DNA of 64,000 nt, taken from NCBI RefSeq assembly GCF_020667895.1, contig NZ_JAFMPS010000010.1, forward strand, positions 1-64,000, in the 5' to 3' direction. Below, piece after piece: positions 1 to 64,000 of the stretch (the first letter of the stretch is position 1; each line of letters opens with the position of its first letter). This DNA is from Alcanivorax sp. 1008 (GTDB lineage: Bacteria > Pseudomonadota > Gammaproteobacteria > Pseudomonadales > Alcanivoracaceae). Below the pieces are notes generated by a model. It was not told the DNA's origin. It saw only the letters and a program-made list of their open reading frames with translations, and made no database searches. The translations under genes were made by a program, and so were the position numbers.

Positions 1-165
1 CGCTTAAATCATGCTCAGCAAAACCAATATCACTCAATGAATGACTCGATAGTGCTGATATCTTTTTTGAAGATATCGCCCCATCAGAGCTCACACGTTT
101 GTCTGCCTGATTGTTAAAGAGCTGCGGAAACTTGCCGCTGCGTCGACTGCTATGCCGTCGCCGTG
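1..165 (-). other. 5' leader of an rRNA operon (16S gene lies beyond the left edge)
   Basis: Read on the minus strand, this stretch has the order of an rrn leader: promoter, boxA, spacer, then AT-rich sequence where the 16S precursor stem would begin. A hairpin with arms at 57-64 and 70-77 sits between boxA and the edge. No 16S sequence is present, so the rRNA gene itself would start at or beyond position 1. The identification rests on the boxA match and the promoter upstream. The plus-strand open frames here are shadows. Confidence 0.75.
110..122 (-). promoter_or_regulatory. boxA antitermination site of an rRNA operon
   Basis: The minus strand reads GCTCTTTAACAAT, the boxA of enterobacterial rrn leaders, followed by CAGGCAGACAAACGTGTG, which resembles the boxC side of the E. 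coli leader. BoxA RNA recruits NusB/NusE so that polymerase reads through the rRNA genes. It lies about 45 bases downstream of the promoter at 173-200. Confidence 0.85.
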
Positions 166-172
166 GGTGCGC

Positions 173-200
173 ATTCTATGGAACGGCGCACCGGAGTCAA
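173..200 (-). promoter_or_regulatory. rRNA P1-type sigma70 promoter
   Basis: On the minus strand: -35 TTGACT (195-200), a 16-base spacer and -10 TAGAAT (173-178). An A/T-rich stretch lies directly upstream, as expected of an UP element. The sequence after the -10 is GC-rich (GCGCACC), the discriminator type linked to stringent (ppGpp) control of rRNA promoters. It points at the boxA leader, so it most likely drives the rRNA operon left of the window. Confidence 0.8.
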
Positions 201-261
201 CTACTTTTCATTATCTTTTGATTGTTCGGTCACGAAACAGTCAATTAACCCAAGAAAGCCT

Positions 262-279
262 GTTTTTCGCCCGAAAAAC
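262..279 (-). terminator. possible terminator hairpin after pssA
   Basis: An 18-base inverted repeat, GTTTTTCG-CC-CGAAAAAC, lies about 30 bases past the pssA stop and upstream of the rRNA promoter. The following T-run is poor, so termination efficiency is uncertain. Confidence 0.4.
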
Positions 280-306
280 GGCGAAAAAACAATCCCCTGG
301 AAAGCC

Positions 307-1107
307 TCAAACGGCCGAAGCCCTCCGTTGCCGGTAGCGTCGAAGCAGGTCAAGTACCACCCCACTACCGGCATAGATAACCCCGACAGCAAGAAGCACC
401 AGCGGCGGATCAAGAACAATAATCGCAAACGCAATAATTACCCCAAGCAATGCCCTGACCGGGACCCGACCAATGTGGTACTCCTTGAAACTCTGGTAAC
501 GGACGGAAGAGACCATTAGCAGACCCGCTGCAGCGGTGACAAAAGCCACCACATAGGCCACGTCGTGCCCGTCAATACCCTTGGCTGCCCCCAGCCACAC
601 CATGGTGGCCACCAAACCCGCACCACTGGGACTGGGCAACCCTGTGAAATAGCGCTTGTCGGAGGTTTCCACCTGAACATTGAAGCGCGCCAGCCGCAGG
701 GCGGCACAGGCCACATAGATAAAAGCAGCCGCCCAGCCGAGCTTGCCAAGGTCCGTCAGCGCCCAGGCATAGGCAACCAATCCTGGAGCCACCCCAAAGG
801 CAACGCAGTCGGACAATGAATCGTATTCTGCGCCAAACTTTGACTGGGTATTGGTCATTCTGGCGACACTGCCGTCTAGGCCATCCAAAATACCGGCAAC
901 AATAATGGCGATCGCCGCACTTTCGAAATGGCCATTCATGGCCGCCACGATGGCATAGAAGCCGGCGAACATGGCGCCGGTGGTGATCAGATTGGGGAGC
1001 AGGTACACCCCTTTATGGCGCACACCTTGACGGGCGGCATCCACCTCTATCACCTCAAATTCGTGATCCTCCGGCTTTTCCGCCGGCTTATCCTGATGCT
1101 CATTCAT
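307..1107 (-). CDS. pssA: CDP-diacylglycerol--serine O-phosphatidyltransferase
   Basis: This integral membrane enzyme makes phosphatidylserine from CDP-diacylglycerol and L-serine, the committed step to phosphatidylethanolamine. The 266-residue product carries a complete CDP-alcohol phosphatidyltransferase signature: D78-G79, A82-R83, G92, D96 and D100 with canonical spacing. Several hydrophobic helices follow, and a charged cytosolic N-terminus of about 30 residues precedes. This is the type II (membrane, Bacillus/Pseudomonas-like) synthase, not the phospholipase D-like E. coli form. The start ATG has a strong GGAGGAG ribosome site. It lies downstream of ilvC but beyond that gene's terminator, so it probably has its own promoter. 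Confidence 0.93.
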   Translation of the reverse strand: MNEHQDKPAEKPEDHEFEVIEVDAARQGVRHKGVYLLPNLITTGAMFAGFYAIVAAMNGHFESAAIAIIVAGILDGLDGSVARMTNTQSKFGAEYDSLSDCVAFGVAPGLVAYAWALTDLGKLGWAAAFIYVACAALRLARFNVQVETSDKRYFTGLPSPSGAGLVATMVWLGAAKGIDGHDVAYVVAFVTAAAGLLMVSSVRYQSFKEYHIGRVPVRALLGVIIAFAIIVLDPPLVLLAVGVIYAGSGVVLDLLRRYRQRRASAV

Positions 1108-1173
1108 TGGCTGCTCCTCCGCCCAGTCCAGCTGGCCATCAACATATGCCCCGATTATCCGCTATCGGCAAAC

Positions 1174-1203
1174 AAAAAACGCGGCCGAAGCCGCGCTTTT
1201 TAA
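1174..1203 (-). terminator. rho-independent terminator of ilvC
   Basis: On the minus strand a CGCGGC / GCCGCG stem with a tight tetraloop is followed by a run of T (TTTTTTGTTT). It lies about 20 bases past the ilvC stop and ends the ilv operon before pssA. Confidence 0.85.
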
Positions 1204-1222
1204 CAGCAGCATAGCGCCAGAA

Positions 1223-2272
<1,050 letters not shown>

Positions 2273-2328
2273 TTAAGGCGGCGAATAATACGATTCTGCC
2301 GGCGATTACTCCACCACCGGCGCACAAA

Positions 2329-2820
2329 TCAGATGCTCAGTACCTTCTCACCCCGGGAAATACCTGACACCCCGGTACGCACCACTTCCAGCACCTGAGC
2401 ATCGCCGATGGTACCAACAAAGGCATCCAGCTTATCCGAAGTACCAGCCAACTGGACGGTATAGACGGAACTGGTCACATCGACAATCTGGCCACGGAAG
2501 ATATCCACGGTACGCTTGACCTCGGCACGCTGGGCACCGGTGGCCTTGACCTTGCACAGCATAAGCTCACGCTCAATGTGCGGACCTTCGGTCAGATCCA
2601 CCAGCTTGACCACCTCGATCAGCTTGTTCAGGTTCTTGGTGATGCGCTCAATCTGCCGATCATCGCCAAAGGTTGTCAGCGTTAGCCGGGACAGCGTCCT
2701 GTCTTCAGTGGGTGCCACCGTTAGCGTTTCAATGTTATAGCCGCGCTGAGAGAACAGACCCACCACGCGGGACAGAGCACCTGGCTCGTTTTCCATCAGG
2801 ATTGAAATGATCCGTCTCAT
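2329..2820 (-). CDS. ilvN: acetolactate synthase small (regulatory) subunit
   Basis: Regulatory subunit of acetohydroxyacid synthase; it binds valine through an N-terminal ACT domain and activates the large subunit. The 163-residue product starts MRRIISILMENEPGAL, the usual ACT opening, and has the common length for the IlvH/IlvN family. The ATG at 2820 sits two bases past the stop codon of ilvI, implying translational coupling; an in-frame extension into ilvI was not used. The symbol ilvH would be equally defensible. Confidence 0.93.
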   Translation of the reverse strand: MRRIISILMENEPGALSRVVGLFSQRGYNIETLTVAPTEDRTLSRLTLTTFGDDRQIERITKNLNKLIEVVKLVDLTEGPHIERELMLCKVKATGAQRAEVKRTVDIFRGQIVDVTSSVYTVQLAGTSDKLDAFVGTIGDAQVLEVVRTGVSGISRGEKVLSI

Positions 2821-2822
2821 GA

Positions 2823-4544
2823 TCAGGTCCGCTCCGTTTTGCTGAGCCACATGTCGCGCATCGAACCATCGGCGATGTGCATGGGGTATACGTGCTCACT
2901 CGGATCCACATAGATATCCATAAATACCAATCGATCCTTAAGGGAGAACGCTTTTTCCATTGCCTCATCCAGATCCTCGATCCGATCGACACGGATCCCG
3001 ACATGGCCATAGGACTCTGCCAAGCGGACAAAGTCTGGCAGAGAGTCCATATACGACTGGCTATGACGGCCGCCGTACTGCATGTCTTGCCATTGGCGAA
3101 CCATGCCCAGAGCCTGATTATTAATGTTAATAATCTTGATCGGCAGACCGTACTGCAGACAGGTAGACAGCTCCTGAATGTTCATCTGGATCGAGCCTTC
3201 ACCAGTAACACAGGCAACCATCGCATCCGGGAAAGCGAACTGGACGCCGATAGCCGATGGAAGGCCAAAGCCCATGGTGCCGAGACCACCGGAATTGATC
3301 CAGCGACGCGGCTTGTCGAACTTGTAGAACTGTGCAGCGAACATCTGATGCTGACCCACGTCGGAGGTCACATAGGCATCGCCCTTGGTAGCTTTATACA
3401 AAGCTTGCACCACCTGCTGCGGCTTCATGGGACCGCCATCGTTCACTTCGTAACGAAGGCCATGATATTCACGCCACCCCTTGATCTCGTCCCACCAGCG
3501 CTGCAGCGCTTTAGCATCAGGGCGATCCGGCGACTCTTCAATCATCGAAACCATTTCCTCAAGCACCTGCCTTACCGGCCCAACAATGGGCACATCGGCA
3601 CGCACATTCTTGGAAATGCTTGCAGGGTCAACATCCACATGAATAACCGTGGCCCCCGGGCAAAACTTCTCCGCGTGATTGGTCACACGGTCATCAAAAC
3701 GGGCGCCCACCGCGACGATCAGGTCACTGCTATGCATGACCATATTTGCCTCGTAGGTGCCGTGCATGCCGAGCATGCCGAGGAACTGCGAGTCAGAGCC
3801 AGGATAGGCGCCAAGCCCCATCAACGTGTTAGTCACAGGGAAATTCAGTAGCTTGGCAAGCTTGGTCAAGTACTCACTGCCATCACCCAGAATCACCCCG
3901 CCCCCGGCGTAGATCACCGGCCGGCGAGCCTTGAGCATCTCGTCGACTGCCTTGCGAATCTGCCCAGAGTGACCGCGAGCCACCGGCGAGTAAGAGCGCA
4001 TTTTGACTTTCTTCGGGTATTCGTAAGGCACCTTCACCAGCGGGCTGGTCTGGTCCTTGGGAATATCTACCAGCACCGGGCCAGGCCGACCCGTGGTGGC
4101 GATATAAAAGGCCTTCTTCATCATTTCGGGAATATCTTCAGGCTTTCGTACCGAGAAGCTGTGCTTCACGATTGGCCGACAGATACCCACCATGTCAGTC
4201 TCCTGGAAGGCGTCGTCGCCGATCCAGTCCGAACGCACCTGCCCCGAAAGCACCACCATTGGAATCGAGTCCATATAGGCTGTGGCAATACCGGTTACTG
4301 CGTTAGTCGCACCAGGGCCGGATGTAACCAGCACCACCCCGGGCTTGCCGGTAGCGCGGGAATAGCCATCCGCAGCATGGGTCGCGGCCTGCTCGTGGCG
4401 CACAAGAATGTGCTGCACCTTGTCTTGCTGGAACAGAGCATCGTAAATATGAAGAACGGCACCACCTGGGTAGCCGAAAATGATTTCTACACCTTCGTCC
4501 TGCAACGCGCGAACCAACATCTCCGCGCCAGATAATTTTTCCAC
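2823..4544 (-). CDS. ilvI: acetolactate synthase large (catalytic) subunit
   Basis: Thiamine diphosphate and FAD enzyme condensing two pyruvates to acetolactate, or pyruvate with 2-oxobutyrate, at the head of branched-chain amino acid synthesis. The 573-residue product has the cofactor-activating glutamate in RHEQ (E51), the SGPGATN loop and the C-terminal ThDP/Mg motif starting GEGS and ending near IININN. The start is GTG at 4544 with AGAGGG upstream. It is the first gene of ilvI-ilvN-ilvC and is preceded by a leader of about 260 bases. Assignment to ilvI rather than ilvB is by overall resemblance. Confidence 0.94.
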
Positions 4545-4906
4545 AGTGAAGCCCTCTACTGTTCAAACCACACGAGCCGGCACGGCGGCGCCGTCCAGCC
4601 TTGGCAAGATCCATCGTCGGTTTTGCTGGTCTGCGAAAGGAAAGCGCTATTGGGCTTTCCGACATGCCGGGCGGAGGTTGGCCGCCGCGGAGCAGACTAT
4701 GGGGACGGTGTGGCAGTGTCACTGCTAGGACGCCGCGGTAACGACGCCCGGATTCCCGGCCGGTCCGTTGCGGGGGTATTGCGACGGGCGGTCTCGAACT
4801 CCGGAGACCAGCAATTCTGGCAGATAAATACCTGTTGTCAAACAGCCAAAGCCCCGGCGGGGTTGCCGCAGGCAGGCCCGGCAGGGCATTCTAGCGAGGG
4901 AGAACA
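4545..4906. other. intergenic region: ilv leader on minus, upstream of the DUF4124 gene on plus
   Basis: This 362-base gap holds the ilv promoter at 4814-4841 and, between it and ilvI, a transcribed leader of about 260 bases. The leader contains a hairpin (arms GGAAAGC and GCTTTCC, 4639-4660) with a short T-rich tail. I looked for a leader peptide rich in Ile, Val or Leu codons and found none. Open frames across the gap look like shadows. Confidence 0.5.
4814..4841 (-). promoter_or_regulatory. sigma70 promoter of the ilvINC operon
   Basis: On the minus strand: consensus -35 TTGACA (4836-4841), a 16-base spacer and -10 CAGAAT (4814-4819). It faces ilvI, giving a predicted 5' untranslated leader of about 260 bases. 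No other good promoter was seen nearer to ilvI. Confidence 0.6.
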
Positions 4907-5386
4907 ATGAATTACGGAGAAACCATGATCCGTCAGGCTCGAATAGTCACCACAGTGATGATCGGCATACTACTTTGCGGCACAGCGACGGCGGCAAAGT
5001 TTTACCGCTGGACAGATGACAGCGGGGTCACCCACTACACCCAAACTCCCCCGCCAGAAGGGGTTCAGAGCAAGGAGGTTCGCACCCTTGGTCCCTCTTC
5101 GGATCAGGATGCGGAGCTTGAGCGACTTAAGGAACAGCGGCAGCGGGCAGAGGCCGCCCGCCAGCAGCAGGCCAAACAGCAAGCCGACGCTGAGCAGGAA
5201 GCCACTGCCCCCGACCAAGCCACCGAGGAGCGCTGCGAGCAGCACCGCAAGAATCTGGATGAATTGCGCAACAGACCTGTGGTTCGCACTACTGACCCGG
5301 ATACCGGCGAGGTCATTACTCTGGATGACGAAGGGCGTCAGAAGATGATTGAGCAAACACAGGAAGCCCTGAAGCTATGCCCATAG
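4907..5386 (+). CDS. DUF4124 domain-containing periplasmic protein
   Basis: Function is unknown. The 159-residue product begins with a Sec-type signal peptide ending near GTATAA, followed immediately by the DUF4124 hallmark KFYRWTDDSGVTHYTQTPP. After that comes a highly charged Glu/Gln/Arg/Ala-rich coiled-coil segment (about residues 65-115). Proteins of this type are common, mostly uncharacterised envelope proteins of gammaproteobacteria. Two starts are possible: ATG 4907 with AGGGAGA upstream, and ATG 4925 (MIRQARIV), also with GGAG, which gives a more typical signal peptide. It converges on clpB, sharing a terminator. Confidence 0.8.
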   Translation: MNYGETMIRQARIVTTVMIGILLCGTATAAKFYRWTDDSGVTHYTQTPPPEGVQSKEVRTLGPSSDQDAELERLKEQRQRAEAARQQQAKQQADAEQEATAPDQATEERCEQHRKNLDELRNRPVVRTTDPDTGEVITLDDEGRQKMIEQTQEALKLCP

Positions 5387-5413
5387 CCCAATAGCTCTGG
5401 TGACACAAAATAG

Positions 5414-5438
5414 AAAAGGCCGTCTATGACGGCCTTTT
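5414..5438. terminator. bidirectional terminator between the DUF4124 gene and clpB
   Basis: Inverted repeat with arms AAAAGGCCGTC (5414-5424) and GACGGCCTTTT (5428-5438), T-rich on both strands. It serves the convergent genes on either side; the clpB stop codon abuts it directly. Confidence 0.9.
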
Positions 5439-8030
5439 TTATTCGTGCTGCCTGCCTAAGGACTTGCTAAAGGTCAACGCATCACCCTCAACACCGACTT
5501 TGATAACATCCCCTGGAGCATAGTCTCCACTAAGAATGCGCTGCGCCAGAGGATTTTCAATCCGCTGTTGAATTGCCCGCTTTAGAGGACGGGCGCCATA
5601 CACCGGATCGTAACCAGCGACTACCAGCATATCGAGCGCCTCGGCAGTCAGGTCGATTTTCAGATCGCGCTCAGCCAAGCGGCGACGCAAGCCATCCAGC
5701 TGAATGTTGGCAATACCATGGATCTGATCCCGGGCCAGCGGATGAAATACAACGACCTCGTCAATACGGTTAATAAACTCCGGCCGGAAATGTCCACCAA
5801 CCACGTCCATCACGGCCGACTTCATGCGCTCATAGTTATCTTCGCCAGCCATTTGCTGTATCAAATCCGAGCCCAGATTGGATGTCATCACGACTACCGT
5901 ATTGCGGAAGTCCACTGTGCGCCCCTGACCATCAGTCAGACGCCCATCATCCAACACCTGAAGCAAGATATTGAAAACATCCGGATGCGCCTTCTCAACC
6001 TCGTCCAGCAGGAGCACCGCATAGGGACGCCGACGCACCGCCTCGGTGAGATAGCCACCCTCTTCATATCCAACATATCCCGGAGGCGCACCGATTAACC
6101 GAGCTACGGAGTGCTTCTCCATAAACTCCGACATATCAATCCGCACCATCGCTTCTTCGGTATCAAATAGAAATTCCGCCAGCGACTTGCATAGCTCCGT
6201 TTTACCCACACCGGTTGGCCCCAAAAAGAGGAACGAACCATTGGGGCGATTAGGATCCGACAGGCCTGCACGCGAACGACGTACCGCATTAGCCACAGCG
6301 ACGACTGCCTCATCCTGACCCACCACTCGGTTATGCAACGCGTCTTCCATGCGTAGCAGCTTGTCGCGCTCTCCCTCAAGCATTTTTGACACCGGAATAC
6401 CGGTCCACTTGGAAACTACCTCGGCAATTTCTTCATCGGTGACTTTATTACGTAATAGCTGCGTCTCTACCTCAGCACCCTGAGCACTCTTCAGTCTGTT
6501 TTCAAGCTCCGGGATAACGCCGTATTGCAACTCGGACATACGGCTCAAGTCACCAGCGCGACGAGCTTGATCCATTTCCAAACGAGCCTTTTCAAGCTCA
6601 GCTTTGTGATTCTGCGCACCGGCAAGAGTGGCTTTCTCCGCATCCCATACTTCACGCAGATCGGCATACTCCTTTTCAAGGCGGTCGATATCCTCCTCTA
6701 GCTTATCCAGACGCTTCTTGCTTGCATCATCAGTTTCTTTGCGCAGCGCTTCGCGCTCCATTTTCAACTGAATCAGCTTACGATCCAAACGGTCCATCTC
6801 CTCCGGCATAGAGTCGATTTCCATACGAATGCGGCTACCCGCCTCGTCAATCAGATCGATGGCCTTATCCGGCAACTGCCGATCAGTGATATAACGCTGC
6901 GATAGCTTAGCCGCCGCAATAATTGCACCGTCGGTAATTTCCACACCATGATGGACCTCATAACGCTCCTTCAGCCCGCGTAAAATGGCAATGGTGTCCT
7001 CCACCGTAGGCTCATCCACCAGCACCTTCTGGAAACGACGCTCAAGAGCTGCATCTTTTTCAATAAACTGCCGATATTCATTCAGGGTTGTAGCGCCCAC
7101 GCAATGCAGCTCACCACGAGCCAAGGCCGGCTTAAGCATATTGCCAGCGTCCATCGCTCCATCAGCTTTACCCGCACCAACCATAGTGTGCAGTTCATCA
7201 ATAAACAAAATAACCCGACCTTCCTGCTTGGCCAGCTCATTCAACACTGCCTTGAGACGCTCTTCAAACTCGCCCCGATACTTTGCCCCTGCAATTAAAG
7301 CGGCCATATCCAGAGACAAAACGCGCTTGTCTTTCAGACCTTCAGGAACCTCACCATTGACGATGCGCTGGGCAAGGCCCTCGACAATAGCCGTCTTACC
7401 CACACCGGGCTCGCCAATCAGAACAGGATTGTTTTTGGTGCGTCGCTGCAAAACCTGAATGGTGCGACGAATTTCATCGTCACGGCCAATCACTGGATCA
7501 AGCTTGCCATCTTCAGCACGCTTGGTCAGATCTACCGTGTACTTATCCAGCGCCTCACGCTTGTCTTCCGCATTCGGGTCGTTCACCGCTTCGCCTCCTC
7601 GCAGATCGCTAATTCTTTCTGCCAAAACTTCTTTGACAACTCCGGCGCGAGATAGAATCTTGCCGAGCTCGGCACCATCATCACAGGCCGCCAACAATAC
7701 TGTCTCACTGGAGACATACTGATCTCCACGCTGCTGAGCTTCACGATCCGCCAGATTGAACAGACGCGCCAAATTCTGTGAAACCTGAACATCGCCGCTA
7801 AAGGGCTTCATCACTGGCAGATTATCTATCGCTACTTGTAGCGCGACATCCAGATCGCCAACATTAATTCCCGCTCGATCCAGCAACGGACGCGCACTAC
7901 CACCCTGCTGCCGCAGCAACGCCAACATCAGGTGCACCGGTTCTATAGAGGAGTGGCTGCGCCCAACCGCCAGAGACTGAGCTTCGCCAATCGCCTCCTG
8001 AAGACGTGCGGTAAATTTTTCGTAACGCAT
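5439..8030 (-). CDS. clpB: ATP-dependent disaggregase ClpB
   Basis: Hexameric AAA+ chaperone that, with DnaK/DnaJ/GrpE, extracts polypeptides from heat-induced aggregates. The 863-residue product has the N-terminal double Clp-N repeat, a first AAA+ module (Walker A GEPGVGKT), the long coiled-coil middle domain rich in Glu/Lys/Leu, and a second AAA+ module (Walker A GPTGVGKT). No ClpP-binding loop is expected in this family. The start ATG at 8030 ([10 protein letters not shown]) follows GGAGAGG and gives the usual ClpB length; sixteen upstream in-frame codons were discarded. It follows rluD-pgeF as in E. coli and has a candidate sigma32 promoter in the 103-base gap. Confidence 0.96.
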
Positions 8031-8066
8031 GATTTGCCTCTCCCGGACTCGATCTTGATGCCACAT

Positions 8067-8095
8067 AGGTGCGGCCATTGTCCGTACTTTTCAAG
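8067..8095 (-). promoter_or_regulatory. candidate sigma32 (heat-shock) promoter of clpB
   Basis: On the minus strand: CTTGAAA (8089-8095), a 14-base spacer, then CCGCACCT (8067-8074), close to the RpoH consensus CTTGAAA / CCCCATNT. It lies about 40 bases upstream of the clpB start, where heat-shock control is expected for this family. Confidence 0.55.
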
Positions 8096-8133
8096 TAGGA
8101 CCACCAGATCACAGGAAAGCAGAGAAGGACAAC

Positions 8134-8877
8134 TTAGTCGTTGAGCCAGATCAGGGTAGCGAAGCGGCCGGTCTGGCCATCGCGCCGATAGGAGTAATAT
8201 TCATCTAGGCGGCAACTGGTGCACAAATTGCCACCATGGATATCATTGACCCCGACAGCCTGCAGCCGGCGCCGAGCCAGTGTAAACATGTCCATCCGCC
8301 AGTGGCCGGGGCCATCCTCGCGAAACCCTCGGCCATCCCCCGGGTCCGTCGCCATAAACGCGTCGCGCACCTGATCTCCGACTTGATAGCAACTCTGGCA
8401 AATGGCTGGCCCCAACCATGCAGATAAGGGCTCACCTGCAGGCGCCAGCTGTTGCACACCGACTTCTAACATCCCGGCAAGCAGACCTCGCCAACCGGCA
8501 TGATAAGCACCCACCGCACTGCCGTCCCGACGAGCCATCAGCACTGGCAGGCAGTCGGCTGTCAACACGGCACAGGGGTGCCCGACCAGATCACAGCAAG
8601 CTCCATCGGCGCGACGATCTGCATCACCGTAGCGAACGCTACGCACGCCATGGACCTGGGTCAGCCAGAAGGGTGGTTTGGTGGTGCCAATCTGCTGATG
8701 CAGGTGAGCCCGGGCGGCTGCCACGCGAGCACTGTCATCGCCACAGTTATCGCCCAGGTTAAAGCCATCCCAGGGAGGAGGAGAATGATTCCCACGCCGA
8801 CTGGTAACCAAAGCCCGCACTCTGGAATGTGGCTGCCAATCAGGAACCAGCCACTGCTCCGGCCCGGGCAGCATCAT
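8134..8877 (-). CDS. pgeF: peptidoglycan editing factor PgeF (YfiH, multicopper polyphenol oxidase fold)
   Basis: Member of the YfiH/LACC1 family; in E. coli it removes wrongly incorporated L-Ser residues from muropeptide precursors. Purine nucleosidase and laccase-like activities have been reported for relatives. The 247-residue product keeps the zinc-binding triad in TQVHG, TADCLPV and HAGWRG. Its start overlaps the rluD stop as ATGA (8874-8877), and a second ATG follows at once. The rluD-pgeF-clpB order is conserved in gammaproteobacteria. Confidence 0.9.
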   Translation of the reverse strand: MMLPGPEQWLVPDWQPHSRVRALVTSRRGNHSPPPWDGFNLGDNCGDDSARVAAARAHLHQQIGTTKPPFWLTQVHGVRSVRYGDADRRADGACCDLVGHPCAVLTADCLPVLMARRDGSAVGAYHAGWRGLLAGMLEVGVQQLAPAGEPLSAWLGPAICQSCYQVGDQVRDAFMATDPGDGRGFREDGPGHWRMDMFTLARRRLQAVGVNDIHGGNLCTSCRLDEYYSYRRDGQTGRFATLIWLND

Positions 8878-9839
8878 TCCTCGTCCCGGTCCTTACGCAA
8901 TGTGGCCAGCAGAACCTCCATATCCTCCGGCAGCGGCGATTCGAAGCGCATTTCCTCACCGGAGCCAGGATGAATCAGGCCCAAGCGACGGGCGTGTAAA
9001 GCCTGACGGGGAAATTTGTGCAGCGCTTCGCGCAACTGCGCACTGGCACCTGCTGGAAAACGAAGTCGTCCATAAGTTTGGTCGCCCACCAACGGGTAGC
9101 GAATATGGGTCATATGCACGCGAATCTGATGGGTGCGGCCGGTTTCCAGCTGCACCCTGACAAGAGTATGGCCACGAAAGCGCTCGGTAACTCTGTAGTG
9201 CGTCACTGCCGGCTTACCGGACTGCACCACAGCCATACGCTTGCGATCCGTTGGATGACGACCAATCGGTGCCTCCACCTTGCCGCCACCCGTCATCACA
9301 CCCTGAACCACCGCTTCATACTCCCGATACAGGCTCTTGTCCTGCAACTGGGAAACCAGTGACGCATGCGCCTCTAGCGTCTTCGCCACTACCATAAGCC
9401 CAGTGGTATCGCGGTCGAGACGATGGACAATACCCGCCCGCGGCAGGTTGGCCTGGGTGGCGTTGTGGTGCAGCAACCCGTTCAACAGGGTGCCTGCGGC
9501 ATGCCCTGCCGCAGGATGCACTACTAGCCCGGCGGGCTTATCTATAACCAGCAGCTCGCCGTCTTCGTACACCACCTTGATGGTGATTGGCTCAGCCTCG
9601 TCCTCAACCTCTGGCAGCAGCACCGCATCCAGCGCCAACTCCTCGCTGCCGACCAGCTTCTGCTTGGGCTTGACCACCTCACCGTTGACGGTCAGTGCGC
9701 CGGATTTGATCCACTCCTGCAGCCTGGCCCGTGAAAAACCGCCAAAAAGCTCGGCAGCCACCTGATCAAGACGCAACCCGGCATGTTCCGGACTGGCTTG
9801 TACCTGAATCTGAATTTTCCCGTCTACGGGCTGTCCCAT
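8874..9839 (-). CDS. rluD: 23S rRNA pseudouridine(1911/1915/1917) synthase
   Basis: Modifies three uridines in helix 69 of 23S rRNA, important for subunit joining. The 321-residue product has an N-terminal S4 RNA-binding domain (about residues 16-75, including FSRARLQEWIKSGAL). The RluA-family catalytic motif is HRLDRDTTGLMVVAK, whose first Asp is the nucleophile. It is divergent from bamD across 69 bases, the same arrangement as in E. coli and Pseudomonas, and is coupled to pgeF. A TACAAT on the minus strand (9879-9884) may be its -10. Confidence 0.95.
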   Translation of the reverse strand: MGQPVDGKIQIQVQASPEHAGLRLDQVAAELFGGFSRARLQEWIKSGALTVNGEVVKPKQKLVGSEELALDAVLLPEVEDEAEPITIKVVYEDGELLVIDKPAGLVVHPAAGHAAGTLLNGLLHHNATQANLPRAGIVHRLDRDTTGLMVVAKTLEAHASLVSQLQDKSLYREYEAVVQGVMTGGGKVEAPIGRHPTDRKRMAVVQSGKPAVTHYRVTERFRGHTLVRVQLETGRTHQIRVHMTHIRYPLVGDQTYGRLRFPAGASAQLREALHKFPRQALHARRLGLIHPGSGEEMRFESPLPEDMEVLLATLRKDRDEE

Positions 9840-9908
9840 GGCGACCTGCTGCTGTGGCTGTGATTAAATACCGGCCCTATTGTAGCCTTATGATGGCAAA
9901 GAGTTCTG

Positions 9909-10724
9909 ATGCAAAAGCTGTTTTTGATTCTGATAGCGCTAACGCTGGCCGCCTGTGCCGGCAATCCGGCAGATAAACGGGAGCTGACCGAGGCCGAGCA
10001 TTACCGCGAAGCACGCAAGCAGCTCGACCGAAAAACCTTCCTCGACGCCATAGAGCAACTAGAGGAGCTGGAAGCACGCTTCCCCTATGGTGACTTTACC
10101 GAGCAGGCACAAATTGATCTTGTCTATGCCCGTTATCGGTCGCTGGACTATCCGGGGGCTACCGCTCAGGCAGAACGTTTTATCCGAACCTACCCGACTC
10201 ACGAGCACATAGATTACGTACTCTACCTGCGCGGCCTGGCTCACTATTACATGGACCAGGGGATGTTTGACCGGGTCTTCGGCAGTGACAAGGCGCCGCG
10301 GGACCTTGCCACCATGAAAGACGCGTTCCGGGATTTTGATGAGCTGGTGCGACGCTACCCGGACAGTGAATATGCCCCGGATGCCCGCAACAGGATGCTG
10401 TTCATCCGCAACCTGCTGGCCGAGCAAGAGATTATTGCTGCCCGTTACTATGCCCGGCGACAAGCCTATATCGCAGCAGCAAACCGAGCACAAGATGTTA
10501 TCCGCCACTTCCAGCAGACCAGCTCTGTGGAGGAGGCTCTGGCGATCCTGACAAAATCCTACCAGTCACTTGAGCAACCTGTACTGGCAGCCAAGGGTCG
10601 CGAACTCCTGAAGCAGAACTGGCCTGACAGTGAATGGCTGGAAGATGGTGAAGTAACCATAGAGTGGTGGCCGTCAGACGAACGCAATTGGCTATCATTG
10701 CTGACCTTTGACCTGCTTAAGTAG
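9909..10724 (+). CDS. bamD: outer membrane assembly factor BamD (lipoprotein)
   Basis: Essential lipoprotein of the BAM complex that inserts beta-barrel proteins into the outer membrane. The 271-residue product starts with a lipoprotein signal whose lipobox LAAC places the acylated Cys near residue 16. About five TPR-like helical repeats follow (for example the EQLEELEARFPYGDF and YPDSEYAPDARNR segments), as in ComL/BamD. Length and the divergent rluD neighbour match the family. A bidirectional terminator follows. Confidence 0.94.
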   Translation: MQKLFLILIALTLAACAGNPADKRELTEAEHYREARKQLDRKTFLDAIEQLEELEARFPYGDFTEQAQIDLVYARYRSLDYPGATAQAERFIRTYPTHEHIDYVLYLRGLAHYYMDQGMFDRVFGSDKAPRDLATMKDAFRDFDELVRRYPDSEYAPDARNRMLFIRNLLAEQEIIAARYYARRQAYIAAANRAQDVIRHFQQTSSVEEALAILTKSYQSLEQPVLAAKGRELLKQNWPDSEWLEDGEVTIEWWPSDERNWLSLLTFDLLK

Positions 10725-10741
10725 CCACTCTTGGAACGAAT

Positions 10742-10774
10742 ATAAAAAAGGCCGGTTTAACCGGCCTTTTTTAT
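10742..10774. terminator. bidirectional terminator between bamD and the PilZ-hydrolase gene
   Basis: A nearly perfect palindrome: arms of 16 bases (10742-10757 and 10759-10774) with core GGCCGGTT / AACCGGCC and A/T runs on both sides. It serves both convergent genes. Confidence 0.92.
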
Positions 10775-10786
10775 ATTTCGACAACC

Positions 10787-12076
10787 TCAACCGTAGATCT
10801 TGTGCAGCTTGCCTTCGCCCGCTACCTGAAGAAAGTAGGCATCATCCTTCAGCAACGCTGCAAAGCGCTCTGCCTCTGCGATATTGCCATGCTTGAACAG
10901 ACAGCGAAGATGTCCGGCATCGTCATAATCGAAAACCAGCAGCTCCAGCTTCAGCTCCGGCGAAGTCATGTAAAGCGTGCAATCACGGGCATGTTCTGCC
11001 AGCGAAAAGCCGGGGCGGTCTAACTTAAGCAGGCAGCCAAAGAAACTGACATCAACTACTTTAACCTCCTGATCAAAGCGGAACTGGTCGCCAATTCGCG
11101 ACTCACTGATAACCCGGCCACGAGTATTACACGGAGCCAAACGATCACTACGCCGCCGCTCCAGGCGATCGTAAGTTCCCTTCGGCATAACCCGAATACC
11201 ACTGACATTGCCGAGCGAGCGACCATTTAGAAATGCGGAGAACAACTCCAGAGAAACCTCTCGCTTTTCCAGCTGCGGCAAATGATCAGCACCATCAATC
11301 AAGACAAATGTTGAGTTGGGACACTTGCTGGAAAAAGCTGCGTTTTCCCATGGCAGAGTAAAACTATCAAACTCACCAGTGGTCACCAGCGTTTCACAGT
11401 TCGGGTAACCAAGCACACCCTCAACAGACAATAGACGCCGGCCATTGATCTTGTAACGCTCTCGCTCATTGTCATTGAGCGCTTTCATCTGTCGATAAAA
11501 AAGTTTACGCGCAGTGGGCGTAATACCCGTTTCTTTCAAGCGCTGATAATTAACCAGGTAGAGCACTACTGCCTGGCTAAACTCATCCATACGACCTTCA
11601 TCAAGCACCCGCACGGATTCGTCCACGAGCATGCGCCAGCTTTTTCTTGGTCGGGTGATGATGCCGGCAACAATTAGCTTGCCGGTCTCGGCAGGGTATT
11701 TGTAGGCAAAGGTACTGGCGATGGCAGATCCCAGTGACAACCCCATCAGGTGCACCTTGCCAAGCCCCATCGCCTGAACAAAGCCATATAGAAGATCTGC
11801 CAGATCCTCCATACCCAGATCAGGAGCAATCTGATCATTGCTACCCAACGAGGGCAAATCCACCAGAACTACCGGAAAATCATCGTAAATGCGCTCGACA
11901 CAGTATTTATAAGAGGTGAAGTTCTGAAATGCACCGCCGATAACCAGCAATGGCGGCTTGTGGTACTGAGCCGGGTCACTGAAAGCCAGATAATCGATTT
12001 TCCACGGCCCGACCCACATGGTCTGCGGGTCTGCTTTGATTGCGTTTCGGCTGTATGCCTGATACTTGATTTTCAT
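10787..12076 (-). CDS. alpha/beta hydrolase fused to a C-terminal PilZ domain (RhlA-like)
   Basis: The 429-residue product joins two domains. Residues about 20-290 form an alpha/beta hydrolase with nucleophile elbow GLSLGS and a His in DGADHLPQLE near the end. The DLPSLG strand and the DSFTLPWENAAF segment recall RhlA, which makes 3-hydroxyalkanoyloxy-alkanoates for rhamnolipids. Residues about 310-410 are a PilZ domain with RRRSDR and DVSFFG, the two c-di-GMP contact motifs. Start ATG 12076 has GGAGGG; a GTG seven codons upstream was rejected. I infer a c-di-GMP-responsive acyltransferase or esterase acting on hydroxyacyl or surfactant lipids; the substrate is not shown. Confidence 0.75.
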   Translation of the reverse strand: MKIKYQAYSRNAIKADPQTMWVGPWKIDYLAFSDPAQYHKPPLLVIGGAFQNFTSYKYCVERIYDDFPVVLVDLPSLGSNDQIAPDLGMEDLADLLYGFVQAMGLGKVHLMGLSLGSAIASTFAYKYPAETGKLIVAGIITRPRKSWRMLVDESVRVLDEGRMDEFSQAVVLYLVNYQRLKETGITPTARKLFYRQMKALNDNERERYKINGRRLLSVEGVLGYPNCETLVTTGEFDSFTLPWENAAFSSKCPNSTFVLIDGADHLPQLEKREVSLELFSAFLNGRSLGNVSGIRVMPKGTYDRLERRRSDRLAPCNTRGRVISESRIGDQFRFDQEVKVVDVSFFGCLLKLDRPGFSLAEHARDCTLYMTSPELKLELLVFDYDDAGHLRCLFKHGNIAEAERFAALLKDDAYFLQVAGEGKLHKIYG

Positions 12077-12218
12077 AGTTGGCTGCCCTCCACACACGGG
12101 CTGCGGGTTTTCTTTATTATTGTGTCCAACCTCAAAGCTCTCTCCCCGAGAAGCAAAAAAACGGGCTGGAGGTTGATTGTTACGGGAAAGGCAGGGCGCG
12201 TAAAGCGCTTGGGACCGC

Positions 12219-12224
12219 TATAAT
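12219..12224 (+). promoter_or_regulatory. -10 element of a proA promoter
   Basis: A perfect TATAAT lies 35 bases upstream of the proA start, in the gap between proA and the divergent PilZ-hydrolase gene. I found no good -35 at 16-18 bases. Confidence 0.4.
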
Positions 12225-12258
12225 CGTCGTCTTTATGTATCCCGGAGCAGCGTGTCCG

Positions 12259-13515
12259 ATGACGATTGAGCAGTATTTCCAGCAAATTGGCCAGCAAGCC
12301 CGAGCAGCAGCTCGGCACATGGCCCGTGCCACACGTGGCGATAAAGACCGTGCGCTAGCGGAGATTGCCGCCAGCCTGAAACGGCAGCGGACCGCCATTC
12401 TCGCCGCCAATAGCGCGGATATGGACGCTGGCAAGGCTGGCGGACTCGATGCCGCCCTGCTGGACCGGCTGGAACTGACCCCTGCCCGCTTTGAGGCCAT
12501 GATCGAAGGCCTCGAACAGGTCGCCGCGTTAGCCGACCCGGTTGGTGAAATCACCAACCTGAAGTACCGTCCAAGCGGCATTCAGGTGGGCCATATGCGC
12601 GTCCCTTTGGGGGTTATCGGAATTATTTACGAGTCCCGCCCTAACGTCACCATCGACGCTGCAGCGCTATGCCTGAAGTCCGGCAATGCTGCCATTCTGC
12701 GCGGTGGTTCGGAAGCGATTAACAGCAACAGAGCCATCGCCACCTGCATCAGCGAAGGCCTTACTGCTGCTGGCCTGCCTGGTACGGCAGTACAAGTTAT
12801 CGACACCACCGACCGCGCTGCCGTGGGCGAAATGATTAGCCGCCCCGAGTATGTAGATGTAATCGTGCCACGCGGCGGTAAGGGTCTTATTGAGCGCATC
12901 AGTCGCGAAGCTCGGGTGCCCGTGATCAAGCATCTGGACGGCAATTGTCATGTTTATATCGACGACCAAGCGGATATCGATAAGGCCATGGCCATCGCCA
13001 TCAACGCCAAGACCCACCGCTACGGCACCTGCAACACGATGGAAACTCTGCTGGTGGCCGAGGGAATTGCCGAACGGATTCTTCCCCAGCTAGCCAAAAC
13101 CTACATGGAAAAGGGGGTCGAACTGCGTGGCTGCCCCGCCGCCCGAACACTAGTAGCAAGCATGCAGGAGGCCAGCGAGCAGGACTGGGCAGAGGAATAC
13201 CTGGCGCCGATTCTGGCAGTAAAGATCGTCACGGATCTGGATCAGGCCATGGACCATATCGCCCGCTACAGCTCTGCCCACACGGAAAGCATTGTCACTG
13301 AGAACTTCACCCGCGCACGGCGCTTCCTGACCGAAGTGGACTCAAGCTCAGTGATGGTAAATGCTTCAACCCGCTTTGCTGACGGTTTTGAATATGGACT
13401 GGGCGCAGAAATTGGCATTTCCACCGATAAGATTCATGCCCGTGGACCGGTCGGACTGGAAGGACTGACCAGCCAGAAATGGATTGTCCTCGGCGACGGT
13501 CATGTCCGCAGCTGA
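12259..13515 (+). CDS. proA: glutamate-5-semialdehyde dehydrogenase
   Basis: NADPH-dependent reduction of gamma-glutamyl phosphate to glutamate semialdehyde, the second step of proline synthesis. The 418-residue product is the usual family length. It contains [10 protein letters not shown], the [11 protein letters not shown] segment, and the catalytic Cys in [14 protein letters not shown]. The start is placed at ATG 12259 ([10 protein letters not shown]) with CGGAG upstream; the open frame runs 60 codons further but that part is not family-like. proB is not adjacent. The end overlaps the nadD start by 14 bases. Confidence 0.95.
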
Positions 13516-14179
13516 TACTAAAGAGGCAGTGCCGTTGATCCTGTTCGGCGGCACTTTTGATCCAGTGCATCGCGCCCATATAGGCGCTGCCCGAGCAGTC
13601 TCCAAAGCCCTTGGCAACGCCAAGGTATATTTTTTACCAAACTCAGTGCCACCCCACCGGCCTCAGCCAGCGGCGAGCGCTGAACAACGGCTGGCCATGC
13701 TGAAGATCGCCACCGAGCCCTACCCCGAACTACTTACCGATGACCGCGAGCTACGTCGGCCCGGGCCATCCTGGACCATCGACACCCTAACGGAACTGCG
13801 CGGCCATCACCCAGACAAACCACTGGTGCTCATCCTCGGCGCTGACAGCCTCGCCACTCTTCACCACTGGCACCGCTGGCAGGATTACCCGGCACTCTGT
13901 CACCTAGCCGTGCTGCCGCGCCCTGGCGCTGCCGAGCCAGTGAACGAAGTGCTTCAGGCATTCCCCACGACAGATGCAAGCCGCCTGCTTGACCACCCGG
14001 CGGGGCTGCGCTTGATGCTAAGCGCGCCATTTCTGGATGTGTCCTCTAGCGCCATCCGCCAGCGACTGGCCGAAAAAGACCACTGCACGTCCCTGGATGA
14101 TGCGGTGCTCGCACATATTAAGCAGCATGGCCTGTATACTGTCCCCAATGATGCCCGCCCAGATGATGAGGATTCATGA
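13502..14179 (+). CDS. nadD: nicotinate-nucleotide adenylyltransferase
   Basis: Transfers AMP to nicotinate mononucleotide, giving deamido-NAD in NAD synthesis. The 225-residue product has the nucleotidyltransferase signature GGTFDPVH near residue 15 and the C-terminal SSSAIRQRL, matching the family S-S-T-x-I-R motif. The ATG at 13502 lies inside the last codons of proA and an earlier in-frame TTG was not preferred. Its stop overlaps the rsfS start (ATGA), so proA-nadD-rsfS are probably translationally coupled. Confidence 0.94.
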
Positions 14180-14535
14180 GCCAGACCAGCCCTACTCTCC
14201 TGCTCGACACCGTTGTTAATGCGCTCGAAGAAATGAAGGCGAAGAATGTCACCGTTCTGAATATCGGCGAGATGACAAGCCTGGCCGATCAGATGGTAAT
14301 CGCCAGCGGCACCTCTACCCGCCACGTCAAGGCCTTGGCCGACACCGTGCAGGAAAAGATCAAGGAAGCCGGGTTCATGCCGGTAGGTGTAGAGGGTGAA
14401 CAAAGCGCCGAGTGGGTTCTGGTGGACTTAGGCGATGTTATTGTCCACGTTATGCAAACATCGACCCGGGAGTACTACGACCTTGAACGCCTGTGGCGCA
14501 ATCCCGCTCACCACCCTGACCGTCAGGAAACCTGA
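14176..14535 (+). CDS. rsfS: ribosome silencing factor RsfS
   Basis: Binds ribosomal protein uL14 and blocks subunit joining in starved cells. The 119-residue product shows the whole RsfS fold, with the signature segments LADQMVIASGTSTRHVKALA, EGEQSAEWVLVDLGDVIVH and STREYYDLERLW. It is coupled to nadD by ATGA (14176-14179), and rlmH follows after 44 bases, as in most gammaproteobacteria. Confidence 0.95.
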   Translation: MSQTSPTLLLDTVVNALEEMKAKNVTVLNIGEMTSLADQMVIASGTSTRHVKALADTVQEKIKEAGFMPVGVEGEQSAEWVLVDLGDVIVHVMQTSTREYYDLERLWRNPAHHPDRQET

Positions 14536-14579
14536 TTGACGGTCATGGCAGGAAGCGCACTTGCTTTGCGGAACTCAGC

Positions 14580-15047
14580 ATGCTGGTAAGAGTACTGGCC
14601 ATGGGAACAAAAATGCCGAACTGGGTTGATGCGGGCGTGGAAGAATATCGCCGCCGACTTTCCGGTGATATTCGCATTGAGTTCGAGGAAATTCCCCTGC
14701 CAAAACGGCGCGGTGACACAGCAACACTAATTGCTGAAGAAGCTGTCGCCATTCGAAAGCGATTACAAAAATATCCAGCCATCCACACCGTTGCCCTTGA
14801 GGTGCTAGGCAAACAGATCGATACGCCACAGCTGGCCAAGAAGCTTCAGACCTTGCGTGACCAGAGTCAGGACATGGCACTACTAATTGGCGGCCCGGAC
14901 GGACTTGATGCGCAGCTATCCATGCAGTGCCACGAGCAATGGTCACTGTCCACTTTGACACTGCCCCACCCTTTGGTACGCATACTGGTGGCAGAGCAGA
15001 TCTATCGTGGCTGGAGCCTTCTCTCCGGCCATCCCTACCATCGATGA
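14580..15047 (+). CDS. rlmH: 23S rRNA (pseudouridine1915-N3)-methyltransferase RlmH
   Basis: SPOUT-class methyltransferase acting on Psi1915 of helix 69, a substrate made by RluD, which is also encoded in this window. The 155-residue product has the usual length. It includes the LLIGGPDGL knot loop and the conserved C-terminus ending with LSGHPYHR. It starts MLVRVLAMGTKMP, the standard RlmH opening. It immediately precedes mrdA. Confidence 0.95.
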   Translation: MLVRVLAMGTKMPNWVDAGVEEYRRRLSGDIRIEFEEIPLPKRRGDTATLIAEEAVAIRKRLQKYPAIHTVALEVLGKQIDTPQLAKKLQTLRDQSQDMALLIGGPDGLDAQLSMQCHEQWSLSTLTLPHPLVRILVAEQIYRGWSLLSGHPYHR

Positions 15048-15057
15048 TTTGACTGCT

Positions 15058-16935
15058 ATGCGCCTGCGCGATCGTCAAAGGGAAAGCCAAATCATCCAGA
15101 TGCGTCTTGTCTGGACATTAGTGTTCGTGGTGATCGTACTGGCCGCTCTGGTCAGCAGGATAGTCTGGCTGCAATGGGCTCAGCATGACCGGTTTCGAGC
15201 ACTCGCCGATCAGAACCGAGTACAAACTCAACCAATTGCTCCGCCGCGGGGTCTCATTCTGGATCGCCATGGTCGTATCCTGGCCGACAACCAGCCTGAC
15301 TTTTCCCTGGTGGTAATTCCTGAACAGCTGCGTGACATGGAGGCCGCACTTAGCGGCTTAAGGGAGCTGATAGATATTGATGAGGATCAACTGGAACGGT
15401 TCCGTGCCCAGCTCAGTCAGCGCCGCCGCCCATGGGAGCCGGTGCCACTACGCAGCCGCCTTACCGCTGAAGAAATTGCTCTAGTCGCCGAAGCACGTCA
15501 TGAGTGGCCCGGCGTGCGCATTGAGGCCGAGGCAATCCGCCACTATCCCTACGGCGAACTTTTTTCCCATGTAATTGGTTATGTTAACCGCATCAATGCA
15601 CAAGATATTTCTGCTATGGATGAGGCAACACTGGCTAATTACAGTGGCACCAATTTCTATGGCCGGGCAGGCATCGAACGACAATACGAAAGCATCCTGC
15701 ATGGCACTGTCGGCTACCGCAAAGCAGAAACCAACGCCCGAGGCCGTGTCCAGCAGGTGCTAGATGAAACGCCACCAATTGCAGGAGAAGACATCTCTCT
15801 TTTTCTCGATCTGGATGTCCAAAGAGCTGGCTGGAATGCCCTCGGCGGACGACGTGGGGCCGCTATCGCCATAGACCCCCGGGATGGTGGCGTACTTGCC
15901 TTCATCAGCCGCCCGGGCTTCGATCCGAATCTTTTTGTTACTGGCATTTCATTAAGCGATTATGGCGCCTACCGGGAGGATCCTGATCGCCCACTATTCA
16001 ATCGCGCGCTACAGGGTCAGTACCCACCAGGCTCAACAATAAAATCAATGATGGGGTTGGCTGCGCTCGAAGCGGGCGTCACCGACTGGCAACGTACCAT
16101 TCAGGATCCTGGCTTCTTCCGATTACCCGGCACGGAACGAGTATTCCGCGACTGGAAGCGTGGCGGCCATGGCAAAGTCGACCTGCACAAGGCTATCGTG
16201 GAGTCCTGTGACACATACTTTTACGATGCCAGTTTGAAGATGGGCATTGACCATATGTCTGACTTTCTCAGTTACTTCAATCTTGGCCGTCGAACGGGTA
16301 TCGATCTGCAGGGCGAACTAGCGGGCATTCTGCCCTCTCGTGAATGGAAACAAAGCGCAAGACGTAGCTCCTGGTTTCACGGTGACACGGTGAACACATC
16401 CATCGGCCAAGGCTATATGCTGACCACCCCACTTCAATTGGCCCAGGCTATGGCCATCAGTGCACGTCGTGGCAAGCAACACCCTCCGCAGGTAGCCATG
16501 GCAGCAACAGCAACGACTGAAGACAAAGATCTCATACTCAAAGATCCAAATAACTGGCAGCTTATGGAAGCAGCACTGACCGACGTTATTCATGGCGCGC
16601 ACGGTACAGCTCGTGCAGCCGGGCGAGGAGCAAAATACAAAATTGCAGGAAAGACAGGCACAGCGCAGGTATTCTCACTTGCCTCAGACGTCGAATACAA
16701 AGACCTGGATGTCAGCGAGCGATTGCGTGACCATGCGCTTTTTGTCGCTTTTGCTCCAGCGGACAACCCCGCTATCGCCGTAGCTGTGCTGGTAGAAAAT
16801 GGCGAATCCGGCGGCCGGGCCGCAGCGCCAGTGGCGCGAGCAATAATGGATGCCTGGCTACTTGACGGAAAGGGCAACCTGCGTGATTTGAGCAAGCCCC
16901 GTTTGTCCAGCACCGGCGGCGGAGAGTCTCCATGA
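15058..16935 (+). CDS. mrdA: peptidoglycan D,D-transpeptidase PBP2
   Basis: Class B penicillin-binding protein that cross-links peptidoglycan during rod elongation with RodA and MreBCD. The 625-residue product has a short cytosolic N-terminus, one membrane helix (about residues 16-37), the PBP dimerisation region and the transpeptidase domain. The active-site STIK starts at S326, SCD is the second motif, and KTGTAQ the third. I chose ATG 15058 rather than an in-frame GTG inside rlmH because the product then matches family length. Its stop overlaps mrdB as ATGA (16932-16935). Confidence 0.95.
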   Translation: MRLRDRQRESQIIQMRLVWTLVFVVIVLAALVSRIVWLQWAQHDRFRALADQNRVQTQPIAPPRGLILDRHGRILADNQPDFSLVVIPEQLRDMEAALSGLRELIDIDEDQLERFRAQLSQRRRPWEPVPLRSRLTAEEIALVAEARHEWPGVRIEAEAIRHYPYGELFSHVIGYVNRINAQDISAMDEATLANYSGTNFYGRAGIERQYESILHGTVGYRKAETNARGRVQQVLDETPPIAGEDISLFLDLDVQRAGWNALGGRRGAAIAIDPRDGGVLAFISRPGFDPNLFVTGISLSDYGAYREDPDRPLFNRALQGQYPPGSTIKSMMGLAALEAGVTDWQRTIQDPGFFRLPGTERVFRDWKRGGHGKVDLHKAIVESCDTYFYDASLKMGIDHMSDFLSYFNLGRRTGIDLQGELAGILPSREWKQSARRSSWFHGDTVNTSIGQGYMLTTPLQLAQAMAISARRGKQHPPQVAMAATATTEDKDLILKDPNNWQLMEAALTDVIHGAHGTARAAGRGAKYKIAGKTGTAQVFSLASDVEYKDLDVSERLRDHALFVAFAPADNPAIAVAVLVENGESGGRAAAPVARAIMDAWLLDGKGNLRDLSKPRLSSTGGGESP

Positions 16936-18074
16936 GCAATCACGAATATCTTCGTCAGCTACCTAGCCACCAGCGCGGCCCCGGCAATCTTGACCTCGCC
17001 TTTCGCTTGCACATCGACATGCCATTACTGGCGGGACTACTCGCCATAATGGGCTTCGGCCTGTTTGTGCTGTACAGCGCCGGCGGCGAGAGCATGGATC
17101 TGGTGCTACGCCAGCTAACCCGCTTTTTGGTCGGTTTCATCGTCTTGTTTGTTCTTGCTCAGCTCCCACCGCGTACGTTTCGCTTTTGGTCACCGGTACT
17201 CTATGGCATCGGCCTGCTCATGTTGATTCTGGTGCTGGTAATCGGCACAGAAGCCAAAGGTGCACAGCGCTGGCTTAGCCTGCCCGGCATAGGCCGTTTT
17301 CAGCCTTCAGAAATGATGAAGATCGCTGTACCGGCTCTGGTGGCATGGTTTTTCCGCGACCGTGCGCTCCCCCCTTCAATGGGCGACACTTTTGTTGCGC
17401 TAATGATAATTCTGGTGCCGGCCATGCTGATCGGTCGCCAGCCTGATCTGGGTACCGCCCTGCTAATCTCCATGTCGGGACTAGTCATTCTTTTTATGGC
17501 AGGTCTCAGCTGGCGAGTAATCGGAGCATCCGTGGCAGGCGCAGCTATTGCTGCACCATTGATGTATTTCTATGTGCTACATGATTACCAGCGCCGCCGC
17601 GTTGATACCTTTCTCAACCCGGAGGCCGACCCGCTTGGCGCCGGCTGGAACATCATCCAGTCAAAGACCGCTATTGGTTCTGGCGGCATTCAGGGTAAGG
17701 GGTGGCTAAATGGCACCCAGTCCCAACTCGACTTTCTGCCCGAGTCACATACAGACTTTATCTTCGCGGTATTGTCAGAGGAGCTGGGGTTGCTCGGCAT
17801 CCTGTTACTATTCGCTCTTTATCTGTTTGTTATCGGCCGCTGCCTATGGATCAGCTACCACGCTCAGGATCTCTTTTCACGCCTGTTTGGCGCGGGACTG
17901 GCCCTCACATTTTTTATCTATATTCTGGTCAATGTCGGGATGGTGTCCGGCCTGTTGCCGGTGGTGGGAGTTCCACTACCACTGATCAGCTACGGCGGCA
18001 CATCCATTGTGACCCTGCTGGCCGGGTTCGGCATTCTGATGTCCGTTCATACCCACCGGCGCCTCATGGGATAA
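16932..18074 (+). CDS. mrdB: peptidoglycan glycosyltransferase RodA
   Basis: SEDS-family polymerase that builds glycan strands in the elongasome, partnered with PBP2. The 380-residue product has about ten hydrophobic helices, GAQRWLSL followed by FQPSEMMK, the RQPDLGTALL segment, and the C-terminal GVPLPLISYGGTS signature. It is translationally coupled to mrdA and nine bases from mltB, so mrdA-mrdB-mltB-rlpA look co-transcribed. Confidence 0.95.
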   Translation: MSNHEYLRQLPSHQRGPGNLDLAFRLHIDMPLLAGLLAIMGFGLFVLYSAGGESMDLVLRQLTRFLVGFIVLFVLAQLPPRTFRFWSPVLYGIGLLMLILVLVIGTEAKGAQRWLSLPGIGRFQPSEMMKIAVPALVAWFFRDRALPPSMGDTFVALMIILVPAMLIGRQPDLGTALLISMSGLVILFMAGLSWRVIGASVAGAAIAAPLMYFYVLHDYQRRRVDTFLNPEADPLGAGWNIIQSKTAIGSGGIQGKGWLNGTQSQLDFLPESHTDFIFAVLSEELGLLGILLLFALYLFVIGRCLWISYHAQDLFSRLFGAGLALTFFIYILVNVGMVSGLLPVVGVPLPLISYGGTSIVTLLAGFGILMSVHTHRRLMG

Positions 18075-18083
18075 GGAGACTAC

Positions 18084-19100
18084 GTGAATAACCGGATTAT
18101 GATTTTCACACTCGCCGCCCTGATCTGGGGGGCCTCCGGCCCGGCCCTTGCGAGCTATGCCGAGCACCCGGAAGCCATCAAGGTAGCTGACGAACTGGCA
18201 GAGGAAGGACTGGACCGCGAACGTGTTATGTTGCTGCTGGGCGACGCTCAAAAACAGGAAAAAATACTTGAGCTCATTGCTCGGCCAGCTGAAAAAACCC
18301 TTACATGGGCGGACTATCGACGTCTATTTGTGCAGCCCGATCGGGTCGAGCAGGGCGTTGCATTCTGGCGGCAACATAAGGACACGCTGGACGCGGTGGA
18401 GGCATCTCATGGGGTGCCAGCAGAAATGATCCTTGCCATCCTTGGGGTGGAAACCCGCTATGGTCGTCACAAGGGCACTTACCGAGTTATTGATGCTCTG
18501 ACAACACTGGGATTTGATTACCCACCGCGCTCAAAGTTTTTCCGCGGTCAGCTAAAGGAGCTGTTCCGTCTGGAGCAAAAAGCCGGTATTGATATCAGCG
18601 AAGTAACCGGCTCCTATGCCGGCGCCATGGGATATCCGCAGTTCATTCCAACCAGCTACATTCATTACGCCATTGATCAGGATAATGACGGCCGCATAGA
18701 TCTGCTTGGTAACCCTGTAGATGCCATAGGCAGCATAGCCAACTACTTTAAAGTCCATGGTTGGCAGACTGGCCAACCGCTGGTAGCCCGTGCCCGAGTG
18801 CGGGGAGAGGCATGGCGCAAGCTAATTCAACCCCTCGACAAACCACGGACGACTCTGGGCGCAGCCAGGGCAGCTGGCGCTGTGTCCGTGCCCTGCGCGG
18901 AGAGCAACTTCTGCTTCACTGGTCTGGCCGACGATACACCGATTGCCCTGATAGAGCTGGAAGGAGAGCATGGCAGCGAGTTCTGGCTTACCACCAACAA
19001 CTTCTATGTAATAACCCGCTATAACCACAGTTACCTGTATGCCATGGCTGCCCATCATTTGGCTAAGGAACTGACCCAGCACCGCGGAGAGATTCGCTAA
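18084..19100 (+). CDS. mltB: lytic murein transglycosylase B
   Basis: Cleaves the MurNAc-GlcNAc bond of peptidoglycan, leaving anhydro-MurNAc. The 338-residue product begins with a Sec signal peptide ending near PALAS. The catalytic glutamate is E123 in LGVETRYG, followed by AGAMGYPQFIPTSY, typical of the MltB/SLT_2 family. There is no lipobox Cys, so this is a soluble periplasmic (SltB-like) version. The start is GTG at 18084 with an AAGGAG site. The stop TAA shares its last base with the rlpA start. Confidence 0.92.
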   Translation: MNNRIMIFTLAALIWGASGPALASYAEHPEAIKVADELAEEGLDRERVMLLLGDAQKQEKILELIARPAEKTLTWADYRRLFVQPDRVEQGVAFWRQHKDTLDAVEASHGVPAEMILAILGVETRYGRHKGTYRVIDALTTLGFDYPPRSKFFRGQLKELFRLEQKAGIDISEVTGSYAGAMGYPQFIPTSYIHYAIDQDNDGRIDLLGNPVDAIGSIANYFKVHGWQTGQPLVARARVRGEAWRKLIQPLDKPRTTLGAARAAGAVSVPCAESNFCFTGLADDTPIALIELEGEHGSEFWLTTNNFYVITRYNHSYLYAMAAHHLAKELTQHRGEIR

Positions 19101-19948
19101 TGAAAAAGCTGCTGTCACTTGCCTGCCTGCTAGTGGCAGGCTGCCAAACATCCCCTTATGCGCCACACGGATCAAGTGCGGAGGACAACGGCGCACCGGG
19201 TAGTGACCGCTACAGCATTCAACAAGACCATGCGCCGCAGGCAGATCGAGTGCGGATGCAGCAATTGCCACAGCCCACCCCAAAGCATGAGCCCCTCAGC
19301 CGTTATGGCAATGGTCCGACCTATCGAGTTTGGGGGGTCACATACGAAGTAATGGAGTCGTCAGAAGGGTACACCGAGGATGGCATCGCCTCCTGGTATG
19401 GCGCAAAGTTTCACGGCCACCGTACCTCCAGCGGTGAAACCTATGACATGTACCAGTTGAGCGCAGCCCACAAAACCCTGCCATTGCCCACCTGGGCGAG
19501 GGTCACCAATCTGGACAACGGCAAAAGCACCATTGTGCGGGTGAATGATCGTGGCCCCTTTCATCCTGACCGAGTCATTGATCTTTCCTGGGCGGCGGCA
19601 GTGAAGCTGGATATCGACCAACGCGGTACCGGACGGGTAAGAGTTGAGGCTCTCAGCACAGAACCTGCCAACCAGCCCCAGACCGTGGTCGCCGCCGCCA
19701 GCAGCCCCCCACCTGACGCCTCAGGCGTACTGTTCCTGCAAGCCGGCGCCTTCAGCCAGCAGGATAGCGCGATCAAGCTTGTCACGGACCTGAATAGGCG
19801 GTTCTCCTGGCCGGTAACGATTCACACTCGCAACGACATATACCGGGTGTGGATTGGCCCCTTTACAGATGAGCAGGAAAGACTTGCCGCCCGCCAGTCA
19901 TTAACTGACGCAGGCTACCCATCGCCGGTTAACGCCGTCGCCCCCTGA
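19100..19948 (+). CDS. rlpA: septal ring lytic transglycosylase RlpA family lipoprotein
   Basis: RlpA proteins cleave glycan strands lacking stem peptides (shown in Pseudomonas) and act at division sites. The 282-residue product has a lipoprotein signal with lipobox VAGC. A double-psi beta-barrel RlpA domain follows (GIASWYGAKFHGHRTSSGE, then VRVNDRGPFHPDRVIDLS), then a proline/alanine linker and a C-terminal SPOR domain (about residues 205-280) that binds denuded septal glycan. It starts in the last base of mltB. The -35 of the dacA promoter overlaps its stop codon. Confidence 0.94.
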   Translation: MKKLLSLACLLVAGCQTSPYAPHGSSAEDNGAPGSDRYSIQQDHAPQADRVRMQQLPQPTPKHEPLSRYGNGPTYRVWGVTYEVMESSEGYTEDGIASWYGAKFHGHRTSSGETYDMYQLSAAHKTLPLPTWARVTNLDNGKSTIVRVNDRGPFHPDRVIDLSWAAAVKLDIDQRGTGRVRVEALSTEPANQPQTVVAAASSPPPDASGVLFLQAGAFSQQDSAIKLVTDLNRRFSWPVTIHTRNDIYRVWIGPFTDEQERLAARQSLTDAGYPSPVNAVAP

Positions 19949-19973
19949 CATTTCTATCCCTGCGGCCTAGAAT
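19945..19973 (+). promoter_or_regulatory. sigma70 promoter of dacA
   Basis: -35 CTGACA (19945-19950), a 17-base spacer and -10 TAGAAT (19968-19973). The -35 overlaps the rlpA stop. The following GCGCACA matches the sequence after the rRNA promoter -10 in this window. It would give dacA its own transcript with a leader of about 80 bases. Confidence 0.7.
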
Positions 19974-19994
19974 GCGCACAACCTGTGCCCGTAA

Positions 19995-20041
19995 CGGGAA
20001 TTATTCCCGCCAACGCGGTCAAATGGCACTGATTCAGTGCC
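19995..20041 (+). repeat. two short inverted repeats in the dacA leader
   Basis: First repeat: CGGGAAT-T-ATTCCCG at 19995-20009, a perfect 7-1-7 palindrome. Second repeat: GGCACTG-ATT-CAGTGCC at 20025-20041, a perfect 7-3-7 hairpin ending 18 bases before the dacA ATG. They could be a protein site or RNA structure near the ribosome-binding region. No known regulator was matched. Confidence 0.5.
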
Positions 20042-20059
20042 CTGCAATGCGAGAAAATC

Positions 20060-21214
20060 ATGACACGACTCCGACTTCCACGGCTTGTTACCCTGATGAC
20101 CGCGCTGCTACTGCCGCTCAGCGCCAGTGCAGAATCGCTGATTGCCCGTGCACCCCAGATCGCCGCCAGCGGCTACATTCTGATGGACGCCGCCAGCGGC
20201 CATGTACTTGTGGCTCACAATGCAGATGAGCGCCTCCCTCCCGCCAGCCTGACCAAAATGATGACCTCCTATGTCGCTGATCACGAACTGGAGCGCGGCA
20301 ATATTTCCCTGGCGGATGAGGTTTTGGTAAGCGTCAAGGCTTGGCGAACCGGCGGCTCACGTATGTTTATCCGCGAAGGTACCCGGGTAAACCTCCATGA
20401 GCTTCTCAAGGGCATTATTATCGTCTCTGGCAACGACGCCAGTGTCGCCATCGCAGAGCACGTTGCTGGCAGCGAAGACGCCTTCGCCGACCTAATGAAC
20501 CGTCATGCGGAACGCCTCAACATGACCAACAGCCATTTCCGCAATGCTACTGGCCTGCCAGCAGACGGTCACTATAGCAGCGCTCGCGACATGGCCCTTT
20601 TGGCGCTGGCAATCATTAATGACTATCCAGAACACTATCCGCTATATGCTGAAAAAAGTTTCACCTACAACAACATCACCCAGCAAAATCGCAATTTGCT
20701 GCTATGGCGGGATGACAAAGTTGACGGTCTGAAAACCGGCCACACAGAAGAAGCGGGCTATTGCCTTGTGGCGTCCGGGAAGCAGGGTGACCAACGGCTG
20801 ATCAGTGTAGTAATGGGCACCAGTTCGGAGCAGGCCCGAGCGGTCGAGACGCAAAAGCTGCTGACCTGGGGATTCCGGTTTTTCGAAACCTACCATGCCT
20901 ACAACGCTGGCGACACGCTATCTGAAGTGCAAGTCTGGATGGGTAAAAATGACAAACTGGCGATCGGCCCGATAAATGACCTGGTGATGACCATTCCTCG
21001 CAACAGCCAACAACGCCTGAAAGCCGAGATGAAGGTCAACCCTGAAATTCGTGCCCCGATCAGCAAGGGCGAGACCCTGGGCAGTGTGGTTGTCAGCCTG
21101 GATGGCGAGGTGTTGCTGGATCGTCCACTTGTGGCTCTGAACGATGTGGAACAGGCTGGATTATTCAAGCGCCTGTGGCACCGCATCCGCCTGTTCTTTG
21201 CTGGCCTGTTTTGA
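20060..21214 (+). CDS. dacA: D-alanyl-D-alanine carboxypeptidase (PBP5/6 family)
   Basis: Trims the terminal D-Ala from peptidoglycan pentapeptides. The 384-residue product has a Sec signal peptide cut near LSASA, then the serine peptidase S11 domain with SLTK in PPASLTKMMTSY, SGN in VSGNDASVA and KTG in LKTGHTEEAGYC. A beta-rich PBP5 C-domain follows. It ends with a basic/aromatic helix (FKRLWHRIRLFFAGLF), the membrane-anchoring amphipath of this family. It has its own promoter after rlpA and precedes dat. Confidence 0.95.
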   Translation: MTRLRLPRLVTLMTALLLPLSASAESLIARAPQIAASGYILMDAASGHVLVAHNADERLPPASLTKMMTSYVADHELERGNISLADEVLVSVKAWRTGGSRMFIREGTRVNLHELLKGIIIVSGNDASVAIAEHVAGSEDAFADLMNRHAERLNMTNSHFRNATGLPADGHYSSARDMALLALAIINDYPEHYPLYAEKSFTYNNITQQNRNLLLWRDDKVDGLKTGHTEEAGYCLVASGKQGDQRLISVVMGTSSEQARAVETQKLLTWGFRFFETYHAYNAGDTLSEVQVWMGKNDKLAIGPINDLVMTIPRNSQQRLKAEMKVNPEIRAPISKGETLGSVVVSLDGEVLLDRPLVALNDVEQAGLFKRLWHRIRLFFAGLF

Positions 21215-21243
21215 TTTCTGCTCACTCTGGTTGAGATGCGAAA

Positions 21244-22107
21244 ATGGCCATTGCTTACCTTAATGAACAGTTTTTACCTCTTGAGCATGCTCGTATTTCG
21301 CCTCTTGATCGTGGCTTTCTGTTCGCCGACGGCGTCTATGAAGTTATCCCTGCCTACGCCGGCAAGCTATTTCGTCTGGATAAGCACCTACAGCGTCTGG
21401 CCCACTCTCTGGCAGCCATCGAAATCACCAATCCACACTCGACCGACGAGTGGACTGCTCTGTTCGAGGAACTAATCCAGCAAAATGGCGGCGGTAACAT
21501 TTATATCTATCTGCAAGTTACCCGTGGCGCGACAACAAGACGTGACCATGCTTTTCCAAACCCGCCAGTAGCGCCAACAGTTTTCGCCATGACCGGGCAC
21601 ATCGCCACCCCAGCCGCTGACATGCCGGATACGGCACAAGGCGTCACGGTAGTCACACTTGATGACATCCGCTGGAGCCGCTGCGACATCAAAAGCGTGG
21701 CCCTGCTGGCCAATATCCTGATGCGCCAGCAAGCCGTGGCCGAGGGCGCAGCTGAAGCAATCCTGATCCGTGACGGGTTTGCCACAGAGGGCTCTGCCAG
21801 TAACTTCTTTATCGTTAAGGACGGCCTCATAACCACCCCGCCGAAAAGCCACTTAATCCTGCCGGGAATCACTCGTGATCTGGTGGTCGAGCTGGCTCAA
21901 CAGAACAATATGCTGATTGAGGAGCGTGAGGTCACTGAGGCCGAACTTCGCAGCGCCGATGAAATCTGGCTGTCCAGCTCTACCAAGGAAGTGGTACCGG
22001 TAACCCGTCTGAATGGGCATACCCTTGGCGATGGCAAACCTGGTCCGCTTTGGAAACAGATGGCACGCCATTATGTCGACTACAAACGCCGCCTGTGTGG
22101 CTTGTAA
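21244..22107 (+). CDS. dat: D-amino acid aminotransferase (class IV PLP enzyme)
   Basis: Fold-type IV PLP transaminase related to IlvE and PabC. The 287-residue product has the opening LDRGFLFADGVYEV, the Schiff-base Lys in CDIKSVALLANI and the phosphate-binding EGSASNFF segment. The family assignment to D-alanine/2-oxoglutarate transamination (D-Glu supply for peptidoglycan) is supported by its place between dacA and ybeD-lipB in many related genomes. Class IV substrate calls by sequence alone are uncertain. Confidence 0.85.
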   Translation: MAIAYLNEQFLPLEHARISPLDRGFLFADGVYEVIPAYAGKLFRLDKHLQRLAHSLAAIEITNPHSTDEWTALFEELIQQNGGGNIYIYLQVTRGATTRRDHAFPNPPVAPTVFAMTGHIATPAADMPDTAQGVTVVTLDDIRWSRCDIKSVALLANILMRQQAVAEGAAEAILIRDGFATEGSASNFFIVKDGLITTPPKSHLILPGITRDLVVELAQQNNMLIEEREVTEAELRSADEIWLSSSTKEVVPVTRLNGHTLGDGKPGPLWKQMARHYVDYKRRLCGL

Positions 22108-22157
22108 TCTGGTCAACAGGCTCCATATAGCAAACTACCAAGTTGGCGAGACACCCC

Positions 22158-22427
22158 ATGACCATTAACGAAGAACTCTGGGAATTCCCCCACGAAATGA
22201 CCTTGAAAGTAATGGGGGCAGCGGATAGCCCGCTTGAGCAAGCAGTGGTTGCCATCCTTACCCAACACCTGGAAGACTTTGACCCAAATACACACCTCTC
22301 CGTAAAACCCAGTGCAAAGGGAAACTATATCTCGGTAAATGCCCGCATCACTGTCCAGCACCGCGACCATGTCACTAACATCTATGCGGAACTTAACGCC
22401 TGCAGTCACGTTAAAGTGGTATTCTAA
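22158..22427 (+). CDS. ybeD: YbeD family protein (DUF493)
   Basis: A small ACT-like alpha/beta protein of unknown biochemical role, usually encoded just upstream of lipB. The 89-residue product (LWEFPHEMTLKVMG near the start, HVKVVF at the end) matches the family throughout. ATG 22158 was chosen over an in-frame TTG at 22143. Here the usual ybeD-lipB adjacency is broken by about 5.9 kb of minus-strand genes. Confidence 0.9.
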   Translation: MTINEELWEFPHEMTLKVMGAADSPLEQAVVAILTQHLEDFDPNTHLSVKPSAKGNYISVNARITVQHRDHVTNIYAELNACSHVKVVF

Positions 22428-22501
22428 ATAATCTTGCGCACATCGAGAGCCGAAGCTCACTGCACACTACTGCAGTAGAATAAATCGACAACGTGATCTG
22501 G

Positions 22502-24166
22502 CTACTTGGCACCGAGGTGGCATGAGGAGAACATATCCATATCTTCCTGATACTCTGATGTGGAGACACCCATAAAACCAATAAGCGAGTGAAAAATATT
22601 GTCATGACTCAAAGGTTTGTCACGATGGCGCTTTAAGCAGTCAAGATCAAATCCGCTCTGTACCACTTCCTGTTTAGACAGCCAGACCATCATTGGCACA
22701 TGCGTTTGAGACGACGGCGCCAGAGAATATGGCAGCCCATGAAGATATATTCCATTCTCACCAAGTGACTCTCCGTGATCCGATACATAAAGCATTGCAG
22801 TGCTAGCGCGACCCTCATCGGCAAGGCCTTTTAAATATTCCAGTACCTGACCCAGAAAGAAATCGGTATAGAAGATCGTATTGTCATAAGCATTAATCAC
22901 TTTCTGACTGTCACACTCAGAAAGTACATTGCTGGTGCACTCTGGAAGAAACTTTTTATACTCCGGCGTTGTTCGCTTGTAGTAAGCGGGCCCATGACTA
23001 CCCATCTGATGCATAACCACCAAGGTCTTCCGCGGCTCAGACTCTGTGCTGGCATCTTTGTACAGAGACTTCATATTCGCCAGCATTATCTCATCTTTAC
23101 ATTCATCTTGATCACAAAGATCTTTGTGCTTCATAGACTGAACCCGGTCACATACCCCTTTACAGCCAGACTGATTATCCAGCCACAACACTGATACGCC
23201 GGCACGCTTCAATACATCAAGAACGCTCTCATACTCCCCTGCATGGCCATCCCCTCCACTACGCCTGCCAAGAGGAGAAAACATGCAGGGCAGAGATGAA
23301 GCAGTTGATGTGCCGCAGGAACTGACAGAAGAGAAATACACCAGACCCTGCTCTGCTTGCCAGCGCTCCATGACAGGATTAGTTTGGCGGGAATAGCCCG
23401 CCAAAGAAAAATGATCTGCCCTTGCAGTCTCCCCCACCACCAGCACCATCAATGAAGGCAGTCCATCTACATCGATGCCAAGGTGGGCGTCTGTTGCGAC
23501 TTGATGGAATTCCCTTGAGGCCGAAAACCACCTTTGATGAACGACAAAGGCAGCAGAGTACACACTGCTGGCCGGATTAATCTGATAACGAAAGTCGGGA
23601 TGGCTGCGCATCACTGAGGTGAGGCTTTGGTAGAAAAAAAGTACCGTCAAAACGATGATAGCCAGGGTTATTGAGGCTGCAAGTAGGTTATACGCAGCCT
23701 GACGAAAGAACGGCTTCCACTGCACTGACCTTGACCAAAGAAACCATATGGGTGGAATGGACACTATCGCAACCGACTGAATCATTGCCCAAGAAAGAAG
23801 GTCCAGTGACTCAGCCATATCAGTATCGAAAACATTAGTTGCCATTCCCGGGTCAATAACAACGCCGTAGGTCGTCATAAAATAGCTGGCTAATCCTGCG
23901 GTCATAAGCAGTAAGGTTGCCAGAGGCTTAAATAAGCGAGGCCACGCTACCAAAATAAGAAGCAAAGAGCTGATTTCGACCAGCAACAGCGCGAAACCGC
24001 CCAGCCACAGGTTCTGCTTCCAGACAGGCGCAGCAACATATGCCAGAGATCGCCAAAGAGGTATATTGCCAAACACTGCCAACCACACCGCCAGCAGCAA
24101 AGCCATCACATAGGGAGATATAGCCGTACGTGACAAGATGCTCAGATAGTCTTGTCGGAAACGCAT
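22502..24166 (-). CDS. eptA: phosphoethanolamine transferase (EptA/MCR-like, lipid A modifying)
   Basis: Inner-membrane enzyme moving phosphoethanolamine from phosphatidylethanolamine to lipid A phosphates, which lowers polymyxin binding. The 554-residue product has five hydrophobic helices in the first 200 residues and a periplasmic sulfatase-fold domain. The Zn-site glutamate is in VVGETARADHF, the nucleophilic Thr in CGTSTASSLPCMFSP, and the DHGESLGENG motif follows. Many paired Cys are present, as expected in this family. The start is ATG 24166; a TTG two codons earlier was rejected. The DNA is visibly more AT-rich than its neighbours. A PmrA-like box lies about 50 bases upstream. Membership in EptA is clear; whether it confers resistance is unknown. 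Confidence 0.88.
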   Translation of the reverse strand: MRFRQDYLSILSRTAISPYVMALLLAVWLAVFGNIPLWRSLAYVAAPVWKQNLWLGGFALLLVEISSLLLILVAWPRLFKPLATLLLMTAGLASYFMTTYGVVIDPGMATNVFDTDMAESLDLLSWAMIQSVAIVSIPPIWFLWSRSVQWKPFFRQAAYNLLAASITLAIIVLTVLFFYQSLTSVMRSHPDFRYQINPASSVYSAAFVVHQRWFSASREFHQVATDAHLGIDVDGLPSLMVLVVGETARADHFSLAGYSRQTNPVMERWQAEQGLVYFSSVSSCGTSTASSLPCMFSPLGRRSGGDGHAGEYESVLDVLKRAGVSVLWLDNQSGCKGVCDRVQSMKHKDLCDQDECKDEIMLANMKSLYKDASTESEPRKTLVVMHQMGSHGPAYYKRTTPEYKKFLPECTSNVLSECDSQKVINAYDNTIFYTDFFLGQVLEYLKGLADEGRASTAMLYVSDHGESLGENGIYLHGLPYSLAPSSQTHVPMMVWLSKQEVVQSGFDLDCLKRHRDKPLSHDNIFHSLIGFMGVSTSEYQEDMDMFSSCHLGAK

Positions 24167-24215
24167 GATCAATTCTCTGGTTAACCGATACTCCCTTCCA
24201 TTTCCTCACACCTGT

Positions 24216-24232
24216 CTTAACACAACCTTAAA
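24216..24232 (-). promoter_or_regulatory. candidate PmrA (BasR) box upstream of eptA
   Basis: The minus strand reads TTTAAG-GTTGT-GTTAAG, two direct half-sites five bases apart, close to the Pseudomonas PmrA consensus CTTAAGGTTNNCTTAAG. It overlaps the stop codon of the upstream gene and ends about 50 bases before the eptA ATG, a suitable position for activation. No pmrAB genes are in the window. Confidence 0.5.
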
Positions 24233-25259
24233 GCCCTGAGAGGTTTACTCTTAACACCACCTTACCTGTACTTTTCCCGGATCGAAGGCAATCCAACGCC
24301 CCGTGAGCATCAGAGAACGGGAATTGGTGACCCACGTATGGTGGAGGCAGGTCAATCTGCTGCAACTCATCCAGCAGCGCATGCATACGCTCCTGCCGCT
24401 GCCATAGCCAGATCAAGTTAAAAGCCAGTACAGACTTGTTCTCACTGATCATCGACATCACGTCATATCTTGGCCGGCGGAGAAATTTCCAGATAGCACT
24501 GAAGTAGTTGGGACGACTACCAGTGGGGGTAAACTCTGCCGCGCCAAAGACCACCAACCGCCCCATTGGCTCAAGGGCCGCAAAGCTGGCCAGCTGCACT
24601 TCCCCGCCGATGGCATCCAGTACCAAATCAAAACGTCGACCCTGACGGCGTAGCTGTGATGAAAATGAATGCTCTCGCACTAACACGTCGGAAAATCCCT
24701 CAGAAAGCAATAGCTCCAGCTTATCTGCCGAGCCAACACTACCAACCGGGATCGCACCGACGGCGCGGGCCAGTCGCATGGCCTGCAAGCCAACTCCACC
24801 CGCTGCGCTATGAATCAACACCTTATGCCCCGGCTGAATGTCACCAAGCGCTTTCAACGCATACCAGGCGGTCAGTGTCTGGGCCAGAAAGGCTGCTCCC
24901 TGTGCATCATCCCAACCCGGTGGAATCAGGTGAACATACTCTTCAGGGCTATCAATCACCGTGGCATAGCCGCCGAAGCGGGTTACACCCATTACCCGGT
25001 CACCAACACAGAAACCTTCCACATTCTGTCCGATAGCAACGATCTCACCAGCGTACTCCAGCCCCGGAATAAAGCTTCCTTCAGGAGTGGCGGAATAAAG
25101 ACCTGTCAGGGCAAAAATATCAGCGAAGTTCAACCCCACCGCTGTTACCTGTACACGCACAGCACGGGCATCCAGCTCGGGCACTGACTCACTCTGCAGC
25201 GTCAAGCTGTTCAAACTGCCTGCTTTCGGAGTGCGCCAAACTTGTCGCTGAATAGTCAT
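24228..25259 (-). CDS. medium-chain dehydrogenase/reductase, VAT1-like quinone oxidoreductase
   Basis: NADPH-dependent MDR superfamily enzyme without zinc. The 343-residue product has a GroES-like N-domain with NFADIFALTGLY and PGLEYAGEIVAIG, and a Rossmann domain with HSAAGGVGLQAMRLARA. The C-terminal half, with DVMSMISENKSVLAFNLIWLW, matches the synaptic-vesicle VAT-1 / quinone-oxidoreductase subgroup. Likely an alkenal or quinone reductase, perhaps protective against oxidative damage. It starts seven bases after the cupredoxin stop and so is probably in the copA transcript. Confidence 0.82.
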   Translation of the reverse strand: MTIQRQVWRTPKAGSLNSLTLQSESVPELDARAVRVQVTAVGLNFADIFALTGLYSATPEGSFIPGLEYAGEIVAIGQNVEGFCVGDRVMGVTRFGGYATVIDSPEEYVHLIPPGWDDAQGAAFLAQTLTAWYALKALGDIQPGHKVLIHSAAGGVGLQAMRLARAVGAIPVGSVGSADKLELLLSEGFSDVLVREHSFSSQLRRQGRRFDLVLDAIGGEVQLASFAALEPMGRLVVFGAAEFTPTGSRPNYFSAIWKFLRRPRYDVMSMISENKSVLAFNLIWLWQRQERMHALLDELQQIDLPPPYVGHQFPFSDAHGALDCLRSGKSTGKVVLRVNLSGL

Positions 25260-25266
25260 AATTTGC

Positions 25267-25629
25267 CTAGCCCACCCTCAAGACACCCTGATACATGTTC
25301 ATCTGGCAATGGAAACGATATTCACCTGGTTCCATTGCCGGAAGCTCTATGTCGTGCCGGCGGTCAATCGGCAATGCTTCATTGATGCCAAGGCCATCAA
25401 CGATCAGGTACTCAGCACAAGGACTGGCATCCTCACGCAACACCCGGAGGGTAACGGGCTGCCCTGCCGGACTATCTATCAAAGCCGGACTGTAAGTTCC
25501 GTTGGCAACCCGTATCTCGATTATCCCGGCTTTGGTGTTAACTGCTTTGCGCGGCGTCCATAGCCAGAACCACCAGACAATCATCATCATTGCTGCCAGT
25601 CCCGCAGCGTTTACCAGCACAGTGCTCAT
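25267..25629 (-). CDS. membrane-anchored cupredoxin-like protein
   Basis: The 120-residue product has one N-terminal membrane helix (about residues 4-24, with WWFWLW) and a cupredoxin_1-type domain. Potential copper ligands are the Cys in DASPCAEY and the His, Cys and Met in [10 protein letters not shown]. Similar small proteins are often encoded with copper-exporting ATPases and are thought to hand over or hold periplasmic copper. Its start overlaps the copA stop as ATGA (25626-25629), so the two are co-translated. Confidence 0.82.
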
Positions 25630-28151
25630 ACCATCTCCTTGGCTGGGCGTGCCTGGAAAAATCTCAACCGGTTGGCATTGGATACTACCGTAACTGATGA
25701 CAGCGACATGGCGAGCCCGGCGATAACAGGACTAAACATCATTCCGGTAACCGGATAAAGCAGCCCCGCAGCCACTGGAATACCGAGCACATTGTAGAGA
25801 AATGCACCAACAAGGTTCTGACGAATATTACGCACCGTGGCCGATGACACAGCAATGGCATCGACCACTCCGTGCAAGGACCCACCCATCAGCGTAATGC
25901 CCGCACTTTCAATTGCCACATCCGTTCCTGTTCCGATGGCGAATCCAACATCGGCTTCGGCAAGAGCTGGCGCATCATTAATGCCGTCACCAACCATGGC
26001 CACCCGCTCTCCCTTGTCACGCAACGCGCGCACGTGCAAGGCCTTATCGGCGGGCAAAACCTCGGCGATAACTTCATCAATACCAGCTTGCTTGCCAATC
26101 GCCTCAGCGGTACTGCGAACATCGCCAGTGATCATCACTACCTTTAATCCACGGGCATGCATACGCGCCACTGCTGCACGGGCATCAGTCTTAATCTGAT
26201 CACGCACGCCAATCACACCGATCAGCGTTTTATCCATTGCCAGAAATAAAGGGGTACCGGCCTGCTCAGCAATCCCGGCGGCATCTGCCGTGGCCGCGCT
26301 TGCATCAATTCCCAGATCAGCCAGCCAGCGCAGATTGCCGATTCTGGCCACACCGCCCTGATAGCTCGCCTGCACACCTTTGCCATTTTCAGCGATGAAG
26401 TCACTCACATCCAGGGCAGGCAGACTTTGCTCCTTGGCGGCCTCAAGAACCGCAAAGGCAAGAGGGTGTTCAGACGCATTCTCCAGCGCGGCGGCCAATG
26501 CCAGCACTTTATCCCGTGACCAGTCGGCATAACTAAATACATCGGTAACCGATGGTTTTCCTTGCGTAATGGTGCCGGTTTTATCCAGAACAATAGTGGT
26601 CAGCTGCGATGCTGTTTGCAGTGCTGCACCCTGACGGATAAGAATGCCCGACTCCGCTGCCTTTCCCACCCCAACCATCACCGACATGGGCGTTGCCAGT
26701 CCAAGCGCACAGGGACAAGCGATAATCAGCACCGTGGTCAATGCCACCATGGCATAACTGGCGCGTGGCTCCGGCCCCACGTTAAACCAAGCCAGTGCAG
26801 CACCAATGGCAACCAGCATCACCACCGGCACAAAAACCGCAGACACCTGATCTGCCAGTCGGCCAATCGGCGGGCGCGAGCCCTGTGCCTTTTTTACCAA
26901 AGCAATAATCTGGGCCAACGCGGTGTCTTTACCGACCCGGGTAGCCCGATAAATCAGGCTACCCTGCTGATTTATCGTCCCGGCGGAAACCATATCCCCA
27001 GCCTGTTTGCTAACCGGCATGGGCTCACCCGTCAGCATAGACTCATCCACCAGAGTAGAACCGCTTTCCACCACGCCATCGACAGCAATTTTCTCACCCG
27101 GTCGAACTCGCAAGCGCATGCCTGTGACTACCAGTGCAATATCGACATCTTCTTCACTACCATCATCGTCGACCCGTCGTGCAGTGGTAGCTCGCAGGCC
27201 GAGCAGGCGCTTGATTGCCTGACCAGAGCGACCGCGGGCGCGCAACTCCAGCGCCAGCCCCATATTGATAAAGCCGACAATCATCACAGAGGCTTCGAAA
27301 TAGACATGCCTCGCCTGCTCTGGTAACAGCGATGGCGCCAGCACCGCCACCATGGAGTACAGCCAGGCAGTACCAGTACCAATGGCGATCAGCGTATCCA
27401 TATTGGCGTTATGGTGGACGGCTGCCTTCCAGGCACCGACAAAGAAATGCCCGCCAGCAATTACCAGCACAGCAAGCGTCAACAGGCCGACTAGTAACCA
27501 GACCAGCTGACTGATACCTCCGCCATGCACCATCATGCTGCCACCAAACAACATCCATGCCATCAACGGAGCACCGAGGCCCAGTGCCAGCCAGGTGTCA
27601 CGAAGCAGGCGACGATAGAGCTGCTGCTCCGAGCGCTCTCGTTCCTGTTCAAGAGAGTCATCATCCGCTGTCGCTGACGCCCCATAACCAATCGCCTCAA
27701 TGGCGGCGATGAGCTGCTCGGGCTTTGCCGCGCCTTGCACATAAGCGCTGTGATCAGCCAGATTCATGCTGGCCCGCTCGACACCTGGCACAGACGACAG
27801 GGCGGTTTCTATGCTGCGAACACAACTGGCACAGGTGGCACCAGTAATAGCAAGCCGCACACCATCGACAGGAAACTGATCAGAAGGAAGTGGATCATCC
27901 ATGCTGCATGATTCAGGGGCCGCCTCCGAATCAGTTCCAATCGGCATAGCGTCAGGGGGATAACCAGCCTGCTCCAGCGCAGCAATCACCGCAGCCGAGT
28001 CTTGACCATCGATATGCAAATCGACTGTTTTAGCGGCAGCATCAACGACGATCTCGCTCACCCCGGCTAGCGGCTCCAGAGCAGCACGAACCTTGCGCGC
28101 GCAACCTGCGCAGGTCATCGCCGGAATAATTAAACGGATCTGTGTAGACAT
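25626..28151 (-). CDS. copA: copper-exporting P-type ATPase
   Basis: P1B-1 ATPase exporting Cu(I) from the cytosol. The 841-residue product has two N-terminal HMA domains (MTCAGC near residue 12 and ATCASC near 85), eight membrane helices with the CPC motif in [11 protein letters not shown], phosphorylation site DKTGT, and GDGINDAP. The last helices carry [11 protein letters not shown] and [12 protein letters not shown], the signature of the copper subgroup. It is first in the run copA-cupredoxin-VAT1-like, reading away from lipB. No CueR-type regulator gene is adjacent. Confidence 0.93.
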
Positions 28152-28319
28152 TTCATGCTCCTGTGCTGGCTGATGGGAGCAGTCTCAAACCGCAGTGCGG
28201 CTCGCAGCGCCAACTTCACCAATCAACTCCAGAGTAAGCCCATAGTGACAGTGTGAACGAGATAGTTACCAACCGTTCAATTAAACATGTTCAAGATGAC
28301 TAGCGGGGCCAGTGACCTC

Positions 28320-28325
28320 TACAAT
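28320..28325 (+). promoter_or_regulatory. possible -10 of lipB
   Basis: TACAAT lies six bases before the preferred lipB ATG (28332), with ATGACT at 28296-28301 as an 18-base-spaced -35. If used, the transcript would start at or next to the initiation codon (leaderless). Confidence 0.35.
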
Positions 28326-28331
28326 CCCACC

Positions 28332-29021
28332 ATGCCGAACCTGCTGACCCGCCACCTCCCCTGCATCGACTATCAGCCCTGCTGGCAGGCGATGAAGGCC
28401 TTTACCGACCAGCGTGACCGCAACACGCCTGACGAGCTGTGGTTTCTGGAGCATCCTGATGTATTCACCCTCGGTCAGGCCGGCAAGCCGGAGCATGTGC
28501 TCAATCCAGGGTCTATCCCGCTGCTGCAGACAGATCGCGGCGGCCAGGTGACCTGGCATGGCCCCGGACAAACGGTGGGCTATCTGCTGTTCGATATTGC
28601 CCGCATGGGCATTGGCGCCCGTGAACTGGTCACTCGCATTGAACAAGCTATTGTCAGCTATCTGGCCACGCTGGATATTGAGGCGGCGCCCCGCGCAGAT
28701 GCGCCGGGCGTGTATGTGGGCGCCGCCAAGATTGCCTCGCTCGGGCTGCGCATCCGTCATGGCCGCAGCTACCATGGCCTGTCGCTCAATCGCGATGTAG
28801 ATATGGGCGTCTTTCAGCGTATCAACCCCTGCGGCCATATTGGCCAACCAATGACCAGTCTGGCTGTTCTCGGCGCCGACCCTGGCCGGCCGGCCGTGGA
28901 AGCAGGGCTACAGCAGGCACTATGCGAGCGCTTTGCGTTCGACAACGTCACTGCCGCCGGGCTGCCGGACTGGTACACTGGCACCCCAGCCAATATCCCG
29001 CAGGAGACCTCCGCGCCATGA
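28332..29021 (+). CDS. lipB: octanoyltransferase LipB
   Basis: Transfers octanoate from octanoyl-ACP to lipoyl domains of 2-oxoacid dehydrogenases and GcvH. The 229-residue product has [18 protein letters not shown], the catalytic Lys in [12 protein letters not shown], and the Cys in [15 protein letters not shown] prefer ATG 28332 ([10 protein letters not shown]), which aligns with the usual family start; in-frame ATGs at 28287 and 28296 would add 12-15 residues. It overlaps lipA by ATGA (29018-29021). Confidence 0.93.
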
Positions 29022-29995
29022 GCGAACCACGTCCGGCCCGTCGCAAAGTTGCCCCTGGTGAAAAGCTACGCGGCGCTGACAAGGTGCGCACTATTCCGGT
29101 GATTAACGAGCCCGGCATCCAGCGCAAACCAAGCTGGATCAGGGTGCGCGTACCAGCCAATGGCGAAATTCAACGCATCAAGTCCATGCTGCGCCGGCAA
29201 AAGCTGCACACAGTTTGCGAGGAGGCTTCCTGCCCAAACCTGCCGGAATGCTTCGGCGGCGGCACCGCCACCTTTATGATCATGGGAGATATCTGTACCC
29301 GTCGTTGCTCTTTCTGTGATGTGGGCTTTGGTCGGCCCAAACCTCTGGACACTGACGAACCGAAGCACCTGGGTGAAAGCGTTGCCGATTTGGCACTGAA
29401 ATATGTGGTGGTCACCTCGGTGGATCGTGATGATCTGGCCGATGGGGGAGCCCAACATTTTGCCGAATGCATCCGCGAGATCCGCCAACAATCGCCGGCC
29501 ACTCGCATTGAAGTGTTGGTACCGGATTTCAAGCTATGCATGGACGAAGCACTAACTATTTTTGCCACTCAGCCACCGGATGTGTTCAACCACAACATTG
29601 AAACCGTGCCTGAGCTGTACAAAACCATTCGGCCCGGCGCCAAATACGACCACTCTCTGAAGCTACTGAAGACTTTCAAGCAGCAACACCCAGAGGTAGT
29701 CACCAAGTCCGGCATTATGGTCGGCCTTGGCGAAACCTTTGACCAAGTCATTTGCGTGTTAAAGGATTTGCGCGCCAACGATGTGGACATGTTAACCATT
29801 GGTCAGTATCTACAACCAAGCAAACACCACGCGCCGGTGGAACGGTATGTGCACCCGGACGAGTTCCGCGAGTACGCGAAGGCCGCTGAACAGCTAGGCT
29901 TTACCTCAGTTGCCTCTGGACCAATGGTGCGCAGCTCCTACCACGCAGATCTGCAGCATCAAGGTGTAGACGTTGGTCAACTGCACAACCATTGA
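29018..29995 (+). CDS. lipA: lipoyl synthase (radical SAM)
   Basis: Inserts two sulfurs into octanoylated domains to make lipoyl groups. The 325-residue product has the auxiliary cluster cysteines in [12 protein letters not shown] and the radical SAM motif [10 protein letters not shown]-terminal RSSYHAD supplies the conserved serine ligand. The start is ATG 29018, overlapping the lipB stop; an in-frame upstream extension lies inside lipB and is spurious. Confidence 0.96.
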
Positions 29996-30021
29996 ATTTT
30001 ACATCGCAAAGGAGTGTCAGC

Positions 30022-30495
30022 ATGACCAATCCATACCAGACCCCGACCTCGCAGGTAGCGCCCGATGATTCCACTCAGGGGCTTGAGTACGGTGGCTTCT
30101 GGCGTCGTACGGGCGCCTCGCTAATCGACACCATATTGATTCTGCTAGTCACCTCCCCGGTACTATACGCATTTTATGGTCATAGTTTATACACCGAGCA
30201 AAGCATGCTGCGCGGCCCCGCTGATTTCATTATCAGCTACCTGTTTCCTGCCATCGCATCAATTGCTTTTTGGGTATACAAATCGGCTACGCCGGGGAAG
30301 ATGGCGCTGGGCCTCAAGATCGTCGACGCTGATACGGCCGGCCCATGCAGCACCGGCCAGTTAATCGGTCGCTATCTTGGCTACTATGTCTCGATTGTTG
30401 CACTTTGCCTGGGATTTCTATGGGTGGCATTCGACAAGCGCAAACAGGGCTGGCATGACAAGCTGGCTGGCACTCTGGTGATTCGCACTAAATAG
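30022..30495 (+). CDS. RDD family membrane protein
   Basis: Unknown function; some RDD proteins have been reported as Na+/H+ antiporter-like. The 157-residue product has the family's Arg in GGFWRRTGASLIDT, three hydrophobic helices and the second Asp-containing segment FDKRKQGWHDKLAGT near the C-terminus. ATG 30022 is preceded by AAGGAG. It follows lipA by 26 bases and converges on mpl. Confidence 0.85.
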   Translation: MTNPYQTPTSQVAPDDSTQGLEYGGFWRRTGASLIDTILILLVTSPVLYAFYGHSLYTEQSMLRGPADFIISYLFPAIASIAFWVYKSATPGKMALGLKIVDADTAGPCSTGQLIGRYLGYYVSIVALCLGFLWVAFDKRKQGWHDKLAGTLVIRTK

Positions 30496-30512
30496 CCCGG
30501 TCCGGGTACCGT

Positions 30513-31868
30513 TTAACGCCTCTGCAGCGCCTCGACCAACTTTCTATGGATGCCACCGAATCCACCATTGCTCATGACTACCACGTTCAATAGCGCACCA
30601 TCACGACTGCAAATATCAGCGATCACAGCATCAATGCTCGACAGCGTTTTGGCCGGCACTTCTGATGCCTTGACCACATCATCCAACGACCAGTTTATGC
30701 CCTCCGGTTGATACCAGATCACTTCGTCTGCGGCCAGCACGCTGTTTGCCAATTTGTCACGATGCGCCCCCATGCGCATGGTGTTGGAGCGAGGCTCAAT
30801 TACTGCGATGATTTTTTCAGTGCCAACTTTTTTGCGCAACCCTTCAAGGGTGGTGGCAATGGCAGTGGGGTGATGGGCAAAGTCATCATAAACTCGAACA
30901 CCGCCAATCTCACCAACAAGCTCCATGCGCCTTTTGACGCCGAGGAAGTCAGCAAGCAGCTCACAGCCCTGCGCCAGCGGCACACCAACATGACGTGCCG
31001 CCAGCAGCGCTGCCATGCCATTATTAACGCTATGCACGCCGGTTTGCCCCCAACGCACTTCGCCGACTTTGCTGCCATTTTCCAGCACAGCAAAATGACT
31101 GCCATCGTCTTTTAACAGCTGCACGTCAACTCCTGCGCCAGCGCCAAAACGCTCCACCTCACTCCAGCAGCCCTTATCCAAAACCTCCTCCAGAGCCATC
31201 TCTCCAGAGGGCAGAATAATTCTTCCATTCCCGGGAATGGTTCGTATCAAATGATGGAACTGCTTCTGAATAGCGCCAAGATTTTCAAATATGTCGGCGT
31301 GATCAAATTCCAGATTATTCAGAATGACAGTACGCGGTCGGTAGTGAATAAACTTCGAGCGCTTATCGAAAAACGCCGTGTCATACTCATCAGCTTCAAC
31401 CACAAAGAACGGTGTTTCACCAAGACGTGCTGACACTGGAAAGTTACCGGGCACACCGCCAATCAAAAAACCTGGCGCCATACCAGCCGCTTCCAGCAGC
31501 CAGGACACCATCGATGCGGTGGTGGTTTTGCCATGGGTGCCAGCCACCGCAATCACCCAGCGATCCGGCAACACCACATCCGCCAGCATCTGCGGGCCGG
31601 AGGTATAGCGCAGACCACGATTAAGCACTTCTTCCACTGCCGGGTTGCCACGACTCATGGCGTTGCCGATCACCACCAGATCCGGCGCCGGGTCGAGCTG
31701 GGCGGCATCGTAGCCTTCATGAATCTCGATTCCAGCGGCGCGCAGCTGGTCCGACATGGGCGGATAGACATTAGTATCTGCACCAGTGACCCGGTGCCCC
31801 ATGTCCCGCGCCAACTGTGCCAACGAGCCCATGAAGGTGCCGCAGATGCCGAGAATATGAATGTGCAT
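30513..31868 (-). CDS. mpl: UDP-N-acetylmuramate:L-alanyl-gamma-D-glutamyl-meso-diaminopimelate ligase
   Basis: Murein recycling enzyme that ligates the released tripeptide to UDP-MurNAc. The 451-residue product is a Mur ligase: N-terminal GICGTFMGSLAQLA dinucleotide-like loop, ATP loop GTHGKTTTAS, central EADEYDTAFFD and C-terminal DDFAHHPTAI. The ICGTFMG opening distinguishes Mpl from MurC. It is convergent with the RDD gene, and no clear terminator separates them. Confidence 0.94.
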   Translation of the reverse strand: MHIHILGICGTFMGSLAQLARDMGHRVTGADTNVYPPMSDQLRAAGIEIHEGYDAAQLDPAPDLVVIGNAMSRGNPAVEEVLNRGLRYTSGPQMLADVVLPDRWVIAVAGTHGKTTTASMVSWLLEAAGMAPGFLIGGVPGNFPVSARLGETPFFVVEADEYDTAFFDKRSKFIHYRPRTVILNNLEFDHADIFENLGAIQKQFHHLIRTIPGNGRIILPSGEMALEEVLDKGCWSEVERFGAGAGVDVQLLKDDGSHFAVLENGSKVGEVRWGQTGVHSVNNGMAALLAARHVGVPLAQGCELLADFLGVKRRMELVGEIGGVRVYDDFAHHPTAIATTLEGLRKKVGTEKIIAVIEPRSNTMRMGAHRDKLANSVLAADEVIWYQPEGINWSLDDVVKASEVPAKTLSSIDAVIADICSRDGALLNVVVMSNGGFGGIHRKLVEALQRR

Positions 31869-31959
31869 GGTGTGCTTTGCTCCTGAAACCGTGCAGGCAG
31901 TGTAGCGAGCTACCAGACGGAAGGCACCCCAACTCCGTGCGTCATCCGACCAATGCCTT

Positions 31960-31965
31960 TAGAAT
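31960..31965 (+). promoter_or_regulatory. -10 element upstream of pfp
   Basis: TAGAAT followed by GCGCGCC, about 40 bases before the pfp ATG. The -10 and its downstream bases match those of the rRNA and dacA promoters in this window. No good -35 is apparent. Confidence 0.4.
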
Positions 31966-32003
31966 GCGCGCCAACCAGCCAGCCTCTTCAGGAGCCCAAA
32001 CCA

Positions 32004-33275
32004 ATGGCCAAGAAACCCGCCCGCAGAAACGCCTTTTATGCCCAATCCGGTGGTGTCACCTCCGTCATCAATGCTTCCGCTGCCGGTGTCATTGAGGCTG
32101 CCCGGGAGAGCAAGGTGATCAGCAAGGTCTATGCTGGCCGCAACGGTATTATCGGCGCCCTGCTGGAAGACTTGATCGACACAAGCAAGGAGTCCAAGTC
32201 TGCTATTGCTGCACTAAAACATACCCCCGGTGGCGCTTTCGGCTCCTGTCGCTACAAGCTGAAGTCACTCGAGCAGAACCGCCGCGAATACCAGCGCCTT
32301 ATCGAAGTATTCCGCGCCCACGATATCGGCTATTTTTTCTACAACGGCGGTGGTGACTCTGCTGATACCTGCCTGAAAATCTCCCAGCTGGCAGAAACCA
32401 TGGGTTACCCGATTCAAGCCATCCATGTGCCGAAGACCGTCGATAATGACCTGCCGATCACCGACTGCTCGCCAGGCTTTGGATCCGTTGCCAAATACAC
32501 TGCAGTTTCCATTCGTGAGGCAGCTTTGGATGTGAAATCCATGTGCGCCACCTCCACCAAGGTGTTTGTCATGGAAGTCATGGGGCGCCACGCCGGGTGG
32601 ATTGCAGCGGCTGCGGGCCTCGCTCAGGAACAGGATGGCGATGCGCCGCATATCATCCTGTTCCCTGAAATAGCCTTCGATCAGGGCAAATTTCTGAACA
32701 AGGTGGATCAGGTGGTTAAAAAGAACGGTTATTGCGTAATCGCTGTATCCGAAGGCGCCCGCTACAAGGACGGCACCTTCCTTGCCGATGCTGGTAGCGT
32801 TGATGCCTTCGGCCACAAGCAACTGGGTGGTGTAGCCCCGGTGTTGGCGCAGATGGTCAAAGACAAGCTTGGCTACAAGTATCACTGGGCGGTACCTGAC
32901 TACCTGCAGCGTTCAGCCCGCCACCTGGCCTCGCAGGTCGATCTGGAGCAGGCCTACGCCGTGGGCCGCGCAGCCGTGCAATTTGCTGAAGCTGGCCACA
33001 ATGCGGTGATGCCGGCCATCGTCCGTAGCAAGGGCAAAAAGTACAGCTGGTCAATTGGTGAGGCCCCTCTGGCCAAGGTAGCTAATGTCGAGAAGAAGAT
33101 GCCGCGCAACTTTATCAGCCGCGACGGCTTCGGCATTACTCAGGCAGCCCGCGATTACCTATCCCCACTCATTCAGGGCGAAGCAGTGCCCCCTTATAAA
33201 AATGGCTTGCCAATGCGTGCAAACTTGAAGCTTACCCCGGTAGCGAAGAAACTGAAGGGCAAGTTCGAGCTGTAA
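32004..33275 (+). CDS. pfp: pyrophosphate-dependent 6-phosphofructokinase
   Basis: Reversible phosphorylation of fructose 6-phosphate using PPi. The 423-residue product has the PFK fold. The nucleotide-loop position reads NGGGDSADT and the catalytic segment PKTVDNDLPITD, where Lys precedes TVDND. Those two features mark the PPi-using group rather than the ATP enzyme. MGRHAGWIAAA is also conserved. The start is ATG 32004 (MAKKPARRNA) with AGGAG upstream; 17 earlier in-frame codons were discarded. A pyrophosphatase gene lies 0.6 kb downstream on the same strand. Confidence 0.92.
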   Translation: MAKKPARRNAFYAQSGGVTSVINASAAGVIEAARESKVISKVYAGRNGIIGALLEDLIDTSKESKSAIAALKHTPGGAFGSCRYKLKSLEQNRREYQRLIEVFRAHDIGYFFYNGGGDSADTCLKISQLAETMGYPIQAIHVPKTVDNDLPITDCSPGFGSVAKYTAVSIREAALDVKSMCATSTKVFVMEVMGRHAGWIAAAAGLAQEQDGDAPHIILFPEIAFDQGKFLNKVDQVVKKNGYCVIAVSEGARYKDGTFLADAGSVDAFGHKQLGGVAPVLAQMVKDKLGYKYHWAVPDYLQRSARHLASQVDLEQAYAVGRAAVQFAEAGHNAVMPAIVRSKGKKYSWSIGEAPLAKVANVEKKMPRNFISRDGFGITQAARDYLSPLIQGEAVPPYKNGLPMRANLKLTPVAKKLKGKFEL

Positions 33276-33360
33276 CAGGTACTGTAACCATGATGCCGAT
33301 AGCCAGCGGAACGAATTCCAGTGCTGGCACTCAATGGGTCATCCAATAAGGAGAATCGCT

Positions 33361-33741
33361 ATGAAACGTTTTCTGTCAGCCACATTGTTGTCCCTATCCC
33401 TTGTAAGCCTGCCAGCGCTAGCCGCTGAGAATGTCTCCGTCGAGGCTCTGGCGGCGCAGATGAGCAGTGGCAAAGCCCCGCTAATCATCGATGTACGTAC
33501 CGAAGATGACTTCCTGGCAGGCCGTATCCCGGGTGCTCGACTGATCCCGCACACGGAAATGAGCAACTACGTGGACTCGCTGTCTGCCTACAAGGATGAG
33601 CCAATCCTGCTGTACTGCCGCACCGGCAACCGCGCAGGTCAGGCAGCTGCCGTGCTGGAAGACGCCGGCTTCACCAAGATTCAGGTGCTGGAAGGCAGCT
33701 TCCCTGGCTGGGAATCTGCGGGCCAAAAGGTACAGAAGTAA
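33361..33741 (+). CDS. periplasmic single-domain rhodanese
   Basis: The 126-residue product has a Sec signal peptide (cleavage near LPALAA) followed by one rhodanese domain. The active-site loop is [10 protein letters not shown], with the catalytic Cys. The periplasmic location suggests sulfur or cyanide handling outside the cytosol, or redox sensing; the substrate is not evident. AAGGAG precedes ATG 33361; nine earlier in-frame codons were not used. A strong hairpin without a T-run follows (33748-33774). Confidence 0.85.
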
Positions 33742-33747
33742 CCCTCA

Positions 33748-33774
33748 GGACCATGCCGACAGCCGGCATGGTCC
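33748..33774 (+). terminator. hairpin after the rhodanese gene
   Basis: Perfect 11-base arms, GGACCATGCCG and CGGCATGGTCC, with a five-base loop, starting seven bases past the rhodanese stop. There is no T-run, so it may be a Rho-assisted or mRNA-stabilising structure. Confidence 0.4.
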
Positions 33775-33814
33775 GACAGCCCGGCAGGCAAAGTGGCCGC
33801 CCGGCCCTTCCCGT

Positions 33815-33823
33815 TGCTATAAT
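33815..33823 (+). promoter_or_regulatory. extended -10 promoter of ppa
   Basis: TGCTATAAT, a perfect extended -10, about 35 bases before the ppa ATG and followed by CCGCGCCC. The -35 region is poor, as is common for extended -10 promoters. Confidence 0.6.
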
Positions 33824-33856
33824 CCGCGCCCCCAGCAACCTCCGGTAGGACAGACC

Positions 33857-34387
33857 ATGGATTTTGACAAGGTTCCGGCAGGCAAATCCCTGCCTGACGA
33901 CATCTACGTAGTTATCGAGATTCCGGCCAATAGCTCGCCGATCAAGTACGAGATCGACAAGGACAGCCACGCCGTTTTCGTTGATCGCTTTATGGCCACG
34001 CCCATGTTCTACCCGGCTAACTACGGCTATATTCCCCAGACTCTGTCTGAGGATGGAGATCCGCTGGACGTGCTGGTTGTCACCCCGTACCCGGTAGTAC
34101 CGGGCTCGGTAATTCGTGCTCGCCCAGTGGGCATTCTGAACATGAGCGACGAAGCCGGTCAGGACGCCAAACTGATCGCCGTACCTCACGACAAGCTGTC
34201 GGCCATGTACCAGAAGATTAAGGAAGTGACTGACCTTCCAGAACTGCTGGTTAAGCAGATCGAGCATTTTTTCGAGAACTACAAGGATCTCGAACCAGGA
34301 AAATGGGTGAAAGTGGATGGTTGGGGAGACGCCGCCGCTGCTCGCGCAGAGATCATGAAGTCTGCAGACGCCTACAACAAAGGCTAG
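33857..34387 (+). CDS. ppa: inorganic pyrophosphatase (family I)
   Basis: Hydrolyses PPi to phosphate, driving biosynthetic reactions. The 176-residue product has the usual length. It carries the signature DGDPLDVLV, the [17 protein letters not shown] opening and [16 protein letters not shown]. The start at ATG 33857 follows an extended -10 promoter. The gene ends at a strong bidirectional terminator. Confidence 0.96.
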
Positions 34388-34398
34388 CCATGACTGGT

Positions 34399-34432
34399 AA
34401 AAAAAGGCCCCGCCATTGCGGGGCCTTTTTTT
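34399..34432. terminator. bidirectional terminator between ppa and the molybdopterin oxidoreductase
   Basis: Arms with core GGCCCCGC / GCGGGGCC, CATT loop, A-run before and T-run after. It serves both convergent genes. Confidence 0.92.
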
Positions 34433-34441
34433 ACCTGGCAA

Positions 34442-36670
34442 CTACACACCAGCACCAAAAGCACGCAGCTCCACGACCTGACCATTCAGAATTGCGGTGC
34501 CTGTCAATGCGTCAGTACGATCACTTCGAATCACATCGTTGACGCTAACGCCGGCATGGCGACTAGCCACACCCAACCGCACGCCCTTGCGAGCATGACC
34601 AAAGCCGTGCGGAATACTAACAACGCCAGGCATGATGCTGTCGGTGATTTCCGCAGGCAAACAAATCGACCCTGCTTCGCTAGTAACCTCCACGTCCATG
34701 CTATCGGTAATACCAAGGCGCGCAGCATCCTCTGGATGCAGCATTACCGTACATCGGCTTTTGCCCTTAACCAGACGCTGGCTGTTATGCATCCACGAAT
34801 TATTGCTACGAACATGACGACGCCCAATCAGACGCATGCGCCCATCACTTTCTGGCTCCACTTGCTGCAGAGCCTCCAGCTCATGAATATATATCTGTGG
34901 CACCAGATGGATACTCTTTCCACGAGTGAACAGGCGATCAGGCAGTGATGGCCGCAATGGCCCCAAATCAATACCATGGGGCTCGGCGATGACTTTTTCC
35001 AGCGTCAGGCCTTCACTACCTTGATGCTCCGCAGCATTGCCTCCACCAAGCAACGGCAAACGCGCCAACAAACCACGTAGACTTTCAATCCGGCTGCGCC
35101 AATCGCCGTAGGGCCCAAGCCGCAGCCCCAGATCGACCATACCAGTGTCGCCCAACCGGGACAGCAAACGATGCAGCGCCTTTGCCTTAAGGGTTGACCA
35201 ACGGTCGCGACTGTTCAAACGGGTAGTCAGTTCCAACAAAATCTGCCAGTCATGCAGGGCGCCCGCCTCTGCTTCAAACAGCGCAGGTGAGAATTTGGTG
35301 GTATTGCGAACCGCCGTCAAGTGAAACACCGGATCAAACTGTGCGTGCTCAAGCTGCCCCGTGGGCGGCAAAATAATATCCGCATGACGTGTGGTTTCGT
35401 TAATGTAGAAATCAATCGACACCATGAAATCCAGATTGGAAAAAGCCTGATCAAGGCGCTGGCCATCCGGGCAGGACAGCACCGGATTACCGGCGTGGGT
35501 GACCATGGCTCGAATCTGGCCCTTGCCCGGAGTGAGAATCTCATCCGCCAATGTGGCCACTGGAAACTCGCCGCCAAACTCGGGCATCTGACGCACCCGG
35601 CTACGGAATCGGTCGAAGCCACCTGTTTCGCCGGTCATCCCCGCCATACCCACCACATCAAATGCAGGATGGGTAAACATCAAGCCACCGGCACGATCAA
35701 AATTGCCAGTAACAATATTTACCGCGTACACCAGCCACGCACTTAGACCACTATGCTCCGAAGTAGTGGTGCCAACCCGGCTGTAAGCGGCTGCACACTT
35801 GGCGTCAGCGAAGTCACGGGCGATCTGTTTGATAACCTCGGCCGAAACGCCGGTATGTCTGGACACGCGCTCCGCTGTCCACGACTTAACCAGTCCCTGC
35901 AATAGCTCATAACCATCCAGCATTTCGGCAAGATGACCGGGCCTTGCCAGGCCTTCAGCGAACAGCACATTGAGCAAGCCCAACAGCAAAAACACATCAG
36001 TGCCGGGGCGAATAAAGTGGTGCGCATCGGCGACTTCAGCGGTCTCCGTGCGACGCGGATCGAGCACCACAATCTTGCCGCCCCGAGCTCTGATTGCCTT
36101 AAGCCGATTACGCATATCCGGCGCCGTCATGATACTGCCGTTAGATGCCATCGGGTTGGCACCTATCACCAGAAAGTACTCGGTGCGATCAATATCTGGC
36201 ACTGGAAACAGCACTTGGTGACCAAACATCTTCAGGCAAGCCAGCTGATGAGGCAGCTGGTCCACTGAAGTGGCACTGTAGCGGTTGCGGCTGCCGAGCG
36301 CTCGAATGAACGGCAACAGCAGTAATAAAGCACCGTGGTTATGGGCCGTCGGGTTACCGACATACAGACCAACCGCCTCCCCGCCATGCTGACGGCGCAC
36401 ATACTTCAAACGCGCGGCAGTTTCGTCCAGCGCCTCCTGCCAGCTGATCTCCTCCCAGCCACTGGCAGTGCGCCGGACCGGACGACGCAGCCGGTCTGGA
36501 TCATGATGCAGATCCTGCAGCGCCACCGCCTTCGGACAAATATGGCCACGACTGAACGGGTCCTGCTTATCACCACGGATGGCGGTGATGGTATCGCCAG
36601 CAAGCTCTATTTCTATGCCACACATAGCTTCACAAAGGTTACAGGTACGGTGGTGAAGACGGGTTTCCAT
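34442..36670 (-). CDS. molybdopterin-dependent oxidoreductase
   Basis: Member of the DMSO-reductase superfamily. The 742-residue product starts with a [4Fe-4S] site: CNLC, then CG, and a final Cys in GHICPKA. The Mo-bisPGD domains and a C-terminal molydopterin-dinucleotide-binding domain follow (PHGFGHARKGV, VNDVIRSDRTDALTG). There is no twin-arginine signal, so it is probably cytosolic. No Fe-S or membrane partner is encoded next to it. Its substrate cannot be read from sequence; formate-dehydrogenase-like or assimilatory-type enzymes are the nearest in feel. ATG 36670 has GGAG upstream, and the preceding 17 in-frame codons were discarded. Confidence 0.85.
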   Translation of the reverse strand: METRLHHRTCNLCEAMCGIEIELAGDTITAIRGDKQDPFSRGHICPKAVALQDLHHDPDRLRRPVRRTASGWEEISWQEALDETAARLKYVRRQHGGEAVGLYVGNPTAHNHGALLLLLPFIRALGSRNRYSATSVDQLPHQLACLKMFGHQVLFPVPDIDRTEYFLVIGANPMASNGSIMTAPDMRNRLKAIRARGGKIVVLDPRRTETAEVADAHHFIRPGTDVFLLLGLLNVLFAEGLARPGHLAEMLDGYELLQGLVKSWTAERVSRHTGVSAEVIKQIARDFADAKCAAAYSRVGTTTSEHSGLSAWLVYAVNIVTGNFDRAGGLMFTHPAFDVVGMAGMTGETGGFDRFRSRVRQMPEFGGEFPVATLADEILTPGKGQIRAMVTHAGNPVLSCPDGQRLDQAFSNLDFMVSIDFYINETTRHADIILPPTGQLEHAQFDPVFHLTAVRNTTKFSPALFEAEAGALHDWQILLELTTRLNSRDRWSTLKAKALHRLLSRLGDTGMVDLGLRLGPYGDWRSRIESLRGLLARLPLLGGGNAAEHQGSEGLTLEKVIAEPHGIDLGPLRPSLPDRLFTRGKSIHLVPQIYIHELEALQQVEPESDGRMRLIGRRHVRSNNSWMHNSQRLVKGKSRCTVMLHPEDAARLGITDSMDVEVTSEAGSICLPAEITDSIMPGVVSIPHGFGHARKGVRLGVASRHAGVSVNDVIRSDRTDALTGTAILNGQVVELRAFGAGV

Positions 36671-36828
36671 GGCCAGCTCCGCAGGGGGGAAGGCACAGTC
36701 TGCCCTCGCACCGCTCACCACTCAAGGTCGTCCGCAACGGTAATTTGTTCCCTATAGTCAGTTGGTACCAGCGTAAAGCCGGGCTAGACTGCAAAGGGAC
36801 GCCACTAATTCACATAATAAGGACGCCT

Positions 36829-39225
36829 GTGCAGGACTTTCGACTGACCCGGGGACTGGCTCATCTGCTACTGCTGACCATGCTGCTGGCTCCGATAGGC
36901 GCCAGCGCTGCCTTGCTATCCAGTGGCAGCGATGACCTGTTGACGTCAATGCTGTGGTTGCGCGACCCGGAACAGCAGCTAGGGCCACGCGAGGCTCTGA
37001 AGCGCCTGCAAGACACAGGCAATATCAATGACCGTGGCAAACATCCCGCTTTTGGCTTTGATCGCGGCGCAATCTGGTTTCTGATTCCACTAAGCAACGA
37101 TACCAATGAGCAGGACTGGATTCTGCAGGCAGGCAGGCCGCATATGGACAGCCTCGATCTGTTCCTGTTTGACCAGCAGGATCAGTTGGTCGGCAGCTTC
37201 CGCCACGGTGATCAGATACCCTGGAGTGAACGCCCCTACCCGCACACCAACCTGCTGTTCCCACTGGAACTGAAACCAGAACAGGACTACCGACTGGTGT
37301 TCCGGGCCGCTTCGGTCGGTGCCATAGAACTGCCGCTGGCGATAATGCCCCCATATTCCTTTCAACAGTACGACACCACATTTCAGAACTTTGTCGGCCT
37401 GTATCTCGGTGCCATTGGTGTCATGCTGCTTTTCAACCTGCTGCTGTACCTCTCCATCCGCGACAGAAGCTATTTAATGTACTGCCTTTATCTGACCGGC
37501 CTGCTGGGCTATCTCACCAGTCGCGAAGGCCTGCCATTTAAATTGCTATGGCCGGAGCAGCCGTGGCTAAACAACCCGGTGCAGGCTGCCTCAGCCATTC
37601 TTGGCATCGGGTTTATGATGTTATTTGCCAATGACTTTATGCGCCTGCGCAAAGCCCGGCCACGCATGGAACGTGCAGTTCGCTACACTGGTTGGAGCTT
37701 GGTAATTCTGGCGCCGCTCTCGACTCTGGTTGAAACCGGCACAGTACTGCGCATCGTCACCGCCGGCACTGCGTTTCTGGTGCTGCCGGTTATCGCAATT
37801 ACCATTGATCGCATTAGAGCCGGCTATCATCCAGCCCGATACTTCCTGCTGTCATTCAGTCCCTTTGCGGTAATGGTATTCCTGTTCATGTTAAAGACCT
37901 ACTCGTTCATCGACAGCAACTGGCTGATCGACCATGGTTTCGAGGTCGGCAGCATGATTGAGGCATGGCTGCTGTCTTTTGCACTGGCCCATCGTTTTAT
38001 CATGCTGCGCGATGAGAATGAGCGCATACAACGAGAAGCCACCGTCGAGCTGGAGCAGCGCGTCATTGAGCGCACCCGGGAATTGCACAATGCTTTGAAC
38101 GCTCGCAGTCAGTTCCTTGCCGTGATGAGCCATGAAATTCGCACTCCGCTAAACGGTATTATCGGCACCGTGGAGATGCTTAAAGATGGCATTAAAGACG
38201 CCGAGCATGGTCGCCACTTGCATGTCATTGAGCAGTCAGGCAACACCCTGCTGGCATTGATCAATGACATTCTCGATTACTCCAGCATCGAGTCAGGCAA
38301 AATGCCGATCATTTCGGAGCAATTTAACCTGTCAGCGCTAGCCACTGAAACCGTTGGCCTCTACACCCAGAACGCCAAAGCCAAGGGCTTACTGATTGAC
38401 CTTCAGCTGGATAGCGACATTGGCACGCTATGCCAAGGCGATCCGGTCCGGCTGCGGCAAATTCTCGGCAATCTGATTAGCAACGCAGTAAAGTTTACCG
38501 AGCACGGTGAAGTAACGGTGCATCTGCAGCGAGATCACCATAACAGCGATTATGTCCTGTTCGAAGTTGAAGACACCGGCATAGGAATTGCGCCGGACAC
38601 TCTTTCTGAACTATTTGAGTTATTTCAGCAAGCAGACAGTTCAACGCGACGACGCTATGGCGGCACTGGCCTGGGCCTTGCCATATGCCGCCAGCTGGTG
38701 GAGCTGATTGGCGGTGAAATCGGAGTACAAAGCACCCCGGGGAAAGGGTCAAGATTCTGGTTCCGTTTGCCTCTCCCACAAACATCCGTCGAGCAGCGTC
38801 AGGCCGAAGCAGTCGACAGGGCAGGCAAGAACAGAACTCCGCAAGTGCGGCTGCTGATTGTTGACGATAACCACGTTAATCTTCTGGTTGCTCAAGGCTT
38901 GGCGCGCAAGCTGGGCCATTTAGTAGAAGTAGCAGAAAGTGGGCCGGAGGCCATCGCCGTGCTACTTAATGACAGCAGGCCCTACGACCTGATCCTGATG
39001 GACTGCGAAATGCCAGACATGGATGGGTTTGAAACTTCCGCAGAAATCATACGGCTGCAGAACGAGGGCAAGATACCACCGATTCCGATTGTCGCGCTCA
39101 CCGCCCATGCGGTGCCAGACAAGATCCGCGCCTGTCATGAGGCGGGCATGATCAGCCACCTCGCAAAACCAATTAATAGCGAAAAACTGGATCGTGAGTT
39201 GCGCAATATTCTGCACTTGGAGTAA
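36829..39225 (+). CDS. hybrid sensor histidine kinase with 7TMR-DISM sensor
   Basis: The 798-residue product has a signal peptide and an extracellular 7TMR-DISM extracellular-2 type domain, a carbohydrate-binding-like fold (about residues 35-170). Seven transmembrane helices follow (about 180-390), then a coiled coil. Next come HisKA with phospho-acceptor His in [11 protein letters not shown], a HATPase with NLISNAVKF and DTGIGIAPD plus GGTGLGLAI, and a C-terminal receiver with LIVDD, the phosphorylated Asp in [13 protein letters not shown] and LAKPI. There is no Hpt domain and no adjacent response regulator. The start is taken as GTG 36829 with AAGGA; the upstream in-frame sequence has no credible start. 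Confidence 0.88.
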
Positions 39226-39265
39226 CCATACAATTGTCACTGGCGCCCGACCATATTGACGCCGA

Positions 39266-40651
39266 TTAGTCGCGCGTAAGATCCCGCAGTAGCCGATCCA
39301 CAAAACGCTCTAGCCCGGCCAGATTAGAGCAGGATAGCGAATCACGGCAGTACGGTTGGTAAAGCGGCATCACGGAATCACCGCTACCCCAGCGCCCCCT
39401 GGCCTCTGGGTTCAGCCAGAATACCTGCCGACAACGACGGCTAATATGGCCAAGCAGTTGCTGCTCGGCAGGCAATTCATTATTACGTGCATCACCAAGA
39501 ATAATTACCGTGGTGCGCTGATCCATGTCACCTTCACAGCGATCAAGAAAATCTCGCAGCATGGCGCCGTAGTCCGTACCAGAACCAGCATAGCGCTCCA
39601 TTACCTCGTCGATGGCCTGATCCGACGAGAGCGTATTGAACAGCGATGTCACTTCTCCGAACCGAGAGGCAAATGCAAAGCTGCGCACCGATGGCACCAC
39701 GTCATTAACCGCATGAAGAAACATCAACAGAAACCGTGCCGCTGCGCTGACCGAGCTGGACACATCACAAATCACCATCAGCTTTGGCTTGTGGATTCGA
39801 CGGCGACGCCAAACCAGAGATGCTGGAACGCCACCATGCTTTAGCGCCATCACCGTAGTGCGGCGACCATCAAGCTGACCTCGACGTGCACGACGCTGGC
39901 GCCGGCCATGCTTGCGCGCCAGTCGCCGGGCCATCTTCTCCACCTGCTGACGAACATCACGAAATTCCGCCAAGGTACGTAGGTTAGCCTCGCGCAGCAT
40001 CTGCTCCCTTAACTGCCGACCCTGCTCGCGTGCTTGCAGCAAAAACTGATCAGCAACATACTCGCGCACGGCTTCACGCAGTCGGTCACGGCCACTGCGT
40101 AACTGGGCCGCCAGACGCTGATCATGGCGACGCTCGCTTTTATCCAACTCAATAATTTCCCGATCCAGCGCTTCGCCGCCAAGCGCCTGCATAATGCGCC
40201 GACCATAAAGTCCCTTTTGAGTAATCACTCGGATATTATCCAAACCAATCTGACGCGCCGCTTGCGCCATCTGCCGACTGAGTTGGGCGCTATCATCGGC
40301 CAGCAATTGCTGGCCCAATGTTGAAGAGGAGCCCGCACCGGCGGCACCCTGCTGCCCGGGCAGCATGTCGCGCAAACGATCCATTAGCGAGGCCGCTGGC
40401 GGGGCCGCTGATTGCGAGGTTACCGCCGGCATGCCATCAAAACGGAAAAAGTCTTCAAAACACTCTTCAAAGACCAGCTTGTCCTGCTCGCTTTTCGCCA
40501 GCACCAGGGACAGACCGTGCTTCAGCGCCTGACGATCCTGATAGCCAAGCAGAGCAGTAACCTGCACCGCTTCCAGCGTTTCCGCCGGTGACACTGAAAC
40601 GTCCGCGCCACGCAACACTTTAACGAAACGGCCAATCACCTGCTCGGACAT
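39266..40651 (-). CDS. VWA (CoxE-like) domain protein
   Basis: The 461-residue product has a C-terminal von Willebrand A domain with the MIDAS motif DVSSSVS and a TDYG segment supplying the threonine. The N-terminal half is rich in Arg/Gln/Leu helices. CoxE-like proteins work with a MoxR AAA+ ATPase as metal-insertion or maturation chaperones for large enzymes. The MoxR partner is directly upstream, nine bases away. ATG 40651 was chosen over a TTG one codon earlier. Confidence 0.85.
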   Translation of the reverse strand: MSEQVIGRFVKVLRGADVSVSPAETLEAVQVTALLGYQDRQALKHGLSLVLAKSEQDKLVFEECFEDFFRFDGMPAVTSQSAAPPAASLMDRLRDMLPGQQGAAGAGSSSTLGQQLLADDSAQLSRQMAQAARQIGLDNIRVITQKGLYGRRIMQALGGEALDREIIELDKSERRHDQRLAAQLRSGRDRLREAVREYVADQFLLQAREQGRQLREQMLREANLRTLAEFRDVRQQVEKMARRLARKHGRRQRRARRGQLDGRRTTVMALKHGGVPASLVWRRRRIHKPKLMVICDVSSSVSAAARFLLMFLHAVNDVVPSVRSFAFASRFGEVTSLFNTLSSDQAIDEVMERYAGSGTDYGAMLRDFLDRCEGDMDQRTTVIILGDARNNELPAEQQLLGHISRRCRQVFWLNPEARGRWGSGDSVMPLYQPYCRDSLSCSNLAGLERFVDRLLRDLTRD

Positions 40652-40660
40652 CAACGCAAC

Positions 40661-41575
40661 TCACTTAAACAGCGAAGGCAGATCATCACGCACTCGCTGA
40701 ATATCTTCCTCATGCTTGAGGAGCAGATTGAGGGTGCTGTCGACCAGTGCCACATCAAGACTATCAACATGCAGTAACAGCAACGCACGCGCCCAGTCGA
40801 TGGACTCAGAAATAGCTGGCTGCTTTTTCAGATCCAGAGTGCGCAGCCTCTGGACAAAGCTGACCAGCTGCTGACGCAGGGCCTGTGGCGCCTCCGGCAC
40901 CCGCGCGGCAATAATCTGCTGCTCCAGCGCTCCATCCGGATACGGAATATACAAATGCAGACAACGCCGTTTAAGAGCATCGGACAGCTCGCGGCTGTTG
41001 TTACTGGTCAAAAACACCAACGGCTCATGCTGCGCCTGCACCGTGCCCAGCTCAGGAATGGAAATCTGGTAATCAGATAGCAGCTCCAGCAAGAATGCCT
41101 CGAACTCCTGATCCGCCTTATCCACCTCATCAATCAGCAGCACTGTCGCTTCATCAGCGCGCAGCGCCTGAAGCAGCGGTCGCGGCTCAAGAAAGGTTTC
41201 CGAGTAAAACGCATCACCAAGGTCACCGAGCCTGCTCATAGCCTCTTCAAGCCCACCAGCACCATCCAGCTTGCCGGCAAACTGTTCGCGCAGTAGCTGG
41301 GTATACAGCAGCTGCTTGCCGTACTTCCATTCATACAACGCCCGCGCCTCGTCAAGGCCTTCATAGCACTGCAAGCGGATCAGTGGCGCCTCCAGAAATG
41401 CGGCACTGGCTTTTGCCAGCTCGGTCTTGCCAACCCCTGGCGGCCCTTCCACTAGCACTGGCTTACGCAGCTGGGCAGCCAGATAGACGGCCATGGCGAT
41501 CTGGTCATTGCAGACATAGCCCTGACGGGCGAAGCTGTCACGCACTTCGGCAACTGACTGAATACGGGTTTTCAT
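40661..41575 (-). CDS. MoxR-family AAA+ ATPase
   Basis: The 304-residue product has Walker A GPPGVGKTELAK, Walker B VLLIDEVDKAD and sensor LTSNNSRELSDALKRRC, the MoxR pattern. These ATPases form hexamers that remodel or mature partner proteins through VWA adaptors. It is in one transcript with the following VWA gene. The client enzyme is unknown; a molybdoenzyme lies 2.6 kb further on, beyond the sensor kinase gene. Confidence 0.9.
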   Translation of the reverse strand: MKTRIQSVAEVRDSFARQGYVCNDQIAMAVYLAAQLRKPVLVEGPPGVGKTELAKASAAFLEAPLIRLQCYEGLDEARALYEWKYGKQLLYTQLLREQFAGKLDGAGGLEEAMSRLGDLGDAFYSETFLEPRPLLQALRADEATVLLIDEVDKADQEFEAFLLELLSDYQISIPELGTVQAQHEPLVFLTSNNSRELSDALKRRCLHLYIPYPDGALEQQIIAARVPEAPQALRQQLVSFVQRLRTLDLKKQPAISESIDWARALLLLHVDSLDVALVDSTLNLLLKHEEDIQRVRDDLPSLFK

Positions 41576-41622
41576 GCCATGCCCTGTTCGCTTATTGAGC
41601 CGCCAGTTTACAGGGAATCTCC

Positions 41623-42267
41623 ATGCATCCGATAACCGCAGTATTTTTCGATTTCGGTGGCGTCATTGCCGATAGCCCGTTCGCTAATCTGTCTCGTTAT
41701 GAACGGCAACATCATCTACCCACCGACTTTATCCGCCTGACCAATGCAGAAAATCCTGACGGCAACGCCTGGGCCTGTTTTGAGCGCGGCGAAATTGACC
41801 TGGATGAATTTGACCGCCGCTTTCGCGCCGAGAGCCGCGCCCGCGGTCATGAAGTGGCGGGACGCGAGCTGATGCCGCTGCTGCAAGTGGAAGTGCGTCC
41901 AGCCATGCTTCCCCTGCTAGACCGGCTACGCAGCAAGGGCTTACGGCTGGCCTGCCTGACCAACAACCTGCCCATCGGCGACGGCCCGGGCATGAGCCAG
42001 GACACGGCCCATGCCCGCAAGGTGAGGGAAGCACTCAGTCGCTTTGAGCTAGTACTGGAGTCCTGCCGGGCCGGCATACGCAAACCGGAGCCTGAGTTCT
42101 TTCATCTTGCTTGTGAAAAAATGGAGGTATTGCCGCAACAGGTGGTCTTTCTCGACGATCTGGGAATCAATCTGAAACCAGCCCGCGCGATGGGAATGAC
42201 CACCATCAAAGTGACCTCTGCTGAACAGGCTATCGAGGCGCTGGCAGCTCTGGATTCAGTAGAGTAA
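41623..42267 (+). CDS. HAD-superfamily hydrolase (subfamily IA)
   Basis: The 214-residue product has HAD motif I as FDFGGVIAD near residue 10, a helical cap (about 20-90), motif II in ACLTNN, the Lys in RKPEPEFF and motif IV in VFLDDLGINL. The first Asp of motif I is retained (DFGG), while the usual second Asp is Gly. The architecture resembles epoxide hydrolase N-terminal-like or acyl-CoA dehydrogenase-linked phosphatases. The substrate is unknown. It is divergent from moxR. Confidence 0.8.
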   Translation: MHPITAVFFDFGGVIADSPFANLSRYERQHHLPTDFIRLTNAENPDGNAWACFERGEIDLDEFDRRFRAESRARGHEVAGRELMPLLQVEVRPAMLPLLDRLRSKGLRLACLTNNLPIGDGPGMSQDTAHARKVREALSRFELVLESCRAGIRKPEPEFFHLACEKMEVLPQQVVFLDDLGINLKPARAMGMTTIKVTSAEQAIEALAALDSVE

Positions 42268-42312
42268 GAATTTCAGAGTAAAACTTTGAAATAGCAGGAT
42301 GCCACGTAACAT

Positions 42313-42672
42313 TTAATGCAGAACAATATTGTCTGCGTACTGAACCCGCGGCAATTCAACAGGCTCTTCCTGCTCACTCCAATCCGCCTCCTGCACATCG
42401 AACTGGGCAGAAGTCACCTCACCTTCGATAAGGTCAGGAATGGCATCCAGGAACATATCCACATGCTCGGAAGCAAAATGATCCTCCAGCGCATCCAGAG
42501 AATCCCACTGCTGCCAGATCACGATGGTCTCCGGGGAGTCCGCCTGAATGAACACCTCGTAGGACAGACAACCATGCTCGGCACGAGAAGCCTGAGCCAG
42601 TTGCTGGATCAGGGCTACCGCTTCTTCACGACGGTCAGTCTTCACCGGGATCGAACCTTTGACGATGATCAT
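42313..42672 (-). CDS. antibiotic biosynthesis monooxygenase (ABM)-fold protein, YgiN-like
   Basis: The 119-residue product has a single dimeric alpha/beta-barrel ABM domain (MIIVKGSIPVKTDRREEA, then EHGCLSYEVFIQADSP and IVIWQQWDSLDALEDHFAS). An acidic tail of about 25 residues is additional to the usual domain. Relatives include quinol monooxygenases such as YgiN; this one's activity is unknown. It has its own extended -10 upstream. Confidence 0.75.
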   Translation of the reverse strand: MIIVKGSIPVKTDRREEAVALIQQLAQASRAEHGCLSYEVFIQADSPETIVIWQQWDSLDALEDHFASEHVDMFLDAIPDLIEGEVTSAQFDVQEADWSEQEEPVELPRVQYADNIVLH

Positions 42673-42702
42673 GCAAGTCCGCTGTAGGAATCAGGGGCGC
42701 GG

Positions 42703-42711
42703 ATTGTAGCA
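42703..42711 (-). promoter_or_regulatory. extended -10 promoter of the ABM gene
   Basis: The minus strand reads TGCTACAAT followed by CCGCGCCCC, nearly identical to the ppa promoter (TGCTATAAT then CCGCGCCC). It lies about 30 bases before the ATG at 42672. Confidence 0.55.
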
Positions 42712-42727
42712 TATCCGCACTCCCAGT

Positions 42728-43549
42728 TCAGGCACCGGCTGTCGCGACGCCGCCCTGCAAATGCTCAGCAAAGAATGCCAGCACCCGGTCCAGCGCCTGC
42801 CGGGTCGGGTGGCCGGCCTCATCAACCAGATCCGTGGTGACCACAGAATGGGCGGTCGGCGGAATACCATGGGGATTGCCCAGCTTCGAATTGATCTCGA
42901 TTGCTTCGAAGCCATCACCGAACTGTTTTTCCAGCTCGCGGAAACGTGCTCCCGGGCATAGCGGGTCTCCGGTAAAACGCAGCCCCAGTACTTTCAGGCC
43001 CTCTTCCTCAACCCGCTGGCGCACTGCCGCCACAACTTCCGGAGAGGCATGCAGGCCGCGGCGCAGGGCCGGCAAAGGACCCACCGGCAGCGACGGCTGG
43101 CTTAGCACCGGCGCCATCATCCAGGGGTCCATGGCCAGCGTCAGGGCGAAGTTGCCTGTCAGGCACATGCCAATGGCCCCCACCGGACCACCAAGCTCCT
43201 CGTGCGCAGCCCGCGCCAGAGCACGAAGGAAATCAGTCACCGGGCTAGCCTTATTGGCCGACAGCACGCTGAACTCCCTGCGAATACAGGCAGCGCTCAT
43301 CTGCCGAGCCACATAGCCAATCGAGAAACGTTGCCCCGGAGTGCCGAACAAAGACGGCATCAACACAGTAAAGCCAGCCTCCGCCACAACTCGGGCAAAG
43401 CGCGCCGCCTCTGGGGTAATGCCCGGTATCTCCGGGATTATCAGCACCGCCGGGCCACTGCCCTTGCGAAATACAGGGTAGGTATATTCGCCATGACTGA
43501 ACTCCTCAACGGCGAAATCTTCCAACGTATCGAACTCGCGAATCGGCAT
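42728..43549 (-). CDS. dienelactone hydrolase family protein
   Basis: Alpha/beta hydrolase of the DLH family. The 273-residue product has the Cys nucleophile elbow GMCLTG rather than serine, PEIPGITPEAARFARV near the N-terminus and a late His in TAHSVVTTD. It may act on a lactone or other ester. It starts 21 bases after the nitroreductase stop with a GAGGGA site, so both are probably co-transcribed. The exact substrate is unknown. Confidence 0.82.
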   Translation of the reverse strand: MPIREFDTLEDFAVEEFSHGEYTYPVFRKGSGPAVLIIPEIPGITPEAARFARVVAEAGFTVLMPSLFGTPGQRFSIGYVARQMSAACIRREFSVLSANKASPVTDFLRALARAAHEELGGPVGAIGMCLTGNFALTLAMDPWMMAPVLSQPSLPVGPLPALRRGLHASPEVVAAVRQRVEEEGLKVLGLRFTGDPLCPGARFRELEKQFGDGFEAIEINSKLGNPHGIPPTAHSVVTTDLVDEAGHPTRQALDRVLAFFAEHLQGGVATAGA

Positions 43550-43570
43550 GCTTATTCCCTCAATCTGGCC

Positions 43571-44269
43571 TTAAACACTTTCGAGAAAACGGACACTTTC
43601 ACCCAACGGCTCGCGACCCACCCGGGTGCGGTTAGCGGCCACACTATCATCCTCATAGCCGAAGCTGATGCCACATAGAATCGCCGTGCTGTGCGGCTCA
43701 CCAAACAGGTCGCGGACATCCTGCGGGTAATAGCGCATCGAGCCCTGAGCGCAGCTGCCGATACCGAAACTGGTCATCACCAGCATCAGTGTCTGGATAT
43801 ACATACCCACATCCAGCGCCACGGTGACCCCGAACTGGCGTTCCATGCCGATAAAGGCGACGTGCGGCGCATCAAACAGCTCAAAGTTACGCAGGCTAGC
43901 TCGGGCGCGGCCCTCCCGGTCATCGCGGGCAATACCCATGTTGTTGTACAACTCCACTGCACAGTCCACCTGGCGCTTGCGATAGATACCCTCGAAATTG
44001 GGCAGATGCTCAAAATCTGGCTCGATCGGATCACCCTTGGTGACATGCTCCACCATGCGATTGCGTAGCTCATCACGCATGGCCCCGGAGGCGACGAACA
44101 CCTTCCACGGCTGGATATTGCAGTTAGACGGTGCCAGCTGGGCCAGCCCGAAGACCTCATCCAGCACCGCCTGTGGCACTGGATCCGGACGATAGCCGCG
44201 CACGGACCGTCGCCCACGCAGAGCCTCGGCAAGGGACATGGTTTCAGCGGTAGTGATAGCGTTACTCAT
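43571..44269 (-). CDS. nitroreductase family protein
   Basis: FMN-dependent NAD(P)H oxidoreductase fold. The 232-residue product has the FMN-binding RRSVRGYRPDPVP near residue 19, APSNCNIQPWKVFV and the C-terminal CGISFGYED. Typical reactions are reduction of nitro groups, quinones or enones. The start is ATG 44269 with AAGGAG; 21 preceding in-frame codons were discarded. It is followed closely by the dienelactone hydrolase gene. Confidence 0.87.
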   Translation of the reverse strand: MSNAITTAETMSLAEALRGRRSVRGYRPDPVPQAVLDEVFGLAQLAPSNCNIQPWKVFVASGAMRDELRNRMVEHVTKGDPIEPDFEHLPNFEGIYRKRQVDCAVELYNNMGIARDDREGRARASLRNFELFDAPHVAFIGMERQFGVTVALDVGMYIQTLMLVMTSFGIGSCAQGSMRYYPQDVRDLFGEPHSTAILCGISFGYEDDSVAANRTRVGREPLGESVRFLESV

Positions 44270-44483
44270 GACAACTCCTTGAGTCAGATTGCAGCCGCAG
44301 TGACAGCCTGACACATAAACAGTCTGCCCCATAAACGGCGCCTATGATGAACGGCATAGAAGGACTTCGCGATGGCAAAACTGGAATCGCAAGTGACTGA
44401 ATTGGTCACCAGACAAAGACAGGCCGGCGATGGTCAGTAAGCACTGACACACGCCGGCAAAAAGGGAAAATAAGCAACTCGCC

Positions 44484-44816
44484 TCAGGCGGCGACCTGTT
44501 CCTTCTCGACCGCCTGCATCGCCAGGCAGATTTCTTCAATGGCCGGCGGGATGCGGACGTTGCGCTCATGGCGCACCTCTAGCCCATAGCGGCTGACGCA
44601 ATGCGGGCACAGCACCATATAAGCGTCATCGGCGCCCTCTTCCTGTTCTGCTACCAGCCAGCCGTCACGCTTCGCACGCTGACCGATGTCGTGGTAGTAC
44701 TCCAGTCCGATGGTCCGGTTCGGTTCGAAATCGAAGGTATTGATACAGCCGTGGCAGTTCAGCCACATGTCATATAGCGCAGCTGCGTCGTATACGTCCC
44801 TGGGATCGAATGCCAT
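44484..44816 (-). CDS. small protein with two CxxC pairs (zinc-ribbon-like)
   Basis: I do not recognise the family. The 110-residue product contains CHGC near residue 21 and CPHC near residue 70, a spacing that could form one zinc ribbon. The rest is acidic and soluble, with no signal peptide or membrane segment. The start has a strong GGAGG site. It lies between the TetR regulator and the nitroreductase, all on the minus strand. Confidence 0.65.
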   Translation of the reverse strand: MAFDPRDVYDAAALYDMWLNCHGCINTFDFEPNRTIGLEYYHDIGQRAKRDGWLVAEQEEGADDAYMVLCPHCVSRYGLEVRHERNVRIPPAIEEICLAMQAVEKEQVAA

Positions 44817-44950
44817 GCCTGCCTCCGTTTTCCAATATCAATAACTTAGGAGACATACTTAAAGTAAATATCAGGCAAACGCAACTAAAATTTATGGAAC
44901 TTTGTGATTGCGATCATAAAGTTACGAGGGTTTCTTAAAGTAACTAGAAA

Positions 44951-45607
44951 TCAGGACTCCTTCACCACCAGCACATCGCCCAGACGCGCCCCGCCAAGCA
45001 ACCCTCTGGCGCCGAGAAACACCATGGACAACTGCACCACCACGCGATCACGGCCAGCACGACGCTGGGCAGGAGCCATATCCAGGGCCAGAATGCCGTA
45101 GCCAAACATCACCGCCACCGCCGCCTCAGCCGCGCGCAGATCATCCACCGGTGGCAGATTACGGTGCTCGCCGACACTGCGGACATCATCCGCCAACTCC
45201 TCCACCAGCAGCTGCAGCTCTCGGTGGACACGGCGGCGAATGCTCGCCGAGGTTCCGAGGCGCTGTTGCACCAACAGACGAAACTCCGCCTCATGGCCAG
45301 CCAGATAGGCCAGAAAGCGGTCTACCAGATCCCGCACCCCACCTGCCGGGTCCGCCACTATCAGCTCTCGACGCCCCTGACGCATGGCGTCACGCAAGCG
45401 AAAACAGGCCTGATCCACCAACGCCTGGCCGAGACTGTCCATATCGGGAAAGTGGTTATACAGCGATGGCGCCGCCAACTCCGCCTGACGGGCCACCTCA
45501 CGCAAACCCAGACTATCGAGGCCGCGCCCGCTGGCCAGTAGCTCCATCGCCGCATCGAGAATCTTCTGCCGAGTGAGCGCCTTGCGCTCGGCCCGATTCA
45601 GCGTCAT
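44951..45607 (-). CDS. TetR-family transcriptional regulator, FabR/DesT-like
   Basis: The 218-residue product has an N-terminal HTH with RAERKALTRQKILDAAMEL, SGRGLDSLGLREVARQAEL and YNHFPDMDSLGQALVDQA. Those segments closely follow FabR and DesT, repressors of unsaturated fatty acid synthesis that respond to acyl-CoA or acyl-ACP. The C-terminal ligand domain is helical and less similar. It is divergent from the fatty acyl reductase gene across 318 bases, which suggests that it controls that gene. The DNA of this gene is notably GC-rich. Confidence 0.85.
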   Translation of the reverse strand: MTLNRAERKALTRQKILDAAMELLASGRGLDSLGLREVARQAELAAPSLYNHFPDMDSLGQALVDQACFRLRDAMRQGRRELIVADPAGGVRDLVDRFLAYLAGHEAEFRLLVQQRLGTSASIRRRVHRELQLLVEELADDVRSVGEHRNLPPVDDLRAAEAAVAVMFGYGILALDMAPAQRRAGRDRVVVQLSMVFLGARGLLGGARLGDVLVVKES

Positions 45608-45645
45608 AACCCACCCTTAGAATATACAGTTGTAAGTTAATAATA

Positions 45646-45661
45646 ATGGCAACAATGCCAT
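45646..45661. promoter_or_regulatory. candidate TetR operator
   Basis: ATGGCA-ACAA-TGCCAT is a perfect 6-4-6 inverted repeat about 40 bases from the regulator's start and upstream of the reductase promoter. It is the only clean palindrome in the gap. It does not match the published FabR or DesT sites, so binding is a guess. Confidence 0.4.
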
Positions 45662-45697
45662 TAGTCACTGTTAAATAGAAATATTTATTTCAGGTGC

Positions 45698-45726
45698 TTG
45701 ACCAAAATACGATCAACCGGTAAATT
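45698..45726 (+). promoter_or_regulatory. sigma70 promoter of the fatty acyl reductase gene
   Basis: -35 TTGACC (45698-45703), a 17-base spacer and -10 TAAATT (45721-45726), upstream of the gene starting at 45926. The -10 is only a partial match. Confidence 0.5.
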
Positions 45727-45925
45727 TCACCTCACATTTGTTAGCCTTTTATCCAAGAGCCAAACCAAGGCTGGCCAGAGAAGATAAAACAGGAGGCAAG
45801 GCCCGCTGATTCCGCTACAGTCTGACTACAGACTTCAAGGAACCAGCCGGCTCCCACAGGGACAGACTCTGTGTTGAACCGGCCTGTAAAAAAGAAATCG
45901 CTGCAAAAAGAAGAAGGGGAATACC

Positions 45926-47938
45926 ATGAATTACTTCGTTACTGGCGCCACCGGCTTTATCGGTCGCTTTCTTCTCGCTCGCCTGCTCAGCCGCGAAGAC
46001 AGCCGCGTATTCGCACTGATTCGTCCCGGCTCGGAGTACAAACTGGATGCCATGCGCCGCCGCCTCAATGTGGAGCCGGAGCGTCTAGTGGGTATCAAGG
46101 GCGACTTGACCAAAAAAATGCTCGGCGTCAGCAAGCGGGACAGAGACGATCTTACCGCAGCGAAAATTGACCACTTCTTCCACTTGGCAGCGATCTACGA
46201 TCTCACCGCCGATGAGAACCAACAGCGCTATACCAATATTGAGGGCACTCGTAATGCCCTGCGCCTGGCGGAGGAGCTTAACGCCGGATGCTTCCATCAC
46301 ATCAGCTCGGTAGCAGCCGCCGGCCTGTATGAGGGCACCTTCCGCGAAGACATGTTCGACGAAGCTGGCGAGCTGGCCGATGCCTATCTGCAAACCAAGC
46401 ACGAATCGGAAGCGCTAGTGCGACTGGAAGCAAAGCTGCCATGGCGCATCTATAGACCTTCGATGGTGGTCGGTCATTCTCAAACCGGCGAGATGGACAA
46501 GATCGATGGCCCCTACTACTTCTTCAAGCTGATTCAGAAGCTGAGCGACGTACTGCCGCCTTGGGTACCGCTGCTGGGCATCGAAGGCGGCCAATTCAAC
46601 ATTGTTCCGGTGGACTTTGTTGCTAGCGCCATTGATCGCATTGCCCATGTGCCAGATCGCGACGGCCAGTGCTTCCATTTGACCGCCGACCGTCACTACA
46701 GCGTTGGCGAAGTGATGAATATTTTTGCCGGCGTGGCCGACGCGCCGAAAATGCCAGTACGCATCGATAACAGCGTTTTCGAATCCGTTCCGGGCATGGT
46801 GCGCAAGGGTATCAGTTCACTGACACCGGCCAAGTTTTTCCTCCATCAAGCCATGGAGGGACTGGATATCCCCGAGTCAGCACTGAAGTTTCTCAGCTAT
46901 CCAACCATCTTTGACAACAGCAATGCCAAAGCGACGCTGAATGGCAGCGGCATCGAAGCGCCTGAACTGGAAGCCTATGCTCAGCTACTATGGGACTACT
47001 GGGAAAACCATCTGGACCCGGACCGCGACGAGCGCGAAGACGATGGCGCACCTTCCATCAGCCTCGAAGAGCGAGTTTCCGGCAAGGTTGTGCTGGTCAC
47101 CGGTGCCACCTCAGGTATTGGTAAAGCGGCAGCCCTGAAGCTGGCTAGGGCCGGCGCCATCGTTCTGGTGGTAGCTCGCACTGCAGAAAAACTTGAAGAA
47201 ACCCTGCACGAGATTGAACAGCTTGGTGGCAAGGCATTCTCCTATAGTGCTGACGTATCACATCTGGATGACTGTGACCGACTGGTGAAGCAGATTATTG
47301 CGGATCATGGTCAGGTGGATATTCTGGTAAACAACGCCGGCCGCTCGATCCGTCGTTCCGTGGAGCACTCCTATGATCGCTTCCACGATTTCGAGCGCAC
47401 CATGCAGCTTAACTATTTCGGCGCCCTGCGTTTGATCATGCAACTGCTGCCATCAATGACCGAACGGGGCGCTGGCCACATCATCAATATTTCCTCCATC
47501 GGCGTACTGACCAACGCACCGCGTTTCTCGGCATACGTTGCTTCCAAAGCCGCACTGGATGCATTTACCCGTTGCGCCTCATCTGAGCTGGCCCATCACG
47601 GCATTCGCTTTACCACCATTAACATGCCGCTGGTGCGCACCCCGATGATCGCGCCGACCAAGATCTACAACCATGTGCCAACCATCAGCCCAAATCAGGC
47701 TGCTGACATGATCTGTGATGCCATCGTCCGCCAGCCCAAGCGCATCGCCACCAGCCTGGGCATCGTCGGCCAGGTGATGCACTTCCTGACCCCGAAGATC
47801 ACCGAAACCATCATGAATACCGGCTACAAGATTTTCTCCGACTCGTCTGCAGCACTGGGCCAGAAAGAGAAAACCCCGAAGCGGATCAGCCGGGAACAGC
47901 AGGCCTTCTCGCGGCTGTTCAAGGGCATTCACTGGTAA
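45926..47938 (+). CDS. fused fatty acyl-CoA/ACP reductase, fatty alcohol forming
   Basis: Reduces activated fatty acids to fatty alcohols in two NADPH steps, feeding wax ester synthesis. The 670-residue product has two Rossmann enzymes. Residues 1-360 form an extended SDR (FAR-type) with TGATGFIG (6-13) and Y154-x3-K158. Residues 385-660 form a classical SDR with TGATSGIG (392-399), NNAG (469-472), Ser in NISS and Y537-x3-K541. Length, domain order and long stretches (IEGTRNA, GEMDKIDGPYYFFK, PLVRTPMIAPTKIY) match the Marinobacter aquaeolei VT8 reductase Maqu_2507 from memory. It is divergent from a FabR/DesT-like regulator and ends at a strong terminator. Confidence 0.92.
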   Translation: MNYFVTGATGFIGRFLLARLLSREDSRVFALIRPGSEYKLDAMRRRLNVEPERLVGIKGDLTKKMLGVSKRDRDDLTAAKIDHFFHLAAIYDLTADENQQRYTNIEGTRNALRLAEELNAGCFHHISSVAAAGLYEGTFREDMFDEAGELADAYLQTKHESEALVRLEAKLPWRIYRPSMVVGHSQTGEMDKIDGPYYFFKLIQKLSDVLPPWVPLLGIEGGQFNIVPVDFVASAIDRIAHVPDRDGQCFHLTADRHYSVGEVMNIFAGVADAPKMPVRIDNSVFESVPGMVRKGISSLTPAKFFLHQAMEGLDIPESALKFLSYPTIFDNSNAKATLNGSGIEAPELEAYAQLLWDYWENHLDPDRDEREDDGAPSISLEERVSGKVVLVTGATSGIGKAAALKLARAGAIVLVVARTAEKLEETLHEIEQLGGKAFSYSADVSHLDDCDRLVKQIIADHGQVDILVNNAGRSIRRSVEHSYDRFHDFERTMQLNYFGALRLIMQLLPSMTERGAGHIINISSIGVLTNAPRFSAYVASKAALDAFTRCASSELAHHGIRFTTINMPLVRTPMIAPTKIYNHVPTISPNQAADMICDAIVRQPKRIATSLGIVGQVMHFLTPKITETIMNTGYKIFSDSSAALGQKEKTPKRISREQQAFSRLFKGIHW

Positions 47939-47963
47939 GCTATCCGCGCCGCGGCAAGCGCAA

Positions 47964-48000
47964 ACGGAAAAGGCCCGGCAATTTGCCGGGCCTTTTCCGT
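47964..48000 (+). terminator. rho-independent terminator of the fatty acyl reductase gene
   Basis: Perfect 17-base arms around a three-base centre, with core GGCCCGGCA / TGCCGGGCC and T-run CCTTTTCC. Its central 29 bases (47968-47996) recur identically after the next gene (50352-50380). Confidence 0.9.
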
Positions 48001-48111
48001 TATGACACCTGCACATCTGTGGTGAAGGTGTCCATATTTCCTGCTTTATGAGACCATCGCTGCCATAGCGCGCCCTGCGCCTCTCCCCATATCTGCCCCG
48101 GTACACTGTCC

Positions 48112-50304
48112 ATGGAAATCAAGGTCAACTATCTCGACAACCTTCGGCTCGAGGCAAAGTTTGACGACTTTACCGTCATCTCGGACCAGCCGATCCGCTA
48201 TAAGGGCGACGGCTCGGCGCCGGGACCGTTTGACTATTTTCTGGCGTCGTCGGCGCTGTGTGCAGCCTACTTCGTCAAGGTGTACTGCAACACACGCAAT
48301 ATCTCCACTGACAATATTCGTCTTTCGCAGAACAACATTGTCGACCCGGAGGATCGCTACAAGCAGATCTTCCGCATTCAGGTGCAACTGCCGGAAGACA
48401 TTAGCGACAAGGATCGTCAGGGGATCATTCGCTCCATCGAGCGCTGCACGGTAAAAAAAGTGGTGCAGGCTGGCCCGGACTTTCAAATTGAGACGGTAAA
48501 AAATCTGGATGACGATGCCCAGGCACTGCTGACAATAAAACCGGATAGCGACGCGCGAACTTTTATCGAAGGCAAAGACCTGCCGCTGGAACAAACCATC
48601 GCCAATATGAGCGCTATTCTGGCCAATCTTGGCATGAAGATCGAGATTGCCTCATGGCGCAATATCGTGCCACATGTGTGGTCACTGCATATTCGTGACG
48701 CGGCATCGCCGATGTGCTTTACCAACGGCAAGGGCGCCACCAAAGAAGCTGCTCTGTGCTCGGCACTCGGTGAATTTATTGAGCGGCTGAGCTGTAATTT
48801 TTTCTACAACGATCAGTATTTCGGCCAGGAAGTCGGTAACAGCGACTTTGTCCATTACCCGAATGAAAAATGGTTCCAGCCCGGCCCGAAAGGCGCACTG
48901 CCCAACGGCATACTCGATGACCACTGCCTGTCGATCTACAATCCCGACGGCGAGCTGCTGGGCACACACCTGCTTGATACCAACTCCGGCACCCCGGAAC
49001 GCGGCATTTGCGCCCTGCCCTATGTGCGTCAGTCTGACGGCGAAACGGTCTACTTCCCCTCCAACCTGATTGAAAACCTGTACCTCAGCAACGGCATGAG
49101 TGCCGGCAATACCTTGGCGGAGGCTCAGGTGCAGTGCCTGTCAGAAATTTTCGAGCGGGCCGTAAAAAAAGACATTATCGAAAATGAAGTGGCGCTGCCG
49201 GATGTTCCGGAGGCAGTGCTCAATCGCTATCCGCATATTCAGGAAGGCATCAAGGCACTGGAGGCGCAGGGCTTTCCGGTGCTGGTCAAGGATGCCTCCC
49301 TCGGCGGTGAGTTCCCTGTCATGTGTGTGGCCCTGATGAACCCGAAAACCGGCGGCGTGTTTGTCTCCTTTGGCGCTCACCCCAGTTTTCAGGTGGCACT
49401 GGAGCGCAGCCTGACCGAGCTGCTGCAGGGCCGCAGCTTTGAAGGTCTGAATGATCTGCCGGCGCCGACTTTTAATAGCATGGCTGTCACTGAACCCAAC
49501 AATTTCGTTGAGCACTTTATCGACTCCAGTGGCGTGGTGTCCTGGCGCTTTTTCAGCGCCCGCTCGGATTATGACTTCTGTGACTGGGATTTCAGCGGCA
49601 GCAACGAAGAAGAAGCCGCCACCCTGTTTGGCATACTTAAGGACATGGGCCATGAGTGTTATATGGCCGTGTTTGAAGATCTCGGCGCGCCGGTGTGCCG
49701 GATTCTGGTGCCCGGCTATTCCGAGATCTACCCGGTCGACGATCTGATCTGGGACAACACCAATATGGCGCTGGAGTTCCGCCAGGACATCCTCAACCTG
49801 CACCGGTTAGGCGACAACCAGCTGGCTGATCTGGTGCAGCGGCTGGAAGAAAGCGATCGCGACGCCTACATGACCATCATCACCCTGATCGGCATTGAGT
49901 TTGATGAAAACACCGTCTGGGGTCAGCTCACCATTCTGGAGCTGAAACTGCTTATTTATCTGGCGCTGGGCCAGCTGGATAGCGCTCTGGAACTGGTAGA
50001 GGCCTTTCTCCAGTTCAACGACAATACGGTGGAGCGCGGGCGCTTTTATCAAGCCATGCAGGCAGTGCTGGAAGTCACCCTGGATGACGATCTGGCGCTG
50101 GAAGATTATCTGGTCAGTTTCCGCCGTATGTTTGGTGATGACATCCTTAATGCCGTCATCGGCTCGGTCAACGGCAGCGTGCGCTTCCACGGCCTGTCCC
50201 CCACCAGCATGGCACTGGAAGGGCTCGACAAACATCAGCGGCTGATCGATAGCTACAAGAAACTGCATACAGCAAGACAGGCAGTATTTGCAACGAGTCA
50301 CTGA
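48112..50304 (+). CDS. OsmC-YcaO fusion protein
   Basis: The 730-residue product joins an OsmC-like domain (about residues 1-140, with GDGSAPGPFDYFLASSALC and later a Cys in ERCTVKK) to a YcaO domain (about 165-590). ATP-site motifs seen are SALGEFIERLSC and QCLSEIFERAV, the family's E-x3-E and Q-x3-E-x2-E-R patterns. A helical C-terminal domain follows, as in E. coli YcaO, which supports RimO-dependent methylthiolation of ribosomal protein S12 Asp. The Cys in the OsmC-like domain suggests sulfur or peroxide chemistry. No RiPP precursor or maturase is nearby, so the E. coli-like role is more likely than peptide modification. Confidence 0.88.
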   Translation: MEIKVNYLDNLRLEAKFDDFTVISDQPIRYKGDGSAPGPFDYFLASSALCAAYFVKVYCNTRNISTDNIRLSQNNIVDPEDRYKQIFRIQVQLPEDISDKDRQGIIRSIERCTVKKVVQAGPDFQIETVKNLDDDAQALLTIKPDSDARTFIEGKDLPLEQTIANMSAILANLGMKIEIASWRNIVPHVWSLHIRDAASPMCFTNGKGATKEAALCSALGEFIERLSCNFFYNDQYFGQEVGNSDFVHYPNEKWFQPGPKGALPNGILDDHCLSIYNPDGELLGTHLLDTNSGTPERGICALPYVRQSDGETVYFPSNLIENLYLSNGMSAGNTLAEAQVQCLSEIFERAVKKDIIENEVALPDVPEAVLNRYPHIQEGIKALEAQGFPVLVKDASLGGEFPVMCVALMNPKTGGVFVSFGAHPSFQVALERSLTELLQGRSFEGLNDLPAPTFNSMAVTEPNNFVEHFIDSSGVVSWRFFSARSDYDFCDWDFSGSNEEEAATLFGILKDMGHECYMAVFEDLGAPVCRILVPGYSEIYPVDDLIWDNTNMALEFRQDILNLHRLGDNQLADLVQRLEESDRDAYMTIITLIGIEFDENTVWGQLTILELKLLIYLALGQLDSALELVEAFLQFNDNTVERGRFYQAMQAVLEVTLDDDLALEDYLVSFRRMFGDDILNAVIGSVNGSVRFHGLSPTSMALEGLDKHQRLIDSYKKLHTARQAVFATSH

Positions 50305-50346
50305 CCAGCCACGTTTATTACATCGGATCTGCCAAACAAGTCCGCC

Positions 50347-50385
50347 AACAAAAAAGGCCCGGCAATTTGCCGGGCCTTTTTTGTT
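50347..50385. terminator. bidirectional terminator after the OsmC-YcaO gene
   Basis: Perfect 18-base arms (50347-50364 and 50368-50385), A- and T-runs on both sides, sharing its 29-base core with the terminator at 47964-48000. It separates convergent genes. Confidence 0.93.
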
Positions 50386-50401
50386 TATACCACTACGAGA
50401 T

Positions 50402-50424
50402 GAGTACGATTGAGGAGTACGATT
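50402..50424. repeat. short direct repeat
   Basis: GAGTACGATT occurs twice (50402-50411 and 50415-50424) separated by GAG, just past the terminator and running into the stop codon of the minus-strand lipoprotein gene. Confidence 0.6.
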
Positions 50425-53400
50425 ATTGGCATGTAACCTGGATATCGTTCACATAGTTCGGCACGGCATCCGCCGCCGGCATTACACCTGTGCCATTGGT
50501 GACCGAACAGGTCAAACCAAACAGGCCTGTGTACTGGGCAGTGATGTCGTAGGTATCGCCCGGTGCCAAGGTGCTCGGCATGGTGAAGCTGCCACCCTGA
50601 CCCGAATCATTAAACAGGAAGTTAATAAACTCGAAGTTATCCAAGTCTTCAATGTCCACACTGTCGAAATCATCCAGCCCAGTCACAGTACCGCCCACGG
50701 AGCCTGCTGCAGGATCACTGCCACCGCCGCCATCGAAGCTGCACTCCAGCGACAGATTGGTAATGTTGGTGGTGCCGATGGTGCCGCTGCCATTGGTGAC
50801 GGCGCCACAAGTAGTGCCGATCGAAGTACCGATCACGGTGACATCATAAGTAGCGCCTTCGGGCATGTAGATACTGTTGAAGGCCAGACCCGCGCCGGTG
50901 CCGGTAAGGTCAATCTGCTGGGCGCCGGTAGCACTGTTCACCACCGAGAGCTGCACGCTTGCGCCGTCCACCAAGCCGTTAACAATGCCAGTCACGCGGG
51001 CGCCCTGGCAGGCAATATCGACAGTGACCTGAGCGCCTTGCGGCGAATCGCTCTGGCTGCTCAACTGGCACTGCAAACCACTCGGCACCGAGGTCAGCTC
51101 CAGCTGGTAGGTGCCGGTAAAACTGTCCGCAAAGAGATAATCGCCGTTAGCGCTCAACAGGGCGAAGGCCGGGCCAGTATTACTGTCAGTGTTCTGTAAC
51201 GCCAGAGTTTCACCGGCGGGTAATCCGGTGAGCAACCCGCCAAGGCTGAACGCGGCAAACCCCTCACAACTGACTTCCACAACAGCAAACACATCGGAGT
51301 CATAGTTGATCGGCGCAACGCCATCGCCACCTTCCAGCGAGCACAGCAGGTTGCTCGGATTGGCGCCGTTGATTGTCACGCTGAAGCTCTCGCCCGCATC
51401 AAGCGTTGATGGAAAGCTGAACTCGCCATTGGCATCAACGACCACCGAATCATCGCCATTGGACAGCGTGACTGACTGGTTGGGCTGCAGCCCGGTGGCG
51501 GTGCCACCGAGTGTCACTGGCAGCACCTCTTTCAGCGTGCAATCCACTGCAACATTATTGATATTGTTGCCAATCATGGTGCCGCTGGCGTTGCTGACGG
51601 TACAGCCGAATTGCGGCGCGATATCACCAACGGTGACCGTATAGGTTGCACTCACAGGCACCGGCGAAAGAAACTGCCACTGATCCTGACTGCCGAAGAT
51701 CGCCAGCTTGTCTTCGCGCTGCTTGCCATTGGTTTCGGTGGATGTGAGGGTCAGCTTGAGTTCCGCGCCCTCGGGAAGACCAGTCAAGGAGCCCCCCACC
51801 AGTTGTTGTAGACCAGCCGCCAACTGCGTCATCAAATCATTGTTGCAGGCATTCAGAGAACAGATTTTTCCGCGCACATCGGCCGGCAGCTTGATGATTT
51901 CCGATTCCACATGCGCTTGTGCATCGGCCTTACTCACCAGCGTAAAGGTACTGCCGACAGTACTGGAAATGCTCGACAGCAGGGTCTCGGCAGCGCTGGC
52001 AAACTCCTCATCCGTGCCGCCCAGATCGATATCAATGCTCTGCGCGCTAAGATCCGGCAATACAATCTGCGTCGGATCGCCGCTGGTATTTAGAGACTGC
52101 AACAACTGGGCTATGCGCAAACCTCTTTCCGGGGTTTCACCCAGACCCGCCAGCTGGTAGACGTGAACGGCTTCGGCGCAATCAGTGCTGCCCAGGGCAA
52201 AGTTTCCAAGATAGAAAGCGACCTGCTCGCCGGCTTTGCATTGGTATCCGCCATTGGCATCGGTAAAGCGCATTTCGGAGCCCAGTTTGCTGACGTAAAT
52301 TGGTACATCATCGAAGATCCGGCCAATGGAGCTCTGGTACGTCAACCCACCGGTTACAAGTGCTAACTGGCCGTTACTGGATACGGCCGCTGTTTTCCAT
52401 CTCTCTGATGGTGGCCATACAACATCCACACTCCAACTCTTCCCGCCATCGTTGGAACGGTACACTTTGCCCAGCCATTCGGCGGCCAGCAAAATGCGCA
52501 TGTCCGCAGACCCGGCGATTGCCTCAATGTTCTTGCCTGCCAAAGTGACCTGCACGCCACTTTGTGTATGCAGCTCCACCCCTTTCGCCGTGGCCAGGGC
52601 GACCACATCACCGGCGGCGGACAGCGCTGCATCCCGAACTGGCTCACCATTGGTTGCCAGAGGCAGCCAAGTGTTGCCGTCATCCACCGACAGACTGGCG
52701 GTGGTGCCGCCCACGGCGAGAAGGCGCGCACCATCCGCGGAGACCATCAAGCGGTTTTCATCTTCGGCCGGTGAACCGGTCAGCGCTGCCCAGCTGAGAC
52801 CGCCATCATTGGAGCGATAACGGCAGACATCTCGCTGCTCCCCAGCGTCCCAGAGCTGCGCGTCACTGCGCGTATCTTTTCCGGAGAAGTAAAGCTGCTG
52901 ACCATCTGCGGACAGACTGACCTCCGAGGTGCGGCACAGGGCTGATGTTGGTGCCGGTCGCTCTACCCATGTCTCGCCGCCATCGACAGACACCAGCAGC
53001 GGCAGGGCCGCGCTGTCATTGCGTTGCGGCACGACGATGGTCTGCCCATCCGCTGATACCGCCACGCTGCCGGTAGCCCCGGCATCTCTGTTAAAGAAGC
53101 TACCCGTTACAGGGGACTGCCGTCGATTCGATGGCCAGCTCGCACCGCTGTCCGTGGAAAGCCAGATAGCGTACTCACTCAAGGCGAACATACGTGAGCC
53201 GTCTGCGGACATCGCCACGCGTCCCCAGATATCTTCAGAACGCGATACTTCACTCCAACCTCTGATGCGGTAACCCAGCCCCTGCACCGGCGCATCAATA
53301 AACACACCATCGGCCTTCGACTCCGCCGGGAACAGTCGTCCATCACCACCACCGCAACCCGCAACGAGCCCGACAACCAACAGGGTCGCCCCCCATAGTC

Positions 53401-53449
53401 TCACGCCATAAGCTGGACCCTGTGCGATCACCGGACTCACTGCTTTCAT
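50423..53449 (-). CDS. large lipoprotein: Asp-box beta-propeller plus five GG-x-x-TGL repeats
   Basis: The 1008-residue product begins with a lipoprotein signal and lipobox VAGC (Cys 32). Residues about 70-380 carry five Asp boxes (STDSGASW, SVDGGETW, SNDGGLSW, SVDDGNTW, SNDGGKSW). These alternate with seven SADG-type repeats such as VAMSADGSRMF and VSLSADGQQLY, which suggests a seven-bladed propeller. A 150-residue linker domain follows. Five beta-rich repeats then begin with GGSLTGL, GGTATGL, GGLLTGL, TGIVNGL and GGTVTGL, each with paired Cys. No catalytic sialidase residues were recognised, so an adhesive or sensing surface role is inferred. Start ATG 53449 has GGAG; ATG 53470 is an alternative. 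Confidence 0.78.
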   Translation of the reverse strand: MKAVSPVIAQGPAYGVRLWGATLLVVGLVAGCGGGDGRLFPAESKADGVFIDAPVQGLGYRIRGWSEVSRSEDIWGRVAMSADGSRMFALSEYAIWLSTDSGASWPSNRRQSPVTGSFFNRDAGATGSVAVSADGQTIVVPQRNDSAALPLLVSVDGGETWVERPAPTSALCRTSEVSLSADGQQLYFSGKDTRSDAQLWDAGEQRDVCRYRSNDGGLSWAALTGSPAEDENRLMVSADGARLLAVGGTTASLSVDDGNTWLPLATNGEPVRDAALSAAGDVVALATAKGVELHTQSGVQVTLAGKNIEAIAGSADMRILLAAEWLGKVYRSNDGGKSWSVDVVWPPSERWKTAAVSSNGQLALVTGGLTYQSSIGRIFDDVPIYVSKLGSEMRFTDANGGYQCKAGEQVAFYLGNFALGSTDCAEAVHVYQLAGLGETPERGLRIAQLLQSLNTSGDPTQIVLPDLSAQSIDIDLGGTDEEFASAAETLLSSISSTVGSTFTLVSKADAQAHVESEIIKLPADVRGKICSLNACNNDLMTQLAAGLQQLVGGSLTGLPEGAELKLTLTSTETNGKQREDKLAIFGSQDQWQFLSPVPVSATYTVTVGDIAPQFGCTVSNASGTMIGNNINNVAVDCTLKEVLPVTLGGTATGLQPNQSVTLSNGDDSVVVDANGEFSFPSTLDAGESFSVTINGANPSNLLCSLEGGDGVAPINYDSDVFAVVEVSCEGFAAFSLGGLLTGLPAGETLALQNTDSNTGPAFALLSANGDYLFADSFTGTYQLELTSVPSGLQCQLSSQSDSPQGAQVTVDIACQGARVTGIVNGLVDGASVQLSVVNSATGAQQIDLTGTGAGLAFNSIYMPEGATYDVTVIGTSIGTTCGAVTNGSGTIGTTNITNLSLECSFDGGGGSDPAAGSVGGTVTGLDDFDSVDIEDLDNFEFINFLFNDSGQGGSFTMPSTLAPGDTYDITAQYTGLFGLTCSVTNGTGVMPAADAVPNYVNDIQVTCQ

Positions 53450-53841
53450 CAAATCACTCCGTACTGCCATTGAATATTTCTCTCTTTCACGCAGTAATCT
53501 CGGGAAACCACGACGTATCGAGAAATGAATGACATTCTCATTTGCAAAGACCACGCCACAACTAGTGATCTACCCACAAAATACTGCCGCCCCCGCCAGC
53601 ACTGCTTCTGCAGCTCCCCGCCTTCATATCGGCAGTGCGAAGCCATGATTCCATTGCGCCACTAACTGTCACTTTAGGGTATCAACCTGACGCCCTGCGG
53701 CAGCAAAAGCCGCAATAGAAGCAGAACCTCCGGCCAACAACGCCCTCCTGTCACCAGTCGACATCTTTCTCCCCCCTGTGTACTGGCGCAAAAAGCAGCA
53801 CAGAATAGACTTCCCTCGTTCCTGACAACCGGAGAATTACC
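53450..53841. other. intergenic region between the propeller lipoprotein and the SDR operon
   Basis: This is a divergent gap of 392 bases. It holds a small minus-strand frame at 53669-53764 (separate entry), an AT-rich stretch near 53520-53560 with a weak dyad, and no consensus promoter that I trust. A CAGAAT about 40 bases before the SDR start could be its -10. Confidence 0.4.
53669..53764 (-). pseudogene. 31-residue frame resembling a twin-arginine signal peptide (gene remnant or microprotein)
   Basis: The frame starts at ATG 53764 behind an excellent GGGGGGAGAAAG ribosome site. It encodes an Arg-Arg pair in GDRRALL followed by the hydrophobic stretch AGGSASIAAFAAAG, then stops seven residues later. 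That is the layout of a Tat signal peptide with no mature protein. I could not find a continuing frame with recognisable similarity. It could be the 5' end of a decayed gene or a genuine short membrane peptide. Confidence 0.4.
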
Positions 53842-54840
53842 ATGTCACGACGAATCATGATTGGCGGCATCGCCCTTGGCGTACCCGACTTTCGCCCCCA
53901 TGCGAAGCGGTTTGTGGATGGCGCTGCCCGGGGAGTACATCAGCGGCTGATGCCCGGTGCGGCGTTGCGGCGCCGGGTAAACGGTAAGGTGGTGCTGATC
54001 ACCGGCGCCAGCTCCGGTATTGGTGCGGGTGTTGCCCACAAGCTGGCCGAAGCCGGCGCCACGGTGCTACTGACTGCCCGTTCTGCAGATGCTCTGGAGG
54101 ATCTGGCCGAGAAGATCCGCGATAACGGTGGTGAGGCGGTGGCCTACCGCGCCGATATCGCCGACCTGGACGACTGCGACCGTCTCTGCCAAAAGGTGCT
54201 TGAGGATCATGGCCGGGTCGACATCCTGATCAATAACGCGGGCCGCTCGATCCGCCGCTCGGTGGTCTATTCGCTGGATCGCTTCCATGACTACCAGCGC
54301 ACCATGCAGTTGAATTACTTCGGCGCCATTCGTCTGGCCATGAACCTGATTCCGGCAATGAAAGCCCAGGGTGACGGCCACATCATCAATGTCACCACCG
54401 TCGGCGTATTCAACGGCGTGCCGCGCTTCTCCGCCTACCTGGGCTCCAAGTGTGCGCTGGAAGGCTGGACGATGGCGGCGCAAAACGAGCTTTTACATAC
54501 CGGCATCAGCTTTACCCTGATGAACTACCCACTGGTGCGCACGCCGATGATCGCGCCCACCAAGATCTATGATTACTTCCCGGCCATGAGCCCGGAGAAG
54601 GCGGTGGACTGGATGTGCGAAGCGATTGTCACCCGACCAAAGCGCAAGGTAACCGCATTTGGCCTGTTCTCTCAGGGCATGTACACGGTGCTGCCGAAGA
54701 CCGCCGAACTGATCGTCAATACCGGCTACCAGATCGTCCCGGAGTTCTTCGGCAAGGAGAAGAAAGGCTCTGAAGGTAAGTCGTCACTCGCCAGCGACGA
54801 GACCGGTAGCAACGTTCAGCCGCTGCGCCGACGTAAGTAA
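53842..54840 (+). CDS. short-chain dehydrogenase/reductase, paralogue of the fatty acyl reductase C-domain
   Basis: The 332-residue product is a classical SDR: TGASSGIG (54-61), NNAG (131-134), Y199-x3-K203. Its sequence closely follows the C-terminal half of the reductase at 45926-47938 (shared NNAGRSIRRSV, RTMQLNYFGA, PLVRTPMIAPTKIY, VNTGY). The usual catalytic serine position reads Thr (INVTTVG), unlike NISS in the reductase. The 45-residue N-terminus is basic and hydrophobic and could associate with membrane. It heads a four-gene plus-strand run. I infer reduction or oxidation of a long-chain aldehyde, alcohol or ketone. Confidence 0.85.
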   Translation: MSRRIMIGGIALGVPDFRPHAKRFVDGAARGVHQRLMPGAALRRRVNGKVVLITGASSGIGAGVAHKLAEAGATVLLTARSADALEDLAEKIRDNGGEAVAYRADIADLDDCDRLCQKVLEDHGRVDILINNAGRSIRRSVVYSLDRFHDYQRTMQLNYFGAIRLAMNLIPAMKAQGDGHIINVTTVGVFNGVPRFSAYLGSKCALEGWTMAAQNELLHTGISFTLMNYPLVRTPMIAPTKIYDYFPAMSPEKAVDWMCEAIVTRPKRKVTAFGLFSQGMYTVLPKTAELIVNTGYQIVPEFFGKEKKGSEGKSSLASDETGSNVQPLRRRK

Positions 54841-54940
54841 GCCCGGGCGGGCCGATTGAAACGCTCTGGCTTGGCCGATGGTGCAGCGCAGGCTGCGCGA
54901 AAGGACAAGCCAAAAGCATTAGATCAGCTACACTCGGAAC

Positions 54941-56875
54941 ATGACTGAAGCTCTGACTGACATCCTGCCCGACCTGCCGCGCCCGGATACCGCCCGGGCG
55001 CTGGTGCGAGCCATGCTGCCCGCCGGTGAGCAATTACCGGCCGCCGATGCCGAACGCATCTGCGCCACTGTTGCCGGCTATTTAAAAGGTCGTCCCGGCT
55101 TTCGCCGGTTACTAGCCAGCAGCTTGCTGTGGCTGGAAAGCCGCTCCCTGTTCAGCCATGGCAAACGCTTTAGCCGGCTAACCCCGGATCAGCAAAAGGT
55201 GGTACTCAAAGACCTGTCCGGTACGCTGATCAGTGGTCATCTGCTGCGCGCGCTGGCAGCGCCATTCAAAGCCGCCTGGCTACTGGATGACGATACCCAG
55301 CGCCGGGTCGGTAGCCGTCCGCCGGTGCAGGTGCCCAAGCAGATTGAAGCGTTCCGCTGGCAAGCTCAGGTCAGCCCGGCACGAGATATGGAAGAGGACA
55401 TGGAACTGGAAGCCGATGTGGTGGTGATCGGCACCGGCGCCGGCGGCGCGGCCGCTGCCTACGAGCTGGCCAGCCGTGGCTTGGCCGTAGTGATGATTGA
55501 GGAAGGCGAGTACTACAACCGCACCCACTTCAACGGCAATCTCACCGACGCTGTGGCGAAACTATATCGCGGCCTCGGCGCCACCACTGCCCTGGGCAAT
55601 GTCACCATTCCGGTACCCATCGGTCGTAGCGTCGGTGGCACCACCACGATCAATTCCGGCACCTGTTTGCGTACCCCCGATGCAGTGCTGGCGCGCTGGC
55701 AAAAAGAGTTCGGCTTGACCGAGCTGACATCAGAAAATCTTGATCCCTTTTTTGCCAGCGTCGAAGAAGTTATCAATGTCACACCGGCGGAAGACAAATA
55801 TGTTGGCGAAATCGGCAACGTGATCGCCGACGGCGCTCGCAAGATCGGCCTTACCAAGCTGCACAATCTGCCGCGCAACGCTAAAGGCTGCGATGGCCAA
55901 GGCCTGTGTCAGTTCGGTTGCCCCACGGATGCCAAACAATCAACCAATGTCAGCTATGTACCCCGGGCACTGGATCGCGGTGCGTTTTTATTTACCGGCT
56001 TTCGCGCAGAAAAGCTGTTGCACCGCCAGCAGCAGCTGGAAGGTGTGGAGGCCACCGGCAAGCGTGACGACGGCAGCATTGTTCGCCTGACAGTGCGCGC
56101 CGCGAAAGTGATTGTCGCCATGGGTAGTCTGTTGACGCCGCTGTTTCTGAAACAAAATGGCGTGCGCAACCCGCATCTTGGTCGTCACCTGACGATTCAT
56201 CCCGCCGGGGTGGTCAATGCCATTTTTCCGGAGCGCGAGTTTGCCAATTCGCAAACCATTCCACAGGGTTTCGGTGTCGGCGATTTTGCCGAGCAGGGGC
56301 TAATGTTCGAAGGTGGCACCATTCCGTTTGCCGGCCACGGTCTGTTTAGCAATCTTTATGGCCGTGACTTTGTCGACTTCTGCGAGCGCTACCAGAACAC
56401 CGCCTACTTCGGTTTCATGATCCGTGACACCAGCGAAGGACGGGTGCGCCGAGGCCCACATCGCGATGTACCGTGGATCAGCTATCAGATGAACGATCAG
56501 GATTTCCGGCTTTTCCTGAAAGGCGTTGAAACACTGGCGCAAATCTATCTGGCTGCCGGCGCCCGTGAAGTAATGATTCCAGGCCTCAACCGACTGATCA
56601 CAGTGCGCAATGAACAGGAGCTGGCGAGCTTTATGGCGCGCAAGCACAAGCCAAAGGATTTCCTGATGAGCGCCTATCACCCGCTCGGCACCGCGCGCAT
56701 TGCCGCCGATGTCAGCCGCGGAGTGTGCGGGCCGGACCATCAAGTATTTGGCTGGAACGGCCTGTATGTGATGGATGGCAGCAACGTACCCACCAGTCTG
56801 GGCGCCAACCCTCAGGTCACCATTATGGCGCTGGCTGCCCGTGCCGCATCAAAAATTGCAGACTCACTCTCTTAA
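54941..56875 (+). CDS. GMC-family FAD oxidoreductase, long-chain alcohol oxidase-like
   Basis: The 644-residue product has an N-terminal helical extension of about 155 residues, then the FAD loop GTGAGG (164-169). A cysteine-rich GCDGQGLCQFGCPTDAKQS follows, then the C-terminal catalytic HPLGTARIA and PTSLGANPQVTIMALA. The extension and Cys-rich segment recall plant and yeast long-chain fatty alcohol oxidases and related bacterial proteins more than choline dehydrogenase. It starts 100 bases after the SDR and 12 bases precede the next gene. A role in oxidising long-chain alcohols or sterol-like alcohols is inferred. Confidence 0.86.
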   Translation: MTEALTDILPDLPRPDTARALVRAMLPAGEQLPAADAERICATVAGYLKGRPGFRRLLASSLLWLESRSLFSHGKRFSRLTPDQQKVVLKDLSGTLISGHLLRALAAPFKAAWLLDDDTQRRVGSRPPVQVPKQIEAFRWQAQVSPARDMEEDMELEADVVVIGTGAGGAAAAYELASRGLAVVMIEEGEYYNRTHFNGNLTDAVAKLYRGLGATTALGNVTIPVPIGRSVGGTTTINSGTCLRTPDAVLARWQKEFGLTELTSENLDPFFASVEEVINVTPAEDKYVGEIGNVIADGARKIGLTKLHNLPRNAKGCDGQGLCQFGCPTDAKQSTNVSYVPRALDRGAFLFTGFRAEKLLHRQQQLEGVEATGKRDDGSIVRLTVRAAKVIVAMGSLLTPLFLKQNGVRNPHLGRHLTIHPAGVVNAIFPEREFANSQTIPQGFGVGDFAEQGLMFEGGTIPFAGHGLFSNLYGRDFVDFCERYQNTAYFGFMIRDTSEGRVRRGPHRDVPWISYQMNDQDFRLFLKGVETLAQIYLAAGAREVMIPGLNRLITVRNEQELASFMARKHKPKDFLMSAYHPLGTARIAADVSRGVCGPDHQVFGWNGLYVMDGSNVPTSLGANPQVTIMALAARAASKIADSLS

Positions 56876-56887
56876 AGGAGAAAAACC

Positions 56888-57340
56888 ATGGCCACCGGAC
56901 TTTTGCTTTGCGAAACCATGAGCGGCGACTTCACTCTCGACGCTGACCATGTCGCACAGCCATTTGCATTTTCTATTCGTGCCTTTACCACCAGGATTTT
57001 TAGCCTGAGTACGCCGCGCTATTTTCGTGGCACGGTGACACTGGCTGGCGTTGACTATCCCTGTCGCGGCGAGCTGACCATTCACGTCGGGGGCCCTCAT
57101 TACTGGCTCGAGTTCAATCATCCACAGTTGGGCAAGGTCCGCGCAGAGGGGCACAAAACCTACAGCATGAACGGGCTGGTCAAATCGCTCACCACCTGCC
57201 CGCTAGAAATCAGCAGCAATGGCCAGCGCATTGGCTCGGCGCTGGTTGCCTATCGCGACTCCATGTTGGCGTTTCCGTTCAAGGCCCTGCGCCTGGTCGA
57301 TGAGCAAAACGCATTTAGCGCTGCCGGCAGCGCATCATGA
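56888..57340 (+). CDS. small beta-rich protein of the GMC gene cluster
   Basis: I do not recognise a named family. The 150-residue product starts MATGLLLCETMSGDF and continues with alternating beta-like segments (YFRGTVTLAG, YPCRGELTIHV), ending in an Ala/Ser tail. The ETMSG-x-F opening recalls a small domain seen beside or fused to actinobacterial cholesterol-oxidase-like GMC proteins; this is from memory and uncertain. There is no signal peptide. AAAGGAG precedes the ATG. Its stop overlaps the next start as ATGA (57337-57340), which indicates tight coupling with both neighbours. Confidence 0.65.
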   Translation: MATGLLLCETMSGDFTLDADHVAQPFAFSIRAFTTRIFSLSTPRYFRGTVTLAGVDYPCRGELTIHVGGPHYWLEFNHPQLGKVRAEGHKTYSMNGLVKSLTTCPLEISSNGQRIGSALVAYRDSMLAFPFKALRLVDEQNAFSAAGSAS

Positions 57341-58314
57341 TTCCCTATCATGGCTGTCAGCACGGTGGTCAGCCGGGTCACTATGAGTCCTGGTTTCTGC
57401 GCGCCAACCACCCTTCAAAAGCACAGGCATTCTGGATTCGCTACACCCTGTTTGTGCCCAAGGATAAACGCCCGTCGCTGGGTGAGCTTTGGGCCATCTG
57501 GTTTGATGGTGAGCAGGACCGGGTGATTGCGGTCAAGCAGGAACACCCTTTGTCCGACTGCGAATTCGGCGCCGGTGAAATGCAGGTCCGCATCGGTGAT
57601 TCGCGCCTTGAAAGCCACCAGCTTAGCGGCAGCGCCCGCCACAATGGCCACGAGATCAGCTGGAATCTCGGCTATGAGGGCGAGCCACAAACCCTGCTAT
57701 TTCTGCCAGAGAATCTGTACAAAGCCCGCCTGCCGAAAGCCAAGTCCGTAGTCAGCCGTCCTCAGGTGTGCTACCGCGGCAAGCTGGTGGTGGATGGCGA
57801 AGAGATGATCATTGACGGCTGGGCGGGCAGTGAAAATCATAATTGGGGCAGCCAGCACACGGACCAATACGCCTGGGGTCAGGTGGCAGCTTTTGATAAC
57901 GCCCCTGGGGCCTTCCTTGAATGTATTACTGCCCGAGTCAAGGTAGGGCCCCTGCGCTCCCCATGGATGAGCATCGCCTGCTTGCGTTTGGATGGGCGGG
58001 ACTATCTATTTAACAGTTTGGGGCGAGCATTTCGTGCGGACGGTCGCTACCACTTCTTTGACTGGCAGCTGCAGACCAGTAACGGTCGCGAAGGCCTCAA
58101 GATTTCCATGAGTGCGCCGGCAAACCACTTCACCGCCCTGACCTATTACAACCCACCCAAAGGCAGCAAGACCTGCCTGAACAGCAAGATTGCCCGCTGT
58201 CAGGTCACTCTGGAAAGGCCGGGCGAACCGCCCTTGATCCTGACCAGCAGCCATGGCGCTGCCTTCGAGATCCTCACAGACCGTAACGATCACGGCGTAC
58301 CACTATCAGTCTAA
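57337..58314 (+). CDS. AttH/CrtC-like (carotenoid hydratase-fold) protein
   Basis: The 325-residue product is beta-rich and resembles the two-lipocalin fold of hydroxyneurosporene synthase (CrtC) and AttH. The key stretch is GWAGSENHNWGSQHTDQYAW, with E166, H168, N169 and W170. CrtC adds water across an isoprenoid double bond; other members have unknown activity. No carotenoid genes lie in the window. Coupling to a GMC oxidase and an SDR suggests modification of a hydrophobic lipid or isoprenoid. It is the last gene of the run and is followed by a strong hairpin. Confidence 0.68.
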   Translation: MIPYHGCQHGGQPGHYESWFLRANHPSKAQAFWIRYTLFVPKDKRPSLGELWAIWFDGEQDRVIAVKQEHPLSDCEFGAGEMQVRIGDSRLESHQLSGSARHNGHEISWNLGYEGEPQTLLFLPENLYKARLPKAKSVVSRPQVCYRGKLVVDGEEMIIDGWAGSENHNWGSQHTDQYAWGQVAAFDNAPGAFLECITARVKVGPLRSPWMSIACLRLDGRDYLFNSLGRAFRADGRYHFFDWQLQTSNGREGLKISMSAPANHFTALTYYNPPKGSKTCLNSKIARCQVTLERPGEPPLILTSSHGAAFEILTDRNDHGVPLSV

Positions 58315-58319
58315 CCGTG

Positions 58320-58362
58320 CATTATGGCGGCACCTTCATAACAGGGTGGTGCCGCCATAATG
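58320..58362. terminator. long hairpin at the end of the SDR-GMC operon
   Basis: Perfect 15-base arms, CATTATGGCGGCACC (58320-58334) and GGTGCCGCCATAATG (58348-58362), with a 13-base loop. It starts just past the plus-strand stop and lies before the convergent DUF1080 gene. There is no T-run, so Rho-independent action is doubtful. Confidence 0.5.
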
Positions 58363-58403
58363 GAAACTTACTCAAGCATGGATTTTACAGCCATGACGGG
58401 ATA

Positions 58404-59549
58404 TCAGAATTCCCGGAAATGCACTCCACGATATTGCATGCGCAGTGCATCTTGCTCCTTGGAGGGGAGCATCAAAAGAGGGAAAGGTGCCAATGGACCG
58501 GCCAAACCCCAGTCATGTCTGTTCTCAAAAGGATTCTTCGATACATGCAGCTGGAATGAAATCCTGCCTGGACGGGAAACACCGCACTCACGGTTTTTTC
58601 CAAGGTAACATTTTTTCCACCACCACTCGTAATAGTGCGGCTCTGCGTTTCGCAAGATAACGCGACCATTCAATGCCGTGGTGACCCTGCCGTCCTCATA
58701 ACGGATATACAGAGTATTCCACTGACCACCACTCTTGTAGGGATGATCTGCGCGGCTTCTTATTCCCTCTGCCCTTAATACTGAGAGCGCCTGATCCTCT
58801 CTCATATATACACGACTACCAAGCTGGGGCGAATGAGTCTTCGGGGTCAACCACTGGTAAGAGTCGCGTGTCTCATCGAATATGAGACCAGTACGCATTG
58901 GACCAGGGTCTATGTCCCACGGTACGAGACGCCGCTGGGGCTCCACTGCGTGGACATCAACTTGCGGACCATTCATCCAACCACCCTGGGGCAGGCCGAA
59001 CGGAAGCATAGACTGTATCTCAAAAATATTCGGAGCACGGTTCGGGTTATCCGCACTTGCAGGCTGCCATTGTGAGGCGAATTGAATTCCACTATTCCCC
59101 TGATTCCCCTCCAGCGCACGAAACTGGGTAATAAACTCGAAGTTCCCTTCAAATTGATTGCTATACTCCAAATTGATGTATCCGTGCCCTTCACCTGACA
59201 GAATCGCCTTTCCTCTGGTATCGATCTCAATAGCCTGATCTTGGCGGTTGTAAGTAATACCATGCTCTGCATATCGCGACCGCGGCAGAGGGGCGTAGTA
59301 TTCACTTCCCTTGCCGGTGACATATACGTTCCAGTATTTTTCAAAATCGTTATAAAAATTAAACCTCTCCCAGCCACCATACTGGCCGCCAGGCGCACAG
59401 GAAGACTGCCATACCTCACTGCAATCGTAGTCTGGCACTCCTACGGAGGCTGCAAGAACATATCCCGATAACGCTGTGGATATTAGCGGTGCAATTAGGA
59501 ACCTAAAAAAATAGGAACAAATATTATTCATTCTTCCTGCTTGTTTCAT
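58404..59549 (-). CDS. secreted DUF1080 (3-keto-disaccharide hydrolase / GH16-like) protein
   Basis: The 381-residue product has a Sec signal peptide (cleavage near VLAAS) and a concanavalin-like domain. Matching elements are NSGIQFASQWQP, the central FEIQSMLPFGLPQGG and DVHAVEP, WNTLYIRYEDGRVTTALNG near the end, and ISFQLHVS; the chain ends MQYRGVHFREF. Several Cys suggest disulfides. DUF1080 proteins include hydrolases of 3-keto-glucosides. The coding DNA is AT-richer than its neighbours, which suggests recent acquisition. ATG 59549 has GGAG upstream; ATGs at 59591 and 59531 are alternatives. Confidence 0.75.
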   Translation of the reverse strand: MKQAGRMNNICSYFFRFLIAPLISTALSGYVLAASVGVPDYDCSEVWQSSCAPGGQYGGWERFNFYNDFEKYWNVYVTGKGSEYYAPLPRSRYAEHGITYNRQDQAIEIDTRGKAILSGEGHGYINLEYSNQFEGNFEFITQFRALEGNQGNSGIQFASQWQPASADNPNRAPNIFEIQSMLPFGLPQGGWMNGPQVDVHAVEPQRRLVPWDIDPGPMRTGLIFDETRDSYQWLTPKTHSPQLGSRVYMREDQALSVLRAEGIRSRADHPYKSGGQWNTLYIRYEDGRVTTALNGRVILRNAEPHYYEWWWKKCYLGKNRECGVSRPGRISFQLHVSKNPFENRHDWGLAGPLAPFPLLMLPSKEQDALRMQYRGVHFREF

Positions 59550-59956
59550 AATTCGGATCTCCCCAGATACAGCACCTGAATTTTTACGCATAATTTTCTA
59601 CCCACTATGTGAGCGTTCTATGCCGGGCTTAGCTGTTCGGCGAGTGGATTAAAATCGGTTCCATAGCCGCTTTCCGCCACCTTTTAACAAATGCCTGCGG
59701 CTGGCTATCGAGTAACTGAAAATACATGCCTGACAATAAGTGGAAGGAATGATGGCAGAGGACAGAGTCCATACAAACGCACTAGCAGAAAGTCAGGGCA
59801 GGTATCACCACGGATAAGGCGCTGGAGCGGCATATTTGGTGAGCTTCGCGGAAGTGCGCATCTGCCCACAAAGGGCTATTATCGATAACTTGCCATGCGG
59901 TCTTGTGTGCTGGCGTGGCACCCGGCACAGGATCAGTTCGGGTACGGAGGGACACC
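59550..59956. other. intergenic region upstream of the adenylate cyclase
   Basis: This is a divergent gap of 407 bases (its left end is the alternative 5' part of the DUF1080 gene). I see no consensus promoter, repeat or convincing gene. An in-frame extension of the cyclase reaches 59903 without a better start. One tiny frame near 59750 with a GGAAGG site codes 22 residues and was not accepted. Confidence 0.4.
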
Positions 59957-61483
59957 ATGGCTGGCAGTACAGCAGGATCACATCAGACGGGAGCGCGCAT
60001 CAGACAGAAGCTCAGTAACGTGCGTCGCAACCTCAGTGACGGCATAGCGCCGCTACTACCCGAGTATTTCCCGGTTGCCTGGAAACTGGGCCTGTCAATT
60101 TCCATCATGATCCTGCTTGGCATGGCCGTTCTGGGCAGCGTTCTTATGAACAGCCAGCTCTCCAGAATGCAGAATCAGGCAGATGAATTTGGCGGTACAC
60201 TCGCCCAGCAACTGGCTGACACGACCCGCGAGCCACTGCTGGCAGAGGATCGCTTCAGCGTCAACATTATTCTCGGCAACCTGCTGCAAAGTGAGTCACT
60301 ACATGGTGCCGCCTTGTTCGACAGTAATGGTGTGCTGATTGAGCAGGTAGGCTCATTGCCAAAGGACATTCTGCCCACCGCCAATAGCAACATGCTGCGC
60401 TGGCAAAATGGTGCAGAGCTGCTAACCACTTACTTCGCTCCGGTAAAAGTGAATGAACTGACCGCAGGCCATGCCGCAATCAGCCTTTCCCGGGCGCCAA
60501 TTGATGCGGCCAGAGAGGAAGTACGACAAACCATTCTTACCGCCACCATGGTGATGAGCCTGATCGCCATTATCGTAGCGTTCCTGGTCAGCCGTCGCCT
60601 GTCTCGGCCTATCCACGACCTGCTGGAAGCGGCCACCGCCTTACGCGCTGGCAATCTGGAGTTTCGCCTATCCGACCGGCGCAATGATGAGATCGGCCAG
60701 CTGGTTGATGCCTACCACAATATGGCATCCGGTTTACTGGAAAAAAGCCAGGTCGAAAAGGTCTTGTCGCGCTTTGTCAGTCCGACTGTTGCGAAGAAAA
60801 TGATGTCAGACCTCAAGCAGGTTTCTCTGGGCGGCCGTGAGGTGGAAGCCACAGTTGTGTTCGCTGACATTGTTGGCTTCACTCGCCTGTCAGAAAGCAT
60901 TGCACCAGACGCAGTGGCTGAATTGCTCAACGCCTACTTCGATGCAATCTCCATGGCCGCTACTTTCTACCGCGGCACCATTGATAAATACATGGGTGAC
61001 TGTGCCATGATAATTTTTGGCATACCCGAAGACGACTCCGAGCACAGCTATCACGGCCTATGCTGTGCAATCATGATCCAGCGGTTAGTTGATCGGCTAA
61101 ACGTCCTGCGCAGCAGCCAGGGCCTGACCACGGTAAATTTCCGCATCGGCATCAACACCGGCACCATGCTGGCAGGCAACCTTGGCTCCCACGACAGGAT
61201 GCAGTACACCGTCGTTGGTGACGCTGTGAATCTTGCCTCGCGACTATCCAACATGGCTGGGGCGGGAGAAGTGGTTGCCTGTTCTGAAATGGTAACCAAG
61301 CCCAATATTCAGTCGCGCGTACGGATACGCCAATCCGGTGCCATGCGCGTTCGAGGCCGCTCGGAATCGGTGAATACCTTTATCGTTGAGGGGGTTCATG
61401 CCCAATCAGAAACGCTGATGGAACAACGCATTGCAACTTTTATCAATCAACTTATGGACTTGCATCTTCGTGCAACTGAATAA
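59957..61483 (+). CDS. membrane-bound class III adenylate cyclase with HAMP domain
   Basis: The 508-residue product has a membrane helix at about 41-65, a periplasmic sensor of about 130 residues, a second helix at about 193-212, a HAMP domain, and a C-terminal class III cyclase. The two metal aspartates are D304 (FADIVGF) and D348 (MGD). The substrate-specifying pair is K344 and D422, which predicts ATP rather than GTP, and N425/R429 are the transition-state residues. All catalytic positions are intact. ATG 59957 follows GGAGGG. The next gene starts within its last codons. Confidence 0.9.
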   Translation: MAGSTAGSHQTGARIRQKLSNVRRNLSDGIAPLLPEYFPVAWKLGLSISIMILLGMAVLGSVLMNSQLSRMQNQADEFGGTLAQQLADTTREPLLAEDRFSVNIILGNLLQSESLHGAALFDSNGVLIEQVGSLPKDILPTANSNMLRWQNGAELLTTYFAPVKVNELTAGHAAISLSRAPIDAAREEVRQTILTATMVMSLIAIIVAFLVSRRLSRPIHDLLEAATALRAGNLEFRLSDRRNDEIGQLVDAYHNMASGLLEKSQVEKVLSRFVSPTVAKKMMSDLKQVSLGGREVEATVVFADIVGFTRLSESIAPDAVAELLNAYFDAISMAATFYRGTIDKYMGDCAMIIFGIPEDDSEHSYHGLCCAIMIQRLVDRLNVLRSSQGLTTVNFRIGINTGTMLAGNLGSHDRMQYTVVGDAVNLASRLSNMAGAGEVVACSEMVTKPNIQSRVRIRQSGAMRVRGRSESVNTFIVEGVHAQSETLMEQRIATFINQLMDLHLRATE

Positions 61484-62498
61484 ATTCGTCACTCTGTTAA
61501 GCGTACTGCTCTTTAGCGGATGCACCCATCAGGCGCTGATGGAGTCTGATCTAAACAGCGAGCTGGGCAGCGCCCGAAGCAATGCGCAATACGCAAAGGC
61601 GCTAAGTATCATTAGAAAAACGCCAGACGAGCATCCTCAGTATCAGCTCATTCAACAGCAACGAGAAGCGGTGCTCAATGAGATTACTCTGCACCTGCAA
61701 GGGCGAATTGCGGAGGCTGACAGACTGACCCGAAGCGGTCGCTGGCAAGAGGCATTTAGCCTGATCAGTGATCTGGACAAGCAGTGGCGCGGCAACGAAG
61801 ACATTACTGCCGCTCGACAAACACTGGAACACCGCCGACATCAACGGCTGCAGCAACTACGCGCTGACCTGCTATCGTCAGAGGCTGATTGGCTTCTAGC
61901 CCATAGAAGCAGCATTAACCAACTGGAAACGCTAGCCAACCGGCAAGCGGACAATTTGGCCAGCCAAATCCAGCATAGACAGTCGGACTTGGCTGATGAA
62001 ATGTCTCAACTAGGTTATTTCTTTGCAGAACAAAATGACTGGCGGCGCACCCAAGTACTACTTGGCGGTGCCCGGAAGCTGCGGGATTCGGAGGAGTATG
62101 ATCCGCTACTCACGGAGGCAGAAAGGCAACTGGCTGGCGCCGCTCACCGGCGTGAACAGGCCGCCAGTGCGCGTACCCAGCAGCGCGCCAATGCGCTGAT
62201 TGAAGCATATCGAAAATCAGACTCCATCAATGACCTGGTTACCGCCCGCGACTACCTGCAGAAAAACAATGAGGATGGCAGCCTGGATGAAATAGCCTCC
62301 GACCTGGAGAGTCTGTGCCGGGAACGCTTCGATCAGGGAGTGCGCAAGGGCGATCGCCTTTATGCGGCAGGCAATTATCCTGAGGCAGAAAAAACATGGC
62401 AGGAAGTCTTACCTTTGTATCCAGGCGATGGTGACTTATCAGGAAAAATTCAGCGGGTACAGCGCGTGCTGAGCAACTTACAGAACCTGAAGCGCTGA
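61470..62498 (+). CDS. TPR-like lipoprotein coupled to the adenylate cyclase
   Basis: The 342-residue product starts at GTG 61470, 14 bases before the end of the cyclase gene in another frame. It has a lipoprotein signal with lipobox FSGC (Cys near residue 18). The rest is almost all helical, charged and Gln/Arg/Leu-rich, with TPR-like units (for example LTRSGRWQEAFSLISDLDKQ and LYAAGNYPEAEKTWQEVLPL). No enzyme motif was seen. The overlap suggests it works with the cyclase, perhaps on its periplasmic side; this is inference. Confidence 0.75.
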   Translation: MQLNKFVTLLSVLLFSGCTHQALMESDLNSELGSARSNAQYAKALSIIRKTPDEHPQYQLIQQQREAVLNEITLHLQGRIAEADRLTRSGRWQEAFSLISDLDKQWRGNEDITAARQTLEHRRHQRLQQLRADLLSSEADWLLAHRSSINQLETLANRQADNLASQIQHRQSDLADEMSQLGYFFAEQNDWRRTQVLLGGARKLRDSEEYDPLLTEAERQLAGAAHRREQAASARTQQRANALIEAYRKSDSINDLVTARDYLQKNNEDGSLDEIASDLESLCRERFDQGVRKGDRLYAAGNYPEAEKTWQEVLPLYPGDGDLSGKIQRVQRVLSNLQNLKR

Positions 62499-62538
62499 GC
62501 CCCATCCCAACGCAGTGAGACAGGGCTCAGAAACAGTA

Positions 62539-63501
62539 TCAGCCCAGTAGCATCCACGCAGCCACAGCGGCAACTGCCAAAGCGCCTATGCCTGCGATCA
62601 TCACACCCTTGGACTTTGCAGGTTCTGGCTGTGCCACCGGATTGGCCACCGGGCGCGGCGCCGGCTTGGCGGCAACAGGACGAGCCGGCTGCGGAGGTGG
62701 AGCAGCCGGTTTAGCAGGAGTGGCACCCGCAGCGGGCTGCGCTGATACAGACACGGCAGGCCTGAACATGGTTTTATCACCACCTTCCTGCTCCGCAACT
62801 ACAGGGGCTTCTGGCGCTTCAACCTGGAAAACCAGCGTATCAAAACGCAACTCATCCCCAGGGTTGACCACCCCCTCCTGAACCTTACGCCGATTGACGT
62901 AGGTACCATTCGACGAGCCCAGATCCTTGACATGCAAACGGCCACTCTGGAAATAAAGCTCAGCATGCTGCCTGGATACATGGGTGCCCGGTAGCACGAT
63001 GTCGCAGCCCTGTGAGCGCCCCAGAATAGCTCGGCCCGTGGGCGGGATGGGAAATGCCTCCCCGGCGATGGAACCGGTTTTACCTCGCAGCAGCCAGCCC
63101 ACCGGTACGCCACCCACACCAGGGCCGCTACCTGGACGCACTGACGCATTGAGCCCCTGCAGGGCAGGAGAAATTGCAGTCGCCGAATCCTCAGGCTGGG
63201 CTTTAAGCTGCTCCTTCGGATCAACCAGATGCAGCTCTGAAGTGTTCAGCCGAAGCACGTCACCAGCACGTAACTGGGTCCGCGCCTTTATCTGCTTGCC
63301 ATTAACGAAGGTGCCGGTAATGCTGCCAGCATCGGTGATAAATATCCGGTCGTCGTCCTCGACGCGAAGCTCGGCGTGGAAATTACTGATGCCGTCCTCA
63401 TCCAGAACGATATCGTTGGACTTATCCCGCCCCATGGAATAACGGGAATCCACCAGCCAGATAGCAGCCTTACTATGGTCCTTGAATTGCAGCTTGAGCA
63501 T
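62539..63501 (-). CDS. tandem FHA-domain protein with C-terminal membrane tail
   Basis: The 320-residue product has two forkhead-associated domains. The first (about residues 22-92) has MGRDKSNDIVL but SNFH in place of the usual S-x-x-H context. The second (about 155-230) is canonical with LGRSQGCDIVL, VSRQHAEL and GSSNGTYVN. A Pro/Ala-rich linker follows, then a single C-terminal hydrophobic helix (MIAGIGALAVAAVAAWMLLG), giving a cytosolic phosphothreonine reader anchored by its tail. No Ser/Thr kinase is in the window. It follows gspD by 131 bases on the same strand. Confidence 0.88.
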   Translation of the reverse strand: MLKLQFKDHSKAAIWLVDSRYSMGRDKSNDIVLDEDGISNFHAELRVEDDDRIFITDAGSITGTFVNGKQIKARTQLRAGDVLRLNTSELHLVDPKEQLKAQPEDSATAISPALQGLNASVRPGSGPGVGGVPVGWLLRGKTGSIAGEAFPIPPTGRAILGRSQGCDIVLPGTHVSRQHAELYFQSGRLHVKDLGSSNGTYVNRRKVQEGVVNPGDELRFDTLVFQVEAPEAPVVAEQEGGDKTMFRPAVSVSAQPAAGATPAKPAAPPPQPARPVAAKPAPRPVANPVAQPEPAKSKGVMIAGIGALAVAAVAAWMLLG

Positions 63502-63632
63502 ATTCCCTTCAACTCCATGCCAGATACGGTCTACTGACCGGGCGCTGTACCCCTAATGCCTTAACCAGACTCGAATATACGGGACATTCGGCACCAATGT
63601 GAACACCATATGGCCAGCCAAATGCCATCAAA

Positions 63633-64000
63633 TTACTCGGACTCCGGCTCAGACTCCTCCCCTTCAGCCGACATGTCGGCTGAAGGATGGCGGTTTCCAA
63701 GCCAGTGCTTCATCTCCTCCGGCACAGGACGCCGCCCCTCAAACAGCTGGTCAACATCAGCCGGCAATGGATCCCGCGTCGTTCTCTTTAGCTCGCCGTC
63801 GTCGTCTACCCGGAATTGCAACGTGGTAATCCCCAGGTAGCGCTGCCTTGCAATGCTGACGTTATCACCTCGATCGCTAATAATAGTCGGCCGCAGGAAT
63901 ACCATCAGATTACGCTTAACCCGCTGAGTACTGGTGGAACGGAACAACACCCCCAACACGGGAATGCTACCCAGAATCGGCACTTTCCGAACAGTTTTTT
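63633..64000 (-). CDS. gspD: type II secretion secretin GspD, C-terminal part (5' end outside the window)
   Basis: Only the last 122 or so codons are present; the gene continues past 64000. The visible start KVPILGSIPVLGVLFR is the conserved end of the secretin beta-barrel domain. NLMVFLRPTI follows, then the S-domain-like tail and an acidic C-terminus. Secretins form the outer membrane pore of type II secretion. A perfect 26-base palindrome lies inside the coding region near the 3' end (63661-63686). Other gsp genes would lie to the right if present. Confidence 0.88.
   Translation of the reverse strand, partial: KTVRKVPILGSIPVLGVLFRSTSTQRVKRNLMVFLRPTIISDRGDNVSIARQRYLGITTLQFRVDDDGELKRTTRDPLPADVDQLFEGRRPVPEEMKHWLGNRHPSADMSAEGEESEPESE
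63661..63686. repeat. perfect 26-bp palindrome inside the gspD 3' end
   Basis: The 13-base half CCTTCAGCCGACA is followed directly by its reverse complement, with no loop. It codes for part of the acidic tail of the secretin, about 25 bases before the stop. No second copy is seen in the window. Confidence 0.9.

Follow-up and report, generated by a model that had tools for sequence, protein, structure and literature searches.

The LaoA-LaoB pair is described as a Tat-dependent long-chain alcohol dehydrogenase in the title of a work cited by PMC10779009, and the substrates of LaoAB span C12-C24 (PMC13291428). Known LCAOs are GMC proteins (PMC9299179), and pristane was the only substrate on which a GMC protein of Alcanivorax borkumensis similar to the yeast fatty alcohol oxidase FAO1 was seen (PMC6850023). 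Activity of CrtC was abolished by mutations of His239, Trp241, Tyr266, and Asp268 (PMC4717167).

We analyzed a locus encoding a GMC protein and an AttH/CrtC-like protein in a window of 64,000 nucleotides from Alcanivorax sp. 1008. An earlier note on this DNA had proposed a four-gene operon consisting of an SDR, a GMC enzyme, a small beta protein, and an AttH/CrtC-like protein. The four ORFs, their spacing, and their broad families were as claimed, judged by ORF coordinates, Pfam, and structure matches. The features of the locus are listed below.

45926..47938, + strand: FAR, two-domain fatty acyl-CoA reductase (NAD_binding_4 + adh_short, Pfam); context gene
53842..54840, + strand: SDR, lone reductase akin to the C-terminal half of FAR; goes with FAR, not with the cassette
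54941..56875, + strand: GMC, putative FAD-dependent GMC alcohol oxidase/dehydrogenase; predicted catalytic subunit of the cassette
54989..55222, + strand: Gluconate_2-dh3-like N-terminal domain of GMC (residues 17-94; PF13618)
56888..57340, + strand: BETA, small, predicted all-beta partner protein without a Pfam family
57337..58314, + strand: ATTH, predicted double-barrel AttH/CrtC/tocopherol-cyclase-like protein
58320..58362, no strand: perfect 15-bp inverted repeat with a 13-nt loop, directly 3' of the ATTH stop

SDR and GMC were separated by 100 nt and GMC and BETA by 12 nt, and BETA and ATTH overlapped by 4 nt (ATGA), according to the ORF list and the sequence. The inverted repeat lay where ATTH and the gene at 58404-59591 converge, occurred as a single exact copy within the window, and may terminate the cassette transcript. 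Scans for consensus promoters and terminators gave matches no better than chance.

GMC, BETA, and ATTH form a three-gene cassette

Gene content was compared in 46 Alcanivoracaceae genomes. The relatives of the window genome included an Alcanivoracaceae MAG at 94-97% protein identity as well as Alcanivorax jadensis, A. hongdengensis, and Alloalcanivorax venustensis. A GMC orthologue and ATTH were found in the identical 25 genomes, and both were missing from the other 21; FAR was present in 45 of the 46. Presence of the cassette was patchy inside genera (2/3, 11/17, 4/13, 4/7, 1/2, and others). Shuffling within genera put the chance of an identical GMC/ATTH pattern at ~5e-10, a value that is too small because relatedness inside genera remains. 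The gene order was GMC-BETA-ATTH in every family locus covering the whole stretch, usually with FAR immediately upstream and an adenylate cyclase gene and a further gene downstream. In six genomes (G189, G199, G205, G216, G222, and G224) the cassette was missing whole, with FAR and the cyclase still neighbors. The unit is a three-gene cassette, GMC-BETA-ATTH, which is either there in full or missing altogether. We found no description of this triad in the open-access literature searched. The cassette was also absent from G185 and G203, which we tentatively take to be A. borkumensis and A. dieselolei, respectively; if these assignments are right, its absence from model strains may explain how it escaped study.

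The SDR did not follow the cassette. It was kept in G222 and G224, which are free of the cassette, and was missing from all g178 cassette-bearing loci examined, and we therefore regard it as a companion of FAR. Since SDR goes with FAR, the four genes are not one unit: of the proposed operon, the last three genes held together by co-occurrence, and the SDR dropped out as a member. Its proposed kinship to FAR was borne out, in that SDR was 58% identical to the C-terminal half of FAR and matched the NCBIfam model PRK07201 over model positions 331-630 of 657. FAR has the architecture of the PRK07201/FAR-type fatty acyl-CoA reductases, whereas SDR resembles their C-terminal half and is without the acyl-CoA reductase half. 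All stand-alone SDRs grouped in one clade (support 100/100), apart from the FAR C-terminal halves, and this clade also took in the C-terminal half of the second FAR present in G229. As the simple reading, this tree, whose root is unsure, suggests that SDR is the remnant of a duplicated FAR after loss of the N-terminal half. The second FAR of G229 (L048:432-2423) was a tandem two-domain gene.

The surroundings varied in other respects. FAR and SDR were adjacent in several relatives, unlike in the window, where the stretch between them (48112-53554) held a gene for an OsmC-YcaO fusion and a large gene with BNR repeats (minus strand). Downstream of the FAR/cassette locus, the window carried a HAMP/adenylate cyclase gene and a next gene without a Pfam family (59903-62498), and these two were found downstream in most family loci examined, cassette present or not.

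Recurrence of the cassette outside Alcanivoracaceae

A cross-species scan with the GMC alignment, using one genome per species, yielded 80 loci that were kept. These were selected via GMC motifs, which biases them toward true orthologues, and BETA and ATTH next to GMC were detected by iterated profiles. The triad was complete in 45 of the 53 loci in which GMC had flanks of 3 kb or more on both sides; neither partner was found in 7, and BETA alone accompanied GMC in 1. The triad recurred in Gammaproteobacteria outside the family and also in contigs from Myxococcota and Gemmatimonadota. Most Gammaproteobacteria had the order GMC-BETA-ATTH, and most Myxococcota-type contigs the order ATTH-BETA-GMC; elsewhere ATTH, or ATTH together with BETA, was divergent. 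Their shared genomes and their recurrence in several phyla mark the last three genes as far more than a chance grouping. The earlier note had named a lack of co-occurrence elsewhere as evidence against its proposal; co-occurrence was instead seen for GMC-BETA-ATTH, in 25/46 family genomes (GMC and ATTH) and in other phyla, and not for SDR.

When 369 evenly sampled genomes of the class were searched, strong matches to GMC, BETA, and ATTH coincided in G000 (the window genome), G007, and G392; the exceptions were weaker GMC paralogues and, in G037, a partial ATTH at the edge of a contig. The sequence distances of the three proteins correlated across 61 loci (r 0.85-0.93). GMC and BETA shared a single stop-free frame in five loci (L124, L128, L140, L141, and L145), and BETA and ATTH a single frame in L103. 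Such fusions in separate genomes suggest a physical association, possibly a complex in which BETA is central. Seeming interruptions by stops or frame breaks occurred in ATTH of L033 and L081 (which look like one and the same gene) and of L144, in BETA of L053, and in SDR of L046; sequencing error or decay may account for them.

Most gammaproteobacterial cassettes outside Alcanivoracaceae had housekeeping surroundings, not FAR; several lay among genes for ribose-5-phosphate isomerase, threonine dehydratase, or a serA-like protein. These surroundings indicate that the cassette is self-contained, and they also mean that the link to FAR may be local. The cassette is a real, conserved, self-contained three-gene module. 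An aldehyde dehydrogenase gene was close to the triad, or to ATTH (L093), in 11 distant loci. At L093:13416-15952, ATTH stood apart from GMC and adjoined the same-strand aldehyde dehydrogenase gene. No ATTH was found on viral contigs and no BETA on plasmids. Plasmid GMC matches were rejected as cassette members, since they belonged to other subfamilies at 25-34% identity.

Domains and predicted folds of the three proteins

GMC carried both GMC Pfam domains above the cut-off (PF00732, E 2e-46; PF05199, E 7e-20). Across 20 orthologues, H580 (YHPLGT) and N623 (ANPQVT), which we take from family knowledge to be the GMC catalytic pair, were invariant, and the Cys motif GCDGQGLCQFGCPTDAKQST was conserved. 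The N-terminus of GMC matched PF13618 with 27.5 bits against a cut-off of 23.4, and this Gluconate_2-dh3-like domain was matched in 9/20 orthologues. No signal sequence, including a twin-arginine (RR) one, was seen in GMC, BETA, or ATTH. GMC is a plausible long-chain alcohol oxidase, as had been proposed, or a dehydrogenase, and would be cytosolic. Among the PDB matches of GMC there were no characterized FAO proteins; the nearest solved sequences were choline oxidases, not long-chain alcohol oxidases, which argues against a long-chain substrate as far as sequence likeness goes.

BETA gave no useful Pfam match in any of its 48 members. Its conserved residues were E9, G13, G48, G61, Y72, and K90, and its model was all-beta (pLDDT 76) with weak lipocalin-type matches (best PDB E 5e-3); BETA is probably a small barrel. 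Derivation of BETA from a single barrel of ATTH was considered and rejected, as profile similarity between the two was absent (hhalign E 0.09).

The AlphaFold model of ATTH (pLDDT 91) matched AttH in Foldseek (2ich, E 3e-10, TM 0.56-0.59 on the query), with further matches to kievitone hydratase (7a0q, E 5e-9), the Fsa2/Phm7 pericyclases, and 25-phosphosteroid lyase. As modeled, ATTH has two orthogonal lipocalin-like barrels in the AttH/CrtC/kievitone-hydratase fold; together with the GSENHNWG stretch, this upheld the carotenoid-hydratase fold recognized earlier. Within GSENHNWG, H168, N169, and W170 were invariant and position 195 was always Glu or Asp in 45 sequences across phyla; Glu17, Ser18, His174, Tyr270, Asn282, Lys284, and Glu311 did not vary either. 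Tocopherol_cycl was weakly matched in 20/45 members (best 2.6e-6). A search of PDB with the ATTH sequence gave matches at chance level, and the PF07143 model was not matched; ATTH had remote profile similarity to PF07143 proteins (hhalign E 6e-4). ATTH shares the double lipocalin-like barrel and the HNW motif with the CrtC/kievitone hydratase/AttH/tocopherol cyclase superfamily. It differs in its ~10-15% identity to solved members, the unmatched PF07143, a partial CrtC catalytic set, and its constant GMC partner.

A proposed oxidation system for long-chain alcohols

Based on these results, we propose that GMC-BETA-ATTH works as one cytosolic system that would oxidize long-chain primary alcohols to aldehydes with the help of two lipocalin-like partners, a reading we put at about even odds. 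GMC would be the flavin-dependent catalytic subunit, as an oxidase or a dehydrogenase, BETA a small barrel tightly bound to it, and ATTH a lipocalin-like double barrel linked via BETA that holds or passes on the water-insoluble alcohol or aldehyde. The AttH-type, lipocalin-like fold is often lipid-binding and BETA is fused to both partners, and for these reasons we prefer a carrier role for BETA and ATTH. Long-chain alcohols are expected in these cells, because FAR should make fatty alcohols and the window genome has two wax-ester synthase genes. Since the cassette adjoins FAR in Alcanivoracaceae, it would return fatty alcohols derived from FAR, from alkanes, or from wax hydrolysis to the level of aldehyde and acid; in distant lineages the nearby aldehyde dehydrogenase would take the next step. 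Of the fatty, isoprenoid, and sterol-like substrates considered earlier, the nearby FAR, the wax-ester synthases, and the aldehyde dehydrogenases linked elsewhere favor fatty alcohols, and isoprenoids and sterols less so. The cassette probably carries out a familiar type of alcohol oxidation with a novel set of subunits. This proposal predicts that the Pfam-less BETA and the AttH-like ATTH are subunits of a flavin alcohol oxidase that occurs both in Alcanivoracaceae, which degrade hydrocarbons, and in myxobacteria.

The main rival to the carrier role is that ATTH is itself an enzyme, a hydratase, dehydratase, lyase, or cyclase of the CrtC, kievitone hydratase, or tocopherol cyclase type; the cassette would then convert a hydrophobic alcohol, unsaturated or isoprenoid, in two steps, much as the earlier note had suggested. 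The conserved polar residues of ATTH look catalytic rather than merely structural, its fold matches (kievitone hydratase, Fsa2/Phm7, 25-phosphosteroid lyase) are enzymes, and Tocopherol_cycl was matched. The invariant H168 and W170 and the acidic position 195 recall His239, Trp241, and Asp268, three of the residues that CrtC needs (PMC4717167). However, when ATTH was set against CrtC by these published residues with the acid placed on Asp268, the position matching Tyr266 was not conserved (F/M/L/Y/V/W). PF07143 was unmatched as well, and the neighbors of the cassette that were scanned included no terpenoid genes. Moreover, we know of no catalysis for AttH, which has the same fold. Taken together, a catalytic ATTH appears unlikely, while remaining a serious competitor. 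A bolder version, in which GMC and a catalytic AttH/CrtC-type subunit are joined through the Pfam-less barrel in a three-subunit complex that couples oxidation with hydration, dehydration, or isomerization of a lipid alcohol in several phyla, seems to us rather doubtful. The cassette makes it possible to ask which role the widespread AttH/CrtC fold plays outside carotenoid hydratases.

The system might instead serve biosynthesis or detoxification, turning one particular lipid alcohol into an aldehyde or an acid, such as when membranes or wax are modified, and would then not be a step of degradation. FAR and the wax-ester synthases are anabolic, and the cassette occurs in Myxococcota and other lineages that, to our knowledge, are not hydrocarbon users. 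Against this stand the aldehyde dehydrogenase linked in distant loci and the patchiness of the cassette in a family where FAR is hardly ever missing, a pattern that points to an accessory trait; we consider such a role improbable. BETA and ATTH could also be mere passengers or regulators beside an ordinary GMC oxidase. As 8/53 well-flanked GMC relatives had no BETA, ATTH, or both nearby, GMC may indeed work without partners. Yet the exact co-occurrence, maintained through several gene arrangements, and the six fusion loci make the passenger role very hard to credit.

The proposed oxidation system is loosely analogous to LaoAB. Like LaoAB(CR) of Pseudomonas aeruginosa, it would act on long-chain alcohols through a GMC-type catalytic protein dependent on a small partner, and distant cassettes have an aldehyde dehydrogenase nearby, as LaoABCR has LaoC. 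The window genome (G000) also contained, on contig C47 (L058:1541-6039), two GMC genes, and ahead of each lay a gene for a small protein that carries a twin-arginine signal; of these small proteins, the first matched Gluconate_2-dh3 (PF13618). Going by the description of LaoAB, these pairs resemble LaoA-LaoB. A Gluconate_2-dh3-like module is shared by the window GMC and the first of the C47 pairs; when GMC was compared by profile to both LaoB-like proteins, the support was weak. The cassette differs from LaoAB in that this part is fused to the N-terminus of GMC, a Tat signal is unseen, and two all-beta partners are added. No separate small subunit with a twin-arginine signal, as in LaoAB, was found beside the window GMC. 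Equating GMC-BETA with LaoA-LaoB was rejected, because the LaoB-like proteins are another family (with a Tat signal and, in one, PF13618), BETA is without PF13618, and the module sits in GMC.

Yeast and plant FAO enzymes (EC 1.1.3.20), likened here by description, share with GMC the superfamily and the likely substrate class, and we know of no AttH-like partners for them. G185, tentatively taken as A. borkumensis, had no close orthologue of the window GMC, and the FAO1-like GMC protein of that species is therefore a parallel and not the same gene.
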